In this document: one piece after another, positions 1 to 64,000 of the stretch
Numbering within the stretch: position 1 is the first letter of the stretch
How the letters are laid out: each line of letters begins with the position of its first letter
DNA from: Paucidesulfovibrio longus DSM 6739
Lineage (GTDB): Bacteria; Desulfobacterota; Desulfovibrionia; Desulfovibrionales; Desulfovibrionaceae
Reading direction: 5' to 3'
Assembly: GCF_000420485.1 (NCBI RefSeq)
Contig: NZ_ATVA01000013.1
Span: 263,894-327,893 of the forward strand
DNA length: 64,000 nucleotides
Translations under genes and position numbers: made by a program
The notes under the pieces: model-generated
The model's database searches: none
Seen by the model: only the letters and a program-made list of their open reading frames with translations
Told to the model about the DNA's origin: nothing

Positions 1-1
1 C

Positions 2-856
2 TCGGGCCACATCACGACCCCGCAGGCAGCACCGCTCATCGAAATGCTTCAAGCGGAACTGGGCGACGAGACCTTTTCCTTTGTTCCGGGCGTACAGTAT
101 CGGCATCTGCTGATCCAGAAAGGCGGAGCCAACGGTCCCGACGCCAGGCTTTTCGTCAACCCGCCCCACGACCTGACGAACAAGTCCATCGCTGCGGACG
201 TGGAGGCTTTCGCCGCCAGCCCGGAACTCGACCGCATCGTGCGGCGCGCGGCGGAATTGCTGGCGGGTCCGGAAAACACCACGAAAGCTCGATCCATCTG
301 GCCCTGGGGCCAGGGTGGACCGCTGCTCCTGCCCGACTTCCGGGAGACATTCGGTCTGCGGGGTGCGGTCATTTCCGCCGTGGACCTGATCAAGGGGCTC
401 GGCCTGGCCTCCGGCATGGAAGTGCTGGAGGTGGAAGGTGTCACGGGCCTGCTCGACACCAACTACCAGGGCAAGGTCGATGCGGCCCTGGCCTTCCTGG
501 AACACGGCGATTTCGTTTTTCTCCATGTGGAAGCGCCGGACGAGTGCGGCCATTCCGGCATCGCCGCGGACAAGGTCGAGGCCATGCGCCGGTTCGACGC
601 CCGCATCGTCGGCCCCCTGCGCGAGTCTCTGGCTGGACAGGACATCGTCTGGGTCGCGGCCTGCGACCACTACACGCCCATCGTGGAACGGACCCACACC
701 ACGGACCCGGTGCCCTTCCTGCTCCAGTTCCCGGGGTGCACTCCTTCCGGCCCGGAGAGCTTCAGCGAGGCCCAGGCCGATTCCACGGGACTGATGATCG
801 AAGAAGGGCACGCGCTGCTGCCCTGGATACTGCGCCAATCCGGAGCGGCAAAATGA
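2..856 (+). CDS. apgM: 2,3-bisphosphoglycerate-independent phosphoglycerate mutase, archaeal type (5' truncated)
   Basis: This gene interconverts 3- and 2-phosphoglycerate in glycolysis/gluconeogenesis in the cytoplasm. The reading frame is open from the first bases of the window, so the N-terminal part, including the metal-binding serine region, lies upstream. What is visible matches the alkaline-phosphatase-superfamily ApgM type: the SGHITT start of the window resembles the family's T-A-G-H-I segment, a GLASGM segment follows, then HVEAPDECGHSG (metal-binding Asp/His), and near the end ACDHYTPIVERTHTTDPVP, the C-terminal metal-binding D-H and H-T-x-D-P-V-P signature. The stop codon overlaps the ATG of the downstream thioesterase (ATGA), implying translational coupling. 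Family assignment is firm; only the missing 5' end limits it. Confidence 0.9.
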   Translation, partial: SGHITTPQAAPLIEMLQAELGDETFSFVPGVQYRHLLIQKGGANGPDARLFVNPPHDLTNKSIAADVEAFAASPELDRIVRRAAELLAGPENTTKARSIWPWGQGGPLLLPDFRETFGLRGAVISAVDLIKGLGLASGMEVLEVEGVTGLLDTNYQGKVDAALAFLEHGDFVFLHVEAPDECGHSGIAADKVEAMRRFDARIVGPLRESLAGQDIVWVAACDHYTPIVERTHTTDPVPFLLQFPGCTPSGPESFSEAQADSTGLMIEEGHALLPWILRQSGAAK

Positions 857-1278
857 CCAAGCCTTTTCCGGATCCGGATTGCTGGTACGAGCATTTTGTC
901 TCCTACGGCGAAACAGATGCCATGAAGGTGCTTTACTACGCCGAATATCTGCATCTTTTCGAACGCGCCAGAAGCCGGTTCATCCGAGAGCGGGGCATGA
1001 GCTACGCCGAGGTCGAAACAAGGGGATTCTACCTCCCCATTCGCGAAGCCTCCTGCAGATACCGCGCCCCGGCGCGCTACGACGACCGGATCTTCATCCG
1101 CTGCGGAATCTCGGAATGGAACCGCGCATCCCTTAAGTTTATCTATGAAATGTACGATGAAAACAAAGCCGTCCTCCACGCCACGGGCATGACGGAACAC
1201 GCCTGCGTGAATTCGGAAGGGCGCCCGGTACGCATTCCGGAATGGCTCCGGCGGATGTTCACGGGAGCCGACGCATAA
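853..1278 (+). CDS. acyl-CoA thioesterase, YbgC/4-hydroxybenzoyl-CoA thioesterase family
   Basis: A 141-residue hotdog-fold protein predicted to hydrolyse an acyl-CoA or acyl-ACP thioester. The N-terminal stretch YGETDAMKVLYYAEYLHLF matches the 4HBT signature, in which the Asp of the D-A-x-x-V-x-Y part is catalytic, and ERAR follows as in YbgC. Length is normal for the family (about 130-145 residues). The ATG overlaps the stop codon of apgM by 4 nt, so the two are probably co-translated. Substrate cannot be inferred; YbgC homologues in other bacteria sit with tol-pal, but here the tol-pal operon is about 22 kb away. Confidence 0.85.
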   Translation: MTKPFPDPDCWYEHFVSYGETDAMKVLYYAEYLHLFERARSRFIRERGMSYAEVETRGFYLPIREASCRYRAPARYDDRIFIRCGISEWNRASLKFIYEMYDENKAVLHATGMTEHACVNSEGRPVRIPEWLRRMFTGADA

Positions 1279-1354
1279 GACCACAGCCAATCGTGCGCGC
1301 AGTCTGCGATTTTGATCCCCAGCCCCAGCCACACACCAGCATACTGAGGAAATC

Positions 1355-3289
1355 ATGTTCAAGAATCTCCCCATCGCCCTCAAACTTGGTCTCGGCTTCG
1401 GAGTGGTCCTGCTGCTTTCGGCCACAGTGGCCCTTGTTTCCCTCGTCGTTCAGGGCCGCCTCGCAAACGGCTCCACCGCCTCGAAACTGAACGCCCAGAT
1501 CGTGCAGCACATGCTCGAAGGCCGCGTTTCCATTCTCTATTACCTCTGGAAGCAGGACGACAAGTATATCGGGACGTTCGGAAAACAAATCGACCAGCTG
1601 CGGGACTCCGCGGACAAGGCCGAGGCGCTGGCCGCCACCCCCGAAGCCGTGGCCCGTCTCCAGGATATTCGCACCAATGCCGAAGACTACAGGCGCATGC
1701 TCGGCGAACTCCAGGCGCAGGAAACGGACTTTCAGCAAAACGTCGTCCGGGCCGCTGAGATCGGCGGAAAAGTCAACGACATCGTAGAAACCCTCTCCCA
1801 TGAAATATCCGCTGAATTCGAAAAAGCGCTGAACCAAGGCACAGCCTCGCGGAATCTGGCGGACTTGTACGCGCTTTCGCAGCAAATCCAGAGCCTCCAC
1901 AGGACGTTCCTCAAAGCGCGCGCCGAAGTGCTCTATTTCCTCTGGCAGGGCGATGCCGAACGCCTGAATGCCGGAAAACAAGATTTGCTCGAAGTGGCGG
2001 CTCAAGCTCGTTCGATTTTCGAAGATGCTACCGGCGAGATCCAATCCCTGGCCACCCAGCTCCAAAAAGCAAACACCTCCTACATGGAGGAGCTCGCGAA
2101 ATTCGGCCGGAGCGCGGAAGCCAAGAACAGCCTGGTCAAGGACATGGCCGCCAAGGGCGTCCAGGTCGGCGATCTCTCCGACGCCGCCAACGCGGCCCAG
2201 ATGCAGCGCATGGACGACCTCGTCAGCGGCTCCCGGCTTCTGCTGCTGTCCATCTCCGCGCTTTGCCTGCTGGTCGGAGCCTTCCTGGCAATGCTCATCG
2301 CCAGGGCCATCACCCGCCCCGTGAACCAGGGCGTGAATTTTGCCAAGGCCATGTCCGAGGGCGACTTCAGCACGGAAATGGAAGTGCGCCAGCGCGACGA
2401 GGTCGGCAAGCTCGTCACTTCGCTGAACAGCATGACCATGCGCTTGCGCGGCGTGGTCGGAGAAGTGCTGGCCTCCGCGGACAACCTCGCCTCCGGCGCG
2501 GAACAGCTTTCGGCCACCTCCCAATCCGTGGCCCAGGGTTCCACGGAACAGGCGGCCTCGGTTGAGGAAATCGCTTCGAGCATGGAGACCATGACCCACT
2601 CCATCCGCCAGAATTCCGAAAACGCCCAGCGTACGGATGAGATCGCGGGCAAGGTGGTCAAGGACGCCGAGCACAGCGGCGACGTTGTCCGCCGGAGCGT
2701 CGTGGCCATGCGCGACATCGCGGACAAGATCACCTTCGTCGAGGAAATTGCGCGCCAGACCAACCTGCTGGCCCTGAACGCGGCCATCGAGGCGGCGCGG
2801 GCGGGGGAACACGGAAAAGGCTTTGCCGTCGTCGCCGCGGAAGTGCGCAAGCTGGCCGAACGCAGCGGCAAGGCCGCTGCCGAGATCAGCCAGGTTTCGG
2901 CTCATACCATGCAGACCGCCGAAGAGGCGGGCACCCTGCTGGACGGCCTCGTGCCCGCGATCCGCAAGACCGCGAGCCTGATCCAGGAAATCGCGGCCTC
3001 CTCCCGCGAGCAGGACCGCAGCAACACGCAGATCAAGCGCGCCGTGGACCAGCTCGACGACATCGTGCAGCAGAATGCCTCCGCGGCCGAGGAAATGGCC
3101 TCCACCTCGGAAGAGCTCGCCAGCCAGGCCGAGGAACTTCGGCAGTTGATGGGTTTTTTCAAAATCTCGGAATCCGACAAGGCGCCCCGCAGAAAAAGCA
3201 TCGGCAGCGTCTCCAGGCGCGCTTTGCACGCCTCCGGCACCCGGAAGGAAGACGACCTCGCCGAAGATTCGGAATTCGAACGCTTTTAA
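1355..3289 (+). CDS. methyl-accepting chemotaxis protein
   Basis: A 644-residue transmembrane chemoreceptor that would signal to CheA/CheW. Layout: TM1 at about residues 10-30, a helical periplasmic sensor of about 260 residues (compatible with a helical bimodular fold), TM2 at about 291-314, a HAMP domain to about 370, then the signalling domain. The highly conserved hairpin tip is visible around residues 462-500 ([20 protein letters not shown], then [19 protein letters not shown]). The C-terminus ends in a charged FERF tail without a CheR/CheB docking pentapeptide. GAGGAAATC precedes the ATG. It stands alone, with a strong hairpin right after the stop. The ligand is unknown. Confidence 0.95.
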
Positions 3290-3297
3290 GCTACTCC

Positions 3298-3327
3298 GGC
3301 CGATGCGGGCGAGCGCCCGCATCGGCC
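3298..3327 (+). terminator. hairpin terminator after the chemoreceptor gene
   Basis: A perfect 13-bp stem (3298-3310 with 3315-3327) and a GAGC loop lie 8 nt after the stop codon. Only a short TTGATT follows, so the U-tract is weak. It may be an intrinsic terminator or an mRNA 3'-end stabilising structure. Confidence 0.6.
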
Positions 3328-3361
3328 TTGATTACCACGTCAGGTCGGGTATGTTTTTGAA

Positions 3362-4144
3362 ATGTACTACGATGTCCACACACACGCATTTCATCCCAAA
3401 ATCGCTCACAAGGTAACCGCCCAGCTCCAGGACCACTACGGCATCCCGCCTGTCGGCTCCGGAACGCTGGAGGATTTGCTGGAACGGGAACGCAAGGCCG
3501 GCATCGACCGCTTTTTCCTGCACACCGCCGCGACGGACCCGGCCCAGGTCATCCCCGCCAACAACTGGGCCATTGATCTGCATTCCAAACATGCGGAAGT
3601 GGTGGCCTTCGGAACCATGCATCCTTCCTTCGATGAGCCTGAAAAGGAATTCGACCGTCTGGAGAGCAAAGGCATCCAGGGCATCAAGTTCCATCCGGAC
3701 TTTCAAGGATTCCGGCTCGACGACCCCGCGTTCTACGAGCTCATGGAAATGATCAACGGCAGGTTTCTGCTGATGTTCCACGTGGGCGACACGCTGCCCC
3801 CGGACGAAAACCCCAGTTGTCCGCGCAAGCTCGCGGCCATACGCAGGGCCTTCCCCAAGTCCCGGATCATCGCGGCCCATCTCGGCGGATATCAGCACTG
3901 GAAATACGTTCCCGAACATCTCTGCGGCCTGGACATCTGGCTGGACACCTCCAGTTCCCTGCCGTTCATCAGCGACGCCGAACTGGCCGCCATTTTCGAC
4001 CGCCACCCGAAAGACCGCATCCTCTTCGGCAGCGACTATCCGCTCTTCGACCCCAGCGAGGCCATGCACAGGCTGCAAACGCGATTGAAACTCTCGGACG
4101 CGCAGCTCGAAACGCATCTGAGCGCGGCCCAGTCGCTTTTCTAG
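3362..4144 (+). CDS. amidohydrolase family 2 (TIM-barrel metal-dependent hydrolase)
   Basis: A 260-residue protein of the amidohydrolase-2 family (COG2159 type). The N-terminus carries the HxH metal motif (YDVHTHAFHP, residues 2-11). Later segments HVGDTLPP, AAHLGGYQHWK and FGSDYPLF supply the barrel His residues and the conserved S-D-Y-P near residue 222. Related enzymes act as decarboxylases or amide/lactone hydrolases; nothing here gives the substrate. It lies between the chemoreceptor hairpin and the por promoter and looks monocistronic. Confidence 0.85.
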   Translation: MYYDVHTHAFHPKIAHKVTAQLQDHYGIPPVGSGTLEDLLERERKAGIDRFFLHTAATDPAQVIPANNWAIDLHSKHAEVVAFGTMHPSFDEPEKEFDRLESKGIQGIKFHPDFQGFRLDDPAFYELMEMINGRFLLMFHVGDTLPPDENPSCPRKLAAIRRAFPKSRIIAAHLGGYQHWKYVPEHLCGLDIWLDTSSSLPFISDAELAAIFDRHPKDRILFGSDYPLFDPSEAMHRLQTRLKLSDAQLETHLSAAQSLF

Positions 4145-4278
4145 CCCGTCCAGCCACGGTTCCAAGCGCCGCGCCCGGCCAAGCCCCAGCTGCGCGTCGG
4201 CTCCTCCCCGCCCTCCGCTGCGCCATGCTCCGGGCTTTTGCCGTTCATGGACGCAGAAAGTCCGTTCATCTAAAAACT

Positions 4279-4307
4279 TTGTCACTCTTACGACAATCTG
4301 GTATTTT
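4279..4307 (+). promoter_or_regulatory. sigma-70 type promoter of porDAB
   Basis: TTGTCA (4279-4284) and TATTTT (4302-4307) are separated by exactly 17 bp, which predicts a start near 4314 and a leader of about 40 nt. A near-perfect ribosome binding site AAAGGAGG (4342-4349) precedes the porD ATG. The rest of the 210-bp gap (4145-4354) shows no gene. Confidence 0.6.
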
Positions 4308-4354
4308 TCCTCTGCATCGCCATCCACGTCAGCCGATCCTTAAAGGAGGCATAC

Positions 4355-4645
4355 ATGAGCAAAAATTCCATCTGCGCCTGGCAAGAGCTGGCGCTGGGCT
4401 GCGCCGTTGTGGAGCCCGGCAACGCTTCGCAGCTCCGCACGGGCGACTGGCGCACGCTCATCCCGGTATTGAATGAGGAAGAGTGCATCAAGTGCGGCAT
4501 GTGCGCCGTGTACTGTCCTGAATTCTGCATCTCGGAACGCGAAGACGAATTCTACCGGCCCGACTTCGACTACTGCAAGGGCTGCGGCATCTGCGCCAAC
4601 ATCTGCCCCAAGGACGCCATCAAGATGGTGATGGAGGAAAAATAG
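4355..4645 (+). CDS. porD: pyruvate:ferredoxin oxidoreductase delta subunit (2x[4Fe-4S] ferredoxin)
   Basis: A 96-residue electron-transfer subunit of the multi-subunit 2-oxoacid:ferredoxin oxidoreductase. Two 4Fe-4S cluster motifs are complete: Cys 44, 47, 50, 54 and Cys 74, 77, 80, 84, each C-x2-C-x2-C-x3-C with a following proline in the second. The segment before them (RTGDWRTLIPVLN) is the typical PorD lead-in. It is first in the porDAB operon with one base before porA. The gamma subunit that usually accompanies this form is not encoded next to it (see findings). Confidence 0.9.
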   Translation: MSKNSICAWQELALGCAVVEPGNASQLRTGDWRTLIPVLNEEECIKCGMCAVYCPEFCISEREDEFYRPDFDYCKGCGICANICPKDAIKMVMEEK

Positions 4646-4646
4646 G

Positions 4647-5819
4647 ATGCTCAAACGAGTCGGTATCGAAGTTTCCCTGGCTGTGGCCGAAGCGGTCAGG
4701 CTTGCCAGGGCTGACGTCATTTCCGCCTATCCCATCACCCCGCAGACCCACATCGTGGAAGAGCTTTCCCATTACGTGGCCAACGGCGAACTGGACGCGG
4801 AATTCATTCCCGTGGAATCGGAGCACTCCGCCATGAGCGCGGCTGTCGGCTCGGCAGCAGCCGGTGCGCGCACCTACACGGCCACCTCCTCGCAGGGATT
4901 GGCCCTGATGCACGAAATCCTGTTCATCGCCTCGGCCATGCGGCTGCCCATCGTCATGACGGTAGCCAACCGTTCCCTTTCCGGCCCCATCTCCATCTGG
5001 AACGACCATTCGGACATCATGGCCGAACGTGACATCGGCTGGGTTCAACTTTTCGTTGAAGACGGCCAGGAAGCTCTCGAACTTTCCATGGCGGCCTTCA
5101 AGATCGCCGAAGATCATCGCGTGCTGCTGCCGACCATCATCAACATGGACGGCTTCATCCTCACGCACATGATCGAACCCATCGAATTCCCCGACCAGAA
5201 GACCGTGGACGCCTTCTTGCCGCCTTTCGAGCCCGCCATGCGCCTCGATCCGGCCCACCCCGTGAGCATGGGACCGGTGGGTGTGCCCGAAGTCTACCTG
5301 GAAGCTAAAAAACAGTGCGAGCAGGCTCTGCTCGATTCCAAGCCCGTGGTCAAGGAAGTGCTCGACGAGCTGAACGAACTCTTCGGACGCGACTACGACC
5401 TCGTGCAGACCAACGGCAAGGACGGCGCGGAAACCCGCTTCGTGACCATGGGCTCGCTCGGCGAATCCGTCTACACCGCCGTGGAGGCCCTCAATGCCGA
5501 GGGCAAGGACGTGGGCCAGACCCGCATCCGCCTCTGGCGTCCCTTCCCGGTGGAGGAATTCCTCGCGGCCTGCAAGGGAGCCAAGCGGCTCATCGTCATC
5601 GACCGGGCCATCTCGCCCGGATCGGTCTGCGGCCCCGTGGCCCAGGAGCTGAAAAGCGTGCTCTACGGCCAGCCGAACGCGCCGGAAATCGTCAACGTCA
5701 TCTGCGGCATCGGCGGACGCGACGTGCCCATCGAGGAATTCAAGGAAATCTACGCGCTGGCCCAGGCGGGCAAGCTGGAAAAAACCTACACGCTCTGGGG
5801 GTTGAACAGCAATGCTTAG
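4647..5819 (+). CDS. porA: pyruvate:ferredoxin oxidoreductase alpha subunit
   Basis: This 390-residue subunit holds the thiamine-diphosphate pyrimidine-binding domain and the transketolase C-like domain of the enzyme that converts pyruvate + CoA to acetyl-CoA + CO2 with ferredoxin reduction. Visible family features are SAYPITPQTHIVEELS near the N-terminus, the FIPVESEHSAMSAAVGSAAA segment with the conserved Glu, TATSSQGLALMHEIL, and the late IDRAISPGS segment that distinguishes pyruvate synthase alpha chains. Its last codons overlap porB by 8 nt. Confidence 0.93.
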   Translation: MLKRVGIEVSLAVAEAVRLARADVISAYPITPQTHIVEELSHYVANGELDAEFIPVESEHSAMSAAVGSAAAGARTYTATSSQGLALMHEILFIASAMRLPIVMTVANRSLSGPISIWNDHSDIMAERDIGWVQLFVEDGQEALELSMAAFKIAEDHRVLLPTIINMDGFILTHMIEPIEFPDQKTVDAFLPPFEPAMRLDPAHPVSMGPVGVPEVYLEAKKQCEQALLDSKPVVKEVLDELNELFGRDYDLVQTNGKDGAETRFVTMGSLGESVYTAVEALNAEGKDVGQTRIRLWRPFPVEEFLAACKGAKRLIVIDRAISPGSVCGPVAQELKSVLYGQPNAPEIVNVICGIGGRDVPIEEFKEIYALAQAGKLEKTYTLWGLNSNA

Positions 5820-6771
5820 AGACATCGACCTGAGCGGCTACAAGAAGATCACCGCCAAGAACATGCCCAAGGAATCGCTGGTCGCTTCCGGGCATCGCGC
5901 CTGCCAGGGCTGCGTCGAAGTGCTGGCCATGGGCATGGTCACCAAGGTGGCCGGGCCGAACACCGTGGTGGTCAACGCCACGGGCTGCATGGAAATCATC
6001 ACCTCGCCCTACCCGCAGACCGCCTGGAAGTGCCCCTGGATCCATGTGGCCTTCGAGAACGCCTCGGCCGTGGCCTCCGGCATCGAATCCGGACTCAAGG
6101 CTCTGCGCCGCAAGGGCAAGATCGGAGACAATCCCAACGTCATCGCCTTCGGCGGCGACGGATCCACCTTCGACATCGGCTTTCAGTCGCTCTCCGGCGC
6201 CCTGGAACGCGGTCACAACTTCCTCTACTGCTGCCTGGACAACGAGGCCTACATGAACACCGGCGTGCAGCGGTCTTCCGCAACGCCGTACGGTGCCTCC
6301 ACCACGACCTCGCCCGCTGGCAGGGAGTCCATCGGCCAGCAGACGCAAAAGAAGAACATGCCGCTGATCTGCGCGGCCCACAACATTCCCTACGTGGCCA
6401 CGGCGAACCCCGCCTACCATCTCGACCTGATGAACAAGGTCCAGAAGGCCCTGGCCGTGGACGGTCCCGCGTACATCCACATCTACGCGGTCTGTCCCAC
6501 GGGCTGGGGCATCAAGGGCGAAACCGGCATCGAGATCGCCAAGCTGGCCACGGAAACCAACTCCTTCCCGCTCTACGAAGTGGTCGGAGGTCGGTTCAAC
6601 TTCACCAAGCAGATCAAGAAACCGAAGCCGATTCTGGACTATCTCAAGCCGCAGCGCCGCTTCCGCCACCTCACGGAAAAGGACGTGGCCTACATCCAGA
6701 AACAGGTGGACGCGGACTACGACTACCTGGAGCGACTCGTGCGGGCAACCAACGACGCCCCCGCCGAATAG
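5812..6771 (+). CDS. porB: pyruvate:ferredoxin oxidoreductase beta subunit
   Basis: The 319-residue catalytic subunit, which binds thiamine diphosphate and a proximal 4Fe-4S cluster. Cluster cysteines are seen in RACQGCVEVLAM (Cys 31, 34) and in the ATGCME segment (Cys 59), with another in the AVCPTGWG segment. The cofactor motif GGDGSTFDIGFQ is followed by LDNEAYMNTGVQRS, typical of pyruvate-specific beta chains. It overlaps porA by 8 nt and is followed by a strong terminator, closing the operon. Confidence 0.93.
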   Translation: MLRDIDLSGYKKITAKNMPKESLVASGHRACQGCVEVLAMGMVTKVAGPNTVVVNATGCMEIITSPYPQTAWKCPWIHVAFENASAVASGIESGLKALRRKGKIGDNPNVIAFGGDGSTFDIGFQSLSGALERGHNFLYCCLDNEAYMNTGVQRSSATPYGASTTTSPAGRESIGQQTQKKNMPLICAAHNIPYVATANPAYHLDLMNKVQKALAVDGPAYIHIYAVCPTGWGIKGETGIEIAKLATETNSFPLYEVVGGRFNFTKQIKKPKPILDYLKPQRRFRHLTEKDVAYIQKQVDADYDYLERLVRATNDAPAE

Positions 6772-6803
6772 CCGCTTCCGCGCACCGGACAACGCCACCA
6801 CAT

Positions 6804-6829
6804 GGGGAGCCTCTGCGGCTCCCCTTTTT
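6804..6829 (+). terminator. intrinsic terminator after porB
   Basis: An 8-bp perfect GC-rich stem (6804-6811 with 6817-6824) with a 5-nt loop is followed directly by TTTTT. It ends the porDAB transcript 32 nt after the stop codon. Confidence 0.9.
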
Positions 6830-6906
6830 CATGAGGCGCGGCATCGTCACACGCTTCCCTCGCTGGATTTCCTTGCATGACGGCCCCACTCTGCTAGGCT
6901 CGGCGC

Positions 6907-7704
6907 ATGAACACCCCGATCCGAACCCTGATCCTGCCCGCTGCCGGCTTTGGTACGCGAATGCGCCCCGTGGATCCGAACCTGCCCAAGGAACTGCTTC
7001 CTCTCGGTCCGCGCAGGGTCATCGAGCACGCCCTGCTGGAAGCAGCGGACGCTGAAATCAGAACCGTTGTGGTCATCATCAGAACCGGCAAGGAAATATT
7101 GAGAGATCATCTCGAAAACTGCGCGAAGAGGATCCGGATTATCTTCGTGCATCAGGACAGGCAAACCGGAGAGGGCGACGCCATCGCCCAGGCGCGCGAG
7201 CATGCCGGGAGCGGGCCTTTCGCCGTCCTGTATCCCGACAACGTGGGACATCCGGCCCCTGGAATGCTCCGGGAGGTCTGCGAAGCGTTTGATCGAACCG
7301 GCAAGGACACCGTGGCCCTGATGCGGGTGACGCCGGACAATGCGCCCGGCATCGGCAATTCCGGACGCGTGCGGCTTGGCCCGCCCTGCGATAAAACGAC
7401 CTTGCGGCCCATTCTGGAGTTCCTGCCCAAGGGGCCGGGAAGCTATCCGCTGCACAACGCCCAGGAATGGCGCACATGCGGCCTTTTCGTCACGCTTCCC
7501 CATTTCTTTGATTACATTGAACTCGCCAGACAAAAAAACCTCGTCGGCGAACTCACGGACGGGAAAATTCGCAGAGTCATGCTGGCGCAGGGCGTGGAAT
7601 TTTTCGGCTGCCCGCTTGCCCGCACGGTCTTCGACGTGGGCAATCCCACAGGCTACGCAGGGCTGAACGCCCTGCTCGAAGACTCGGAGCCCGCGATTTT
7701 CTGA
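6907..7704 (+). CDS. sugar nucleotidyltransferase, GalU-like
   Basis: A 265-residue cytoplasmic enzyme of the NTP_transferase family, close to UTP-glucose-1-phosphate uridylyltransferases. The N-terminus LILPAAGFGTRMRPVDPNLPKELLPL contains the G-x-G-T-R nucleotide-binding loop and the P-K-E conserved lysine typical of GalU. TGEGDAIAQA and a YPDN (in place of the usual LPDD) follow, and WRTCGLFV-type sequence lies in the C-terminal half. It would make an NDP-sugar for envelope polysaccharide; the exact sugar is not decidable. It stands between the por terminator and a convergent ABC operon. The ribosome binding site is weak. Confidence 0.83.
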   Translation: MNTPIRTLILPAAGFGTRMRPVDPNLPKELLPLGPRRVIEHALLEAADAEIRTVVVIIRTGKEILRDHLENCAKRIRIIFVHQDRQTGEGDAIAQAREHAGSGPFAVLYPDNVGHPAPGMLREVCEAFDRTGKDTVALMRVTPDNAPGIGNSGRVRLGPPCDKTTLRPILEFLPKGPGSYPLHNAQEWRTCGLFVTLPHFFDYIELARQKNLVGELTDGKIRRVMLAQGVEFFGCPLARTVFDVGNPTGYAGLNALLEDSEPAIF

Positions 7705-7791
7705 TTTCCGGCACGCCGGGTCAGGACGCATTCAGCAGCATTCCGGCCTGTTGGTTCTTGCGCATGGTCCGGCCCGACCTGGCAGAAGCGC

Positions 7792-7826
7792 AAAAAAAAA
7801 GTGAAGACGACCGTCAAGCCGTCTTC
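7792..7826 (-). terminator. intrinsic terminator of the nucleoside ABC operon
   Basis: Read on the minus strand, a stem (GAAGACG pairing 7803-7809 with 7820-7826) is followed by a run of nine T residues (plus-strand A at 7792-7800). It lies about 45 nt after the stop of the ABC ATPase gene. Confidence 0.8.
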
Positions 7827-7869
7827 CCTTTCATTCGCCGCTTCGTGCGAAGCACAGCGGCAAAGAAGT

Positions 7870-9414
7870 CTACTCCTCCTCCACTCCGGCCATCATCAAT
7901 CCGATGCGGCGGACCTTGTCCTTGTCCGAAGCGGAGAACAGATCCATGAATTTGCCGCGATAAATCACGGCGATGCGGTCCGCGAGCTGAAGCGCCTCGT
8001 TGAGGTCGCCGGTGACGAGCAGGATGCCCGCCATTTCCCGCGCGGCCAGCAGGTGGTTCCAAACCTGCTCCGTGGCTGCGATGTCCAGGCCCTGCGTGGG
8101 CTGCTCGGCAACGATGAGTCGCGGGCAGCGGTAAAGCTCGCGCGCAAGCACGGACTTTTGCAGGTTGCCGCCCGACAGCTGCCAGGCCAGCGCGGCGATG
8201 CGGCCGGGGCGGATGTCGTATTTCTTGATCAGCTCGGAGGTGTCGCGGGCGGCCTTTTTCTTGTCCAACCAGGGACCGCGCGCAAAGCCCTGGCGGGTGG
8301 TCAGCAGCAGGTTGTCCACGAGGTCGAGGTTGCGGCAGGTGGCCAGCCCCAGCCGGTCCTCCGGAATGTAGGCCAGGGAATTTTTCCAGGACGACTTGGC
8401 GTAGAAGTCGCGCCAGCGCTTGCCCATGATGAAGAGCGTGTTCGCGGGCGGCTTCTGCAGGCCGCAAATGGCCTCGACAAGCGCTTTCTGCCCGTTTCCG
8501 GCCACGCCGACGATGGCCACGATCTCTCCCTGGCGCAGCGTGAAGTTGATGTCCTCCAGGCCGATTCCGGTGAGGTTGCGCACTTCCAGGACCGTATCGC
8601 CTTGCGCAACGGGCTCCCGCTCCACTTCCAGGAGCACTTCCTTGCCGACCATGCGGCAGGCCAGATCGGCCTTGGAAGTAACCTCGGATTCGGAGAATTC
8701 GCCTTCGATCCGTCCTTGCCGGAGAATGGCGATTTCGTCGGCGACGGCCAGCACCTCTTCCAGCTTGTGGCTGATGAAGACGATGGCCTTGCCCTGACCG
8801 GCGATCTTCCAGAGCGCCTCGAAAAGATGGAATGTTTCCCTGGGCGTCAGCACGGCCGTGGGTTCGTCGAAAATGAGCACCCGGCTGTCGCGGTAGAGCA
8901 ACTTGAGAATCTCCACGCGCTGCTTTTCGCCCATGGAAAGCGTGGAGACGCGCGCTGCCGGATCGATATCCAGACCGTACCGCTCCGAGAGCACGCGGAC
9001 GCGCTCGCGCATTTCCTTGGGATTCAGGAAGAATCCGCCTTCCTGGCCCAGAAGGACGTTCTCGGCTACGGTCATGGACTCCACGAGCATGAAATGCTGG
9101 TAGACCATGCCGATTCCGGCCTGAATGGCGTCGCGGGAGGAAGTGAAGCGCACGGGTTTCCCGTCCACCTCGATGCTGCCGGCATCGGGCTGGTAGCGCC
9201 CCGCGAGCATGCTCATGAGCGTGCTCTTGCCCGCGCCGTTTTCGCCGAGCAGGGCCTTGACCCTTCCCGGATAGATCTCCAGGGAGATGTCGTCGTTGGC
9301 GACGACCTTGCCGAAACGCTTGGTCAACCCCTTGATGCTCACCAGGGGGGCACCCTGATGCGGCACGGTGCGCTTGCTTCGATCCAGTTGCTTGAGCAGG
9401 TTGGCGACATCCAT
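7870..9414 (-). CDS. nucleoside/simple-sugar ABC transporter, ATP-binding protein (two ABC domains)
   Basis: A 514-residue duplicated ATPase of the RbsA/NupA type that powers import across the inner membrane. The first domain has a full Walker A (LGENGAGKST), signature LSMGEKQRVEIL and Walker B (LIFDEPTAVLT). The second domain has a degenerate Walker A region (GVAGNGQKAL) and a signature LSGGNLQKSVLAREL, which is normal for this family. It is the last gene of the operon gpt - binding lipoprotein - two permeases - ATPase, 3 nt after the second permease. The BMP-type binding protein makes purine nucleosides or bases the likely substrate. Confidence 0.93.
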   Translation of the reverse strand: MDVANLLKQLDRSKRTVPHQGAPLVSIKGLTKRFGKVVANDDISLEIYPGRVKALLGENGAGKSTLMSMLAGRYQPDAGSIEVDGKPVRFTSSRDAIQAGIGMVYQHFMLVESMTVAENVLLGQEGGFFLNPKEMRERVRVLSERYGLDIDPAARVSTLSMGEKQRVEILKLLYRDSRVLIFDEPTAVLTPRETFHLFEALWKIAGQGKAIVFISHKLEEVLAVADEIAILRQGRIEGEFSESEVTSKADLACRMVGKEVLLEVEREPVAQGDTVLEVRNLTGIGLEDINFTLRQGEIVAIVGVAGNGQKALVEAICGLQKPPANTLFIMGKRWRDFYAKSSWKNSLAYIPEDRLGLATCRNLDLVDNLLLTTRQGFARGPWLDKKKAARDTSELIKKYDIRPGRIAALAWQLSGGNLQKSVLARELYRCPRLIVAEQPTQGLDIAATEQVWNHLLAAREMAGILLVTGDLNEALQLADRIAVIYRGKFMDLFSASDKDKVRRIGLMMAGVEEE

Positions 9415-9417
9415 TGA

Positions 9418-10341
9418 TCAGCCCTCCGGCTCGATGTTCACGCCCAGCGCGCCCGGCCCCTGGGAACGGCGCTTGCCCTTCCAGGCGGAGAGGACCAGCA
9501 CGATCACGGTCAGGGCATACGGCAGCATGAGCAGGAATTGGGGAGCGAGGGCCGTTCCCGTAGCCTGGAGTCGCAACTGAAAAGCCATGACGCCGCCGAA
9601 GAGATAGGCGCCGACCACGGCGCGGAACGGCCGCCAAAATGCGAATATGACCAGGGCCACGGCAATCCAGCCGCGCCCGCCGGACAGGCCGGTGGTCCAG
9701 AGATGCGTGTAGGCCAGCGAGAGATACGCCCCGGAAAGCCCCACCAGAAAACCGCCGCCCGTAACGGCGAACCAGCGCAGCCGCTTGGGATTCAGCCCGG
9801 CTGCCGCCGCGGCGGCGGGCATTTCTCCCACGGCGGTCACGGCGAGGCCCAGCCGGGTGCGGCGCATGAAGAACCAAAACGCCACCGGCAAAAGATAGGA
9901 CATGTAGACCAGGACGTTATGCTTGAAGAAAATTGGTCCGAGCACGGGAATGGAGGACAAGCCGGGAATGGCCCAAACATTGAATCCGGATGTGTTCAGT
10001 CCGATGTAGGGCGTGCCCATGAACTCGGTCAGGCCGCCGCCGAGAATGGTCAGCGCCAGACCGGACACGACCTGGTTGCCCAGGCAGGTGATGGTCACGA
10101 AGCCGTGCAGCGCGGCCATGAGAAAGCCCGCCACGCCTCCGGCCAGCAGTCCGAGCCAAGCCGACCCCGTGACCAGGCAAACCATGAAGGCGGCAAACGC
10201 GGAAACGCTCATCATGCCTTCCACGCCGAGGTTGAGGACGCCGCCTTTCTCGGAAAGCATCTCGCCCAGGGTGGCATAGAGCACCGGTGTTCCGGAATGG
10301 ACAGTGGCCGCCAGCAGGGCGACGATCAATTCGAAATTCAT
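9418..10341 (-). CDS. nucleoside ABC transporter permease 2
   Basis: A 307-residue inner-membrane permease of the BPD_transp_2 family with about 8-9 hydrophobic segments. The N-terminal part TPVLYATLGEMLSEKGGV followed by LNLGVEGMM is the characteristic segment of NupC/YufQ-type permeases. It pairs with the longer permease upstream, whose stop overlaps its ATG by 4 nt, so the two subunits are translationally coupled. Confidence 0.92.
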   Translation of the reverse strand: MNFELIVALLAATVHSGTPVLYATLGEMLSEKGGVLNLGVEGMMSVSAFAAFMVCLVTGSAWLGLLAGGVAGFLMAALHGFVTITCLGNQVVSGLALTILGGGLTEFMGTPYIGLNTSGFNVWAIPGLSSIPVLGPIFFKHNVLVYMSYLLPVAFWFFMRRTRLGLAVTAVGEMPAAAAAAGLNPKRLRWFAVTGGGFLVGLSGAYLSLAYTHLWTTGLSGGRGWIAVALVIFAFWRPFRAVVGAYLFGGVMAFQLRLQATGTALAPQFLLMLPYALTVIVLVLSAWKGKRRSQGPGALGVNIEPEG

Positions 10342-11399
10342 TCCTCGCCCTCCCTGCGTCGCTCAATGGTGTAGGTGCTGAAGAACTGCGCCGCCAGCAC
10401 GGTGAGAAGGATCAACCCTTCCATGATCACGCCGAAGGCCGCGGGAATCTGCAATTCTATCTGAAGGTTTTCCGCGCCCACGCGCAGGGCCGCGAGCAAA
10501 AAGGCGACCACGGCGATGGCCAGAGGTTGAAGCTGCGCCAACCAGGCAACGACGATGGCCGTATAGCCGTAACCGGCCATGACGCTCGGCTGAAGACGGC
10601 CGACCACGGCGGAAATCTCGAGCGCTCCGGCCCAGCCCGCGAGCGCGCCGCTCACGCCCATGACGAACATGACCAGGAAGGAATACGGCAGCTTGGCATA
10701 CCTCGCCACGCGCGCGCCTTCGCCGCTGGCCTTGAGCTCGTAGCCGAGGCGGGTGAAGCGCATGAAGGCCCAGACCGCGAATCCGCACGCCACGCAGAGA
10801 GCGATTCCCCAGTGAATCCGGCCATACATCTTGCCAATGAGGGCGGCGGAACTGAATTCCGGAGACACGGGAAATCCCGAAGGATCCTTCCAGACGCGCA
10901 AGACGAGGTAGTCGATGAGCAGGATGGCAATATAGTTGAGCATCAGGGTGGAGATGATCTCGTTGACCTTGAGCCTCAGGCGCAAAAACGCCGGGACCAG
11001 TGCCCAAAGGCTGCCCAGGACCAAGGCCATGAGGAACATCAGGGGGATCAGCACCCAATGCGGCAGTCCGGGAAACGTCAGCGCCATCCAGGAAGCACCG
11101 ATGGCGCCCAGGGCGAATTGCCCCTCCGCGCCGATGTTCCAGATCTGCATGCGAAAGGCCACGGCCACGCCGAGAGAACAGAGGAAGATGGGCACCGCCT
11201 TGAGCAGCGCCTCCTCCAGGGCCCAAGTTTCACCGAAGGTCCCTGCCCACAGCACCTGCATGCCCTGCCAGACGGACTTGTCCTGCCAGAGCAGCAGGAG
11301 CGCGCAGATGGAGAGGGAAAAGAGCAGGGCGCCCGGAAAAGTCACCAGGGCGCCCCACTTCCAGGGTTCTTCACGTTTCCTTATGCGGAACGTGCTCAT
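10338..11399 (-). CDS. nucleoside ABC transporter permease 1
   Basis: A 353-residue inner-membrane permease of the BPD_transp_2 family, NupB/YufP type. A cytoplasmic N-terminus of about 20 residues is followed by a first membrane helix near 20-40. The conserved segment IWNIGAEGQFALGAIGAS lies around residue 90, where this family carries its signature. It forms a heterodimeric channel with the next gene, which it overlaps by 4 nt (ATGA). Confidence 0.92.
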   Translation of the reverse strand: MSTFRIRKREEPWKWGALVTFPGALLFSLSICALLLLWQDKSVWQGMQVLWAGTFGETWALEEALLKAVPIFLCSLGVAVAFRMQIWNIGAEGQFALGAIGASWMALTFPGLPHWVLIPLMFLMALVLGSLWALVPAFLRLRLKVNEIISTLMLNYIAILLIDYLVLRVWKDPSGFPVSPEFSSAALIGKMYGRIHWGIALCVACGFAVWAFMRFTRLGYELKASGEGARVARYAKLPYSFLVMFVMGVSGALAGWAGALEISAVVGRLQPSVMAGYGYTAIVVAWLAQLQPLAIAVVAFLLAALRVGAENLQIELQIPAAFGVIMEGLILLTVLAAQFFSTYTIERRREGEE

Positions 11400-11414
11400 A
11401 TCACTCAGCTTTGT

Positions 11415-12587
11415 TTAGTCGATGCTGCCGACGACACCCTCGACGAAGTACTTCATGCCGAGCAGTTCGCCGTCAGTGGGGGTGGCGCCATCAGCGACGA
11501 CAACCTCACCGGCCTGGTTCTTGATCGGGCCGCGGAAGACGATGTCGTTGCCTTTCTGCAGCTCGGCCTTCTTCTCGGCCACAAGAGCCTTGACATCTTC
11601 GGGAACCATCGGCCCGAAGGGCGCGATGTCCACGATGCCGCGCTCCATGCCGTACCACAGGGACTCCCCGCCATGCCACTTGCCGTCGCGAATCTGCTCG
11701 ACGACTTCCTGGTACAGCGGTCCCCAGTTCCAGATGGCCGCGGTCAGGTGCGCCTTGGGCGCGAAGGCGGCCATGTCGGAGTTGTAGCCGACGCAGTACG
11801 CGCCGCGTTCTTCGGCGGCTTCCTGCGGGCCGGGGGAATCCTGATGCTGGGTGATGACGTCGCAACCGGCGTCGAGCAGGCTGATGGCGGCATCCTTTTC
11901 CAGAACGGGATCATACCAGGTGTTGGTCCAGACGACGCGGACCTGGGCCTGGGGGTTCACGGCGCGCACGCCCAGCGTGAAGGCGTTGATGCCGCGGATG
12001 ACTTCGGGAATCTGCATGGCGGCCACATAGCCGATCTCGTTGGACGTGGTCATGGAGCCGGCGACCAGTCCGGTGAGATAGCGGGCCTGATACATGCGGC
12101 CAAAATAGTTGCTGGCGTTGGGCGCGGTCTTGAAGCCCGAGCAGTGCATGAACTTCACGTCCGGGAACTCGGAAGCGACCTTCATCATCGGATCCATGAA
12201 TCCGAAGCTGGTGGCGAAGATCACGTCGAAACCCTTGCGGGCCATGTTGCGGATCACGCGTTCGGAGTCCGGGCCTTCGGCCACGTTCTCGGCAAAGGCG
12301 GTCTCGACCCAGTCGAGCTTGTCGATGTACAGACGGCCCTGGTCCTGGGCATAGGAATAGCCCGCGTCGCCAATGGGGGAAACATAAACGAAACCGGCCT
12401 TGACGGTCTTGGCCTGCTCGGCGGCAGCCGGAGCCTGTTCCGTGGCCGGAGCCTGTTCGGCGACCGCAGCCTGTTCGGCGGGAGCCTCGGCTTTCTTTTC
12501 CTCGGCCTTTTCGCCGCAGCCCGCAAGCGCGCCCGCAAAGACCGCCACCATCAGGACGGCCAGCAGAACTTTCCACACCTTCATCAT
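11415..12587 (-). CDS. BMP-family nucleoside-binding lipoprotein
   Basis: The substrate-binding protein of the ABC importer, 390 residues. It has a lipoprotein signal peptide with lipobox LAGC (acylated Cys 24). An unusually long low-complexity linker of Ala, Glu, Gln and Pro (about residues 25-60) probably spans away from the membrane. The BMP domain (PnrA-like purine nucleoside binder) follows from about residue 63 (KAGFVYVSPIGDAGYSYAQ). The start has GGAGGAG-type sequence upstream. Its placement after gpt supports purine transport; sugar cannot be fully excluded. Confidence 0.93.
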   Translation of the reverse strand: MMKVWKVLLAVLMVAVFAGALAGCGEKAEEKKAEAPAEQAAVAEQAPATEQAPAAAEQAKTVKAGFVYVSPIGDAGYSYAQDQGRLYIDKLDWVETAFAENVAEGPDSERVIRNMARKGFDVIFATSFGFMDPMMKVASEFPDVKFMHCSGFKTAPNASNYFGRMYQARYLTGLVAGSMTTSNEIGYVAAMQIPEVIRGINAFTLGVRAVNPQAQVRVVWTNTWYDPVLEKDAAISLLDAGCDVITQHQDSPGPQEAAEERGAYCVGYNSDMAAFAPKAHLTAAIWNWGPLYQEVVEQIRDGKWHGGESLWYGMERGIVDIAPFGPMVPEDVKALVAEKKAELQKGNDIVFRGPIKNQAGEVVVADGATPTDGELLGMKYFVEGVVGSID

Positions 12588-12621
12588 CGCTCTCCTCCAG
12601 AGTGTTCACATATCGACGCGG

Positions 12622-12636
12622 CTCCGACGCCCGGAG
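12622..12636 (-). other. small hairpin between gpt and the binding-protein gene
   Basis: CTCCG (12622-12626) pairs with CGGAG (12632-12636) in the 89-nt spacer. No U-tract follows, so it is not a terminator by itself. It could protect or attenuate the transcript between the salvage enzyme and the transporter. Confidence 0.35.
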
Positions 12637-12676
12637 ACGCGCAAACCTGTCTCATATACGATTAACGCCCGGATGC

Positions 12677-13168
12677 CTAGCGTTCCGGACGGCTCTGAAC
12701 AATGGGCTCCACGAACTGATGCCCCGCGTCCCAGGGGAAAAGAATCCAGGTGTCCTGGCTCACTTCGGTAATGAACGTATCCACGAGGGGCCGCCCTTCG
12801 GGTTTGGCGTACACGGTCGCAAAGTGGGCCTTCGGAAGCATTTCGCGCACGAGCTTGGCTGTCCGACCGGTGTCCACGAGATCGTCCACCAGGAGCCAGC
12901 CGTCGCCGTCGCCCTCGATGCTCTTGAGCACGTTGCTCCGGCCCTGCTGCTGCCACGTATAGCTGGAGACGCAGATGGTGTCGATGACGTGGACATCCAG
13001 CTCGCGCGCCAGGATCGCGCCGGGAACAAGCCCGCCCCGCGTGATGCAGTAGATGCCCTCAAACGGACCGAATTCGAGAAGACGCCAGGAAAGCGCCCGA
13101 CAGTCCCGGTGCAGCTGCTCCCAGGAAACAGGGAACATCTTGGTGTATCGATTGGGATCGACAGCCAC
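12677..13168 (-). CDS. gpt: xanthine-guanine phosphoribosyltransferase
   Basis: A 163-residue salvage enzyme that joins guanine or xanthine (and less well hypoxanthine) to PRPP. Key motifs are visible: [25 protein letters not shown], the PRPP loop [20 protein letters not shown], and [13 protein letters not shown] with the C-terminal [10 protein letters not shown], all aligning with E. coli Gpt. The start chosen is GTG at 13168, preceded by GAGGAGG; the frame continues upstream to an ATG but that extension has no family similarity. It is first in the nucleoside ABC importer operon, linking uptake to salvage. Confidence 0.93.
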
Positions 13169-13269
13169 TGATAGCCTCCTCTCGCTCCGTGTTGAATCGG
13201 CATCATGTAGCCCAGGAGCGGCTTGGGGGCAAGAGCGGTCCGAGGGATGAAATTCAGCTGAGAATCCCA

Positions 13270-14724
13270 TTATTTTGGGATGTTGCACGCCTTCCCCTGA
13301 TATCGGAACAAGAAATGGAGAATTTTTCTGACCCGATCGGAAAAAATCTTATCCGCATAGATCGATCCCGCGACCCGCTTGTTGATCTCCGACAGGGTCG
13401 GATACGGATGCACCGCTCCGGCCAGGGTCGAAAGTCCGACCTTGCCGTTCAGCGCCGCGATCCACTCTCCGGCGAGCTCGCCCGCGTGCGGCCCGACGAT
13501 CTGCACGCCGAGGGGGCGTTCGCGCTTGTCCAAAAGGAGCTTGATCTTGCCGCGCGTCTCGTGCTCGGCCTGGGCCCGGTCGTTGGACGAAAAGTGCTCG
13601 ACGACGACCGAATACCCGATGCCCTCCCGCAGGCAATCCTTCTCGTTGCGTCCTATGCCCGCCAGCTCCGGCTCCGTGTACGTGCAGCGGGGCATGTATT
13701 TGTAATCGGCCCGCCGAGGCAGGCGCATGGCCGCGTTGGCGACCACGATTCCCCCCTCGTACCCGGCGGCATGCGTGAATTGATGCTGCCCGGTCACGTC
13801 GCCCGCTGCGAAGATATGCTTCCGCGAAGTGCGCATCCGCGTATCCACGGCAAGTCCCTTGGCGGAATAATCCACCCCGGCATCGGCCAGCCCCAGCCCC
13901 TCGACGTTGGCGCGCCTTCCGAGCGCCACAAGCAGCCGTTCGCCGGCGACCGAAGCCGAACGGCCGTCCTGCAGGAAGGCCACCTCGACCCCTTCCGGCG
14001 CGGGGCGGACCTGTTCCACGGAGCATCCGAGGCGTATGTCCACGCCTTCATCGAGCAATGCCCGCTCCACCACAGAGGCCATGTCCGCATCCTCTCCGCT
14101 GAGAATCCGGCCGCTCCGCTGGAGCAGCGTCACCTTGCTGCCGAGCCGCGAAAACGCCTGGCCCAGCTCGCAGGCCACAGGCCCCGCCCCCAAGATCACC
14201 AGCGACCCCGGCAGACGGTCCAGAGAAAAGATTTCACGATTCGTCAGAAACGGCACGGACTCCAGACCGGGAATTCCAGGAATCGCCGCAGAGGATCCCG
14301 TGGCGACCAGGAACCGGGCCGCACTGAACTTCCGCGCCCCGATTTCCACTTGGTGCTCGTCCAGAAAACGGGCCGGCCCGAACTCCACCTGCACGCCCAA
14401 GGAGCAGAACCGATCCACGGAATCGTGCCGTTGGATGGTCTCGATCACGGAACGAATCCGGGAAGATACGGATTGGAAGTCAACAGGGGGAAGATCCGAA
14501 CAGGGCAGGCCGAAGTCGGCGGCGCGCTCCATGAGCCTGCGAACCTTGGCGGTCTTGATCAGCGTCTTGCTGGGAACGCAGCCGTAGTGCAGGCAATCGC
14601 CGCCGAGGTGCGGATCGCGCTCCGCAAGCAGCACGCGCATTCCCAGCTGCGAGGCCCCGGAAGCCGCAGTCAGTCCGGCGGCTCCCCCGCCGATGACGCA
14701 GAGATCGAAATCAAATTTCGCCAT
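13270..14724 (-). CDS. FAD-dependent pyridine nucleotide-disulfide oxidoreductase (mercuric reductase / lipoamide dehydrogenase-like)
   Basis: A 484-residue flavoprotein. The FAD-binding GGGAAG lies near residue 12, the redox disulfide in [17 protein letters not shown] (C-x4-C), the NAD(P)H-binding [13 protein letters not shown] around residue 180, the second FAD segment [10 protein letters not shown] near residue 310, and a C-terminal dimerisation domain containing the H-P-Y-P-T segment in place of H-P-T. There is no N-terminal HMA domain and no C-terminal Cys pair, so a genuine mercury function is unlikely. The start at 14724 has a GGAGAA site; it overlaps the TVP38 gene upstream by 14 nt. 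Such reductases often accompany TVP38/DedA-type proteins; the substrate is unknown. Confidence 0.87.
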
Positions 14725-15418
14725 GTCCGGTTCTCCTCCGATACCACTGGATGATGCGGCGGGCCACCAACGGGAAAATGCCGAGCAATGCGAACGACAG
14801 CAACAGACGGGGCGAAAGGATGCCGGACGCGGAATCCAGACGTCCGAGTTCCTTGCCCGCATTGACGAAGACCAGGGTTCCCGGCAGCATTCCCAGCCAG
14901 GAAACCCAGAGGAACGTCCAGAGCCGCATCCGGGTCAGCCCCAGGGCAAGATTGATCAAAAAAAACGGGAACAAGGGAATGAGGCGCAGGGTAAAGAGAT
15001 AGAAGCCCCCTTCCTGCTCCACTCCCCGGTTGATGCGCGTCAATCGCTGTCCGAAACGCCCCTGCACCCAGTCGCGCAGCAGATAGCGCGAGGCGGCGCA
15101 GGCCAGGGTCGCCCCCAGCGTGCTGCCCACCGAGACCAGCGCCGTGCCGAGCCAAAGGCCGAAAATCGCGCCGCCCGCGAGGCTGACCGGGACGGCTCCG
15201 GGAAGGCTCAATCCCGTGACGGCCACGTACAGCGCCACGTAAGCCCCGGCGGACAGGAACGGATGCGCCGACCGCCAGGCTTCCAATTGCGACAGGGAGC
15301 GCTTGATTTCTTCAATGGCGAGGTAGCGTCCGAGATCGAAATAGAAATACGCTCCCACGAGCAGGGCGAAGAGCAACACGAGCAGAAAACGCCGCTTTGC
15401 GGGAGACCACACCATCAT
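14711..15418 (-). CDS. TVP38/TMEM64 family (VTT domain) inner-membrane protein
   Basis: A 235-residue protein with a first membrane helix at about 10-28, then the VTT/SNARE-associated core (GAVPVSLAGGAIFGLWLGT; RLIPLFPFFLINLALGLTRM), whose re-entrant helices and F-P-F-F motif define the family. Family members are implicated in lipid scrambling or small-molecule movement. The ATG overlaps the glucokinase stop (ATGA), and its own end overlaps the flavoprotein gene by 14 nt, so three proteins are co-translated. Confidence 0.88.
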   Translation of the reverse strand: MMVWSPAKRRFLLVLLFALLVGAYFYFDLGRYLAIEEIKRSLSQLEAWRSAHPFLSAGAYVALYVAVTGLSLPGAVPVSLAGGAIFGLWLGTALVSVGSTLGATLACAASRYLLRDWVQGRFGQRLTRINRGVEQEGGFYLFTLRLIPLFPFFLINLALGLTRMRLWTFLWVSWLGMLPGTLVFVNAGKELGRLDSASGILSPRLLLSFALLGIFPLVARRIIQWYRRRTGHGEI

Positions 15419-16413
15419 CCGGTTCCCCTTTCCAGGCGGTTCAATTCCTGAAGGCCGTAATACGCCGCGCCGAAAAGCCCGTTATCCTCCCCGACCAGAA
15501 GGCGCACCGGAACCTCGCCCAGCAGGGCTCCGAACCCAGGACAATCCAAAAATTCCTCCAGAAACGAAGGCGCGAGCACGAGATGCGGATTCTTGACCGC
15601 AACCCCGCCGGAAAGCCAAAGCCCCCCGGCAGCCATGACGGTCAGCACGTACTGTCGCGCCGCCCGCCCATAAAACCGGGCGAACCAGCGCACAGTTCGC
15701 GGATGCTCGTCCAGACGTGCAGCCACTTCGACAGGCGCGAGTCGTTCCAAGCTGAGAAACTCGTGCACCAGGGCGAGCCCGCTCCCGGAAACAACATGTT
15801 CCTGGCAGCAATAGCCCACCCCCAGCCTCTTGCGCGCAAAGGCTTCGAACTCGCGTTCCTCCGGGCCGGAAAAGGGAAACGCCGCGTGCCCCGCTTCGGA
15901 GGCGACCGCGACCAGGACGCCATTGTCCGGCACAAGCGCGCAATGGCCAAGCCCGGTCCCCGCGCCCAAGACCGCCACGGTCCTGCCCGGTCGGGGCACT
16001 CCCGCCTGCACGGTCTCGGCCGCGTCCGCACACCGGGTTCGCGTGGAAAAAGCCTGGGCTACGAAGTCGTTGACCATCCGCACGCGACTTTCCGGAAAAA
16101 GTCCAAGTCCTCCGGCCGCCTCCGCGGCGCTTGCGAGATCCCGCCTCAGATCGATGTCCCAGTCGATGTTGGGCGGCTCGCAGCGGCAAGCGTCCACCAC
16201 GGCTCCGGGCACCGCGAACACCGACATGTCCAGCCGTTTCGGCAGCGCCGGGAGCAGGGAGCGAACGCAGCGTTCCAGCAATTCCTGAAACGAGTCGGAC
16301 TCCCCGGTCGGGAATTCCAGGCGCTCCCGCATCTCCAACCTGCCGGAACCAGAGTGAAACAAGGCGAAACGGCTGTTGGTGCCGCCGATGTCCGCCACGA
16401 AAATCTCGCTCAA
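15415..16413 (-). CDS. glk: glucokinase (Glk family)
   Basis: A 332-residue cytoplasmic sugar kinase that phosphorylates glucose with ATP. The N-terminal phosphate motif FVADIGGTNSRFALF, the catalytic VNDF segment (VRMVNDFVAQAF), and LGAGTGLGHCAL followed by EAGH and the late FEAFARKR segment match bacterial Glk rather than ROK kinases. It is first in the operon glk - TVP38 - flavoprotein. The 182-bp region to lemA (16414-16595) is a divergent promoter region; it contains a small palindrome GGATAGGGTATCC at 16551-16563 of unknown meaning. Confidence 0.87.
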   Translation of the reverse strand: MSEIFVADIGGTNSRFALFHSGSGRLEMRERLEFPTGESDSFQELLERCVRSLLPALPKRLDMSVFAVPGAVVDACRCEPPNIDWDIDLRRDLASAAEAAGGLGLFPESRVRMVNDFVAQAFSTRTRCADAAETVQAGVPRPGRTVAVLGAGTGLGHCALVPDNGVLVAVASEAGHAAFPFSGPEEREFEAFARKRLGVGYCCQEHVVSGSGLALVHEFLSLERLAPVEVAARLDEHPRTVRWFARFYGRAARQYVLTVMAAGGLWLSGGVAVKNPHLVLAPSFLEEFLDCPGFGALLGEVPVRLLVGEDNGLFGAAYYGLQELNRLERGTG

Positions 16414-16595
16414 TGGTCCCCCTCTTCTTCCTGCCGTAACCGATTCATGCTATCCTGAACCCGTCGGTCGCTCCGGATGGTCGGGCACGACCGCCCTCTT
16501 TCCGAAACGCATCCCCGATTATCCCATGAGAACGGTTTCCTTTCCATTCCGGATAGGGTATCCGCCCAAGCAAGATTTCCCAAGGAGAAACAATA

Positions 16596-17195
16596 ATGAA
16601 AAGAAAAATCACCCTGCTTCTGCTTTGTCTGGCCTGTCTGCCGCTCTTCACCGGATGCGGATACAATACCATGCAACAGAACGAAGAAGAAGTCTTTGCC
16701 GCCTGGGGCAATCTGGAAGCCGCGCTCCAGCGCCGCGCCGACCTGATCCCCAACCTCGTGGAAACGGTCAAGGGCTACGCCGGACACGAGAAAGAAACCT
16801 TGCAGGCCGTCATTGAGGCGCGTGCAAAGGCCACCTCCGTGCAGATCTCTCCCCAGGCCCTGGCCGACCCCAAAGCCCTGGCCAACTTCCAGGCCGCCCA
16901 GGGTGAACTGAGCTCCGCGCTGGCCCGGCTGATGGTCGTTGTTGAGCGTTATCCCGACCTCAAGGCGAACCAGAACTTCCTGGCCCTGCAACACCAGCTC
17001 GAAGGCACGGAAAACCGCATCAACGTCGCCCGCCAGCGCTACAACGAAGCGGTCAAGACCTTCAACTTCTCGATCCGCAAGTTCCCCAACAGCCTGACGA
17101 ACTCCGTGCTGCTCAACCTGGAGCGCAAGGAATTTTTCGCTGCCGACGAAGCCGCGCGCCAGGCCCCGAAGGTGGACTTCGGAACCAAGGAATAA
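16596..17195 (+). CDS. lemA: LemA family lipoprotein
   Basis: A 199-residue LemA protein. The N-terminus is a lipoprotein signal with lipobox FTGC (Cys 21), so it is likely anchored in a membrane facing the periplasm. The family core follows: [37 protein letters not shown], and the C-terminal IRKFPNSL signature. AAGGAG precedes the start. It leads a three-gene operon with two TPM-domain proteins, an arrangement found widely in bacteria. The biochemical role of LemA is not established. Confidence 0.92.
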
Positions 17196-17197
17196 TC

Positions 17198-17977
17198 ATG
17201 CCCCGCTTCATTGCACGCTTCCAGTCCCGGCTGCGGGCTTTTGTCTGCCTCGCCTTGCTGTCCGCCGTCCTGGCGCCTGTTCCGGCACGCGCCCTGGACG
17301 TTCCGCCGCTACAGGGGAGAATCAACGACTATGGGAACATGATCTCCCCGCAGGTGGAAAAGATGCTCGACGAGGCGCTGGCCGACGTGGAGAAAACCGA
17401 CTCCACCCAGATCGCCGTCCTGACGATTCCCTCCCTGGAAGGAGACAACCTCGAAGACTTCTCCATCCGAGTTGCCGAAGCCTGGAAGATCGGCCAGGGC
17501 AAAACAGACAACGGCGCCATCCTGCTGGTTTCCAGGGACGACCGCAAACTGCGCATCGAGGTCGGATATGGCCTGGAAGGCAACCTCACGGATGTTCTTT
17601 CCGGTGCGATCATCGACAACGTGATCACCCCGCGCTTCAAGCAGGGCGACTTCGACGGCGGTTTTGTGGCCGGGGTCGTGGCCATGATCCAGGCTGTCCG
17701 GGGCGAATACACCGCGCCTGCGAAAAAGAAAGACGAAATGCCCGGATTCATGCTGCTTCTGCTGATGCTGAGCATCCCTGCCTTCATCATCTTCATGAAC
17801 GCCATGGGGTCGCGTGTGGGCCGCAAGTCCAGCTCGATCGCTCGCGGCTCGCTCCCGCCCTTCATCTTCTGGGGCGGTGGCGGTTTTGGCAGCGGTGGCG
17901 GCGGCTTCGGAGGCGGTGGCGGCTTCGGCGGCGGTGGCGGCGGATTCGGCGGCGGCGGCGCTTCCGGCGGCTGGTAG
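17198..17977 (+). CDS. TPM-domain protein with Gly-rich tail (YgcG family)
   Basis: A 259-residue secreted or membrane-anchored protein. It has a signal peptide with cleavage near A-R-A (about residue 31), a TPM domain (about 40-175) containing INDYGNMISPQ, VLTIPSLEGD, NGAILLVSRDDRKLRIEVGYGLEG, then a membrane helix near 185-205 and a tail made almost entirely of Gly, Phe and Ser. TPM domains were first described as plant thylakoid phosphatase-like modules; function in bacteria is not proven. It starts 2 nt after lemA and is followed 10 nt later by a second TPM gene. Confidence 0.85.
   Translation: MPRFIARFQSRLRAFVCLALLSAVLAPVPARALDVPPLQGRINDYGNMISPQVEKMLDEALADVEKTDSTQIAVLTIPSLEGDNLEDFSIRVAEAWKIGQGKTDNGAILLVSRDDRKLRIEVGYGLEGNLTDVLSGAIIDNVITPRFKQGDFDGGFVAGVVAMIQAVRGEYTAPAKKKDEMPGFMLLLLMLSIPAFIIFMNAMGSRVGRKSSSIARGSLPPFIFWGGGGFGSGGGGFGGGGGFGGGGGGFGGGGASGGW
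17871..17962 (+). repeat. GGC/GGT-rich tandem coding repeat (Gly-Gly-Phe-Gly tail)
   Basis: Imperfect repetition of a Gly-Gly-Gly-Gly-Phe-Gly unit at the 3' end of the TPM gene. It is low-complexity DNA that could vary in length between strains. Confidence 0.75.
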
Positions 17978-17987
17978 GAGAAGAATC

Positions 17988-18632
17988 ATGACGACAATTG
18001 CACAATCATTCTTGACGGATACCGACCGCGAACAGATCGTTGCGGCTGTCCAGCGCGCGGAACGCATCACCTCGGGCGAAATCGTGCCCCTGGTCGCGGG
18101 AAGCAGCGCCGACTATCACGCCGCGGAATTCAACGGCGCTCTCGCCCTTGGCCTCTCGTTGTCCATCGTCGCAGCCTGGCTGCTCGAAAAGCAGGACATG
18201 TGGACCTTCCTGCTGATCTTCTGCGCCGCCTATGCCGCCAGCTTCCTGGCCGTGCGGCTGCTGCCGGGACTGAAGCGGCTGTTCATCCCGAACGCGGTCA
18301 AGAACGACGAAGTGACCAAGGCGGCCATGACCGCCTTCCACACGCACGGGCTGCACCGCACCCGCGACCTGACCGGAGTGCTGATCTACGTCTCGGTCTT
18401 CGAGCGCCGGGTGCACGTTCTGGCGGACAAGGGCATCAACGACAAAGTCGACCCAAGCACCTGGGACGAGGTCGTCAACATCGTCACCAGCGGCATCCGC
18501 AGCGGCATGCAGGGAGCGGCCTTGGCCGAGGCGGTCACGCGCTGCGGCGAACTTCTGGCCTCCCACTTCCCGGTCCGGTCGGACGATTGCGACGAACTGC
18601 CCAACCTGATCGTGGAAGGCGACGACATCTGA
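17988..18632 (+). CDS. second TPM-domain membrane protein
   Basis: A 214-residue protein beginning with MTTIAQSFLTDTDREQIVAA; start set at 17988 because GTAGGAGAAG lies just upstream and the frame before it encodes only the shadow of the Gly tail. The TPM-like segments TSGEIVPLVAG and LTGVLIYVSVFERRVHVLAD enclose two hydrophobic helices (about residues 48-90), so the domain is interrupted by membrane insertion. It ends the lemA operon and is followed by a bidirectional terminator. Function unknown; probably works with the two proteins before it. Confidence 0.75.
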   Translation: MTTIAQSFLTDTDREQIVAAVQRAERITSGEIVPLVAGSSADYHAAEFNGALALGLSLSIVAAWLLEKQDMWTFLLIFCAAYAASFLAVRLLPGLKRLFIPNAVKNDEVTKAAMTAFHTHGLHRTRDLTGVLIYVSVFERRVHVLADKGINDKVDPSTWDEVVNIVTSGIRSGMQGAALAEAVTRCGELLASHFPVRSDDCDELPNLIVEGDDI

Positions 18633-18687
18633 AGCGCTCAAGGCAGCAGAAAACGGTTCGCAGCACACGACCCGTCGCCAGATGATG

Positions 18688-18717
18688 AAAAAAGGGAGCC
18701 GTTCGGCTCCCTTTTTT
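18688..18717. terminator. bidirectional terminator between lemA operon and motA
   Basis: A perfect 7-bp stem (18694-18700 with 18705-18711) with GTTC loop is flanked by six A before and six T after, so it works for both the rightward lemA operon and the leftward MotB/MotA genes. Confidence 0.9.
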
Positions 18718-18749
18718 GATTTTGCACGCAATCCTCGAAGAAGAATCGA

Positions 18750-19625
18750 TCATGAAACCTTGGCGACCGGCTCATCCCGGATCTCCAACCCCTTGGGGAC
18801 GACGCCCTCGCGCTCCTGCTCCCGCTTGCGGATCAGGTAGCGCTTCGTCAGGCCGCGCAGCGCTTCGGCATGCCCGGCTCTCTCTTCCGGACAAAGGAAA
18901 GAGCAGAGCTTTTTTTCCAGCTTGTAGGGATTTTGTTCGCGGCTGATGGCCACGACCCCTTCCATGATCAGCTTTTGATTGAGCAGCTCTGCTCCTGTGC
19001 GGAAATGGATGTTCTCTGCAACCGGGGCGAGCATGAGATTGCCTATGACCACTCCGTACAGGGTCGAGAGAAAGGCCACGGGAATGGATTCCAGGATCAC
19101 TGCGGTGTCGTTGATGCCCAGGAGCAGGCCGATGAGACCGATGACGCTTCCCGCCACGCCGAATGCCGGAGCGGTTCGGGCCATATTGCGGAAGATCCGT
19201 TCGCTCTGCTGACGGCGCAGACTGAAAAACGACATCTCCGTGGTCATGAAGTCTCGTATCTCGCGCTCCTTGTAATTATCCACGAGAAACATCAGCCCGT
19301 TGCGCAGAAAGGCGCTGGTGGTCTTCTCGCGCATCTGCTCCAGAGAGAGCACGCCGTCAACCTTGCTGCGCACCGAGAGATCGAGCAGGGTGGCCACGAT
19401 TTCCCCAGGCGTGACGAGCGGAGTCGCGTAGGCTTCGCGGGCTACTCCGGCGGCCCGGCGCACTTCGGGAAAGGGATAGCTGAGCAAGAGAGCTGCGGCC
19501 AACCCGGAAACGACCACCACCAACGCGGCGAAGTTCCAATATGCGGCCACGCCGCCCATGAGCCAGAAACTTGACGCGAAGGCCGCGCCCGCGAGGGCTA
19601 CGCCGATAAGATTTCGCCTGTTCAT
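18750..19625 (-). CDS. motA: MotA-like proton/ion channel subunit
   Basis: A 291-residue inner-membrane protein with four predicted helices: about 8-26, 32-52, 150-172 and 180-202. The long cytoplasmic loop between helices 2 and 3 and the segment MARTAPAFGVAGSVIGLIGLL match the MotA/TolQ/ExbB domain; length and loop position favour MotA. With the adjacent MotB-like protein it would form a stator that uses ion flow. It lies downstream of motB (12-nt spacer), the reverse of the usual motA-motB order. A flagellar stator is most likely, but a non-flagellar ion-driven role is possible. Confidence 0.75.
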   Translation of the reverse strand: MNRRNLIGVALAGAAFASSFWLMGGVAAYWNFAALVVVVSGLAAALLLSYPFPEVRRAAGVAREAYATPLVTPGEIVATLLDLSVRSKVDGVLSLEQMREKTTSAFLRNGLMFLVDNYKEREIRDFMTTEMSFFSLRRQQSERIFRNMARTAPAFGVAGSVIGLIGLLLGINDTAVILESIPVAFLSTLYGVVIGNLMLAPVAENIHFRTGAELLNQKLIMEGVVAISREQNPYKLEKKLCSFLCPEERAGHAEALRGLTKRYLIRKREQEREGVVPKGLEIRDEPVAKVS

Positions 19626-19637
19626 TGCAAAGCTCCT

Positions 19638-20342
19638 CTAACTCCCGGTATGAATGATGATCTCGACGCGCCGGTTGGCATCCTCATGCCCTGGGGAAAT
19701 GGACGGCAGTTCGGGAACGTACCCGCCGCGACCGGCTACGGAGAATCGGCTCGGCGCGATTCCGCCCTCTTCTATGAACCAGCGAGCCACGTTGGACGCG
19801 CGCTCCGCCGTGAGCTTGAAGCCTTGAACCCCGTCCGCCTCCTTGGCGTCGGCATACCCGATCACTTCGACCCCGCCCTGCGTCAGACGGATGATCTCGG
19901 CCACATCCGAAAGGTATTCTTTCGCATCGACCTGCAATTCCGTGCCGCCGCTCTTGAAAAACAGCCCACCGCGAAGCGTCACGCGCACCTGCTGCTCCTC
20001 GCGGACGACGGACACGCCGTTGGCCGTGGACTTGTAATAGACCTCGCGCCGCTCCTCCACAGGCATGCCTTCATTCCCGTTCCGTCCGGCAATGCGGGTG
20101 ATCAGCCCGTCCAGGCGATCCACCTGGCCGCGCGCTTCGCCCGGGGCCGTGCGCTGGCTGAACAGCACGACCACATCCTTATGGCGAACGGCAAAAATGT
20201 AGAGCACCACGAAGAGCACGAACATGACCATCATCAAATCCGCCCAGGGCACGGACCAGTGCCCCGCAGGACCATCCCCGTCTCCTGGCGTCATCGCGCC
20301 GAGAGGATCGTTCCGGAAGTATTGCTCGAAATCGCGCTGCAT
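19638..20342 (-). CDS. motB: MotB-like OmpA-domain stator protein
   Basis: A 234-residue protein. A short cytoplasmic N-terminus is followed by one membrane helix, VPWADLMMVMFVLFVVLYIF, whose Asp corresponds to the proton-carrying Asp of MotB. The periplasmic part ends in an OmpA/MotB peptidoglycan-binding domain (VIGYADAKEADG, LTAERASNVARWF, SVAGRGGYVPE, ANRRVEIII). The start at 20342 is preceded by AAGGAGAAA; an upstream extension in the same frame lacks family similarity. It is first in the two-gene operon. Confidence 0.8.
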   Translation of the reverse strand: MQRDFEQYFRNDPLGAMTPGDGDGPAGHWSVPWADLMMVMFVLFVVLYIFAVRHKDVVVLFSQRTAPGEARGQVDRLDGLITRIAGRNGNEGMPVEERREVYYKSTANGVSVVREEQQVRVTLRGGLFFKSGGTELQVDAKEYLSDVAEIIRLTQGGVEVIGYADAKEADGVQGFKLTAERASNVARWFIEEGGIAPSRFSVAGRGGYVPELPSISPGHEDANRRVEIIIHTGS

Positions 20343-20538
20343 GGCCTTTCTCCTTGAGCCGCCGCCCGTTGTGGACGGCTGAACCCTGCCTGAGACAAGC
20401 AATTCTCCTGCCAGCCATGAAAACATCATGGTTTCAGGATATTGTGAACAAGGCTCATACCGGATACGTTTTGAGGACAAAATTCCGTCGTCCAAAGGCG
20501 AGGTTGACATGCACGCAAGAAACAGTAGGAAACAAGGC

Positions 20539-21171
20539 ATGAAAACGCACCCCGCTCCCATTTCAACGAACCCCATCTACGCCACGCGAACCCCCATCGT
20601 CCTCGCTTCCGGCTCGCCCAGAAGACGCGACTTCCTGGCATCCCTCGGCCTTGAATTCCGCGTTGTGCCCAGCCTGGCCGAAGAACCGAACCCCACCCCC
20701 GGGGACAGCCCCGAAAGCTACGCGCAGCGCATGGCCGAAATGAAAGGGCGAGAAGTCGCGGAACGCCACCCCGACTGCGTGGTCATCGCCGCTGACACCG
20801 TGGTTGCGCTGGAGGGCATTCTCCTGGGCAAGCCGGACAACGACGAGGATGCCCTGCGCATGCTGCAACTCCTCACCGGTCGGACGCATCAGGTGGTCAC
20901 GGGGTGCTGTCTGCTGCTCCCAGGAGGCGAAAGCGCCGTTTTCCATGCCTGCACCGACGTCCGGATGCGCGCGGCTTCGCATGAAGAATTGGCGGCCTAC
21001 GTGGCGACGGGCGAACCCGCGGACAAGGCCGGAGCCTACGCCATCCAGGGCATCGGAGCCTTCCTCGTGGAGCATGTCCACGGCTCCTACACCAACGTCG
21101 TGGGCCTCCCGCTGGCGAGGGTGCTGGAAGTGTTGCTGAAGTGGGGAATCATCGTTCCGCAGCAAGGCTGA
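20539..21171 (+). CDS. maf: Maf family nucleotide pyrophosphatase
   Basis: A 210-residue cytoplasmic housecleaning enzyme that hydrolyses dTTP/UTP or modified nucleoside triphosphates to monophosphates. Motifs: LASGSPRRRDFLASLGL near the N-terminus (Ser-x-Arg-Arg), VIAADTVVALEG with the catalytic Asp, GKPDNDEDALRML, and EPADKAGAYAIQGIGAFLVE, then GSYTNVVGLPL. The start at 20539 has AGGA eight bases upstream; an in-frame ATG at 20509 is possible. It is transcribed away from motB. Confidence 0.92.
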   Translation: MKTHPAPISTNPIYATRTPIVLASGSPRRRDFLASLGLEFRVVPSLAEEPNPTPGDSPESYAQRMAEMKGREVAERHPDCVVIAADTVVALEGILLGKPDNDEDALRMLQLLTGRTHQVVTGCCLLLPGGESAVFHACTDVRMRAASHEELAAYVATGEPADKAGAYAIQGIGAFLVEHVHGSYTNVVGLPLARVLEVLLKWGIIVPQQG

Positions 21172-21572
21172 AAATACATTCAGAAGCCTCGCACGCGCAA
21201 AAAGTGCTCCTGCTCAACGGTCACGCAAATGCGATACCGGGCAAGGAAGCTTTGACGGTTGCGAATGCTTCTGTTGCGCGAAAAGAGAAAGCCTTCGCAG
21301 GGGAAGGCCATGAACAGGATGATCGAATCTGCTGGAAGAATAACAGGTTGATGTCCCCGTGCAAGACAGACATGTCGACCATCCTGGTGCATAGTGAACA
21401 GATGAACCACAAGAGCGACATGACCACTGCCTCCTGGAAGGGCCAAGTGTCGGGTTATGATCACCTCGCTACACGCAGCATTCGGCACTGACGAGCGTTC
21501 GCTCTTGGCCATCGCCCCCCAGGTCGGCGATGCGAGACGTGCGGCAGCAGAAACGAACAAGAGGAGGATGGA
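21172..21572. other. 401-bp gap without a recognisable gene
   Basis: The stretch is noticeably less GC-rich than the surrounding genes. The open frames on either strand give no recognisable protein and lack good ribosome binding sites. One small stem (GCCTTC 21291-21296 with GAAGGC 21303-21308) is present. The dinB ribosome binding site AAGAGGAGG lies at its right end. Confidence 0.5.
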
Positions 21573-22064
21573 ATGCAGGAGATCAAGGAGTTGCTTGCAG
21601 GCCTTCGCGGCGCCCCCACGGTACTGGCGAAACTTGTCGAGGGCATTTCGGCGGAACGGCTTCACGCCTGGCGCGGCAAAGGCTTCTGGACCATCGCCCA
21701 GCATGTGGCGCACCTGGCCGAAGTGCAGCCCATGCTCATGGAGCGGCTCGAACGCATGATCAGGGAAGACTGCCCCAAATTCGTGCCGTTCTTTCCGGAT
21801 GAAGACACGCAGGCGGCACCAAAACCGGAACTGGTTGTCGCCGACGCCCTCGACATCTTCCGGCGCGAACGAAGCCGCCAGCTTGCCCTGCTGGACGGGC
21901 TGGACGATGCCGCGTGGGGCAGAGAGGCCGAACACCCCGAATACGAGCGCTACGGCCTACGCATTCTCGTGCGACACATGCTCATGCACGAATACTGGCA
22001 CATGTACCGCATCGAGGAACTCTGGCTGACCAAGGACGAATATCTCACCCAGCTGGAAGGCTGA
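21573..22064 (+). CDS. DinB-like four-helix metalloprotein
   Basis: A 163-residue DinB/YfiT-like protein. The helical fold carries the three-His metal site: His in FWTIAQHVAHLAE (about residue 44) and two in MLMHEYWHMYRIEEL (about residues 139 and 143). Many relatives are thiol-dependent S-transferases (bacillithiol, mycothiol) or are of unknown function, so the reaction is not assignable. AAGAGGAGG precedes the start. Its 3' end overlaps the convergent hydrolase gene by 20 nt. Confidence 0.83.
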   Translation: MQEIKELLAGLRGAPTVLAKLVEGISAERLHAWRGKGFWTIAQHVAHLAEVQPMLMERLERMIREDCPKFVPFFPDEDTQAAPKPELVVADALDIFRRERSRQLALLDGLDDAAWGREAEHPEYERYGLRILVRHMLMHEYWHMYRIEELWLTKDEYLTQLEG

Positions 22065-22626
22065 ACGCGCGAAGCTCCGCTTCGAGCCGGGCAAGCCACA
22101 AGGCATAGCCGTCCGGAGCGAGATTCGGAGAAAGCGGGTTCATGAAGCCGTGCAGCCAGGGAGTCGCATGACAGGTCACGTTCGAATGTGCCGCAAGGGC
22201 GCGTCCCAAGGCGGCCACGTCGAAATGCGGCTCCCGGCACGGGATGACGGCATCCACGGGGCAACGCGGCGCACGTTCCGTCATGTGGCGAATGCCCGAA
22301 CCGTAGAAACAAAACGCGTGGGCGGGCAATGGTCCCGTGCCGCAGGCAAGGGCCCAGACCGCGGCGGCTCCGGCGCTGAAGCCGACGGCGCAGAACGGCT
22401 CCCCGCCCCATTCTTCCGCCCGGGCGGCAACGAGCTCCGCATACCGCTCCGGCCCGCAGTCGCGCAGAAAGCGGGCATAAGCGTCCTGTTCGGTCATGGG
22501 CCCAGGCCGAGCGCCGCAGTAGGGATCGACTACGGCCACCTTGCCGCCGCAAGCGGCAAGCAGCCGGGCCATCGCCTCCACATGCTCGTTGAGTCCGTAG
22601 ATTTCCGTTGCCAGCAACGTGTTCAT
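22045..22626 (-). CDS. putative alpha/beta hydrolase (dienelactone-hydrolase-like)
   Basis: A 193-residue protein of modest similarity to small alpha/beta hydrolases. The nucleophile elbow GFSAGAAAVWALA (G-x-S-x-G) lies about residue 83, and a late His in TPWLHGFMNP can serve as the catalytic base. Overall layout fits the dienelactone hydrolase group, but no substrate hint is present. It is convergent with the DinB gene and divergent from the small membrane protein. Confidence 0.62.
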   Translation of the reverse strand: MNTLLATEIYGLNEHVEAMARLLAACGGKVAVVDPYCGARPGPMTEQDAYARFLRDCGPERYAELVAARAEEWGGEPFCAVGFSAGAAAVWALACGTGPLPAHAFCFYGSGIRHMTERAPRCPVDAVIPCREPHFDVAALGRALAAHSNVTCHATPWLHGFMNPLSPNLAPDGYALWLARLEAELRAFSLPAG

Positions 22627-22676
22627 TCCACGACAACTTTGACATCCGCTCCTGGAGAAGGCAAGAAGGCGGCATC

Positions 22677-22943
22677 ATGGAATATTACGATGTCATCGGT
22701 CTGACCGGATCATCATTGATCATCCTCGCCTATTTTCTGCTGCAAGTCGAAAAGCTGCGCAGCAATTCCATCACCTATTCCGCCGTCAATCTGCTCGGCG
22801 CGCTCTTCATTCTCTATTCGCTCTGCTTCGAGTTCAATCTTGCGGCCGCGTTCATCGAAGGCGTCTGGACCGTCATCAGCATCATCGGCATCTGGAAGGG
22901 ACTTCGCTCCCGACGCGCAAGCGCCCGCGAACGGGCGCGATGA
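22677..22943 (+). CDS. small three-helix membrane protein (CBU_0592-like)
   Basis: An 88-residue integral membrane protein. Three hydrophobic helices (about 5-23, 32-50, 55-73) are followed by a basic Arg-rich tail. Sequence features such as GLTGSSLIILAYFLLQ and SITYSAVNLLGALFILYSL resemble the CBU_0592 family of uncharacterised small membrane proteins. An AAGGCGG site precedes the ATG. It lies upstream of pgpA. Confidence 0.6.
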   Translation: MEYYDVIGLTGSSLIILAYFLLQVEKLRSNSITYSAVNLLGALFILYSLCFEFNLAAAFIEGVWTVISIIGIWKGLRSRRASARERAR

Positions 22944-23046
22944 CCCGCCGCAGGCGACAGCGGGACACAGGCCAAGTCGGCTTGCAAGCAGAGTCGGCAT
23001 GTGCAAGGAAGCCCGGCAAAAGACGAACATGCCCAAAGGAGAGGAT

Positions 23047-23556
23047 ATGACCGCTTCGAAAAACAGCTTCGCCCTGCATCTGGCCACGCTCGGCCCCATC
23101 GGCAACATTCCCTTCGCCCCCGGCACCTGGGGCTCGGCAGCCGCGGTGCTGCTGGCTCCCTTCTGTTTCGTGCCGCTGCCGCTTTGGGCCCGGCTTCTCG
23201 TGCTCCTGGCGGTCTTCGCGGTGGGCACCTGGGCTGCGAGCCGTGCCGAAACCGCCCTGGGGCAGACGGATCCCGGCTGCGTGGTCATCGACGAGGTGCT
23301 CGGCCAGTGGACAGCGCTGCTGCCCGCCACGATCCCGACCATCATCCGTTATCCCCGGCTGTGGGAATACGCCCTGGCCTTTGCGCTTTTCCGTTTTTTC
23401 GACATCCTCAAGCCTTTCCCCATCCGCCAGGTGGAGCGCAAGCTTCCCGGCGGCCTGGGCGTCATGGCCGACGACCTCGTCGCAGGCATCTTCGCCGCCC
23501 TGGGACTTTGGCTGATTCCTCTCGGCCTGAAGCTGATCGGCCTGCCCTTGCCCTGA
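23047..23556 (+). CDS. pgpA: phosphatidylglycerophosphatase A
   Basis: A 169-residue inner-membrane enzyme that removes phosphate from phosphatidylglycerophosphate to give phosphatidylglycerol. Family motifs: GPIGNIPFAPGTWGSAAAVL near the N-terminus, DPGCVVIDEVLGQW in the middle (the catalytic acidic residues), FDILKPFPIRQVE and GLGVMADDLVAG towards the end. AAAGGAG immediately precedes the ATG at 23047, which decides the start over an ATG 18 nt upstream. Confidence 0.92.
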   Translation: MTASKNSFALHLATLGPIGNIPFAPGTWGSAAAVLLAPFCFVPLPLWARLLVLLAVFAVGTWAASRAETALGQTDPGCVVIDEVLGQWTALLPATIPTIIRYPRLWEYALAFALFRFFDILKPFPIRQVERKLPGGLGVMADDLVAGIFAALGLWLIPLGLKLIGLPLP

Positions 23557-23576
23557 CTTGTCCTGGCCACGGACAG

Positions 23577-23612
23577 AAAAACGCCGCGTCTCCTCTTCGG
23601 AAACGCGGCGTT
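23577..23612 (-). terminator. intrinsic terminator of the tol-pal operon
   Basis: A 10-bp stem (23580-23589 with 23603-23612) is followed, on the minus strand, by a run of T. It sits about 27 nt after the pal stop codon, and may also stop rightward transcription from pgpA less efficiently. Confidence 0.85.
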
Positions 23613-23638
23613 GCAGTGTACGATCCAGGATCTACGAT

Positions 23639-24184
23639 CTATTGGAAAACACGGAACTGGTCGCGGCGGTTCTTGGCCCAGGCCTGCTCGCTCTGACCGG
23701 ATTCCAGCGGGTTCTCCTCGCCGAAGCTGACGATGGAGAGCCGATCCGGGGCAACGCCCAGTATAACGAGATAGTCGTAAGCGGCGCGAGCGCGACGCTC
23801 GCCCAGGGCGAGGTTGTATTCCACGGTACCGCGCTCGTCGCAATACCCCTCAACAACCATGGTCAAGTCGGTGTACTGCTTGAGAACGTCCGCCTTGGCC
23901 TGGAGCACCTGACGGCTCTCCGGGGTCAGCTCGTTCGAGTCGAAGGCGAAGAAGATCATGGTGGTCAGGTCATGGACAGCCTGAGCCTTTTTCTGCGCAC
24001 GCAGCTCTTCCTCGGTCAGGGTAGAGGAGGACTGTTGGCTGCCCCAATCCACGGGCTCTTCCACGACTTCGACCTTGGTCGCTCCCGGAGGCATGGTCTC
24101 CGTGCGTTTCTTCGCGCAGCCGACAAGGAGGGCTGCGGTAACGCTCAACACAAGAACCATCATCAACATACGCTTGCTGCTCAT
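23639..24184 (-). CDS. pal: peptidoglycan-associated lipoprotein
   Basis: A 181-residue outer-membrane lipoprotein of the Tol-Pal system. Lipobox LLVGC gives acylation at Cys 23. The OmpA-type peptidoglycan-binding domain occupies about residues 75-181 (IFFAFDSNELTPESRQVL; VEGYCDERGTVEYNLALGER with the Asp and Arg that hold meso-diaminopimelate). AAGGAGAGG is the ribosome binding site. It is last in the tol operon, 132 nt after tolB, and is followed by the terminator; the longer spacer may hold a second promoter. Confidence 0.95.
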   Translation of the reverse strand: MSSKRMLMMVLVLSVTAALLVGCAKKRTETMPPGATKVEVVEEPVDWGSQQSSSTLTEEELRAQKKAQAVHDLTTMIFFAFDSNELTPESRQVLQAKADVLKQYTDLTMVVEGYCDERGTVEYNLALGERRARAAYDYLVILGVAPDRLSIVSFGEENPLESGQSEQAWAKNRRDQFRVFQ

Positions 24185-24316
24185 GTCCTCTCCTTAACGC
24201 TGCCGCCCACGCTGCGGGTTGTTATCTGCTCAAGGGGCTGAAATCGTATTTCAAGCCCATGCAAACTTGTACCTTCTCCACAACAAAAATCAAGTCCCCA
24301 GAAAAAATGTTGCTTC

Positions 24317-25660
24317 TTAATACTTGATTCGCGAGGTGTCCCAGGAGGGAGCCGTTGCCTCGCCTGCTCCGGTGGGCACGAGCTTCGGTTCGTCCCCATG
24401 CCGGGTGGTCAAGTAAATCTGGTATTGCCCTCCCCTGTTGGAAGAGAATGCGATGAAATAACCGTCCGGTCCGAAAGCGGGTTCTTCGTCGCTGCCGGGG
24501 CCGAAGGTGATCTGCTTTTCCTGTCCGGTGATCAGGTCGTGCACGAAAATCTTGTGCCCGCCCGGCAACTGCCTGGAAAAGGCGATGTAGCGGCCGTCCG
24601 GACTGAGGCAGGGACTCGTGTTGTATTTGCCCTCGTAGGTCACCCGCTTGACTTCCCCGGTGCTCATCTCCTTGACGAAGATGTGCGGATTTCCGCGGCT
24701 GTCCGAAACGAACGCCATGCGCAGGCCCTTGCTGTCGAAACTCGGCGAGACTTCGATGGAGCGGCTGTCCGCCAGAGGTTCCATGATCTTGAACGACTTG
24801 GAAAGACGATAGATGTCGGGCTGTCCCTTGATGGCCAGGGTCACCGCCACGTCCCCGTCCGGAAGGAAAGCGGGACTGATGACGGTGAAGCCGGGGAAGG
24901 TGCGCATGGTGACCTTGCCCGTGGCGCGGGTGAGCACGCCGAGGCTGTGCGATTTCTCGCCGACGTGGGTGAAGATGATCCTGCGGCCTTCCTTGTCCCA
25001 TTCCGGACTCAGGTTGATGCCGCCCGTCTTGGTCGCCTGCTTGAGATTGCGCCCCTGGGGGCTGACCGTGAATATCTCGCGCCCGCCGGGAACCTTGCGC
25101 ACGAAGGCCAGGTCGGAGTTGAAGAATCCGCTGCGCCCGGTGAGCGCGCGCATGAATTCGGCGCAAAAGGCGTCCGCGGCCAGCGGGGTTTTCTGCGCGT
25201 CCAGGCCGGGATACGCCTTGCCAACGAGCCTGCGCCCGCTGAGCGTGTCATAGACGCGCGCCTGCACGCTGTTGCCTTCCCAGCCCATGGTCACGATCAA
25301 GTCCACCTTGGCCAGGCGCAGCGGGCGAAGGTCGATCTCCTCGATGCGAACCCCCTTGCTCGGATCGCCGCCGAGCAGCTCGCTCACGGGCGTGGTTTGC
25401 AGGAACGGCAGAAAATCGAGATCCTGGCGCACGTATTTCTCGAACTCGGCGGCCAGGTTCGGCGGCAGGCCGCCCTTGAGGTCGCGCGGGGGAAGAATGA
25501 CGAGGCTCAGCTTGCGCTGGCCAGGGCCGAAAATATCCACGCTGACCCCGCCGGTCTGGGCAAAGGCGGGAATCGTCCCCGCAAGACAGGACAAGACCAG
25601 CAGGCAGACAAGAGGGAACAGCATTCGCAGACTGCGGGCAGATCGGTTCACATGTTTCAT
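24317..25660 (-). CDS. tolB: Tol-Pal system protein TolB
   Basis: A 447-residue periplasmic protein. A signal peptide (cleavage near A-F-A, residue 34) is followed by a TolB-N domain (about 35-165) and a six-bladed PD40 beta propeller. The propeller repeats are clear: SPEWDKEGRRIIFTHVG, SPSFDSKGLRMAFVS, SPCLSPDGRYIAFSR, EPAFGPDGYFIAFSS. The propeller binds Pal and the N-terminal part interacts with TolA. The tolA stop is 11 nt upstream. Confidence 0.95.
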   Translation of the reverse strand: MKHVNRSARSLRMLFPLVCLLVLSCLAGTIPAFAQTGGVSVDIFGPGQRKLSLVILPPRDLKGGLPPNLAAEFEKYVRQDLDFLPFLQTTPVSELLGGDPSKGVRIEEIDLRPLRLAKVDLIVTMGWEGNSVQARVYDTLSGRRLVGKAYPGLDAQKTPLAADAFCAEFMRALTGRSGFFNSDLAFVRKVPGGREIFTVSPQGRNLKQATKTGGINLSPEWDKEGRRIIFTHVGEKSHSLGVLTRATGKVTMRTFPGFTVISPAFLPDGDVAVTLAIKGQPDIYRLSKSFKIMEPLADSRSIEVSPSFDSKGLRMAFVSDSRGNPHIFVKEMSTGEVKRVTYEGKYNTSPCLSPDGRYIAFSRQLPGGHKIFVHDLITGQEKQITFGPGSDEEPAFGPDGYFIAFSSNRGGQYQIYLTTRHGDEPKLVPTGAGEATAPSWDTSRIKY

Positions 25661-25671
25661 GACGAGCGGAC

Positions 25672-26664
25672 CTATCTCTCCAATGGGTTGAAATTGATGA
25701 CGATGACGCGCAGGTCATCTCGTTGCGGCGCGGGAACGCGCTCCGTGTCGGCCACGGCCCGCAGCACCGAATCGTCATAGCTTTCTCTTCCCGAAGACTT
25801 GACGAGCCGGTATTGCGATATGGTTCCGTCCTTCTCGATGGTCACTTCCACGGAAGCCAGCAAGCCCTCGTCCGCGCCGTAGCCGGGGAAGGACCAGTTC
25901 TTCTTGATGGTCTGGGCCACGATGTCCAGATAGACCGCGGCGAAACCTGAGCCGCCGTCGCCGCCCTGGCCGCCGGAGCCTGTCTGTCCGGTTTCATAAA
26001 TATCGCCGACATCCTTGGAAAACGAAGCCAGCTCGTCCGCAAGCGCCTGTTGTTCGCGGTCTTTGCGCTGCTGCTCGGCCTGGGCCTTTTTCTGGGCGGC
26101 CGTCAGCTCCGGCTTGGCGGCAGGCGCGGGCTTGGCTTCCGGCTTCTTGGCCGTTTCGGCCGATTTGTCGGGCTTTGGTTCCGGCTTCTTCGTCGGTTCC
26201 GGCTGTTTTTCCGGCTCCTTCTTTTTCGGGTCGGTCTTGGGGCTGATTTCCTTGGCCGGTTCTTGTTTCGGCTCCGGCTTCGGCTCGGGCTTCGGCTCGG
26301 GCTTCGGCTCGGGCTTCGGCTCCGGTTTCGGCTCCGGTTTCGGAGGCTGCGGAACAACGGCCGCCGGCTTGGGAGGCTCCGGCTTGGGAGCTTCGGGTAC
26401 GCTGACCGGTTCCGGCGCGGCAGGCTCTACGGGTGCTGCCTCCGCCTTGGGCTGTTCCGGCGCGGGAGTCGGCTTCGCCGTTTCCACGGGCTGGGGCTTG
26501 GCCTTGGCCGGACCGGGTCTGCCGGGATTCAGGGAAACCAGGTTGACCGTATACGCAGGCCTGTCCAGATCGACACGCGCAGTGGAAAACTCCGGCCCGA
26601 AAATCATCAGGGCCGCGATGGCGGTGTGCAGGAGCAGGGAAAAGAGAATACCAGTCTTGTGCAT
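25672..26664 (-). CDS. tolA: TolA/TonB-like energy transducer with long Pro/Lys linker
   Basis: A 330-residue protein linking the inner-membrane TolQ/TolR motor to TolB/Pal. One N-terminal membrane helix (about 7-24) contains a His as in TolA/TonB anchors. A very long periplasmic linker (about 45-200) rich in Pro, Glu, Lys and Ala follows, including a run of PEPK repeats, then an Ala/Gln/Lys-rich helical part. The C-terminal domain (about 240-330: VYLDIVAQTIKKNWSFPG; VEVTIEKDGTISQYRLVKSS) is of TonB-C/TolA-III type. Position between tolR and tolB supports TolA; the tail itself reads as TonB-like. Confidence 0.82.
   Translation of the reverse strand: MHKTGILFSLLLHTAIAALMIFGPEFSTARVDLDRPAYTVNLVSLNPGRPGPAKAKPQPVETAKPTPAPEQPKAEAAPVEPAAPEPVSVPEAPKPEPPKPAAVVPQPPKPEPKPEPKPEPKPEPKPEPKPEPKQEPAKEISPKTDPKKKEPEKQPEPTKKPEPKPDKSAETAKKPEAKPAPAAKPELTAAQKKAQAEQQRKDREQQALADELASFSKDVGDIYETGQTGSGGQGGDGGSGFAAVYLDIVAQTIKKNWSFPGYGADEGLLASVEVTIEKDGTISQYRLVKSSGRESYDDSVLRAVADTERVPAPQRDDLRVIVINFNPLER
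26264..26345 (-). repeat. 12-bp tandem repeat encoding Pro-Glu-Pro-Lys units in tolA
   Basis: About six copies of a 12-bp unit (plus strand GGCTTCGGCTCG with C/T variants) lie in phase with the reading frame and encode a run of Pro-Glu-Pro-Lys. Such repeats form an extended stiff rod and are prone to copy-number change. Confidence 0.85.
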
Positions 26665-26697
26665 GGCGCGCCCGAAGGCGATGACCTCATGGGCCGT

Positions 26698-27135
26698 TTA
26701 GTTGGCTTTCTTGTCCTTGTCGCGTTTCTTGGGCTGCTCCGCCACCACGCCGAGGGTCTCGATGCCCGCGGCCTTGGCCTCGCCCATGACCTCAACCACC
26801 AGACCGTAATTCACGGCCTTGTCCGCCCGCAGATACAGCTCTTTTTTCTGCTCGACGACATGCTTCACGAGCATGTCCTCCAACTGATCGAGCTGGACCT
26901 CGTAATCGTCGAGAAAAATATGCCCTTGCGCGTCCACGCTGAGCACCAGATGGTCCTTGTCCTGGGGCAGGTTCTGAACGGCCTTTGTCTGCGGCAGCTC
27001 CACCTGCACGCCCTGCGTGAGCATGGGCGCGGTGACCATGAAAATAATCAGGAGCACGAGCATCACGTCCACAAAGGGCGTGACGTTGATTTCCGCAAGC
27101 AGGCCGTCCTTGTCGCCGCCGGAGAGCATGCCCAT
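26698..27135 (-). CDS. tolR: TolR/ExbD-type biopolymer transport protein
   Basis: A 145-residue inner-membrane protein with one helix, [20 protein letters not shown] (about residues 16-36), containing the conserved Asp of the proton channel. A periplasmic domain follows. An unusual Lys-rich tail ([11 protein letters not shown]) ends the protein. Its start is 3 nt from the tolQ stop, so it is co-translated with tolQ. Confidence 0.93.
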
Positions 27136-27138
27136 GGC

Positions 27139-27861
27139 CTACTCCTCCATGCCGTTGCGCTTGCCCTTGGGGCTGACCCAGGAGACTTCGCGCTCGACGC
27201 GGTTCAAAAAAGCGCCCGCGAAGTTGATCATCTCGCCCTGGACATCGGAAAGCACGCTCCGGAAATAGTTGTAGGCGATGGTCGCGGGGATGGCTACGGC
27301 AAGACCGATGGCCGTGGCGACCAGGGCCTCGGAGATGCCGGGAGCAACCGTGGTCAGCGCGGCGGACTCCGCCTTTCCGATCTCGTGGAATGCGTCCATG
27401 ATGCCCCAGACCGTACCGAAAAGGCCGATAAAGGGGGCGGCGTTGGCACAGGTCGCCAGAAACGGAAGCGAGCTTGAAAGGCGCTTCAGCTCCGCGGTAA
27501 TGCCCTGGCGCAGCATCCGGCGGAGGGTGTCCTTGACCAGCGCCCGCTTGCGGTCGCGCTCGATGTCCGCCCGTTCAAGATTGCGGAATTCCCGCACGGC
27601 CTTGGTGCTCAGAAGCGTCAGGGGCGAACTGGGCGTCTGGCCCAGGAGCTGAAGCCCGGAGCCCAGGTCGGAAGCCTGAAAGAACAGCTCGTAGCCTTCG
27701 CTGACGCTCTTCTTGGCCCGATTGATGCTCACAAGCTTGGTAAATATGATGGTCCAGCTCCACACGGACATGGAGAGCAGGAACCCAAGGACGCATTTGA
27801 CCACCAGGGTCGCGCCCATAAGCATCGACAATATCCCGGTTTCGGGCATCAGTTCGGTCAT
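27139..27861 (-). CDS. tolQ: TolQ/ExbB-type proton channel protein
   Basis: A 240-residue MotA/TolQ/ExbB family protein with three membrane helices (about 14-40, 135-158, 172-196). The conserved [20 protein letters not shown] segment and [19 protein letters not shown] mark the family. With TolR it converts proton motive force into work on TolA at the division site. A 92-nt spacer with a GCCGGG/CCCGGC stem (27881-27898) separates it from the PHP gene upstream. Confidence 0.93.
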
Positions 27862-27953
27862 GCGAATTCACCTCATCACTGCCGGGCGCAATCCCGGCGC
27901 AAATTCATTGGTATTTTGGACGCGTCTCGACGCTCGGTCCGGACAATACGGCG

Positions 27954-28604
27954 TCAGCGTTGCAGCAGCCTCTGGACGATATCCCTGGAATTGGCTTCGG
28001 CGCGGGCGTATTCCTCCAGCGTCAGCCCTGCTCCGAGCGCCACGGCTCGGCGCAGCTCGCGGGAGACGAGATCGCGGGGGGCGTGCGCGTCATTGTCGAT
28101 GACGAGCGTGGCCCCGTGCTTGCGGGCCAGGGCCGCCACATGGCCGTTGGTCAGGCTGTGGCCGCCCCGCGTGGTAATTTCGAGCGCAACGCCCTTTTCC
28201 GCAGCCAGCTTGACCTCAAGTTCGGAAATCAGGCCGGGGTGGGCCAGGATGTCCACTCCCGCTTCGATGGCGGCAAGGTTGGTCCCGGCGGCCACGGGTT
28301 CCACCACGGTCTCGCCGTGCACGACGACGATCTCCGCGCCCAGAGCCCGCGCTTTTTCAACGTACTCGCCGATGAGTCCCGGCGGCATATGCGTCAACTC
28401 CACGCCCGCGAGCACGGTCATGTCGAAAAAATGCCCGACTTTCGCGAGCTTGGAAACATGGGAAAGAATGAATTCCAGGTTGGCCGCGTCGCCGTGGTCC
28501 GTGATGGCGATGGCCTCGTACCCGGCATGGCGGGCGCGGCGCACCAATTCGGCGGGAATAAGTTCCCCGTCGCTGAACGTCGAATGCGTGTGCAGATCAA
28601 TCAT
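27954..28604 (-). CDS. PHP-domain histidinol-phosphatase-like phosphoesterase
   Basis: A 216-residue metal-dependent phosphoesterase. The N-terminal PHP motif IDLHTHSTFSDGELIP supplies HxH and the later Asp; AIAITDHGDAANLEF, VVVHGE, ILAHPG and VIDNDAHAP carry the remaining metal-binding His/Asp residues. The start at 28604 is 8 nt after the bifunctional nuclease stop. The substrate could be histidinol phosphate or another small phosphoester; there are no his genes nearby. Confidence 0.85.
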   Translation of the reverse strand: MIDLHTHSTFSDGELIPAELVRRARHAGYEAIAITDHGDAANLEFILSHVSKLAKVGHFFDMTVLAGVELTHMPPGLIGEYVEKARALGAEIVVVHGETVVEPVAAGTNLAAIEAGVDILAHPGLISELEVKLAAEKGVALEITTRGGHSLTNGHVAALARKHGATLVIDNDAHAPRDLVSRELRRAVALGAGLTLEEYARAEANSRDIVQRLLQR

Positions 28605-28612
28605 ATCGGTGG

Positions 28613-29107
28613 CTACATCTTGTATTTGAAGTCGTCGGCGGAGATCTTCTCCAGTTCCTCGGTCCACTTCTTCGCGGCGTCGGTCTTGAACACGGCGTGC
28701 TGGCTTTCCCCGGAGGCGATGCCCGCTTCCGCGAGAACGGCCTCCGCGACGAAGACCGGAGCCTCGGCCCGCACCGCCAACGCGATGGCATCCGAGGGAC
28801 GGCTGTCGATCCGCCGTTCCTCCTCGCCCAGACGCAGGACCAGCTCCGCGAAGTAGGTTCCCTCTTCCACGCGGGTTATCTCCACTCCGGAGACGACGGC
28901 TCCCAGGCCGGATATGGCGGAAAGGAGCAGATCGTGGGTCATGGGGCGGGGAAAATCGACCTTGTTCAGCGCAAGGGAAATGGCCATGGCTTCCATGGCC
29001 CCGATCCAGATGGGCAGCACCATCTCTTCGGCGAGATCCTTGAGGATCAGCACCGGAGACTGGTTCTTCTCATCCAGCGCCAGGCCGAACACCCGCAATT
29101 CTACCAT
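28613..29107 (-). CDS. bifunctional nuclease family protein (DUF151)
   Basis: A 164-residue DUF151 protein. Characteristic segments are LPIWIGAMEAMAISLALNKV, FPRPMTHDLLLSAISGLGA and DSRPSDAIALAVRAEAPVFV. Plant homologues have been reported to have RNase and DNase activity; the bacterial role is uncertain. It overlaps miaB by 7 nt at its start, so it is probably translated together with it. Confidence 0.9.
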   Translation of the reverse strand: MVELRVFGLALDEKNQSPVLILKDLAEEMVLPIWIGAMEAMAISLALNKVDFPRPMTHDLLLSAISGLGAVVSGVEITRVEEGTYFAELVLRLGEEERRIDSRPSDAIALAVRAEAPVFVAEAVLAEAGIASGESQHAVFKTDAAKKWTEELEKISADDFKYKM

Positions 29108-30471
29108 GCCTCTCCCGTCTTCTCCCCGATGAGGGAATGCTTCTTCGCCTCCGTAATCCGGACAGGCATCATCCTGCCGGCCAGGTCTTCCTCCCGTTCG
29201 GCTCCGCAGAGCGGAACGTTGACGATGCGCCCGCCGGAATCTCGTCCTCGCCAGAAGGCCGCGTCCTCGGATTGCACCCTGCTCGGCCCGTCGAAAAGCA
29301 CCTCGCAGACCGCTCCAACCCGGCTTTCCAACGCTTCAGACGTAATCTCATTTTGTAATTCCTGCAAGCGGGACAAACGATCCGACGCCGTTTGCGGGTC
29401 CACCTTGGGCGTCATGTTCACCGCGGCGACGCCGGGCCGGTCCGAATACTTGAAGGAAAAACTCGACTCGAAACGGACCTCGCGCATCATCTCCAGCGTA
29501 CGCTCGAAATCCTCGTCCGTCTCGCCGGGAAAGCCCACGATCAGGTCCGTTCCCAGGGCGATGTCCGGCCGCGCCGCCTGAAGCTCGCGCACGATGCGCA
29601 GGTAGCGCTCCGTGTCGTACTTGCGGCCCATCCTCCGCAGCACCGCGTCCGAACCGGATTGCAGCGGCAAATGCAAATGCGGACAGAGATTCTCCAGCTC
29701 TCCGAAGGCCCGGACGACCTCCGGCGCGATATCCTTGGGGTGCGAGGTGGTGAAGCGTAACCTGTCCAGCCCAGGAAGCGCAGCCACCGCATGCAACAAT
29801 TCCGCAAAATTCATCCCTGCGCCGCCCGCGTCCTGGCCGAAACTGTTCACGTTCTGGCCGAGCAGGGTGATCTCGCGGACGCCCCTGGCGATCTGCTCGC
29901 GGCATTCGCGCAGGACCGCCTCGGGCCGCCGCGACTTCTGCCTGCCGCGCGTGTAGGGGACAATGCAATAGGCGCAAAAATTGTCGCAGCCCTGCATGAT
30001 GTTCACAAAGCACTGCCGGGGACCGGGAGCGTCCGCATGGGCCGCAGCGCCGCCTTCCCAGGCTTCCTCGCGTTCCGGGTAGGTTTTCAGGAAATCGAGC
30101 AGCGCCATCTGGAGGCCGGGTTCGGCGGCGATCCGTTCCAGGGCGTTGGGCGCCTGGGCGATGCCGTCCGAACCGAAAACGAGCCGGACAAAAGGATAGC
30201 GCCGGAGCAGATCCTCGCCGAGCTGCTGGGCCACGCAGCCGCCCACGGCCGCGAAGGCCTGGGGCCGCCCGCGAAACGACTGGCCCAGTCGGCCCAGGGC
30301 GCTGTGAACCTTCTGCTCCGGCTTCTCGCGCACGCTGCACGTATTCAGAACCACGAGATCGGCCTCGTCCTCCGGGGCCTCCTGCCAGCCGCGCGCCAGC
30401 AGGGCGCGAGCCAGCCAATCCGAATCGTTGACGTTCATCTGGCACCCGAAGGTGACGATATGAAACTTCAT
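29101..30471 (-). CDS. miaB: tRNA (N6-isopentenyl adenosine(37)-C2)-methylthiotransferase
   Basis: A 456-residue radical SAM enzyme that adds a methylthio group to i6A37 of tRNAs reading UNN codons. The N-terminal methylthiotransferase domain has Cys 10 (FGCQMN), Cys 45 (NTCSVREKPEQK) and GGCVAQQ, which hold the auxiliary cluster. The SAM cluster motif CDNFCAYCIVPYTRGRQKSR follows, then the radical SAM barrel and a C-terminal TRAM domain. The ATG at 30471 with AAAGGAA is chosen over a TTG 18 nt upstream. Confidence 0.95.
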   Translation of the reverse strand: MKFHIVTFGCQMNVNDSDWLARALLARGWQEAPEDEADLVVLNTCSVREKPEQKVHSALGRLGQSFRGRPQAFAAVGGCVAQQLGEDLLRRYPFVRLVFGSDGIAQAPNALERIAAEPGLQMALLDFLKTYPEREEAWEGGAAAHADAPGPRQCFVNIMQGCDNFCAYCIVPYTRGRQKSRRPEAVLRECREQIARGVREITLLGQNVNSFGQDAGGAGMNFAELLHAVAALPGLDRLRFTTSHPKDIAPEVVRAFGELENLCPHLHLPLQSGSDAVLRRMGRKYDTERYLRIVRELQAARPDIALGTDLIVGFPGETDEDFERTLEMMREVRFESSFSFKYSDRPGVAAVNMTPKVDPQTASDRLSRLQELQNEITSEALESRVGAVCEVLFDGPSRVQSEDAAFWRGRDSGGRIVNVPLCGAEREEDLAGRMMPVRITEAKKHSLIGEKTGEAW

Positions 30472-30485
30472 CCCATTCCTTTGCG

Positions 30486-31085
30486 TCAAGGTTCTTCAAC
30501 TTCGGGCAGCCAGCGGTCCAGAAACAGCAAGGCCGACTCCACCACCGCTTCCCGATTCGCCGCGTCCACATCGATGACGCACTCGGCTTCCGGGTCCAGC
30601 TCAAAGGGGGCGTCCACGCCGACCACGTCCCCCAGGCCCTCGATTTCGACGCCTGTCCGGCGGCGTTCCAAAGCCTTGGCATACAGTCCGGCCATGACCA
30701 ATCCTTCCGGACGCTCGGCCTCGCGCTGCATCGCCGTTTCCAGGGGACAACGCAAGTAAATTTCAGCGAACCGCGCGATCCGCTGCCGGGCGAGCCTGCG
30801 CCACCGCAGGCGATGCGCCGTGCCGTCGAGAATCACGCCCCGGCCCTTGGCCACGAGCCCGGCCGCCTCCGCTGCGAAACGGGCGTAAGCATTCTCCCGC
30901 TCTTCCGGGGTGTATTCCGGCTTGGGAAAATACGCTTTCCTGCGCTCGTCCATGCGCAGCAGGATCACGTCGCGTCCGGACGCGGCCAGACGATCCGCCA
31001 GGGCATCGGCCAGCGTGCTTTTCCCGCTGCCGGGCAAGCCCGTGATCCAGACCGCCCACCCTGATTCCGGCCGCTGCTTCGCCAT
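30486..31085 (-). CDS. P-loop kinase, adenylylsulfate-kinase-like
   Basis: A 199-residue nucleotide kinase. Walker A ITGLPGSGKSTLADAL lies at about residues 15-30, then DVILLRMDERRKAYFPKPEY, VILDGTAHRLRWRRLAR and YLRCPLETAMQRE, typical of the APS-kinase / zeta-toxin-like predicted kinases. It begins 8 nt after the aminoglycoside-phosphotransferase-like gene. These two domains occur fused in one protein in some bacteria, so here they may act as a split pair. True sulfate activation is unlikely because the APS-kinase core differs and no cysN/D is near. Confidence 0.72.
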   Translation of the reverse strand: MAKQRPESGWAVWITGLPGSGKSTLADALADRLAASGRDVILLRMDERRKAYFPKPEYTPEERENAYARFAAEAAGLVAKGRGVILDGTAHRLRWRRLARQRIARFAEIYLRCPLETAMQREAERPEGLVMAGLYAKALERRRTGVEIEGLGDVVGVDAPFELDPEAECVIDVDAANREAVVESALLFLDRWLPEVEEP

Positions 31086-31093
31086 GCGCTCGC

Positions 31094-32176
31094 CTACTCC
31101 ATGTATCGATTGATGCGCTCCCAATCGAAGCGCTCCTCCCGCAACACGTTCTCCATGAACCGGAACAGCCCCCGGCGGACCTCGGGAGGATGGGACGGAT
31201 ACCACTCCGGAGAGGCGATTACCAGGGCGCGGAAGACGAAGAAGGGCGCGATGACCTCCAGGGCTTCGTCGTCGCTCGTGCGTTCCAGATATTCCTCGAA
31301 CCAGACGCGGTAGAGGCGCTCGAAATCGCCTTGCAGCCGGGGTTTGTCGTACAGCCCGAAGAGCAGATAGTTGATGGCCAGCGTGGCCAGATCGCCCGCA
31401 GGCTCGCCCCATTCGCCCCGGCTGCGGTCCAGCACGGAAAAGCCCCCCCTCCCGTCCACGAGCACGTTCCAGGGATGCAGGTCGCCGTGCACGGCCGCGA
31501 GCCGATGCGCATAGCCTTTCAGCTTCCAGCGCCAGTCCAGCACGCCGCGTTCCAAAGCCTGGAACCGTTCATCGGGATATTCGGAGTACGGGTGGGGAAA
31601 GGCTTCGTCCACAAGTCCCATGATGCATTCGCTTGATCCCACGAGATCACGGACACGGCGAAAATAGAGATCGGGATCGTCCTTCTTCACAGAATGCACT
31701 TCCGCCAGCCAGCGGGCCAGCGCCCGGACGTTTTCCACGTCCAGCGGCACCATCCCTCCGCCGCGAATGCGCTCCAGGTCGTGGTAATAATCGTAGCCTT
31801 CGAGCTTCTCGTTGAGGATGAAGAATTCCCGGGGGCCGCGCAGCGGCACCAGATTTCCCGCCGCGTCCACATAACCGAGCCCAAGCGGCCGGACGTGGCG
31901 CGGCATGGCGGCGGAGGTCTCGAACTGGAACATCAGCACCGACGCCCGGTCCCAGTAAAACTGATGGCCGTACTTGTCGCCGCGCATGACCGAGAGCACT
32001 CCCTCGTGAGGCTCTCCGTCCACTTCGTACCGCAGCAGCAGGGGCTTGCCGTAGCCGAAACGCTTCATGCCCTGCTTGTCCAACGAGGCGAGATCGCCGT
32101 AATCCACAAGCCTGGCGTTCCCGCCGAAAGCCGCCTTGACGAAGGAGTCCAGCCGGGCCGACGTCAGCTCGATCAT
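31094..32176 (-). CDS. aminoglycoside-phosphotransferase-like kinase (APH fold)
   Basis: A 360-residue small-molecule kinase of the APH/COG2187-like group. The catalytic loop is AVHGDLHPWNVLVDGRGG (Asp base and Asn), followed by the metal-binding VLDRSRGEWGEPAGDLA, in which an Asp opens the motif. The N-terminal lobe is less typical. There is no reason to infer antibiotic resistance; such proteins phosphorylate unknown metabolites. It precedes the P-loop kinase by 8 nt. Confidence 0.78.
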   Translation of the reverse strand: MIELTSARLDSFVKAAFGGNARLVDYGDLASLDKQGMKRFGYGKPLLLRYEVDGEPHEGVLSVMRGDKYGHQFYWDRASVLMFQFETSAAMPRHVRPLGLGYVDAAGNLVPLRGPREFFILNEKLEGYDYYHDLERIRGGGMVPLDVENVRALARWLAEVHSVKKDDPDLYFRRVRDLVGSSECIMGLVDEAFPHPYSEYPDERFQALERGVLDWRWKLKGYAHRLAAVHGDLHPWNVLVDGRGGFSVLDRSRGEWGEPAGDLATLAINYLLFGLYDKPRLQGDFERLYRVWFEEYLERTSDDEALEVIAPFFVFRALVIASPEWYPSHPPEVRRGLFRFMENVLREERFDWERINRYME

Positions 32177-32216
32177 GCGTCCCCCTTTCCGGCCCCGCTT
32201 CCCTCCGGTTCATGCT

Positions 32217-32250
32217 CGACCGCCCGCCCCTCTGCGGGCACGGGCGGTCG
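32217..32250 (-). terminator. inverted repeat after the PfkB kinase gene
   Basis: A 10-bp perfect inverted repeat (CGACCGCCCG 32217-32226 with CGGGCGGTCG 32241-32250) lies 10 nt beyond the stop codon of the PfkB kinase. It lacks a U-tract, so it may be a pause/stabilising hairpin or a weak terminator. Confidence 0.5.
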
Positions 32251-32260
32251 ATCGGTCCCG

Positions 32261-33193
32261 CTACATGGGGCCGAAAGTCGCTTCGTAGCGGGCTTTGAAC
32301 TCCGCCGGGGAAAAAGAATGCTCCTGCGTGCCCTTGCGTTCGACGCAGTAGGCCGCACAGACGGCCCCGATCCGGCAGGCGTCCGGCAGGTCCAGCCCCT
32401 GGGAGATGCCCCGGAGCATTCCGGCCCGGAACGCGTCTCCCGCGCCGGTGGGGTCGGCGACCTTGGCCGCCGGGCAGACGGGAATCTGCACGGCTTCGCC
32501 CTTGCGCAGGACGCTGGAGCCCTGTTCGCCGAGCGTGGTCACGATGGCCCCGACCTTCTCAAGCAGCTGGGCCTTGTCCAGGCCGGTGGCCTTCATGATC
32601 ATTTCCAGCTCGTAGTCGTTGGAGGCCAGGATGGCCGCGCCCGTGATCGCCTCCAGCAACTGCTCGCCCGTCAGCGCGGTGATCTGCTGACCGGGGTCGA
32701 AGACGTAGGGCATGCCCATGGCGCGATACTTGCGCGGCAGTTCGATCATGTCCTCGACGTTGCCCGGCGAAACGATGGCCATGCCCGACGCGGGATCGGC
32801 CTTGAGCACGTCGTATCCGCAAGGATTGCGCATGGCCGCCGGGTTGAATCCCGTGATCTGGTTGTCCGACTTGTCCGTGGTGATATAGGCGCTGGCCGTG
32901 AAATCGTTCTCCACGACGCGGACCCCGTCCATGGGCAGACCGTGCTTTTCGAGCCAGGCCCGGTAGTTGTCGAAATCCTTGCCCACGCAGGAGAGGATCA
33001 GCGGCTTCTCACCCAGCAGGGCCAGGTTGTAGGCGATGTTGCCGGCAGTGCCGCCGAACCGCTCTTCCAAACCGTCCACAAGAAAGCAGACGTTCAGGAT
33101 GTGGATCTTGTCGGGCAGGATGTGGTCCTGAAACCTTCCCGGAAAAGTCATGATGCGGTCTATGGCCAGGGAGCCGGAAATATAAATCTGCAC
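32261..33193 (-). CDS. PfkB-family carbohydrate/adenosine kinase
   Basis: A 310-residue ribokinase-fold kinase. The N-terminal dinucleotide GG motif appears as RFGGTAGNIAYNLALLG, and the C-terminal signature VADPTGAGDAFRAGML includes the catalytic Asp. DGVRVVENDFTASAYITTDKSDNQITGF resembles the substrate lid of adenosine-kinase-like proteins, so a purine nucleoside is a possible substrate. A 96-nt gap separates it from cutA. Confidence 0.87.
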   Translation of the reverse strand: MQIYISGSLAIDRIMTFPGRFQDHILPDKIHILNVCFLVDGLEERFGGTAGNIAYNLALLGEKPLILSCVGKDFDNYRAWLEKHGLPMDGVRVVENDFTASAYITTDKSDNQITGFNPAAMRNPCGYDVLKADPASGMAIVSPGNVEDMIELPRKYRAMGMPYVFDPGQQITALTGEQLLEAITGAAILASNDYELEMIMKATGLDKAQLLEKVGAIVTTLGEQGSSVLRKGEAVQIPVCPAAKVADPTGAGDAFRAGMLRGISQGLDLPDACRIGAVCAAYCVERKGTQEHSFSPAEFKARYEATFGPM

Positions 33194-33289
33194 GCTTCCT
33201 CCTGTGGTTATGCGAATATCCGCGAAGCCGCAGTGTTAAGTCAGCCCTGGTCCCGCGTCAACGGCAAGGGGCGGCCGAGCGGAGCGGCG

Positions 33290-33607
33290 TCAGGATGTTT
33301 CCTCGCTGATCCAGCGCAGGAAGGCCGGATGGCCGCTCTCGATACGCAGGGACACGACGCAGGGGCATTCATAGGGATGCAGCTCGACCACGGCCTCGGT
33401 GAGCCTGTCCACCAGCTCGGCGCGCGTCTTGGCGATGACCACGACCTCTTCCCCCTGTTCCACCTTCCCTTGCCAGTGATACAGCGAACGCATGCCCGGC
33501 AGGATGTTCACGCAGGCGGCGAGACGGCGCTCCACGATCGCCGCGCCGATGCGCTCGGCCTGGGCCATATCCGGCGCCGTGATGTAGACGAGACGGCAGG
33601 CGTCCAT
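33290..33607 (-). CDS. cutA: divalent-cation tolerance protein CutA
   Basis: A 105-residue CutA1 protein, a small trimeric ferredoxin-like fold. The full family core is present: YITAPDMAQAERIGAAIVE, then RLAACVNILPGMRSLYHW and ECPCVVSLRIE. Its physiological role (copper or other metal tolerance, or signalling) remains unclear. It starts 1 nt after the cytochrome stop. Confidence 0.92.
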   Translation of the reverse strand: MDACRLVYITAPDMAQAERIGAAIVERRLAACVNILPGMRSLYHWQGKVEQGEEVVVIAKTRAELVDRLTEAVVELHPYECPCVVSLRIESGHPAFLRWISEETS

Positions 33608-33608
33608 T

Positions 33609-33947
33609 TCACTTTCCGCAGAGCTGGTTCAGGGCGGGGTCCGGCTGAAAAAGAAAATCGGCCACTCCCTTTGCCGTGGCGGGCGAAATATCCGCTCCGC
33701 GAGTCTCGACCATGCGCTTCACGGTTCCCAGCCAGGCGTTCCTGTCCTTCTTCCCGAGCTTGGAACAGGTTTTGTCCATTGCGTGGCAGTCCCCGCAGCG
33801 CGCGGCTATGAACTGCGCGTTGACCACTTCAGTCCCGGACACGGGCTGCACCGCGAAGGCGGATCGGGCCGGGGCAAGGGCCGCAACGGCCAGCAGCGCC
33901 GCAGCAGCGCCGAAAAACAGCAGACATGAAGGAATGATCCGTTTCAC
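33609..33947 (-). CDS. small monohaem c-type cytochrome
   Basis: A 112-residue exported protein. It has a signal peptide (about 1-32, cleaved near S-A-F-A) and one haem-binding motif CGDCH at residues 51-55. The start is GTG at 33947, preceded by GAGG seven bases upstream; a TTG 15 nt earlier is possible. The domain after the haem (WLGTVKRMVETRGADISPATAKGVADFL) fits a class-I-like monohaem cytochrome of low-potential periplasmic type. Partner unknown. Confidence 0.75.
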   Translation of the reverse strand: MKRIIPSCLLFFGAAAALLAVAALAPARSAFAVQPVSGTEVVNAQFIAARCGDCHAMDKTCSKLGKKDRNAWLGTVKRMVETRGADISPATAKGVADFLFQPDPALNQLCGK

Positions 33948-34097
33948 GAAACGACCTCGCAAAGGTTGGAGTGGACTGTTTACGGCTGCCAGTGTAGCAG
34001 GTTCGCGCCTGGATGCAACACGGCGCGCCGCTTGAGCTGAATCGCATTGAATGCTACCCCTGCGCTACGTTGACGCGCCGCGCAGGCGAGGAGCTGC

Positions 34098-35919
<1,822 letters not shown>

Positions 35920-35942
35920 ACGATCCTTGTGAGGCATTTCAA

Positions 35943-36596
35943 ATGAAGCGGACGCTCGCCCTCCTGCTCCAGGCCACCGGCGCGGCCACCCTGCTCGGCG
36001 CGCTCGCCTTCTGCGTGCTGATGGCTTTTGCCGGGCAGTGGCTCCAGGTGGACGACGGTCCGGCCAAGGCCGACTACATCCTGCCGCTGGCCGGGGACGG
36101 CAACCGCATCATCCACGCCGCCGGGCTCTACCACCAGGGGTGGGCCCCGAAAGTGCTGGCAAGCCTGGCCCACGTCTATCCGCCCACGCCCATGGACGCG
36201 CTCCAGAAACGCATGGGCTATCCGCAATACGGCTCCCAGCGCGAATGGTATGCCGCGATCTTCGCGGCGCTGGACGTACCTCCCGAAGCGGTCGAGTTCT
36301 TCGGCACCGGCCACATCTCCACCGTGGAAGAGGCCGAAGCACTGCGGAAGCACCTGGACGCGGCCCCGGTGCGGCTCCTGCTCGTGACCTCGCCCTACCA
36401 CGCCCGCCGGGCCAAGACGATCTTCGAGGACGTCTACCCGGAAGCGGAAATCAGGATGATCGTCTCACCGGACGAATCCTTCAGGGAACGCTGGTGGGAG
36501 GACCAGCATTCGGCCCAGATGGTCGTGCTGGAAACGGCCAAAACCCTCCATTACCTTTTGGGCGGCGCATACCGCTCCACGGACCCGGCGCAATAA
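35943..36596 (+). CDS. DUF218/YdcF-SanA-ElyC-type membrane protein
   Basis: A 217-residue protein with one N-terminal membrane helix (about 5-30) and a DUF218 domain facing the periplasm. Family motifs include ADYILPLAGDGNRIIHAAGLY, FFGTGHISTVEEAEALR and LLLVTSPYHARRAKTIF. The usual conserved acidic substitutions in the first motif differ slightly (P-L-A-G-D-G in place of V-L-G-G-G). Homologues act in envelope maintenance. It follows tgt and probably belongs to the same transcript. Confidence 0.75.
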   Translation: MKRTLALLLQATGAATLLGALAFCVLMAFAGQWLQVDDGPAKADYILPLAGDGNRIIHAAGLYHQGWAPKVLASLAHVYPPTPMDALQKRMGYPQYGSQREWYAAIFAALDVPPEAVEFFGTGHISTVEEAEALRKHLDAAPVRLLLVTSPYHARRAKTIFEDVYPEAEIRMIVSPDESFRERWWEDQHSAQMVVLETAKTLHYLLGGAYRSTDPAQ

Positions 36597-36663
36597 GTCC
36601 AGTCTCCGTCTCCCCTTCTTGCGCGCGCGGTTGACTTTTCAGTCTGCGGCCCCACCCTTTGAA

Positions 36664-36675
36664 CTGAACGTTCAG
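36664..36675 (+). promoter_or_regulatory. 12-bp palindrome at the 5' end of the DUF255 gene
   Basis: CTGAACGTTCAG is a perfect dyad located 13 bp before the ATG, just ahead of the AGGAGG ribosome binding site. A TTGACT hexamer lies about 30 bp further upstream (36631-36636). It could be an operator, but one copy of a 12-bp dyad can arise by chance. Confidence 0.3.
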
Positions 36676-36688
36676 CCAGGAGGCCGCC

Positions 36689-38767
<2,079 letters not shown>

Positions 38768-40186
38768 GGCGCGAGGAATAATCGGCCAGGGTCGCATTGG
38801 CGGGGTCGTTGTAGGCGGCCGAGGCAAGGGAATCGAACGCTTCGTCCACGAAGCCGAAATCCTCGCCCGCGCCTTCCTCGTCCCCCCCGGAGACAACGGC
38901 GCGCTGCACGTCCGTAATCCTGATGAGTTCCGGCTGCATGGCAGGATAGAAACGCAGGTCATCCTCGTCTTCGGACGGAGCGCAAAGGCCCGCGGAAGCC
39001 ATCTGCCCGAAAAGCTCCACGACCATCTCGCGAGGAATCATCAGGCGGTCGGAAATCTCGTCCACATCCGGCAGGACGCATCCCTCCCGAAACGGGCGCA
39101 CCGTCAGGAGCATCATGATCACGGCCAGCTTTTGGCGCTGCACGAGGCTGGCCTTGCGGATGAACTGCTGCTTCGTGAACCGACGCAAATGCTGCACGGC
39201 CACGCACATTTCCGCCCCGAACAGCACGATGATCCAGCCGATGTACATCCAGATCAAAAAGAGCGGCAACTGCGCGAAGCTGCCGTAGATGGCGTTGTAG
39301 TTGTTGAAGCCCATCTGCCAGCGGATGTAGGCTCCCTGGGAGAGCTGCCACAAAATCGCGGCCACGGCTCCTCCCAGGGCCGCGCTCTTCAGGCTGACCT
39401 TGGTGTTCGGCACATAGGAATACATGAACGTAAAGGCGAGCCAGAGGAGCGCCAGCGGTGCGGATTTGAGCATCAGGCTCTCCAGCCATCCGAGTCCGGA
39501 CACCTCCATGACGCGCTGGACGATGTCGCTTTTCTGCACCGTCACCGTGGTGCTGGTGGCAACGATGAAGATCACGGGCATGATCAGGATTACGGAAAAG
39601 AAATCCGTGAACTTGCGCCAGGGACTTCTACCCCGCTTGACGCCCCAGATGGTGTTGAAGGCCTGCTCCACGCTGGAAACCATGGAAAAGACGGTGACGA
39701 GCAAAAACGCCACGCCCATCCAGCCCAGGGTCTTGACATTGGTGTTGTCGATATAGCCGATGATGGATTTCACGACCTGTTCGTTGCCGGAAGCCATGCG
39801 GCTGAGCAGGTCGTGTATGAATTCGGAGTTTTGCAGGCCGAATCCCTTGGCGATGGAAAACGCCACGGCCAGCAACGGAACGATGGAGAGCATGGTGGTG
39901 AAGGTCAGCGCGCCGGATCGAATCAGGCACTGGTTGCCGAGGAATCCCTTGAAGACGAGATAAATCCAGCGGGAAAAAGCGGAAAGCCTGCTCGCTTGAC
40001 GCTTGCTGCCGTCGTCCCAGATGTCCACCGTGAACCAGTGAAAGATTTGCGAGACAATCCTGCCCAGTCCCTTGTCGCTCATGCGTCCAGCTCCCTGTTG
40101 AGTATGAACAATCCTTAGACTGCATACACGCCCGGACCGTGCGTGGGCAAGCCCGGATCGCTTCCTGCGGAAACGGGCCGCAATGA

Positions 40187-43100
40187 TCAGAAGAGCAGAT
40201 CGCGCAGATACTGGAAGGGCTTCAAGGGAATTCCAATAAGATCCCTGACCGTATTGGTGATCAGTTCCCCGCCGGGAACCTCCACAGCGGGATCGTCCAG
40301 GCAGCCGACGATGTGCAGCGGCACAGTGGGGCCGGCCTTGTAGTTGGCCTCCAGCTCCAGATCGATGGTGTTCATGTCGATGTTGAATTCACCGCGCCCG
40401 CCCAGTTCCATGAACGAGGCTTCCATGTTGAAGTCCTCGTTGTAGAACGCACCGTGGTCGATGCGGAAGATAGCGCCCGCACCGTTGAAACGGTTGCGGC
40501 CGTCCAGAATGCTCTGCTCTCCCTTGGCGAGGCTCTCCCCTCCGCCCTTGCCGGAGAACTTGTACGAGCCCTCCTCCACCGTAAAACCGCCCCGACCCTC
40601 CAGGTTGGCGATCACGTCGTCGTCCGTGGCGCCGAGGCTCTGCACGTCCATGAAGAGCGTCCCCCGGCCCATGACGTATTCCTTGCCGCCCACGTCGGCC
40701 ATGAACGGTCCCACCTTGAAGTCGTCGGCTTTGAGGTTCAGGGAGAGGACGATGAATTCCTTGGTCGAACGCGCGGTGAATCCGCCCTCCAGCTTTCCGC
40801 CGTAGAAGGTGCCTGCAAGCGGGCTGCCCGTGAGCTGGCCATCCCGCGCGCGGACCTCTGCCTTGATATCCGTGAAATGCAGCTTGTAGAGGATGAGATC
40901 CTTGACCTGGAGCGTCCCTTCCGCGTTCAGGTCGCGCAGCGTTTCCACAGGCAGGCCGATGGGCCGGACCTGGGTCGGGTCCACGCATTCCTTGGGGTCG
41001 CGGCGCTTGCCCTTGTTCGGGCGGTACTGGTCGATGTCCACGGTGCCTGCCGAAAGGTCGAAACTCAACTTCCCGGTCTTGTAATCCTCGACGCGCACGA
41101 CTCCGGTGGCCAAAGCACCGTCCATGCCGATTTCGCAATGGTGGAACACCGCCTTGTAGGGCGTTACCGAATATTTGCTGCGGACGTGAATCCTGGTGTA
41201 GGCGTTCTTGCCTCGCGGCTTGCCCGGCTTGAGACTCATCCAGCGCAGCAGTCCGAGCGGATTGTCCGTGTCGTATTCAAATCCCCCGGTCAGCGTATAG
41301 TCTTTCTCAAAGATGCGATGCCCTTCCAGGGTCGCCGTGAAATCGCCGCCAAATCCGGACACCTGCACGTCCTTCAGCCGGAGATGCTGCTTGTCCGCCT
41401 CCAGCCCCCCATTGACGAAAAAGTCCAGCGCAGGAGCGTATTTCGGCAGATCGCCCCCTTCGTAGCGCCCCTTGATCTTCACGTCGTCGAGACGCAGATC
41501 GGCATAATTCCGGTTCGTGCGCATCGTGCCCGTGAAGGAGAGCCAGGACGAGTAATCGCGATCCGCGCCCCTTGCCCCGCCCTTGAAGCTGAAAGCGAAG
41601 CCCCCTTCCTTGTAGGCGACTCGCGTGGGCTTGAAATCCGTCTCGCCAGAAGCCTTTCCAAAGGAAACCGTGCGCCCCTTGGATCCGTCGGAAGGCGGGG
41701 TCCGCAGTCGAAAATTGTCGATATCGTAGGCCAGGTGCCCTTCGAGCGAGAACAGAACGTCGTCGATGACGTCGCTCGCCTTGAACGGCGTGGGCGGCAT
41801 GGTCATGGAATACTTCGCGCCGCCCCTGCCGTCGATCCGGTACTTCCCGACAGACAGCAACGGAAGGTCGGCGGCATCCAGTCCATCCAGACGCACGTCC
41901 AGCCCCAGTCCAAGGCTGTACTCTCCGTTCCCGCTGCCTGCTATGCTGGCCTCGAACCCGGCCTTGAGGCTGCCCCCCTTGAGCCCGGCTGGGGCCACAT
42001 CGACCCGGAGCGTACCGTTCCCGCAGCTCGCGGCCCAGTGAGACCCCTCGAGATGTTCTCCCGCAAGGATCACGGAATCCAGGTCCACGCTGCCGCCGGC
42101 ATGGACTTTCGCAAAGAAATCAGGAAAAAAATCGCGGAGATAAAACGGCTCGTCCACGATGAAGAGCCGATAGTAGCGGTCGAAATCCAGACTGTCGCCC
42201 TTGAGCCTGAAACGATAGTCCGGGTTGTCGAAGCCATGCACGGAGAATTCGCCGGTCACATTGGTCTTGTCGCAGAAGACCTTGAGATCCCTGACGTCCA
42301 CCCCGGAGGCGTCCGCCTTGAAGGAAAGGGAGAAATTCCCGTTCTTGAAAATCTCGGAATCCTTTTCCGGAATCGTGCCTGGGAAGAAATCGTTCACTGC
42401 GGCGCGCGGCGAGAAGACGCCCGAACGCAATTCCCCCTCGGCGCGAGGAGCGTCCTTGAGGTTCTCCAGGCGCATGTCCCCGGCAAGCATCAACTGCGGC
42501 AATTTAAGATGGAAATCGTGGAGTTGCGCCTCGCCCTTGACGGAATCGAGGTCCAGACGAGAGGTGAAGTGTATCTCGCCGCCCTGCACGGGCAGGGTAT
42601 CGCCCCGAAGTATCAAGTTCACCCGCGTGTCCAGCAGCTGAAAGGCATTGGCCGCGAGATCCGTTTCCAGATTGCCGCTCATGTCCAGGCTGGCTTCCAC
42701 ATCCAGCCCGCTGCGGGTGAAGGTTCCATTCATGGAAAAGGGCAAGGGGCGGCCCGGCTCGAATTCGCCGGTCTGAAAGCCCGCGTCCGCCACGGTCCAG
42801 GACTGGCCCGTGACCTCGTCGTCAAACCGGAAGTGGGCGTTGTGCAGCTGCACGCCGCGAACGCTCAAGGAATCCAGGCGCAGCGCGGGGTCCATGACCG
42901 GCTTGCTCTCGCCCTGGGGCAACAACAACGCCAGCAGCGCGTCGATATTGGTGGTGCCGTCTTTTTTGCGCTGCACCGAGACTTCGATCCTGTTCAGAAA
43001 GACGGTGTCGAAGTTGAGCTGACGCGAGAATAGATGCACCAGGGAAACCTTTGCCGAGACTTCGGACGCCCGCAGCAGCGGCTCCTTTCCCGGCGCGGTC

Positions 43101-43327
43101 CGCACTTCCAGAGGCCCAGTTTCCAGGCCGAGCCACGGATATACGCTGACGCCGAGATTCCCCTGGAAGGCGACCTCATATCCATAGGCGTCGCTGATGG
43201 CCTGGGAGAGATGCGTTCGGAAACGCTCGGTTCCCAGATACCAATCCAGAGCGAACAGCCCTGCGGCGAACAGTGTGGTGCTCAGCAGCAGGGTGATCAA
43301 AAGAATGAAGGTTATCTTGCGCAGCAT
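40187..43327 (-). CDS. AsmA-family envelope protein
   Basis: A 1046-residue periplasmic protein anchored by one N-terminal helix (about 5-28), with the AsmA N-terminal region (YGYEVAFQGNLGVSVYPWLGLETGPLEVR) and an AsmA-type C-terminal part with repeated beta-strand segments. The last part (RNRFNGAGAIFRIDHGAFYNEDFNMEA; NIDMNTIDLELEANY) is the AsmA_2 region. AsmA-like proteins form long beta-taco bridges and are implicated in moving phospholipids between membranes. It lies 32 nt after the DUF89 gene. Confidence 0.86.
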   Translation of the reverse strand: MLRKITFILLITLLLSTTLFAAGLFALDWYLGTERFRTHLSQAISDAYGYEVAFQGNLGVSVYPWLGLETGPLEVRTAPGKEPLLRASEVSAKVSLVHLFSRQLNFDTVFLNRIEVSVQRKKDGTTNIDALLALLLPQGESKPVMDPALRLDSLSVRGVQLHNAHFRFDDEVTGQSWTVADAGFQTGEFEPGRPLPFSMNGTFTRSGLDVEASLDMSGNLETDLAANAFQLLDTRVNLILRGDTLPVQGGEIHFTSRLDLDSVKGEAQLHDFHLKLPQLMLAGDMRLENLKDAPRAEGELRSGVFSPRAAVNDFFPGTIPEKDSEIFKNGNFSLSFKADASGVDVRDLKVFCDKTNVTGEFSVHGFDNPDYRFRLKGDSLDFDRYYRLFIVDEPFYLRDFFPDFFAKVHAGGSVDLDSVILAGEHLEGSHWAASCGNGTLRVDVAPAGLKGGSLKAGFEASIAGSGNGEYSLGLGLDVRLDGLDAADLPLLSVGKYRIDGRGGAKYSMTMPPTPFKASDVIDDVLFSLEGHLAYDIDNFRLRTPPSDGSKGRTVSFGKASGETDFKPTRVAYKEGGFAFSFKGGARGADRDYSSWLSFTGTMRTNRNYADLRLDDVKIKGRYEGGDLPKYAPALDFFVNGGLEADKQHLRLKDVQVSGFGGDFTATLEGHRIFEKDYTLTGGFEYDTDNPLGLLRWMSLKPGKPRGKNAYTRIHVRSKYSVTPYKAVFHHCEIGMDGALATGVVRVEDYKTGKLSFDLSAGTVDIDQYRPNKGKRRDPKECVDPTQVRPIGLPVETLRDLNAEGTLQVKDLILYKLHFTDIKAEVRARDGQLTGSPLAGTFYGGKLEGGFTARSTKEFIVLSLNLKADDFKVGPFMADVGGKEYVMGRGTLFMDVQSLGATDDDVIANLEGRGGFTVEEGSYKFSGKGGGESLAKGEQSILDGRNRFNGAGAIFRIDHGAFYNEDFNMEASFMELGGRGEFNIDMNTIDLELEANYKAGPTVPLHIVGCLDDPAVEVPGGELITNTVRDLIGIPLKPFQYLRDLLF

Positions 43328-43359
43328 GTGCTCTCAATGGCCAGATGGTCAGCCACGGA

Positions 43360-44211
43360 TCAGGGCTCTCTCAAAAAAACCGACGACGATTCGGGCAGCT
43401 TCGTACGGGCGGCCACCACCGGGCACTTGACCTTGAAGGCAAAATACACGTCCAGCCCGGAATCGGTCAATGACTCGTAGTTCCCCTGCCCCTTGGCGAG
43501 AACGATGTCCGCTTCCCGCAGACGCTTTCGAAAGTCGCCATCACAACGTTCCAAAACCGCGCCGGGAGTGTCGGCACCAGAAGAGAAAACCTCGCAAAGC
43601 TCGTCGAGCCCCACCTGGCGCGCATCGTCCAGTGTCGCGTCGTTGAGCACTGGCCGTCCTCTGACCGCATAGGACACCTGCGCGCCCAGCGCAAGCAACT
43701 CGCCCACCAGCAACCTGTCCAGCCCTATTTCCCCGGCATTGTCGCCGACGATGAGCACCTGCGCTCCCGGAACGGCGCGCTTGCGAAAGCTGGTGACGGC
43801 AGCGGGGTCCAGCGTCTCGTCCACGCGTTCCAGCTCGCCCTCCCAATCGAATCGGGTTTCCACGCCCGAATCCATGTAATTGCCGATGATTGATATTTCC
43901 AATGCCGTCGACAATGGATCGCGACTGCGCCGAAGCTTCTCGCCGAGTTCGGGCAACAACGTCAAGACCCTTGCGTTTGATCGTCGCTTTTCCTCGGCAA
44001 AACAATCATCCACCCCGGTGACGCGGCGCAGCAGGGCGTACAGACGCCCAGCCAGTGCGGGCGGCGGTTGGTCGAGATCGAACAGGGGGAGCAGTTCTGC
44101 CAGTTCCAGCAAGACACGTTTCTGAACGGCCGCATCCTCTGGGCGCGCCAGACGCGCTCCCGCGAGAGCCTGGCGAAAAAAACAGGGCAGACAATCCAAT
44201 TGCGTTTTCAT
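43360..44211 (-). CDS. DUF89 / ARMT1-like protein
   Basis: A 283-residue protein of the DUF89 metal-dependent phosphatase family. The N-terminus MKTQLDCLPCFFRQAL has the CxxC of the archaeal/bacterial branch. The metal-binding core is VLIVGDNAGEIGLDRLLVGE, followed by SYAVRGRPVLNDATLDDARQVG and ADIVLAKGQGNYESL. Family members dephosphorylate reactive sugar phosphates or other damaged metabolites. The ATG at 44211 has GGGGAG upstream. It is divergent from the sigma-54-driven ATPase genes. Confidence 0.85.
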   Translation of the reverse strand: MKTQLDCLPCFFRQALAGARLARPEDAAVQKRVLLELAELLPLFDLDQPPPALAGRLYALLRRVTGVDDCFAEEKRRSNARVLTLLPELGEKLRRSRDPLSTALEISIIGNYMDSGVETRFDWEGELERVDETLDPAAVTSFRKRAVPGAQVLIVGDNAGEIGLDRLLVGELLALGAQVSYAVRGRPVLNDATLDDARQVGLDELCEVFSSGADTPGAVLERCDGDFRKRLREADIVLAKGQGNYESLTDSGLDVYFAFKVKCPVVAARTKLPESSSVFLREP

Positions 44212-44289
44212 GCGGTTACTCCCCGCGAAGTATGGCCCGGCGCACCGGCTTTCGCAAGCGGTGAAACGGCGCATTATTCTCCCTCCTGT

Positions 44290-44324
44290 TTTTGCCGCAA
44301 CGGCGCAAAATACGCCTGGCAAAA
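44290..44324 (+). promoter_or_regulatory. candidate upstream activator site for the sigma-54 promoter
   Basis: TTTTGC (44290-44295) faces GCAAAA (44305-44310), and a further GGCAAAA half-site lies at 44318-44324. These inverted half-sites sit about 70-105 bp upstream of the predicted start, the usual place for an enhancer-binding protein. The site is inferred from symmetry and position only. Confidence 0.35.
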
Positions 44325-44368
44325 TCGTGTGGCGCGCCGGAATGCCCTCCAGCCGTGACTTTTACAAC

Positions 44369-44384
44369 TGGCACGCACGTTGCT
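44369..44384 (+). promoter_or_regulatory. sigma-54 (RpoN) promoter of the ferredoxin-ATPase pair
   Basis: TGGCACGCACGTTGCT matches the -24/-12 consensus TGGCACG-N4-TTGC(A/T) without mismatch (GG at 44370-44371, GC at 44382-44383, spacing 10). It lies 55 bp before the first ATG and predicts a start near 44395. Sigma-54 promoters need an enhancer-binding ATPase, so the two genes downstream are probably switched by a specific signal. Confidence 0.87.
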
Positions 44385-44439
44385 CCGGTAGCGGCAACGA
44401 AACGACGCGCATATTCCAGCGCGGCAAGCCGGGAGAAAC

Positions 44440-45303
44440 ATGAAAATCGCCATCGCCAGCGGCAAAGGCGGCACTGGCAAGACCACTGTCGCCGTCAACC
44501 TTGCCGCACATCTCAGTCGCAGGGGTATTCCCCTCAACTTCATCGATTGCGACGTGGAAGAGCCCAACGCCCGCTTTTTCCTTGGAATCGACATCGGGGA
44601 TACCCGTGTGGAACAGGTTCCCGTCCCCGTCATCGACGAGGATTCCTGCCTCGGTGAATCATGCAGAAAGTGCGTCGAGCTTTGCCGCTTCAAGGCGCTG
44701 ATCTGCATGGCGGGAACCGTCATGGCCTTCACCGAGCTCTGCCACGGTTGCGGATTATGCGAACTGGCCTGTCCGGCGGATGCGATCAAGGAAGGCACCC
44801 GCGACATCGGGGAAAGCGGCATCGGCCGTAAGGACGGTATCACATTTTTCCAGGGTCTGCTGCGCATCGGGGAAGCCATGTCCCCACCGCTGATCAAGGC
44901 CGTCAAAGCGCGCGCGGAAAACAGCGGCCTGACACTGCTCGATTGCCCCCCCGGGGCGTCCTGCCCCGTGGTCTGTTCCCTTCAGGACGTGGACTACGCG
45001 CTGCTCGTGGCCGAACCCACGCCTTTCGGCCTGCACGATCTGAATATCGCTGTCCAGCTCCTGCGCGAGCTGCATCTGCCCTTCGGGGTAGTGCTCAACC
45101 GGGCGGGCATGGGGGATGAGCGCGTCGAAAGATATCTCGAAAAGGAAGCGATCCCCCTTCTCGCGGCCATTCCCCACGAACGGGCAGCTGCCGAAGCCTA
45201 TTCCACGGGTGCGTTGCTCATCGACGGCGTTCCGGGCTTCGCCGACCGCTTCAGCGACCTCGTCGCCGCCATCGAACACCAAACGGGAAGGACATTGGGA
45301 TGA
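44440..45303 (+). CDS. MinD/Mrp-like P-loop ATPase with inserted 2x[4Fe-4S] ferredoxin domain (first of pair)
   Basis: A 287-residue protein. It has a deviant Walker A GKGGTGKTT (residues 8-16) and FIDCDVEEPN (residues 34-43) of the ParA/MinD family. A ferredoxin-like module is inserted with Cys 70, 75, 78, 82 (first spacing x4 rather than x2) and Cys 101, 104, 107, 111. The ATPase resumes with LLDCPPGASCPVVCSL. Such pairs occur in strict anaerobes, including the sigma-54-controlled orp genes of Desulfovibrio vulgaris (DVU2103-2105 region), where they associate with the molybdenum/copper 'orange protein'. It overlaps the next gene by 4 nt. Confidence 0.88.
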   Translation: MKIAIASGKGGTGKTTVAVNLAAHLSRRGIPLNFIDCDVEEPNARFFLGIDIGDTRVEQVPVPVIDEDSCLGESCRKCVELCRFKALICMAGTVMAFTELCHGCGLCELACPADAIKEGTRDIGESGIGRKDGITFFQGLLRIGEAMSPPLIKAVKARAENSGLTLLDCPPGASCPVVCSLQDVDYALLVAEPTPFGLHDLNIAVQLLRELHLPFGVVLNRAGMGDERVERYLEKEAIPLLAAIPHERAAAEAYSTGALLIDGVPGFADRFSDLVAAIEHQTGRTLG

Positions 45304-46160
45304 AACAGCTGGTCGTCATCAGCGGCAAAGGCGGAACCGGAAAGACAAGCGTGACAGCGGCCCTGGCCGGCCTGGGACCGGCTAAAGTCCTGGCGGACTG
45401 CGATGTGGACGCCGCCGACCTCCATCTCGTGCTCCAGCCCGAGATCAAGGAACGCTGGCCGTTCGTCAGCGGCGAGCAGCCGAGCATCGATCCGAATCTC
45501 TGCACCGAATGCGGGCTGTGCCGCACCCATTGCCGGTTCGGAGCCGTAAGCGAGGATTTCCGGATTCTTCCGGAACACTGCGAAGGCTGCGGGGTCTGCG
45601 ACTATGTCTGCCCGGTCGGGGCCGTATCCATGCGCCCGCGTGTCTGCGGAGAGCAATACCGCTCCGAGACCCGGCACGGCCCGATGGCCCACGCGGCGCT
45701 TGGGGTCGGCGAAGAGAATTCCGGGAAGCTGGTCACTTCGGTCCGGCGCGAAGCAAAAAGCCTGGCCGAAGATCGCGGGTTCGAACTGGTTCTCGTGGAC
45801 GGCTCGCCAGGCGTCGGGTGTCCCGTGATCGCTTCGCTTACGGATGCGGACCTCGCCATACTCGTGGCGGAACCAACTGTTTCGGCCGTCCACGACCTGA
45901 AAAGAGTCCACGACCTGACCAAGCATTTTCGTATGCCCGCGGCCCTTGTCGTCAACAAGTCCGGACTGAACCACGACATGGAGAGCGAGCTGCTGCGATA
46001 TTGCGAACTGGAAGGGATTCCCGTTTTGGGCAGCCTCCCCTACGACCCGATCTTCACGAAGGCCCAGATCGCCGGACAAAGCATCCTGGAGTTCGACCCG
46101 AACGGCCTGGGGGAAAACGTCCGGACCATCTGGTCCCGTCTGGAAACACTTCTGGCCTGA
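45300..46160 (+). CDS. MinD/Mrp-like P-loop ATPase with inserted 2x[4Fe-4S] ferredoxin domain (second of pair)
   Basis: A 286-residue paralogue of the gene before it. Deviant Walker A GKGGTGKTS (residues 9-17) and VLADCDVDAADLHL are followed by two regular clusters: Cys 68, 71, 74, 78 and Cys 94, 97, 100, 104. Switch-2 segment is LVDGSPGVGCPVIAS. The ATG overlaps the upstream stop (ATGA), so the two are made in equal amounts and likely form a heterodimer. They probably couple ATP hydrolysis to cluster handling or transfer; no orange-protein (NifX-like) gene is in the window. A strong terminator follows. Confidence 0.88.
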   Translation: MKQLVVISGKGGTGKTSVTAALAGLGPAKVLADCDVDAADLHLVLQPEIKERWPFVSGEQPSIDPNLCTECGLCRTHCRFGAVSEDFRILPEHCEGCGVCDYVCPVGAVSMRPRVCGEQYRSETRHGPMAHAALGVGEENSGKLVTSVRREAKSLAEDRGFELVLVDGSPGVGCPVIASLTDADLAILVAEPTVSAVHDLKRVHDLTKHFRMPAALVVNKSGLNHDMESELLRYCELEGIPVLGSLPYDPIFTKAQIAGQSILEFDPNGLGENVRTIWSRLETLLA

Positions 46161-46227
46161 GTCCCGGAAACTTCGTCGGATCCTCCCCGCGGCGCCATAC
46201 ACATGCGGCGCCGAGGCTGGAAACAGC

Positions 46228-46261
46228 AAAATGCCGCCTCCCGTGCGGGAGGCGGCATTTT
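46228..46261. terminator. bidirectional terminator between ATPase pair and lpxI operon
   Basis: A perfect 16-bp stem (46228-46243 with 46246-46261) starts with AAAA and ends with TTTT, so it serves both convergent transcripts. Confidence 0.92.
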
Positions 46262-46292
46262 GAATCCCAGACGATCAAGCGGGGAAAACAGA

Positions 46293-47117
46293 CTACTCTT
46301 TCCCGGTCAAGCCCACGATGCTGATGCCGGATCGGTTCGCTTCCGCAATGGTTTCCTCGCGATCGAAAAGCAGGCTCTTCCCCGCCTCGATGCCGAGACA
46401 GGTCGCCTTGCCCTCGCTCATGGTCCGGATGGTGTCCTTGCCCGCGCTGGGCAAATCAACGCGCTCCTCCTGGCCCGGCTTGAAGACCTTGACCACGACG
46501 CACTCCTCGCCGCCAAGTCGGCAACCGCGACGGATGGCCTCATCCGTTCCTTCCAGGGCTTCCACGGCGGCCACGATGCCCTCCCGAAGGATCAGGCACT
46601 GTCCGATGTCCAGACGGCCCAATTCCTTGGCCACGGTCCATCCCTGCCGCAGATCATCCCATTCGCGCTCAGTGGGCTGACGCCGCGTCAGCACGCCTTC
46701 GGGAGTCAGCAGGTCGGGAACGTGCACATGGGGCGGAACCACGCGCATCCCTTCGGATTCAAGCTCATGCGTGAGTGCGCCGAGCAGATTCGTGTCGCCC
46801 TTGTTCTTGTTCTTGAAGATGACCTTGAGCGCGCGCATGTCGAAATGCCGCACATCCATGATTCTGGGTTTGTCGATCGTGCCGGCCATGATGACCTGCT
46901 CGACCCCGTTCCGCTTGAAGAAGTCAAGAAGCTTGCCGAGCTTGCCGAGCTTCAGGGTTTCCACGACATCGGCATGAACGGCCACCTCCATGTTGCTGTG
47001 GCCCTCGAAACAGGCGACCACGAGCTTGTGTCCCGCCTTTTTCACGCCCTCAGCAACAAGCACGGGGAATTGGCGGCCCCCGGCGATCAGGCCGATCACG
47101 CACTTGGAATCCGGCAT
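46293..47117 (-). CDS. lpxI: UDP-2,3-diacylglucosamine pyrophosphatase LpxI
   Basis: A 274-residue DUF1009/LpxI enzyme that yields lipid X in the lipid A pathway, replacing the LpxH found in E. coli. Family segments: IGLIAGGRQFPVLVAEGVKKAG, then KLGKLGKLLDFFKRNGVEQV, MAGTIDKPRIMDV, and the long C-terminal part with QCLILREGIVAAVEALEGTD and DLPSAGKDTIRTM. The start at 47117 is 8 nt after lpxA. It is the last gene of the superoperon; lpxB is not here. Confidence 0.93.
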   Translation of the reverse strand: MPDSKCVIGLIAGGRQFPVLVAEGVKKAGHKLVVACFEGHSNMEVAVHADVVETLKLGKLGKLLDFFKRNGVEQVIMAGTIDKPRIMDVRHFDMRALKVIFKNKNKGDTNLLGALTHELESEGMRVVPPHVHVPDLLTPEGVLTRRQPTEREWDDLRQGWTVAKELGRLDIGQCLILREGIVAAVEALEGTDEAIRRGCRLGGEECVVVKVFKPGQEERVDLPSAGKDTIRTMSEGKATCLGIEAGKSLLFDREETIAEANRSGISIVGLTGKE

Positions 47118-47125
47118 GGATCCGC

Positions 47126-47926
47126 TCAGTCTCCGTTCTTGTGGTAATCCGGGGCGACTCCGCACTTGGAACCGCGCATGAATTCGACCACGTTGGCAAC
47201 GGCGGGCACGTTCGGGAACTCGGCCAGCGCCTGCTCAATGGCTTTCTCGCGCGGCAGCCCGGAACGGAAAATGATCTTGTAGGCTTTTTTCAAGGCACGG
47301 CAGGCCTCGGTGTCGAACCCATGGCGACGCAGCCCGATCAGGTTCGGCCCCATCAGTCTGCCCCGCACGCCGTGCGCGAGCATGTATGGGGGAATGTCCA
47401 GGTTGTAGCCGCTGGAACCGCCGAGAAACGCGTATTCGCCGATGCGAAGGAACTGCTGCACGGCCGCCATGCCGCTGACCACGGCATGATTGCCGATCTC
47501 GACGTGTCCGGCGAGGTTCACGGCGTTGGCCATGATCACATGGTCGCCGAGGACGCAGTCATGAGCCACGTGCGCATACGCCATGATCAGGCAATGCGAG
47601 CCGATGCTGGTTTTGCCGTGTCCCTGAACGGTGCCGCGGTTGATGGTGGCGCACTCCCGGATTGTGTTGGAGTCGCCGATTTCAACCCAGGTCTCCTCGT
47701 TCTTGTAGGCGAGGTGCTGCGGCTCGCCGCCGATGCAGACGTAGGAGTGGACGTGGTTGTTCTTGCCAAGCCGCACAAACGACTTGATGTGCACGAAGGA
47801 TTCGATCGTGCTGCCGTCGCCGATGGTCGCGTTGTCTTCGACGACGCTGTAGGGACCGATGACGACGCCCTCGCCGATGACCGCTTTGGGCGATACGATG
47901 GCGGAGGGATGAATGGTATTGGACAC
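47126..47926 (-). CDS. lpxA: acyl-[ACP]--UDP-N-acetylglucosamine O-acyltransferase
   Basis: A 266-residue left-handed beta-helix enzyme that starts lipid A synthesis by 3-O-acylation of UDP-GlcNAc. Hexapeptide repeats are evident (IHPSAIVSPKAVIGEGVVIG; ATIGDGSTIESFVHI), with the catalytic His region in MAYAHVAHDCVLGDHV. The start is GTG at 47926, one base overlapping the fabZ stop (TAGTG), with AAGGAG 8 nt upstream. Standard length for LpxA. Confidence 0.96.
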   Translation of the reverse strand: MSNTIHPSAIVSPKAVIGEGVVIGPYSVVEDNATIGDGSTIESFVHIKSFVRLGKNNHVHSYVCIGGEPQHLAYKNEETWVEIGDSNTIRECATINRGTVQGHGKTSIGSHCLIMAYAHVAHDCVLGDHVIMANAVNLAGHVEIGNHAVVSGMAAVQQFLRIGEYAFLGGSSGYNLDIPPYMLAHGVRGRLMGPNLIGLRRHGFDTEACRALKKAYKIIFRSGLPREKAIEQALAEFPNVPAVANVVEFMRGSKCGVAPDYHKNGD

Positions 47927-48387
47927 TAGAGATTCTCCTTGTCCACGAGAGCCGCGGACAGTTCAGCCACGCAGGCGAGTTCCCCGTCGACCTCGGCAAC
48001 GCCCTGCATCTTCCAGAGCGACATTTTCCGGACAAAGTCGGACATGCGGAGCGTCAGTCTGTCGCCGGGCATGACGGGCCTGCGAAACTTGACCTTGTTG
48101 ATGCCCGTGAACATGAAGACCTTGCCGACAATGTCGATGCTCGGATCCTGCATGACGTAGAGGCCGCCGGTTTGCGCCAGAGCCTCGATCATCAGCACGC
48201 CGGGCATGACGGGAAGTCCGGGAAAATGCCCCTGAAAGAACGGTTCGTTGAAGGTCACGTTCTTGTAGGCGACGATATGCGAACCCGCTTCGAATTCAAC
48301 GACCCTGTCCACGAGCAGGAAAGGGTAGCGATGCGGGATCAGATTCATGATCTGACGGATGTCCAAAACAGTCGTGTTGCTAGCCAT
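47926..48387 (-). CDS. fabZ: 3-hydroxyacyl-[ACP] dehydratase FabZ
   Basis: A 153-residue hotdog-fold dehydratase of fatty-acid elongation. The motif IPHRYPFLLVDRVVEF carries the catalytic His, and FFQGHFPGLPVMPGVLMIEALAQ the catalytic Glu region. It competes with LpxA for 3-hydroxyacyl-ACP, which explains the conserved lpxD-fabZ-lpxA order. The start overlaps the end of lpxD by 8 nt. Confidence 0.96.
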   Translation of the reverse strand: MASNTTVLDIRQIMNLIPHRYPFLLVDRVVEFEAGSHIVAYKNVTFNEPFFQGHFPGLPVMPGVLMIEALAQTGGLYVMQDPSIDIVGKVFMFTGINKVKFRRPVMPGDRLTLRMSDFVRKMSLWKMQGVAEVDGELACVAELSAALVDKENL

Positions 48388-49414
48388 TCGAATCTCCGGA
48401 GTCCGCCTCCTGAAGGCGTTCCAATTCCTTTTCGAGTCGGCGGACACGCTTGAGCAGTTCAGGCAGACGGGGCAAGGCGGCCCCGACGCGCAGGAAGGTG
48501 CCCACCTCCATCATCGGATTGTAGGTGACCTTGCTCCCGGCGGGAAGATTGTTGTTGATGCCTCCGCGCGCGCCGATCATGCAACCGTCGCCGATCTCGA
48601 TGTTATCCTTGATACCGGCCTGTCCGCCGATGATCACGCCGTCGCCGATCTTGGTGCTGCCGCCGATTCCCGTCCCCGCGACGACCAGGCAATGCTCGCC
48701 GATGCGCACGTTGTGGCCGACCTGCACCAAGCTGTCGATCTTGGAACCGGATCCGATGGAAGTCTTGTCCAGGGCTGCGCGATCGATGGAAGAATTCGCC
48801 CCGACCTCAACATCGTTGCCAAGAACGACGCGACCGATCTGAGGAATCTTCATATGCCCCAGCGGAGTCTGGGCAAAGCCGAATCCATCCCCACCCAGCA
48901 CGCTGCCCGGCTGCATGATGCAACGGTCGCCAAGCGTGGTATCGGCCATCAACACGGCATTGGGAAAGATCAGGCAATTACTGCCGATATGGCAGCGTTC
49001 GCCGATATAGCAGCCCGGGAAAACGACGGTTCCGGGACCGATGACGGTTTCGGGGCCGATGAAGGCAAACGGATAGATCGTAGCCGTTTCATGGATCTCG
49101 GCCTGCTTGCCGACAAAGGCAAGCTGACTTTGCCCGGCGAATTCGCCCTGCGGCTTGGCGAACAGGGTCACCACACGGGCGAGATCCATATATACGTTTG
49201 CGCTGATGAGCGCGGACTCGACCATGCCGACCTGGTCGGCGGCGAGAAGAACCGCGCCGGCCTTGGTCTGCTCCAGCATTTTGACATACTTGGGATTGAC
49301 GAGAAAAGAGAGCTCCGATTCCCCGGCGCTCTCCAGTGTATTTACCCCAAGAATCTCGCGGTCGGGGCCGGATTGCTCCAGCCCCAACTGCATGGCTATC
49401 TCGGAAAGAAGCAT
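48380..49414 (-). CDS. lpxD: UDP-3-O-(3-hydroxyacyl)glucosamine N-acyltransferase
   Basis: A 344-residue enzyme of the third lipid A step. The N-terminal uridine-binding domain (about 1-100) contains LESAGESELSFLVNPKYV. The left-handed helix follows, with the catalytic His in LVQVGHNVRIGEHCLVVAGTG, and a C-terminal helical segment (LRVGAALPRLPELLKRVRRLE). It starts 4 nt after the skp stop. Confidence 0.95.
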   Translation of the reverse strand: MLLSEIAMQLGLEQSGPDREILGVNTLESAGESELSFLVNPKYVKMLEQTKAGAVLLAADQVGMVESALISANVYMDLARVVTLFAKPQGEFAGQSQLAFVGKQAEIHETATIYPFAFIGPETVIGPGTVVFPGCYIGERCHIGSNCLIFPNAVLMADTTLGDRCIMQPGSVLGGDGFGFAQTPLGHMKIPQIGRVVLGNDVEVGANSSIDRAALDKTSIGSGSKIDSLVQVGHNVRIGEHCLVVAGTGIGGSTKIGDGVIIGGQAGIKDNIEIGDGCMIGARGGINNNLPAGSKVTYNPMMEVGTFLRVGAALPRLPELLKRVRRLEKELERLQEADSGDSNG

Positions 49415-49418
49415 ATGC

Positions 49419-49946
49419 CTAGTGGCCCTGAGCCTTCCAGGCCTTGTTGACCTCTTGGATCAGTTCGTCCGTGATGTCGAAGCTCTTGTCCAGATAAAGC
49501 AGACCGCTCTGCTGGAATTCGAAAACGAGGGTATAGCCCTTGCTCTCGATGAACTTCTCTGCGACCTTCTGCATCATTTCAAGGACAGGGGCGGAAAGCG
49601 CCTTGTCTTCGGCAATGGCCTTCTGCTGCAAGTCGCGGCGCAGGTCTTCGAGATCGCGATACTTGCGCTTGAGCTGGAGTTCCTTTTCACGCTTGGTGTC
49701 CAGGGAATAGGCAGCGCTCTTGTTCTTGAACTCTTCGGAAAGCTGCTTCAGTTCGTCTTCCAGGCGCTGGCGCTCGCGGACCATCGGATCAAGCTTCGTC
49801 TTGAGCTGAGCCGCAATCTGCTGTCCGGGCTCCGAGGTCTTCTTCAGGCGTTCCATATGGATCACCGCGATCTTCAGATCAGCCGCGAAAGCGGGAACCT
49901 GCAGAACGAGAGCCATGATCACCGCGAGAAACAATACCTTTTTCAT
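49419..49946 (-). CDS. skp: periplasmic chaperone Skp/OmpH
   Basis: A 175-residue OmpH-family chaperone for outer-membrane proteins. A signal peptide (about 1-21, ending V-P-A-F-A) is followed by KIAVIHMERLKKTSEPGQQI and a long charged coiled coil (about 40-120), which forms the tentacles of the trimer. The start at 49946 has AGGAGAT upstream. It lies 111 nt after bamA. Confidence 0.88.
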   Translation of the reverse strand: MKKVLFLAVIMALVLQVPAFAADLKIAVIHMERLKKTSEPGQQIAAQLKTKLDPMVRERQRLEDELKQLSEEFKNKSAAYSLDTKREKELQLKRKYRDLEDLRRDLQQKAIAEDKALSAPVLEMMQKVAEKFIESKGYTLVFEFQQSGLLYLDKSFDITDELIQEVNKAWKAQGH

Positions 49947-50057
49947 CCGTATCTCCTTTGGCCGTTCATTTTCAGCAAATAGTAACGACAGCGCGGGGGC
50001 ACGCAACGGCCCGACGCTCTTCGTCATGATCAACTCATCAACAATGCCTGGGGTTCT

Positions 50058-52775
50058 CTAGAACGTCTGGCCCATGCGGAATTCAAGACGGTTGTTGGAA
50101 CTGTCCTGAAGTTCGTCCAAGCCATACCCCCAATAAATTTCCAGCGGCCCCATGGGCGAGTTCCAACGTCCGCCGATACCGACGCTCTTATAGAGTCCAA
50201 GGGAAGGATCGCCGCCTTCCTCGGTCGTCGTGTTGTCGGATGTGGTGAACCATTCCCCTTCCTTCCAGGCATTGCCAGCGTCGAAGAAGAGAATGCCGAG
50301 CACGCCGTATTCCTTGCTGAGGGGGCAAAGAAGTTCGAGGTTGGTGTAGAGGGCCTTGTCGCCGCCGATGGCCTCGCCATTTTCATCGCGCGGGGAAATC
50401 TTTCTGTTCGTGTACCCGCGAACGGAAGTAATGCCGCCGAGACGATAGCGTTGCGCCGTGGGGATGTCATCGCCGCCGAAGTTCTCGTGAACATACCCGA
50501 GGTTCGCGTGCGCGCGGAAGGACATGTCCCAGAAGATCGGCTCGTAATGCTCGATATCGTATCCATACTTGACGAAGGCGTCGTCGCCCCCAAGCACGCC
50601 GCCGCCGTAAGTGAGCGCAACGCTCTGGGACGTGCCCTCGGAGATGAAGAAGGTGTCGCGCGTCAGGTTCGCCCTGGCGATGGTGGCCGTAACGGCGCTG
50701 AGCAGATGATTTCCTTCGTCGTCCTTGATGGAGTCGGAAGCATCCGAAGCCACGTCGTAGATATTATAGAAGCTGGCGGTATAACTGAGCTTGGCCCGGG
50801 TGTGGTCGCCGAGCGGATACAGCAGAGCCCCGGTCAGGCTCAGGTCGCTCATGTCGTATTCGTCGTAATCATTCACGGAACGGGTGGCGGTCAGCGAATA
50901 GCCCCAGGGCTGATCGTCGTAGCGCGGGTCCACGAATTGCAGGGAAAACTCGTTGGAACTGCCGCCGTACGAACCGCTCAGGCTGAGCATGTAGCCCTTG
51001 CCGAAGAGGTTGTTTTCCTGAATCGCGCCGGCCACATAAAAGCCGCCGGTGGAGGAGAAGCCGAAACCGCCGCCGATCTGGCCGGTGGGGGCCTCCTTGA
51101 CCTTGACCTTCAGGTCCATTTCGTCAGGGTCGCCGGTGGGAATGGGTTCGATGTCCACCCCCTCGAAATAAGCGAGGTTTTCCAGAGCCTTCACGGAATC
51201 CTGGAGCGCCTTGGCACTGAAGGTGTCGCCATCGGACAAGGAGACGTCGCGCAGGATGACGTTGTCCCTCGTCTTGGTGTTTCCTTCCAGAAGCACCCGG
51301 CGGATATGGACCTTTTGGTGCTTGGAAAGGGTGTAGATGACATCTGTCAGCTCCGGGGTCGCGCCCTGGGCGAACTGCACTCCGACATCGGCGTAGGCGT
51401 AGCCCTGATTGCTGTACAGGGCAGTCAGCGCTTCCACGTCTTCGCGCACCACGGAAGCATTGAGGTATTCCTCGTCTTCGCGGACTTCGTCGAGCTTGAT
51501 GACCTTGTCCAGTTCCTCCGGGGATTCGATCAAATCGCCTTTGTACTGGATGTTTCCGATCTTGACCCGCTGGCCTTCGGAAATGCGGAAGGTGACGTAG
51601 ATGCCGTCGTCGCGGAAGTCCACTTCGGGACGTCCGACCTGAACGTCAAGGAAGCCGCGGTTGCCGTAGTAAGCCTTTATGGCCGTGGCGTCGCGCTCCA
51701 GCAACTCCTCGTTGAGGACGTCCGAGGAAGTGAACCAGCTCATGATGCCGCTCTCGGAAAGGGCCAATTCTCCCTTGAGGTCATCGGCATCGACCTGTTC
51801 GGCGCCGTCGAGAATGATTTCCTTGATGTAGAGCTTGGGGCCTTCCTCGACCACGAAATTAAGTTTGGCCTGCCCGTTTTCCCCGCCCTCGACCTCGTAG
51901 GAAACCTTGGTCTTGTAGTACCCTTCCGTACGGTAAAGACCGCGGATGGTGTTCATGTCGTCGCGAAGCACCTTGAGGTTCAACACGGCCCCTTTCTTGG
52001 TGGAAACCGCTTCAAGGATGTCCGCTTCGTCCAGCTTGTCCGCACCTTTGACGCCAAGCTCCTGGATGCGGGGCTTTTCCACGACCTGGAACAGCACCTT
52101 CTTTCCGCCGGAAACGTCGGAAACCACGACCTTCACGTCGTCGAAGTAGCCGAGGTCATAAATATTTTTCAATTCCTGGTTGATCCGGGCCGGATCATAG
52201 GTCTCGCCCTTCTGGAGGCCGAGACGCATCAAGACCACTTCCTTGTCCAGGATCTTGGTTCCATCGACGTCGATGACGGCGATGGGCTGCTGGTTGAGCA
52301 TGACCTTCTTCGCCTGCGCGACCACATCGTCGACAAGCGGCAGGAGGTTGATGATGCCCTCCGTCTCGGCGACGATCGGCTGCGCAGGTTCCTTGCCGAA
52401 AGCCTCCACAAGGCGTGAATCGATGCTGAGGGAATCGCCGAGCTGGGAGAAGCTCCCATAGAGAACGTAGCTGGAGCCGGTCATGAGGGCTATTTCGCGA
52501 GCCTTGGCCAGGTCCACGACGCTGATCCCCATCTCCTCGAGGACACGCTGCACGGCGTCCGGGTCGGTGATTTCGAACCCGGCCGCCTTGAGGCGGTCGG
52601 CCATGAGTGTCGGCAGGCTGTCTTTGAGATAGGAGAGATCCCCTCCGGCGTTGACCTGAAACGGAAGCACGGCGACCTTGGTCGTTCCGACGTCCTGGGC
52701 CAGCGCGGAAAAGGAGTTCAAGACGAGAAACAGCACTGTCGCGAGCAGGGCGAGGCAGCGTCTACGATTGGGCAT
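50058..52775 (-). CDS. bamA: outer-membrane protein assembly factor BamA with extra N-terminal domain
   Basis: A 905-residue outer-membrane insertase. It has a signal peptide (about 1-27, ending S-A-L-A-Q). Unusually, an additional domain follows at about 32-155 (KVAVLPFQVNAGGDLSYL; ILxGSSYVLYGSF-type sequence), resembling TolB-N/LpoB/FlgO folds, before five POTRA domains (about 165-500) and a 16-stranded barrel (about 555-905) with the VRGY signature (TSVRGYTNRKISPRDENGE) and a C-terminal aromatic (MGQTF). The start at 52775 has GCAGGAG upstream. It overlaps the lolD gene by 14 nt. Confidence 0.95.
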   Translation of the reverse strand: MPNRRRCLALLATVLFLVLNSFSALAQDVGTTKVAVLPFQVNAGGDLSYLKDSLPTLMADRLKAAGFEITDPDAVQRVLEEMGISVVDLAKAREIALMTGSSYVLYGSFSQLGDSLSIDSRLVEAFGKEPAQPIVAETEGIINLLPLVDDVVAQAKKVMLNQQPIAVIDVDGTKILDKEVVLMRLGLQKGETYDPARINQELKNIYDLGYFDDVKVVVSDVSGGKKVLFQVVEKPRIQELGVKGADKLDEADILEAVSTKKGAVLNLKVLRDDMNTIRGLYRTEGYYKTKVSYEVEGGENGQAKLNFVVEEGPKLYIKEIILDGAEQVDADDLKGELALSESGIMSWFTSSDVLNEELLERDATAIKAYYGNRGFLDVQVGRPEVDFRDDGIYVTFRISEGQRVKIGNIQYKGDLIESPEELDKVIKLDEVREDEEYLNASVVREDVEALTALYSNQGYAYADVGVQFAQGATPELTDVIYTLSKHQKVHIRRVLLEGNTKTRDNVILRDVSLSDGDTFSAKALQDSVKALENLAYFEGVDIEPIPTGDPDEMDLKVKVKEAPTGQIGGGFGFSSTGGFYVAGAIQENNLFGKGYMLSLSGSYGGSSNEFSLQFVDPRYDDQPWGYSLTATRSVNDYDEYDMSDLSLTGALLYPLGDHTRAKLSYTASFYNIYDVASDASDSIKDDEGNHLLSAVTATIARANLTRDTFFISEGTSQSVALTYGGGVLGGDDAFVKYGYDIEHYEPIFWDMSFRAHANLGYVHENFGGDDIPTAQRYRLGGITSVRGYTNRKISPRDENGEAIGGDKALYTNLELLCPLSKEYGVLGILFFDAGNAWKEGEWFTTSDNTTTEEGGDPSLGLYKSVGIGGRWNSPMGPLEIYWGYGLDELQDSSNNRLEFRMGQTF

Positions 52776-53448
52776 ACAGTTCTCCTGCGCGAAGCTCATA
52801 CCGGCGATTCATCTTGCCGGCCAAATCCGCATTGTGCGTCACCACGATGAGTGTCATTCCCAAGTCGGCATTCAGGCCAGCCAATACTTCCGCAATTCTC
52901 TGTCCGTTCCGTTCGTCCAGGTTGCCCGTGGGCTCGTCCGCAAGAACCGCGCGCGGCCGCATCAGAATCGCCCTGGCGATGGCGGCCCGTTGGCGCTCCC
53001 CGCCGGACAGGGTCGTGACCCCGAAATCCTTTCGGCCGGTCAGTCCGACCATTTCAATCGCCTCTTCAGCGAGGGCCAGCGCTTCCTGCCTGGACTTCCC
53101 CGCGATGATCGCGGGCATGGCGACGTTTTCCAGTGTATTAAACTCCGGCAGAAGATAATGAAACTGAAAAATGAAGCCTATCTCTTTATTTCGAAACCGG
53201 GTCCGCTCGCCTGATTTCAGGCCCGCCAAGTCCCGGCCCGCGAACCGTATAACACCTTTCGTAGCCGAATCCAAGGTTCCGAGAATATGCAACAAGGTGC
53301 TTTTCCCGGAGCCCGACGCCCCCAGAATGGCCAGGGATTCCCCTGCGGCGACATCGAGATTGACGTTTCGCAGCACGTCGATCTCTTCCGTGGGGCCGCG
53401 GAACGTCTTCCCCACTTCGATCAGTTCGTATAACGCCTCGTTACTCAT
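52762..53448 (-). CDS. lolD: lipoprotein-releasing ABC transporter ATP-binding protein
   Basis: A 228-residue ATPase that powers extraction of lipoproteins from the inner membrane. Walker A LGASGSGKST (about 41-50), Q-loop FIFQFHYLLPEFNTLENV with the MacB/LolD-type insert, signature LSGGERQRAAIARAI and Walker B VLADEPTGNLDE are all present. Its start overlaps the lolC/E gene by 8 nt and its end overlaps bamA by 14 nt. Confidence 0.93.
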   Translation of the reverse strand: MSNEALYELIEVGKTFRGPTEEIDVLRNVNLDVAAGESLAILGASGSGKSTLLHILGTLDSATKGVIRFAGRDLAGLKSGERTRFRNKEIGFIFQFHYLLPEFNTLENVAMPAIIAGKSRQEALALAEEAIEMVGLTGRKDFGVTTLSGGERQRAAIARAILMRPRAVLADEPTGNLDERNGQRIAEVLAGLNADLGMTLIVVTHNADLAGKMNRRYELRAGELYAQS

Positions 53449-54673
53449 AACGCAAGGCATCCGCGGGCCGCAGCTTGGCAGCTCGCCATGCCGGATAGAT
53501 GGTCGCAAGAAAGCAAAGCAGAAAGGCAGCCGCTCCGATGAACGTCAGATCCAAGGCATCCAGGCGGATTGGAAGATAGTCCACGGGATACACATCCTTC
53601 GGCAGCTTGATGAACTGGTATTTCTTCAGCAGCAGAGCAACGGGCACGCCGATGCAATAACCGATCACCGTACCCACGGCGCCGATGAGCGTTCCCTGAT
53701 ACATGAAAATTTTGCGAATGCTTGAGACTTCCGCCCCCATGGACATAAGTATGGCGATGTCCTTGGTTTTCTGCATGACGAGCATGACCAGGGTGGTCAC
53801 GATGGAAAAGGACCCCACCAGCACGATCATGGCCAGAATGATGAACATGGCCGTTTTTTCCAGCTTGAGCGCCGCGAAAAGGTTCGCGTTCATCTCCTGC
53901 CAGGTCTGCACGTCGAGAGGGCTGTCTCCGAGGAGCTCGCGCAGATTCACTGCGATTTCCGGCGCCTTGTAGATGTCGTCCACCTTGACTTCCAGCCCGG
54001 ATACGATGCCCTTGGGATAGCCGAGCAGACCACGCGTCGATTCCACCGTGGCGTAGGCCACCGTGGTGTCGTATTCGTACAGCCCGGTTCGGAAGATCCC
54101 CACGACGCGGAAGGGAAGCATTTTCGGCGAGTAGCCCGCAGCGGTCTGCGTACCGCTGGGGGAAAGCAGATAGATGGTGGCGCCATTCCATAGGCCGAAC
54201 CTGTCGGCGAGCTGCGCTCCCACGATCAATCCGGGGATTTCGTCCTTGGTGTCCAGGGATTCGATGTCGCCCTGGACCATGTCCTTGCCGAGACTGAGCA
54301 CTTTGCCTGCGCTGTGCGGGTCGATGCCGCGCAGGGCCAGCCCCTTGACGCCTCCGCCCGGCGCGGAAAGCATGACCTCGGAATAGAGGAAGGGAGTAAC
54401 ACCCGTGACGCCGGGCACCGTGCGGATCACCTCGGCCAGGCTTTCCGGATTGTGCACGCCGCCCACGCCGCCGCCCACGATGATGTCGGCGTTGACGCCG
54501 AGAATCTTGGACTGGAGATCCTTGGTGAACCCGTTCATGACTCCGATGACGACGATCAGAGCGGCGACGCCCAGAGCCACGCCGCACACGGCGAACAGGG
54601 AAATCACCGAGATGAAGGATTGCTTGCGGAGCGCGAAGAGATAGCGGACCGCGACGATGGACTCGAGGCTCAT
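53441..54673 (-). CDS. lolC: lipoprotein-releasing ABC transporter permease (LolC/E type)
   Basis: A 410-residue inner-membrane permease with four helices: one near 20-43 followed by a large periplasmic MacB-like domain, and three in the C-terminal third (about 270-400, FtsX fold). SFISVISLFAVCGVALGVAAL at the start and YPAWRAAKLRPADALRYE at the end are family signatures. Only one permease is present, so it probably works as a homodimer (LolF-like). ATGA overlap with lysS. Confidence 0.92.
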   Translation of the reverse strand: MSLESIVAVRYLFALRKQSFISVISLFAVCGVALGVAALIVVIGVMNGFTKDLQSKILGVNADIIVGGGVGGVHNPESLAEVIRTVPGVTGVTPFLYSEVMLSAPGGGVKGLALRGIDPHSAGKVLSLGKDMVQGDIESLDTKDEIPGLIVGAQLADRFGLWNGATIYLLSPSGTQTAAGYSPKMLPFRVVGIFRTGLYEYDTTVAYATVESTRGLLGYPKGIVSGLEVKVDDIYKAPEIAVNLRELLGDSPLDVQTWQEMNANLFAALKLEKTAMFIILAMIVLVGSFSIVTTLVMLVMQKTKDIAILMSMGAEVSSIRKIFMYQGTLIGAVGTVIGYCIGVPVALLLKKYQFIKLPKDVYPVDYLPIRLDALDLTFIGAAAFLLCFLATIYPAWRAAKLRPADALRYE

Positions 54674-56262
54674 GACCCTCCAGTGACCGCCTCGGGCCGC
54701 AGGAGCGGGAAGAGGATGACCTCGCGGATGGACGGGCTGTCCGTGAGCAGCATGACCAGCCGGTCGATGCCCACGCCCTGCCCCGCGGCGGGGGGCATGC
54801 CGTACTCCAGGGCGCGGACATAGTCCTCGTCCATGAAGTGCGCCTCCTCGTCGCCCGCATCCTTCTCCCGAACCTGTTCCTCGAAGCGCAGCCGCTGATC
54901 CACCGGATCGTTGAGTTCCGAGAAGGCATTGGCCATTTCGCGTCCCGTCATGAACAGCTCGAAGCGGTCCGTGATGTCGGGGTTCGCCTCGTTGCGGCGG
55001 GAAAGCGGCGAAATGTCCGTCGGATAATGATAGATGAAATGGGGCTGGACCAGCTTGGGCTCCACCAGAACGTCGAAGAGCTTGGCCTGGAGCTTGCCCA
55101 GCTTTTCCCCCTCGACGACCTTCTCGCCCTTCTGCTTCACCAGGGCCTTGCACTTCTCGTAATCGGAATAAACGTCCGGGGACACGCCCCCGATGCGTTC
55201 CAGCGATTCGTGGAAAGGCATGCGGACCCACTTTCCGGGGGTCAAATCGATCTTCTCGCCCTGGTATTCCACGACGGGAGAACCGCAGACCTCGGCGGCA
55301 ACGCTGGAGAACATGTCCTCGGTGAGGTCCATGAGATCCTCGAACGTGGCATAGGCCCAGTAGAACTCCATCATGGTGAATTCCGGGTTGTGCTGGGTCG
55401 AAATGCCTTCGTTGCGGAAGTTGCGGTTGACCTCGTAAACCCGTTCGAACCCGCCCACCAGCAGCCGCTTGAGATACAGCTCCGGGGCGATGCGCATGTA
55501 CAGCTTCATGTCCATGGCATTGTGATGGGTTTCGAAGGGCTTGGCCGTGGCCCCGCCGGGGATGGGCTGCATCATGGGCGTTTCCACTTCCATGAAGCCC
55601 CTGGAATCCATGTAGTTGCGCAGAGCGCGCACGATCTTGGTCCGCTTGGTGAAAATCTCCCGGGTACGCGGCGTGACGATGAGGTCCACGTAGCGCTGGC
55701 GGTAGCGGATCTCCACGTCCTTGAGGCCGTGGTACTTTTCGGGCAAGGGACGCAACGACTTGGTCATCAGGCGGCATTCCGCCGCCGCGATGGTCAGCTC
55801 GCCGGTCTTGGTCCGGAAGAGTTTGCCCCGGACGCCCACGATGTCGCCGATGTCCGACTTCTTGAACAATCCGTATTGCTCGGCGCCGAGTTCATCGCGC
55901 GCGGCATAGACCTGAAGCCCCTCGGTCTTTCCCTGAATCTGGAAGAAGGTGACCTTTCCGAAGGAACGCCACGCGATGACGCGGCCGGCCACGGTGAATT
56001 CGCGGTCGAGCTTTTCCAGCTCTTCGGCATCGGCTTTCCCGAACTCGTTCAGGATATCTTCGACGTTGGAATCTTTAGAAAAATCGTTAGGATAGAGATT
56101 GACCCCGCCTTCAAGCAGGGCGCAAGCCTTCTCCACCCGGGTCTTGATGACCGGGTTCAGTTCGTCACGCACCTGCAGAGCCTCAAGCATGGGCATGAAA
56201 CGCTCGGCATGCTCAGGCTTGGCCTGCAGTTTGATCTTTTTGTTCTTATTGTTGTTTGCCAA
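54670..56262 (-). CDS. lysS: lysyl-tRNA synthetase, class II
   Basis: A 530-residue synthetase that charges tRNA-Lys. The N-terminal OB-fold anticodon domain (FTVAGRVIAWRSFGKVTFF) is followed by class II motifs: motif 1 with MEVETPMMQPIPGGATAKPF, motif 2 (FRNEGISTQHNPEFTMMEFY) and motif 3 (GQGVGIDRLVMLLTD). The start codon is TTG at 56262 preceded by GGGA; the first in-frame ATG lies 22 codons downstream inside a less conserved stretch. It heads the envelope superoperon. Confidence 0.95.
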   Translation of the reverse strand: MANNNKNKKIKLQAKPEHAERFMPMLEALQVRDELNPVIKTRVEKACALLEGGVNLYPNDFSKDSNVEDILNEFGKADAEELEKLDREFTVAGRVIAWRSFGKVTFFQIQGKTEGLQVYAARDELGAEQYGLFKKSDIGDIVGVRGKLFRTKTGELTIAAAECRLMTKSLRPLPEKYHGLKDVEIRYRQRYVDLIVTPRTREIFTKRTKIVRALRNYMDSRGFMEVETPMMQPIPGGATAKPFETHHNAMDMKLYMRIAPELYLKRLLVGGFERVYEVNRNFRNEGISTQHNPEFTMMEFYWAYATFEDLMDLTEDMFSSVAAEVCGSPVVEYQGEKIDLTPGKWVRMPFHESLERIGGVSPDVYSDYEKCKALVKQKGEKVVEGEKLGKLQAKLFDVLVEPKLVQPHFIYHYPTDISPLSRRNEANPDITDRFELFMTGREMANAFSELNDPVDQRLRFEEQVREKDAGDEEAHFMDEDYVRALEYGMPPAAGQGVGIDRLVMLLTDSPSIREVILFPLLRPEAVTGGS

Positions 56263-56404
56263 AGTGATATCCCGTGTGAATTCAAGTCTCTTAAGCCCGT
56301 AGGCACAAGAAGGAAATGACTATGCCAATTCACTGCGAGCGTCAAGCGGCCTGCCGCCGGGCGAGGCACCGCGCATGAATTGAAAAAAAAAACCAAAAAA
56401 GCTC

Positions 56405-56434
56405 TTGACCAATCCGGGCGGTTTTCGATAGAGA
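56405..56434 (+). promoter_or_regulatory. promoter of tRNA-Asn
   Basis: TTGACC (56405-56410) is followed after 17 bp by a -10-like GATAGAG region (56427-56433), ending about 27 bp before the mature tRNA. A GC-rich stretch lies between them (CTCGCGAG), as is typical of stringently controlled stable-RNA promoters. Confidence 0.6.
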
Positions 56435-56460
56435 TTCGACCTCGCGAGAGCGAGTCACAT

Positions 56461-56536
56461 TCCCCAGTAGCTCAATCGGCAGAGCGGGTGACTGTTAATC
56501 ACTAGGTTCGCGGTTCAAGTCCGTGCTGGGGAGCCA
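56461..56536 (+). tRNA. tRNA-Asn (anticodon GUU), CCA encoded
   Basis: A 76-nt cloverleaf: acceptor TCCCCAG pairs with CTGGGGA, D-loop AGCTCAATCGGCAGAGC, anticodon loop CTGTTAA (GTT at the centre), T-arm GGTTCAAGTCC, discriminator G, then encoded CCA (56534-56536). It has its own promoter and terminator. Confidence 0.98.
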
Positions 56537-56544
56537 GAATGATC

Positions 56545-56582
56545 AAGGGCTGACAAGGCAAAACGCCAAGTCAGCCCTTTTT
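56545..56582 (+). terminator. terminator of tRNA-Asn
   Basis: AAGGGCTGAC (56545-56554) pairs with GTCAGCCCTT (56570-56579), followed by a short T-run that extends the stem's own TT (56578-56582). It begins 8 nt after the tRNA. Confidence 0.85.
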
Positions 56583-56703
56583 CGCGTCTGAACGGATCAA
56601 TATGAAACGAGCCGCCGCTGAACGCGCCGCCCCCTGCCGTCATCCGGAATGCCGAAAGGCCAGGCATGGCCGCCGGTGTTCACCATAGGCCGATACGCAA
56701 GCT

Positions 56704-56750
56704 GAAAAAACGGGTCACCCAGCCTGAGAAAGGCCGGGTGACCCGTTTTT
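56704..56750. terminator. bidirectional terminator next to the CDP-alcohol phosphatidyltransferase
   Basis: AAAAAACGGGTCACCC (56704-56719) pairs with GGGTGACCCGTTTTTT (56735-56750). The loop adds a small inner stem (GCCT with AGGC). For the leftward genes at 56.8-59 kb it lies about 80 nt after the stop; it also stops rightward transcription from the tRNA. The sequence between 56583 and 56703 shows no gene. Confidence 0.87.
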
Positions 56751-56830
56751 TGCGCCGGAGCATCGGCGGCAGGACGAAATCAACGCCCCGGAAGACATGC
56801 GCGTCCACTCCATCGCTGAGCTTGCGGACG

Positions 56831-57442
56831 TCAGTCGTCCCGCGCGGCACGCTCCCCGAAATATCGGTAGATCTTGCGCAGCGTGAAAAAGGACTCCACG
56901 GAATAATACAACCCGAATGCCCCGCAGAAATACGTGACCCAGTCCACCCGCTGGTAAAGACAGAAGAGATAGAGAACGTAGAACGGGTACTTGGAACGGA
57001 TGAACAGGCGGACCTCCAGGCCAAGCTCGTTGGCGTAGACCACCAGCCCGATGAAAAGCAGGTAGGCCGAACTGAAGAGCAGCATGACCGGACCGAACGC
57101 ATTCAGGTGATAGATCGCCGCTGCCGGAAGAAACACCACCCCGAGCTGGTCCGCGACGATGTCCACGAGGGAGCCGCCGGGATGCGCCAGACCCTTTCGG
57201 CGCGCCAGCGGGCCGTCTATGCCGTCGCAGGTCACGTTCAGCACGATGAAGACGATGGCGACCTTGTACCAGTCCGGTGGAACCAGACAGGCGAGCACCA
57301 GAAAAACGACGCCAAGCAGCGTGACCTGATTGGGGGTGACCCCGATTTTTTGCAGCAGAATCACGAGCGGGCTGAAGAGCTTGTCCCGCATGACCGCGAA
57401 CGCCTTCTGCGTCCTTCGTTCCTTTCTATTGAAACTGTCCAA
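56831..57442 (-). CDS. CDP-alcohol phosphatidyltransferase family protein
   Basis: A 203-residue integral membrane enzyme that moves a phosphoalcohol from CDP onto an acceptor. The catalytic motif is visible as DGIDGPLARRKGLAHPGG with LVDIVADQ after it (D-x2-D-G-x2-A-R-x8-G-x3-D-x3-D). Several membrane helices surround it. The start is taken as TTG at 57442, which has GTAGGGG just upstream; an ATG at 57391 is the alternative. It starts 7 nt after the PHP gene stop, so the two look co-translated. Product is not deducible (phosphatidylglycerophosphate, archaetidyl or inositol-type lipids are all possible). Confidence 0.8.
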   Translation of the reverse strand: MDSFNRKERRTQKAFAVMRDKLFSPLVILLQKIGVTPNQVTLLGVVFLVLACLVPPDWYKVAIVFIVLNVTCDGIDGPLARRKGLAHPGGSLVDIVADQLGVVFLPAAAIYHLNAFGPVMLLFSSAYLLFIGLVVYANELGLEVRLFIRSKYPFYVLYLFCLYQRVDWVTYFCGAFGLYYSVESFFTLRKIYRYFGERAARDD

Positions 57443-57449
57443 CGGACCC

Positions 57450-58406
57450 CTACCTGATCTTGGTGAGAAAAGCGGGCGCCGCACTGATGAACGGCAACGC
57501 CGTGGCGTACACTCCCGCCTGAAACAACGTCTTGCAATACTTCTTGATGATCCCTTCCTGCATCGCGCTCCGGCAATTGCGCAGGAGGCTCATGTCGTTG
57601 GAAAGCCCCTGCTCGAAAAGGGAAACCATGCCGTAAGGCATAAATCGGATTCTCCGCCGCAACATGTCGAAGTAGGTTTCACCTTCGCACAGCTGCTGCC
57701 CGGTTTCACCGACTATGAACTGCTCCTGCGGGAAATGCGCGTCCGATCCGATGGCCCAGCCCAGGCCCCTGCCCCGCTTTTCAGGCGGAAGGTCCAAGGT
57801 GGCGTGCAGCTTGTGAAGCGAGCGGCGAAACAACGAACGCGTCATGGGGCCGAACAACCTGCAACTGATGGTCAGGGCCGAGCTGTTGTGGATTTCGACG
57901 TAATCGACCATGTTCAGCAATGCCGCGTACGCGTCGCTGGAGAGGACGTTCCCGGCGGCGCTCCTGCAGATGTGAAACGGATGGGGGATGGAGGTGATGC
58001 AGTCCAGCTCGGCTGCGATGCGGGCCGCGTCCCGGCAGGACCAGCCAAAACTCGGCAGCAGTCCCAGGCCCTTGCGAAGATGGTCTTCGTCCCGGAACAG
58101 AAAAATGACTTCGACGTTCTCCGAAGAAACCGCCTCCACGCCGGGCAGAACATGCGTACATCCCCCTTCGGCGACTTCCAGGAGATGGTGGTACGCCTCC
58201 AGAGGATTCTTGTAGGAATGTTCGGTGGATGCGAGGCAGGCGAGACCGCCGTCGGCGACAATCCTGCGCGTCAGACGGACGCGCTTTCGCCGCAGCCTGC
58301 GGGAAAGTCCGTACACGTTGGCATGGTAATGGAGATCGATGCGTGTCGTATTGCCCACGTGCAACCCGTTTTCGTGCTTCAGATCCAACATCCGGTTCGG
58401 CGGCAT
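57450..58406 (-). CDS. PHP-domain protein, possible phosphoesterase
   Basis: A 318-residue protein with a PHP-like metal-binding domain. The motif RIDLHYHANVYG gives H-x-H, LACLASTEHSYKNP the E-H, GVEAVSSENVEVIFL the Glu, ITSIPHPFHI the two-His segment, and GWAIGSDAHFP the D-x-H. The C-terminal tail (about 250-318) is unlike known PHP enzymes. Start may be at 58406 or at the ATG 15 nt further in; neither has a strong ribosome binding site. Its coupling to a CDP-alcohol phosphatidyltransferase suggests a lipid- or phosphoalcohol-related substrate. Confidence 0.72.
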   Translation of the reverse strand: MPPNRMLDLKHENGLHVGNTTRIDLHYHANVYGLSRRLRRKRVRLTRRIVADGGLACLASTEHSYKNPLEAYHHLLEVAEGGCTHVLPGVEAVSSENVEVIFLFRDEDHLRKGLGLLPSFGWSCRDAARIAAELDCITSIPHPFHICRSAAGNVLSSDAYAALLNMVDYVEIHNSSALTISCRLFGPMTRSLFRRSLHKLHATLDLPPEKRGRGLGWAIGSDAHFPQEQFIVGETGQQLCEGETYFDMLRRRIRFMPYGMVSLFEQGLSNDMSLLRNCRSAMQEGIIKKYCKTLFQAGVYATALPFISAAPAFLTKIR

Positions 58407-58484
58407 TGCCGCACACGCAACCTGATTCGCTATTCCAATCCGCCGGGATCAGTCAACCTCGCATCCCATCCGATCGGGATTTCC

Positions 58485-59048
58485 TCAGGAAACTCCCACG
58501 AGACGCTTGACGTACTCCACGTACCGTTCCTCGTCCCTGGTGTATTCACCGTCGACATGGGCGACCTTGGTCAACACGCTGACAAAGCCCTCCGCCTCGA
58601 TGCGCGAGCCGCAGATATGCGGCGGAGAGCCGAAGCGCTCGGCCACATGCTTCAGGAAGCTGGAAATCCGCGCGGGCTTGAGGTCGAGTTCCTTGATGGC
58701 CTCGATCTTCTTGCTGTCCATGATCTCTTCACTGTGCACGATATAATCGATGATGAACAGCTTTTCGCTGTCCGAGAGAACGCCGTCCTCCCAGGCGAGC
58801 TGCCGCAGCAGGGCCACGCGGAGCAGGGCCATTTCCTCTCGCTCCTGGTCGATTTTCTCCAGCCGCGCAAGAAGCCGGTTTTTTTCCTGTTCAAACTCCT
58901 TGCGGGCCACTTCCAGTTCCTTGCGGGCTTCCTTTTGTCCGCGCCGCCCGACAAAAAAGCCCATCACGCCACCAAGAGCCGCGCCGCCCACTCCCGCGGC
59001 GATATTCTTGGCGGCGCTGACGCCGGGAATCACATCAAGCACACCCAT
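58485..59048 (-). CDS. TerB-like domain protein with N-terminal membrane segment
   Basis: A 187-residue protein. The N-terminal Gly/Ala-rich helix (AAGVGGAALGGVMGFFVGRR, about 17-36) could insert into a membrane. A charged coiled coil follows (about 37-75), then a helical acidic domain with metal-binding-like patterns (LAWEDGVLSDSEKLFIIDYI; VAHVDGEYTRDEERYVEY), two repeats of the D-G-x-x-(S/T)-x-x-E form typical of TerB/tellurite-resistance-type folds. Function unknown; it is first of the leftward group with the PHP protein downstream. Confidence 0.67.
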   Translation of the reverse strand: MGVLDVIPGVSAAKNIAAGVGGAALGGVMGFFVGRRGQKEARKELEVARKEFEQEKNRLLARLEKIDQEREEMALLRVALLRQLAWEDGVLSDSEKLFIIDYIVHSEEIMDSKKIEAIKELDLKPARISSFLKHVAERFGSPPHICGSRIEAEGFVSVLTKVAHVDGEYTRDEERYVEYVKRLVGVS

Positions 59049-59131
59049 TGCTCAACCTCCGATCGACCCATGTCACGTTCCCGGCAATCCCCGGCCATCG
59101 CCGCCAGGGACGATCCGGCACTGCCGCGCGC

Positions 59132-59650
59132 TCAGTGAACGAAACGGCTCCTTGCTGCAGATGTGGGGGGGGCCTCCTGGGAAACCTCCAAGGCCATGAG
59201 CTCCTCCACCGTCATGTCGGGGCCGACCCAAAGCCGGCCAGGCGAGCGCCAATGGCGCACGAGGGTCTTTGCCTGCCGCAAGGCTCCGGCCACGACCTGA
59301 ACGTACTCTTCGAGCGGAAAACGGTATTCCACTTCGTGCGTCCATTCCGGCAGCTCGTCTTCCGGCGGCCAGCCCAGGGGAGTGCGCAGTTTCCAGGTCA
59401 CGGAGCTGCTGTCGTGGCCGACGAGTATCCCCTCGTCGATGCCCACGCAGCCGGGGTCGCCGCAATTGCAGGTAAAGATGAAATACTCTCCGGGCGCAGC
59501 GGCGCTGGCGGCAAGGTCCATGGGATCGACCCAATGGTTCTGGGAATCGTGCAGATACGTGCCGTCCACGGTGAGCAGGAAATCCAGGTAGGCATCCTCG
59601 AGATTTTCCTCCTCGAGAGCCAACGTGACGGTAATGGCCAGCTTATTCAT
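59132..59650 (-). CDS. uncharacterised protein with C-x-C-x4-C motif
   Basis: I do not recognise a named family. The 172-residue protein has no signal peptide or membrane helix. Its only strong motif is FIFTCNCGDPGCVGIDEGI followed by VTWKLRTPLGWP; the Cys spacing could bind zinc or another metal. The motif is found in scattered bacterial hypothetical proteins of similar size. Start at 59650 is the ATG of MNKLAI; an upstream extension in frame looks non-coding. The 274-nt gap to the small membrane protein (59651-59924) contains only a weak TTGCCA-type promoter candidate. Confidence 0.6.
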   Translation of the reverse strand: MNKLAITVTLALEEENLEDAYLDFLLTVDGTYLHDSQNHWVDPMDLAASAAAPGEYFIFTCNCGDPGCVGIDEGILVGHDSSSVTWKLRTPLGWPPEDELPEWTHEVEYRFPLEEYVQVVAGALRQAKTLVRHWRSPGRLWVGPDMTVEELMALEVSQEAPPTSAARSRFVH

Positions 59651-59924
59651 GCGTATTGTTCTCCCTGGTTCCCGCGAAGTTATCCTGAACGCGCGAAACC
59701 TTTCCCTCCCTTTACATCCACATGGACCGCTTGCCAACCGCGCAGGCTCCCCGGTCGTGATCGGAATTCTTGCCAAGCACATCCTTTTGTATTAAACGCA
59801 CCCTTCCGTTTTCATGTCGGTCGCGATGGAGCGGCCAATACCGGGGGTTTTCGCACGCCCAGCGTGATTTTCCGCCGGCCCGCTCATTTTCCAGCGGAGC
59901 GCCCCCGCAACACGAGGAATGACC

Positions 59925-60086
59925 ATGCAAAGCACCCTGCTGCTATCCGGCCTTGCCCTGTTTGGCTTCGGACTGACCTGCACCCTGTTGCGACGCGGCA
60001 AGTCCCGCACCAAGTCGTTTGCCAGCCGCATGCCCATCGAGCTGGATTTCGACGCGGCCAAAACGCGCGAACAAAACCGTCACTGA
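59925..60086 (+). CDS. 53-residue single-helix membrane protein
   Basis: A short gene with a good ribosome binding site (CGAGGA seven bases before ATG). The product begins MQSTLLLSGLALFGFGL, one hydrophobic helix (about 4-21), followed by a very basic segment (RRGKSRTKSF) and a soluble tail. The inside-positive rule puts the tail in the cytoplasm. No homology is recognisable. It lies 119 nt before the PilZ-like gene, possibly in the same transcript. Confidence 0.5.
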   Translation: MQSTLLLSGLALFGFGLTCTLLRRGKSRTKSFASRMPIELDFDAAKTREQNRH

Positions 60087-60205
60087 TCCGAGCACACGAA
60101 ACCACGGAAGAACCTTCCTCCTCCTTGCCCGTCCTCTCCATTTACGGCATAGATGCGATGGGGGCGCAAAGGCGCGTCCCTCCGCCATTGAGCCCGGAGA
60201 GAAGC

Positions 60206-60844
60206 ATGCTACATCTCGATATCGGCGACACGCTGCTGATTCAATGCGCACATTTTGAGGAACGCCACCTGGGCGTATTGGTGGGAAAAGAAGAAGGCCG
60301 CCTGCTCGTGGTCTATGCCGACCTGCCCGCGATGGCGGCCAAAGGCCTGCGGAAGCATCCGTTCGTCTCCGTGCGCTACGCCCACGAAAGCACGCTGCTC
60401 GGCTTTGACGCACCGCTGCTGGAAAAGCCGAAGAGTTCCGAATCGCTCCTTTTCCTGACCTTTCCAGACAAGACCACGCCCTGCGACCAGCGAAGCGAAC
60501 GACGCCTGCTGTGCAATTTTCCGTCCCGGATCATCGGCAACGGACTCGACCTGCCCGGCCTCGTGCACGATATTTCCGCCAGCGCGTTCCGCGTGGCCCT
60601 GGAAGACGTTTTCCAAGAACACCCCGTTTTCCTCTTCACGGAAAACGACGAGCTTCTCCTTGAATTCCACGTCATCGACCCGGAAATACGCTTTTCCTTC
60701 CGCTGCCGCCTGCTGCGCGAATTCATCGCTTCGGGAAAACGCTACGCGGTACTGCTCCTGCATGAAGAGGAAAAAGCGCGCAAGCTGTTGGGGGAATACG
60801 TGGAAAGCGTCTTCAGCGGCCCGGTAAGGCCCGATTGCCGCTGA
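60206..60844 (+). CDS. PilZ-like / YcgR-type c-di-GMP protein
   Basis: A 212-residue protein with a YcgR-like layout: an N-terminal PilZN-type beta domain (about 1-90: LDIGDTLLIQC; GVLVGKEEGRLLVVYAD) and a PilZ-like domain (about 92-205). The c-di-GMP arginine motif is present (RSERR, residues 96-100) but the second motif D-x-S-x-x-G reads DISASA (residues 122-127), with Ala in place of Gly. It may bind c-di-GMP weakly or not at all. The start at 60206 has GGAGAG. It is convergent with the radical SAM gene, 16 nt apart. Confidence 0.77.
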   Translation: MLHLDIGDTLLIQCAHFEERHLGVLVGKEEGRLLVVYADLPAMAAKGLRKHPFVSVRYAHESTLLGFDAPLLEKPKSSESLLFLTFPDKTTPCDQRSERRLLCNFPSRIIGNGLDLPGLVHDISASAFRVALEDVFQEHPVFLFTENDELLLEFHVIDPEIRFSFRCRLLREFIASGKRYAVLLLHEEEKARKLLGEYVESVFSGPVRPDCR

Positions 60845-60860
60845 CCAGACTCGACGGAAA

Positions 60861-62156
60861 TCAGAAGACGGGCAGCAACGCCGCCTGCCCCGTTCGGGCG
60901 AACTGCGCCATGCGCCCGTAATCCGGCGCGGAGCGGGCATCGAACCAGCCGCAGGCTCGATAGTATCGCAAATCCTCGTACCACGCGCGCAGGAACCCCT
61001 TGTGCCTCGGAAGACGGGCCCACGCCGTGAACGGATTTTCCAGGACGTTGAGCATGGGCTGAAGCAGCACGGACGGATCCCGGAAACATTCCCAGTCGCA
61101 CTTCTCGCAGACCTGGCGGCGGTCCAAACGATTCACGTCCAGCTCCCAGAATTTTCCCAGATTCTCTTTTCCGCGATACCCGCATGGGAAGGCATCCAGG
61201 CTTCCCGCCTCCACGAAGAAGAAGTCGATTCCCCCACGGCAAGGGAACATCCCCTCGTCCAGCCCCACATGCTGCCGCATCAAGGCCAGAAGCGCGCTGC
61301 GCGGGGTGAAGATGCGCAGCCTGTGGCGAAATTCCGGAATGACGTCGAAGAGGGCGCGCAGCATGGCCGCCTTTTCCTCGCGGCTGAAACGTATGAAGCC
61401 GTCGGTGGAAGTGGCGGCATACACAGCGCCGTCCCCGGCCTCCTCCGCATCCATGCTCATGGGGTAGCAGGCGTTGACCGTCGTGAAGCCCAACTCCTCC
61501 GCAAAAGCGTAAAAGCGCCGGAAGGCCTCGTCGAAAGCCGCCCGGAAGCGTTCCTGCTCGAAAGGCTCGTCCGCATCGGGAACCAGTCCCGCCCCTCCGG
61601 TCAGACGGTTGATGCCCAGGTTGGCGGCGGGGTAGAGACCGCGCTCGTGGAACAGGGGCAGAGCCTTGCGCAGGCCCGCCACCATGCCCGGCAGACCCCG
61701 GTTGCGTTCATGCAGGGCTGGGTCGGACGAATCCAGGCTGATCCAGAAATTGTTCAGCGCGCTGCCAGCCAGGAGATCGGCAAGCCGTCTGATGCGGTCC
61801 ATGAAATCGGGGCGGTCGTGATTGCGGAACACAAAACCGTTTGTGCCGGTACGAATGAAGCGGATCCCCACGCTCGCTGCGTGGTTCGCGAGTGCGACGA
61901 TCTCTTCGGCGTGGAGCAGGGGCTCGCCTCCGGTAAAGGAAACGGAGAACACGCCGCGTTCGGCCATGGCGTCGATCAGCCGCCGCGCCTGATCCGGCTT
62001 CATGGTCACGCGCGGTTCGGGATTGGACGTCCGCATGCCGCACTGGGTGCAGGAAGCGTTGCACCGGGTCGTGTACTGGACGACGACCTGGCCCGGAACC
62101 CGCTTGCGCGCCAGCCGCAACCATGCCGAGGGGGAAAGGAAGGGCGATCTGCTCAT
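60861..62156 (-). CDS. radical SAM / SPASM-type protein
   Basis: A 431-residue iron-sulfur enzyme. The SAM cluster motif is CNASCTQCGM near residue 32 (C-x3-C-x2-C), followed by VSFTGGEPLLHAEEI and a DSSDPALHERNRG segment. The C-terminal part has extra Cys residues (FPCRGG, FPCGYRG, VCEKCDWECF) that would hold auxiliary clusters as in SPASM/twitch proteins. Such enzymes modify peptides or lipids; no obvious substrate gene lies beside it. Function is unassigned. Confidence 0.84.
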   Translation of the reverse strand: MSRSPFLSPSAWLRLARKRVPGQVVVQYTTRCNASCTQCGMRTSNPEPRVTMKPDQARRLIDAMAERGVFSVSFTGGEPLLHAEEIVALANHAASVGIRFIRTGTNGFVFRNHDRPDFMDRIRRLADLLAGSALNNFWISLDSSDPALHERNRGLPGMVAGLRKALPLFHERGLYPAANLGINRLTGGAGLVPDADEPFEQERFRAAFDEAFRRFYAFAEELGFTTVNACYPMSMDAEEAGDGAVYAATSTDGFIRFSREEKAAMLRALFDVIPEFRHRLRIFTPRSALLALMRQHVGLDEGMFPCRGGIDFFFVEAGSLDAFPCGYRGKENLGKFWELDVNRLDRRQVCEKCDWECFRDPSVLLQPMLNVLENPFTAWARLPRHKGFLRAWYEDLRYYRACGWFDARSAPDYGRMAQFARTGQAALLPVF

Positions 62157-62276
62157 GTTTGCAACAATACGCCCATGCCGCCGCCCCGAATTGAAGGTCA
62201 GGTTACGATGGCATGCCGATATCGTTACAACGCATTCATCGGATGCAACGCCCCTTTCAGGGGCAAAGGATGCGGT

Positions 62277-63341
<1,065 letters not shown>

Positions 63342-63424
63342 TGCGCACTCCCTTGACTGCCCATGATTTTCGTATTGTTACGAATACCCGTCGAAAGCAG
63401 AACAAGTCAAGGACGACGGAGCCG

Positions 63425-64000
63425 TCAGGTCCGGCCGTTTTCCGGCGGCAGACAAAATTCCGGAACAGACGACACCCGGCCGCGTTCCATGAGAACGACG
63501 CCGTCGCTTACGGATTCCAGCCAGTTCCGGTCGTGGCTGACGATGACCAGGCTTGCGCCCCATTCTCTTCGGGCCAGCATGGCGGCGGTCATGATGCGCT
63601 CGGCGTTTTCGGGATCAAGGCTGCTTGTGGGCTCGTCCAGCAGCAACACCTTCGGACGCAGCGCCAGCCGCGCGGCCAGGGCCACCCGCTGGGCTTCGCC
63701 GCCGGAAAGCTCCCGCCACGATCTGCGCGCGAAGGAATCGGGTTCGAGGCCGACCGTTTCCAGCGCCTCGTTCACCCGCGCCTGAATTTCCACGGAACGA
63801 AAACCGCCCCGCACCTTGAGACCGTACCCCACATTGGCCGCGACGGAGCGCAGGAGCAGATACGGTTCCTGGGTCAGCAGCGCCACCTGTCTGCGGATGT
63901 TAGGAGTCGCCGGTCCGGCGGGCCTGCCCATGAAATAGAGCACGCCTTTGTCGGGCGCTTCCAGAAAAGCCAGGATGCGCATCAAGGTGCTCTTTCCCGA
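63425..64000 (-). CDS. ABC transporter ATP-binding protein (5' truncated at window edge)
   Basis: The frame is open to the right edge of the window and begins inside the Walker A motif (S-G-K-S-T-L). The remaining 191 residues hold the Q-loop (LLTQEPYLLLRSV), signature LSGGEAQRVALAARLAL and Walker B VLLLDEPTSSLD, then the switch His (IVSHDRNW). The style is of phosphate/tungstate/metal-type importers; without the partner genes the substrate is unknown. Confidence 0.88.
   Translation of the reverse strand, partial: SGKSTLMRILAFLEAPDKGVLYFMGRPAGPATPNIRRQVALLTQEPYLLLRSVAANVGYGLKVRGGFRSVEIQARVNEALETVGLEPDSFARRSWRELSGGEAQRVALAARLALRPKVLLLDEPTSSLDPENAERIMTAAMLARREWGASLVIVSHDRNWLESVSDGVVLMERGRVSSVPEFCLPPENGRT

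Follow-up and report, generated by a model that had tools for sequence, protein, structure and literature searches.

A pair of ferredoxin-containing P-loop ATPase genes in the window—the whole 64,000-nucleotide stretch of the Paucidesulfovibrio longus DSM 6739 genome (G000) analyzed here—is very probably controlled, together with two other orp loci, by sigma-54 and an enhancer-binding protein (EBP) encoded on another contig (C12); this is the explanation that best accounts for the sequence. The promoter, the operators, their spacing and conservation, and the gene content were read directly from the DNA. Control of orp genes by sigma-54 and a DVU2106-type activator is already known from Desulfovibrio vulgaris, and what is particular here is the dispersed three-locus arrangement and the two-operator promoter on the ATPase pair. 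The relevant features of the window are:

43360–44211, minus strand: divergent gene for a DUF89/ARMT1-like damage-control phosphatase (PF01937, E = 1.1e-59)
44267–44283, no strand: putative distal activator operator (UAS), CGGCGCATTATTCTCCC, PWM rank 1 of 63,984 positions
44301–44317, no strand: putative proximal activator operator (UAS), CGGCGCAAAATACGCCT, PWM rank 2 of 63,984 positions
44369–44384, plus strand: sigma-54 (–24/–12) promoter TGGCACGCACGTTGCT, an exact consensus match, unique in the window
44440–45303, plus strand: P-loop (MinD/ParA-like) ATPase of 287 aa with an inserted 2x[4Fe-4S] ferredoxin motif, Orp3/Orp4-like (Pfam CbiA, ParA, Fer4)
45300–46160, plus strand: second P-loop ATPase with a ferredoxin insert, 286 aa (Pfam CbiA, Fer4)
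46228–46261, no strand: perfect GC-rich hairpin AAAATGCCGCCTCCCG-TG-CGGGAGGCGGCATTTT with AAAA/TTTT flanks, read from the sequence

The sigma-54 promoter and the ATPase pair

The preliminary description had recognized a perfect, correctly spaced –24/–12 element ahead of the two ATPases, and this reading was borne out. In TGGCACGCACGTTGCT, the –24 GG (44370–44371) and the –12 GC (44382–44383) are arranged as GG-N10-GC, and the element faces the ORFs at 44440–45303 and 45300–46160. A gap of 55 bp separates it from the ATG (44440) of the first ATPase, placing the start of the site at –71; the transcription start is predicted near 44394–44397. The site also agrees with the Desulfovibrio-specific sigma-54 consensus, tGGcacg / tTGCt (PMC4641369). 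When both strands were scanned, the exact pattern TGGCACN5TTGCW occurred once in the window, where a first-order Markov model expects 0.067 matches per 64 kb, and 15 times across the 3.70-Mb genome, against about 3.9 expected under the same model. Matches with up to one mismatch were not enriched genome-wide (69 versus 96 in a reversed-pattern control); weight is therefore given to the exact match and to the comparative evidence alone.

The latter came from the two same-genus relatives, where TGGCACAAGCGTTGCT and TGGCACAGGCATTGCT lie at –71 and –73 from the ATG while the flanking DNA has diverged. This phylogenetic footprint is the strongest evidence that the promoter site is real, and we regard it as decisive. 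In addition, a sigma-54 site was present within the gap between the DUF89 gene and the ATPases in 15 of 15 species, and rpoN itself is a single-copy gene in this genome (one PF04552 match, E = 3.7e-60). Could the element nevertheless be a chance consensus match without function? One-mismatch sites are no commoner than their reversed control, and consensus alone is weak evidence; however, this site is intergenic, keeps its position despite diverged flanks, and is accompanied by paired operators at conserved spacing in 15 species, which makes a fortuitous match extremely improbable. An inverted repeat, GTTGC-N10-GCAAC (44379–44398), overlaps the –12 element; it is absent from the relatives, probably reflects chance, and was discarded.

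Whether sigma-54 is the sole route to expression is a separate matter. A promoter match is silent about other promoters and cannot exclude them, and the earlier statement that the two ATPases are produced only when an activator fires is unsupported. Fe–S assembly proteins are often constitutive, and a housekeeping promoter might provide basal transcription to which the activator merely adds induction. Such non-exclusive control is possible though rather unlikely, given a crude scan of 44150–46400 that returned no sigma-70-type site and the mere 228 bp between the ATPase pair and the divergent DUF89 gene.

The two ATPase ORFs share 4 bp (ATGA), and their products are 32% identical (47% positives, BLASTP). 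Each carries a Fer4 domain with eight spaced cysteines; in the product of 44440–45303, the P-loop and the eight cluster cysteines are invariant in 17 relatives. Orp3 and Orp4 are likewise two related proteins with two [4Fe-4S] ferredoxin motifs apiece (PMC6345978), and by this anatomy the window ATPases correspond to the ORange Protein complex members Orp3/Orp4 (DVU2103/DVU2104) of Desulfovibrio. Downstream of the pair, between convergent genes, the hairpin at 46228–46261 is a probable bidirectional terminator, although a simple terminator scan did not list it.

In several genera (L080 and L262–L271, including genus g8), the distance from the sigma-54 site to the first ATPase is 350–580 bp, so that the operon there may begin with at least one additional small gene; the L262 leader contains a stretch resembling orange protein.

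Paired candidate operators upstream of the promoter

Gibbs sampling on the DNA immediately downstream of the activator gene (190 bp each, 12 relatives from other genera) yielded a palindromic 17-bp motif; this training set contained no window sequence. Noise accounts for several of the 12 training sites, such as L111, whose activator does not adjoin the orp operon; it weakens the PWM yet cannot bias it towards the window. Scoring with the PWM covered the window and the individual loci, and the genome was searched by pattern. Its two top-ranking positions in the window, the putative operators listed above, begin 102 bp (distal) and 68 bp (proximal) upstream of the –24 box and are 34 bp apart. 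The motif associated with the C12 EBP thus occurs twice upstream of the window promoter. The center of the proximal operator falls at about –87 from the predicted start, in apparent agreement with the published DVU2106 site of D. vulgaris orp2 at –88 (PMC3897727). This operator overlaps a repeat, TTTTGC-N9-GCAAAA (44290–44310), that was first taken as the operator itself and was rejected, since the same-genus relatives do not retain it ahead of the pair.

The core of the proximal site, GGCGNAWWWTNCGCC, has two exact matches in the 3.70-Mb genome, one in the C12 activator/mrpORP promoter and one in the window, and allowing one mismatch adds the distal window site and an orange-protein gene promoter on contig C17; these counts are not independent evidence, because the pattern was written after seeing the sites. 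The shared palindrome and GGCAC-type sigma-54 sites are found at all three loci, on C12, C13 (the contig of the window) and C17.

The two-operator geometry recurred in 15 of 15 species whose split-off ATPase pair lies next to the DUF89 gene. Operators start either 66–68 and 99–102 bp or 78–81 and 110–113 bp upstream of the sigma-54 site, two spacing classes roughly one helical turn apart, and the members of a pair lie 31–34 bp from each other. One species (L266) had a low PWM score (8.8), and its operators, at –66/–99, were recognized by eye. A Fisher-combined p of ~1e-19 was obtained across species; as the species are related, the combined p-values are not independent, and we relied on the rank test and the conserved geometry instead. 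A contig search returned mostly distant anaerobes, which were left out of the promoter analysis.

The operators sit between two divergent genes, and all 15 species analyzed, from several genera, have the DUF89 gene (orthologues including L262–L272) as the divergent neighbor of their split ATPase pair. The operators might therefore serve the DUF89 gene instead of, or besides, the ATPases. We consider this quite unlikely: the sole exact sigma-54 match points at the ATPases, operator spacing is fixed relative to that match, and relatives in which the pair directly follows the activator have the same operators and promoter before the orp operon with no DUF89 gene there. We treat the gene at 43360–44211 as a neighbor and make no claim that it belongs to the regulon.

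A DVU2106-type activator and three dispersed orp loci

Genome-wide, 28 Sigma54_activat matches (26 of them strong) were found, and none lies on the contig of the window, in keeping with the earlier remark that the regulator is not encoded there. That description had also proposed searching for an EBP gene adjacent to orange-protein genes, and such a gene exists: G000:C12:176756–178099 encodes an EBP, with a two-domain Nitro_FeMo-Co gene next in line and mrpORP after that. The predicted protein combines PAS, AAA+ and Fis-type HTH domains, and its loop reads GAFTDA, the only such loop among the EBPs of this genome whose loops could be read. DVU2106 is listed with the same GAFTDA loop (PMC4641369), and loop, domains and orp neighborhood together argue that the C12 activator is a DVU2106-type EBP. 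The identity of the regulator, previously left open, can thus be proposed with a published D. vulgaris precedent.

The activator is 90% identical within the genus and has orthologues at 60–90% in most relatives. It was found in 15 of 15 further tested genomes carrying the ATPase pair. Among held-out activator loci, 13 of 14 were readable, and all 13 possessed the operator, a downstream sigma-54-like site, the GAFTDA loop and the PAS cysteines. The latter form a C56-x8-C65-x3-C69 motif (query numbering) that is invariant in 14 of 14 orthologues.

In this genome (L036:8757–10100; orthologues L107–L121 and L287–L299), the PAS C-x8-C-x3-C motif reads CWEVLRSGLCDGDC, and the activator has further invariant cysteines outside it, marking it as a candidate redox/metal sensor. 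By inference, the motif may be a lead towards metal, Fe–S or thiol sensing.

The product of the mrpORP gene at the C12 locus scores 529.5 bits against the MrpORP model (cut-off 450; NCBIfam NF041136). In D. vulgaris, MrpORP passes Fe–S clusters to Orp3-Orp4-Orp8 (PMC6345978). The window ATPases score 53 and 37 bits against the MrpORP model, which rules them out as MrpORP themselves; they are likely its clients. The third locus lies on C17:

L037:10095–10703 (G000:C17), minus strand: solo orange-protein-like gene (2wfb match, 1e-21)

Its 189-aa product matches D. gigas orange protein 2wfb over residues 3–107 (E = 1e-21); the gene has its own sigma-54 site, CGGCACGCCCGTTGCT, and a putative operator, GGGCGCATATCGCGCCC, and is conserved in G001 (L141). 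The ATPase pair is likewise unlinked to mrpORP or orange-protein genes in this genome; in four relatives (G004, G012, G018 and G021), the orthologues of the pair form one run with the activator, the Nitro_FeMo-Co genes and mrpORP.

With an operator common to the ATPase pair, the mrpORP operon and the orange-protein gene, the three dispersed loci are probably under a single activator. An activator dedicated to the pair alone, as first described, does not fit this distribution, which points to the activator of a small regulon instead. It could be argued that the promoter is real but responds to another EBP, of which the genome has roughly 26, and that a related Fis-type DNA-binding domain explains the operator likeness: there are 26 strong Sigma54_activat matches in the genome, and D. 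vulgaris EBPs sometimes have common binding motifs (PMC4641369). However, the operator was learnt beside the orp activator of other genera and marks orp loci almost exclusively here; moreover, pair and activator adjoin each other in many relatives, and none of the tested genomes with the pair lacked the activator. A different EBP is thus very unlikely.

Judging from orthology and operator conservation, the C12 activator would bind the palindromes at 44267–44283 and 44301–44317, two 17-bp sites that share one face of the DNA at a separation of about three helical turns. With the PAS domain in its active state, the GAFTDA-loop AAA+ domain would contact RNA polymerase–sigma-54 at 44369–44384 and the promoter would melt, yielding a transcript expected to start near 44395, cover both ATPases and end at the hairpin (46228–46261). 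Through the same operator and sigma-54 sites at the mrpORP (C12) and orange-protein (C17) loci, the activator would also turn on that operon and that gene. Binding, activation and co-expression of the three loci are what we infer from this arrangement; under a common activator, the parts of the complex would be made together despite gene dispersal.

More tentatively, the dispersed orp regulon might be a response to redox or Fe–S status, with the PAS domain and its C-x8-C-x3-C motif binding or sensing a metal/Fe–S cluster or thiol state, and with the operon having been broken up such that each piece kept or gained a two-operator sigma-54 promoter. If this were true, an Fe–S ATPase pair, an Fe–S carrier and an orange protein would be switched on together.

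The ORP complex occurs widely among strict anaerobes. An activator type combined with a concrete operator makes for a testable regulon of three loci. Furthermore, the regulatory link is kept across many species with a split operon, which supports a joint function of the ATPase pair, MrpORP and orange protein even where long distances separate their genes.

Comparison with known systems

The closest precedent is provided by the divergent orp1/orp2 operons of Desulfovibrio vulgaris Hildenborough, given as DVU2103–2105 and DVU2107–2109 (PMC3897727; Fievet et al. 2011, as cited in PMC4641369), which depend on sigma-54 RNA polymerase, DVU2106 and IHF (PMC3897727, PMC4641369). Both systems feature two ferredoxin-containing P-loop ATPases, a sigma-54 promoter, upstream palindromic operators at a similar distance (–88 there, about –87 here), a one-component GAFTDA activator, and mrpORP and orange-protein partners. 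IHF, required for D. vulgaris in the E. coli reconstitution, has no clear counterpart here: between the operators and the promoter, the best IHF match agreed at 6 of 9 consensus positions, and none was convincing. A search for the D. vulgaris orp promoter itself via its published IHF sites found none in 288 family genomes. The D. vulgaris operons lie on either side of the activator gene, whereas here the genes are spread over three contigs: one has the ATPase pair, one the activator and mrpORP, and one the orange-protein gene. Also unlike D. vulgaris, each of the three loci has its own sigma-54 site and operator, and the pair is preceded by two operators.

The individual proteins compare as follows. 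MrpORP (NF041136; PMC6345978) is encoded at C12 and differs from the window ATPases. Relative to D. gigas ORP (PDB 2wfb), the C17 product carries a C-terminal extension of about 80 residues, and its gene stands alone behind its own sigma-54 site. The window ATPases share the P-loop kind with MinD/ParA-type ATPases (PDB 1g3q, 1hyq), and their best structural matches are confined to the P-loop region; unlike those enzymes, they contain an inserted di-cluster ferredoxin motif.
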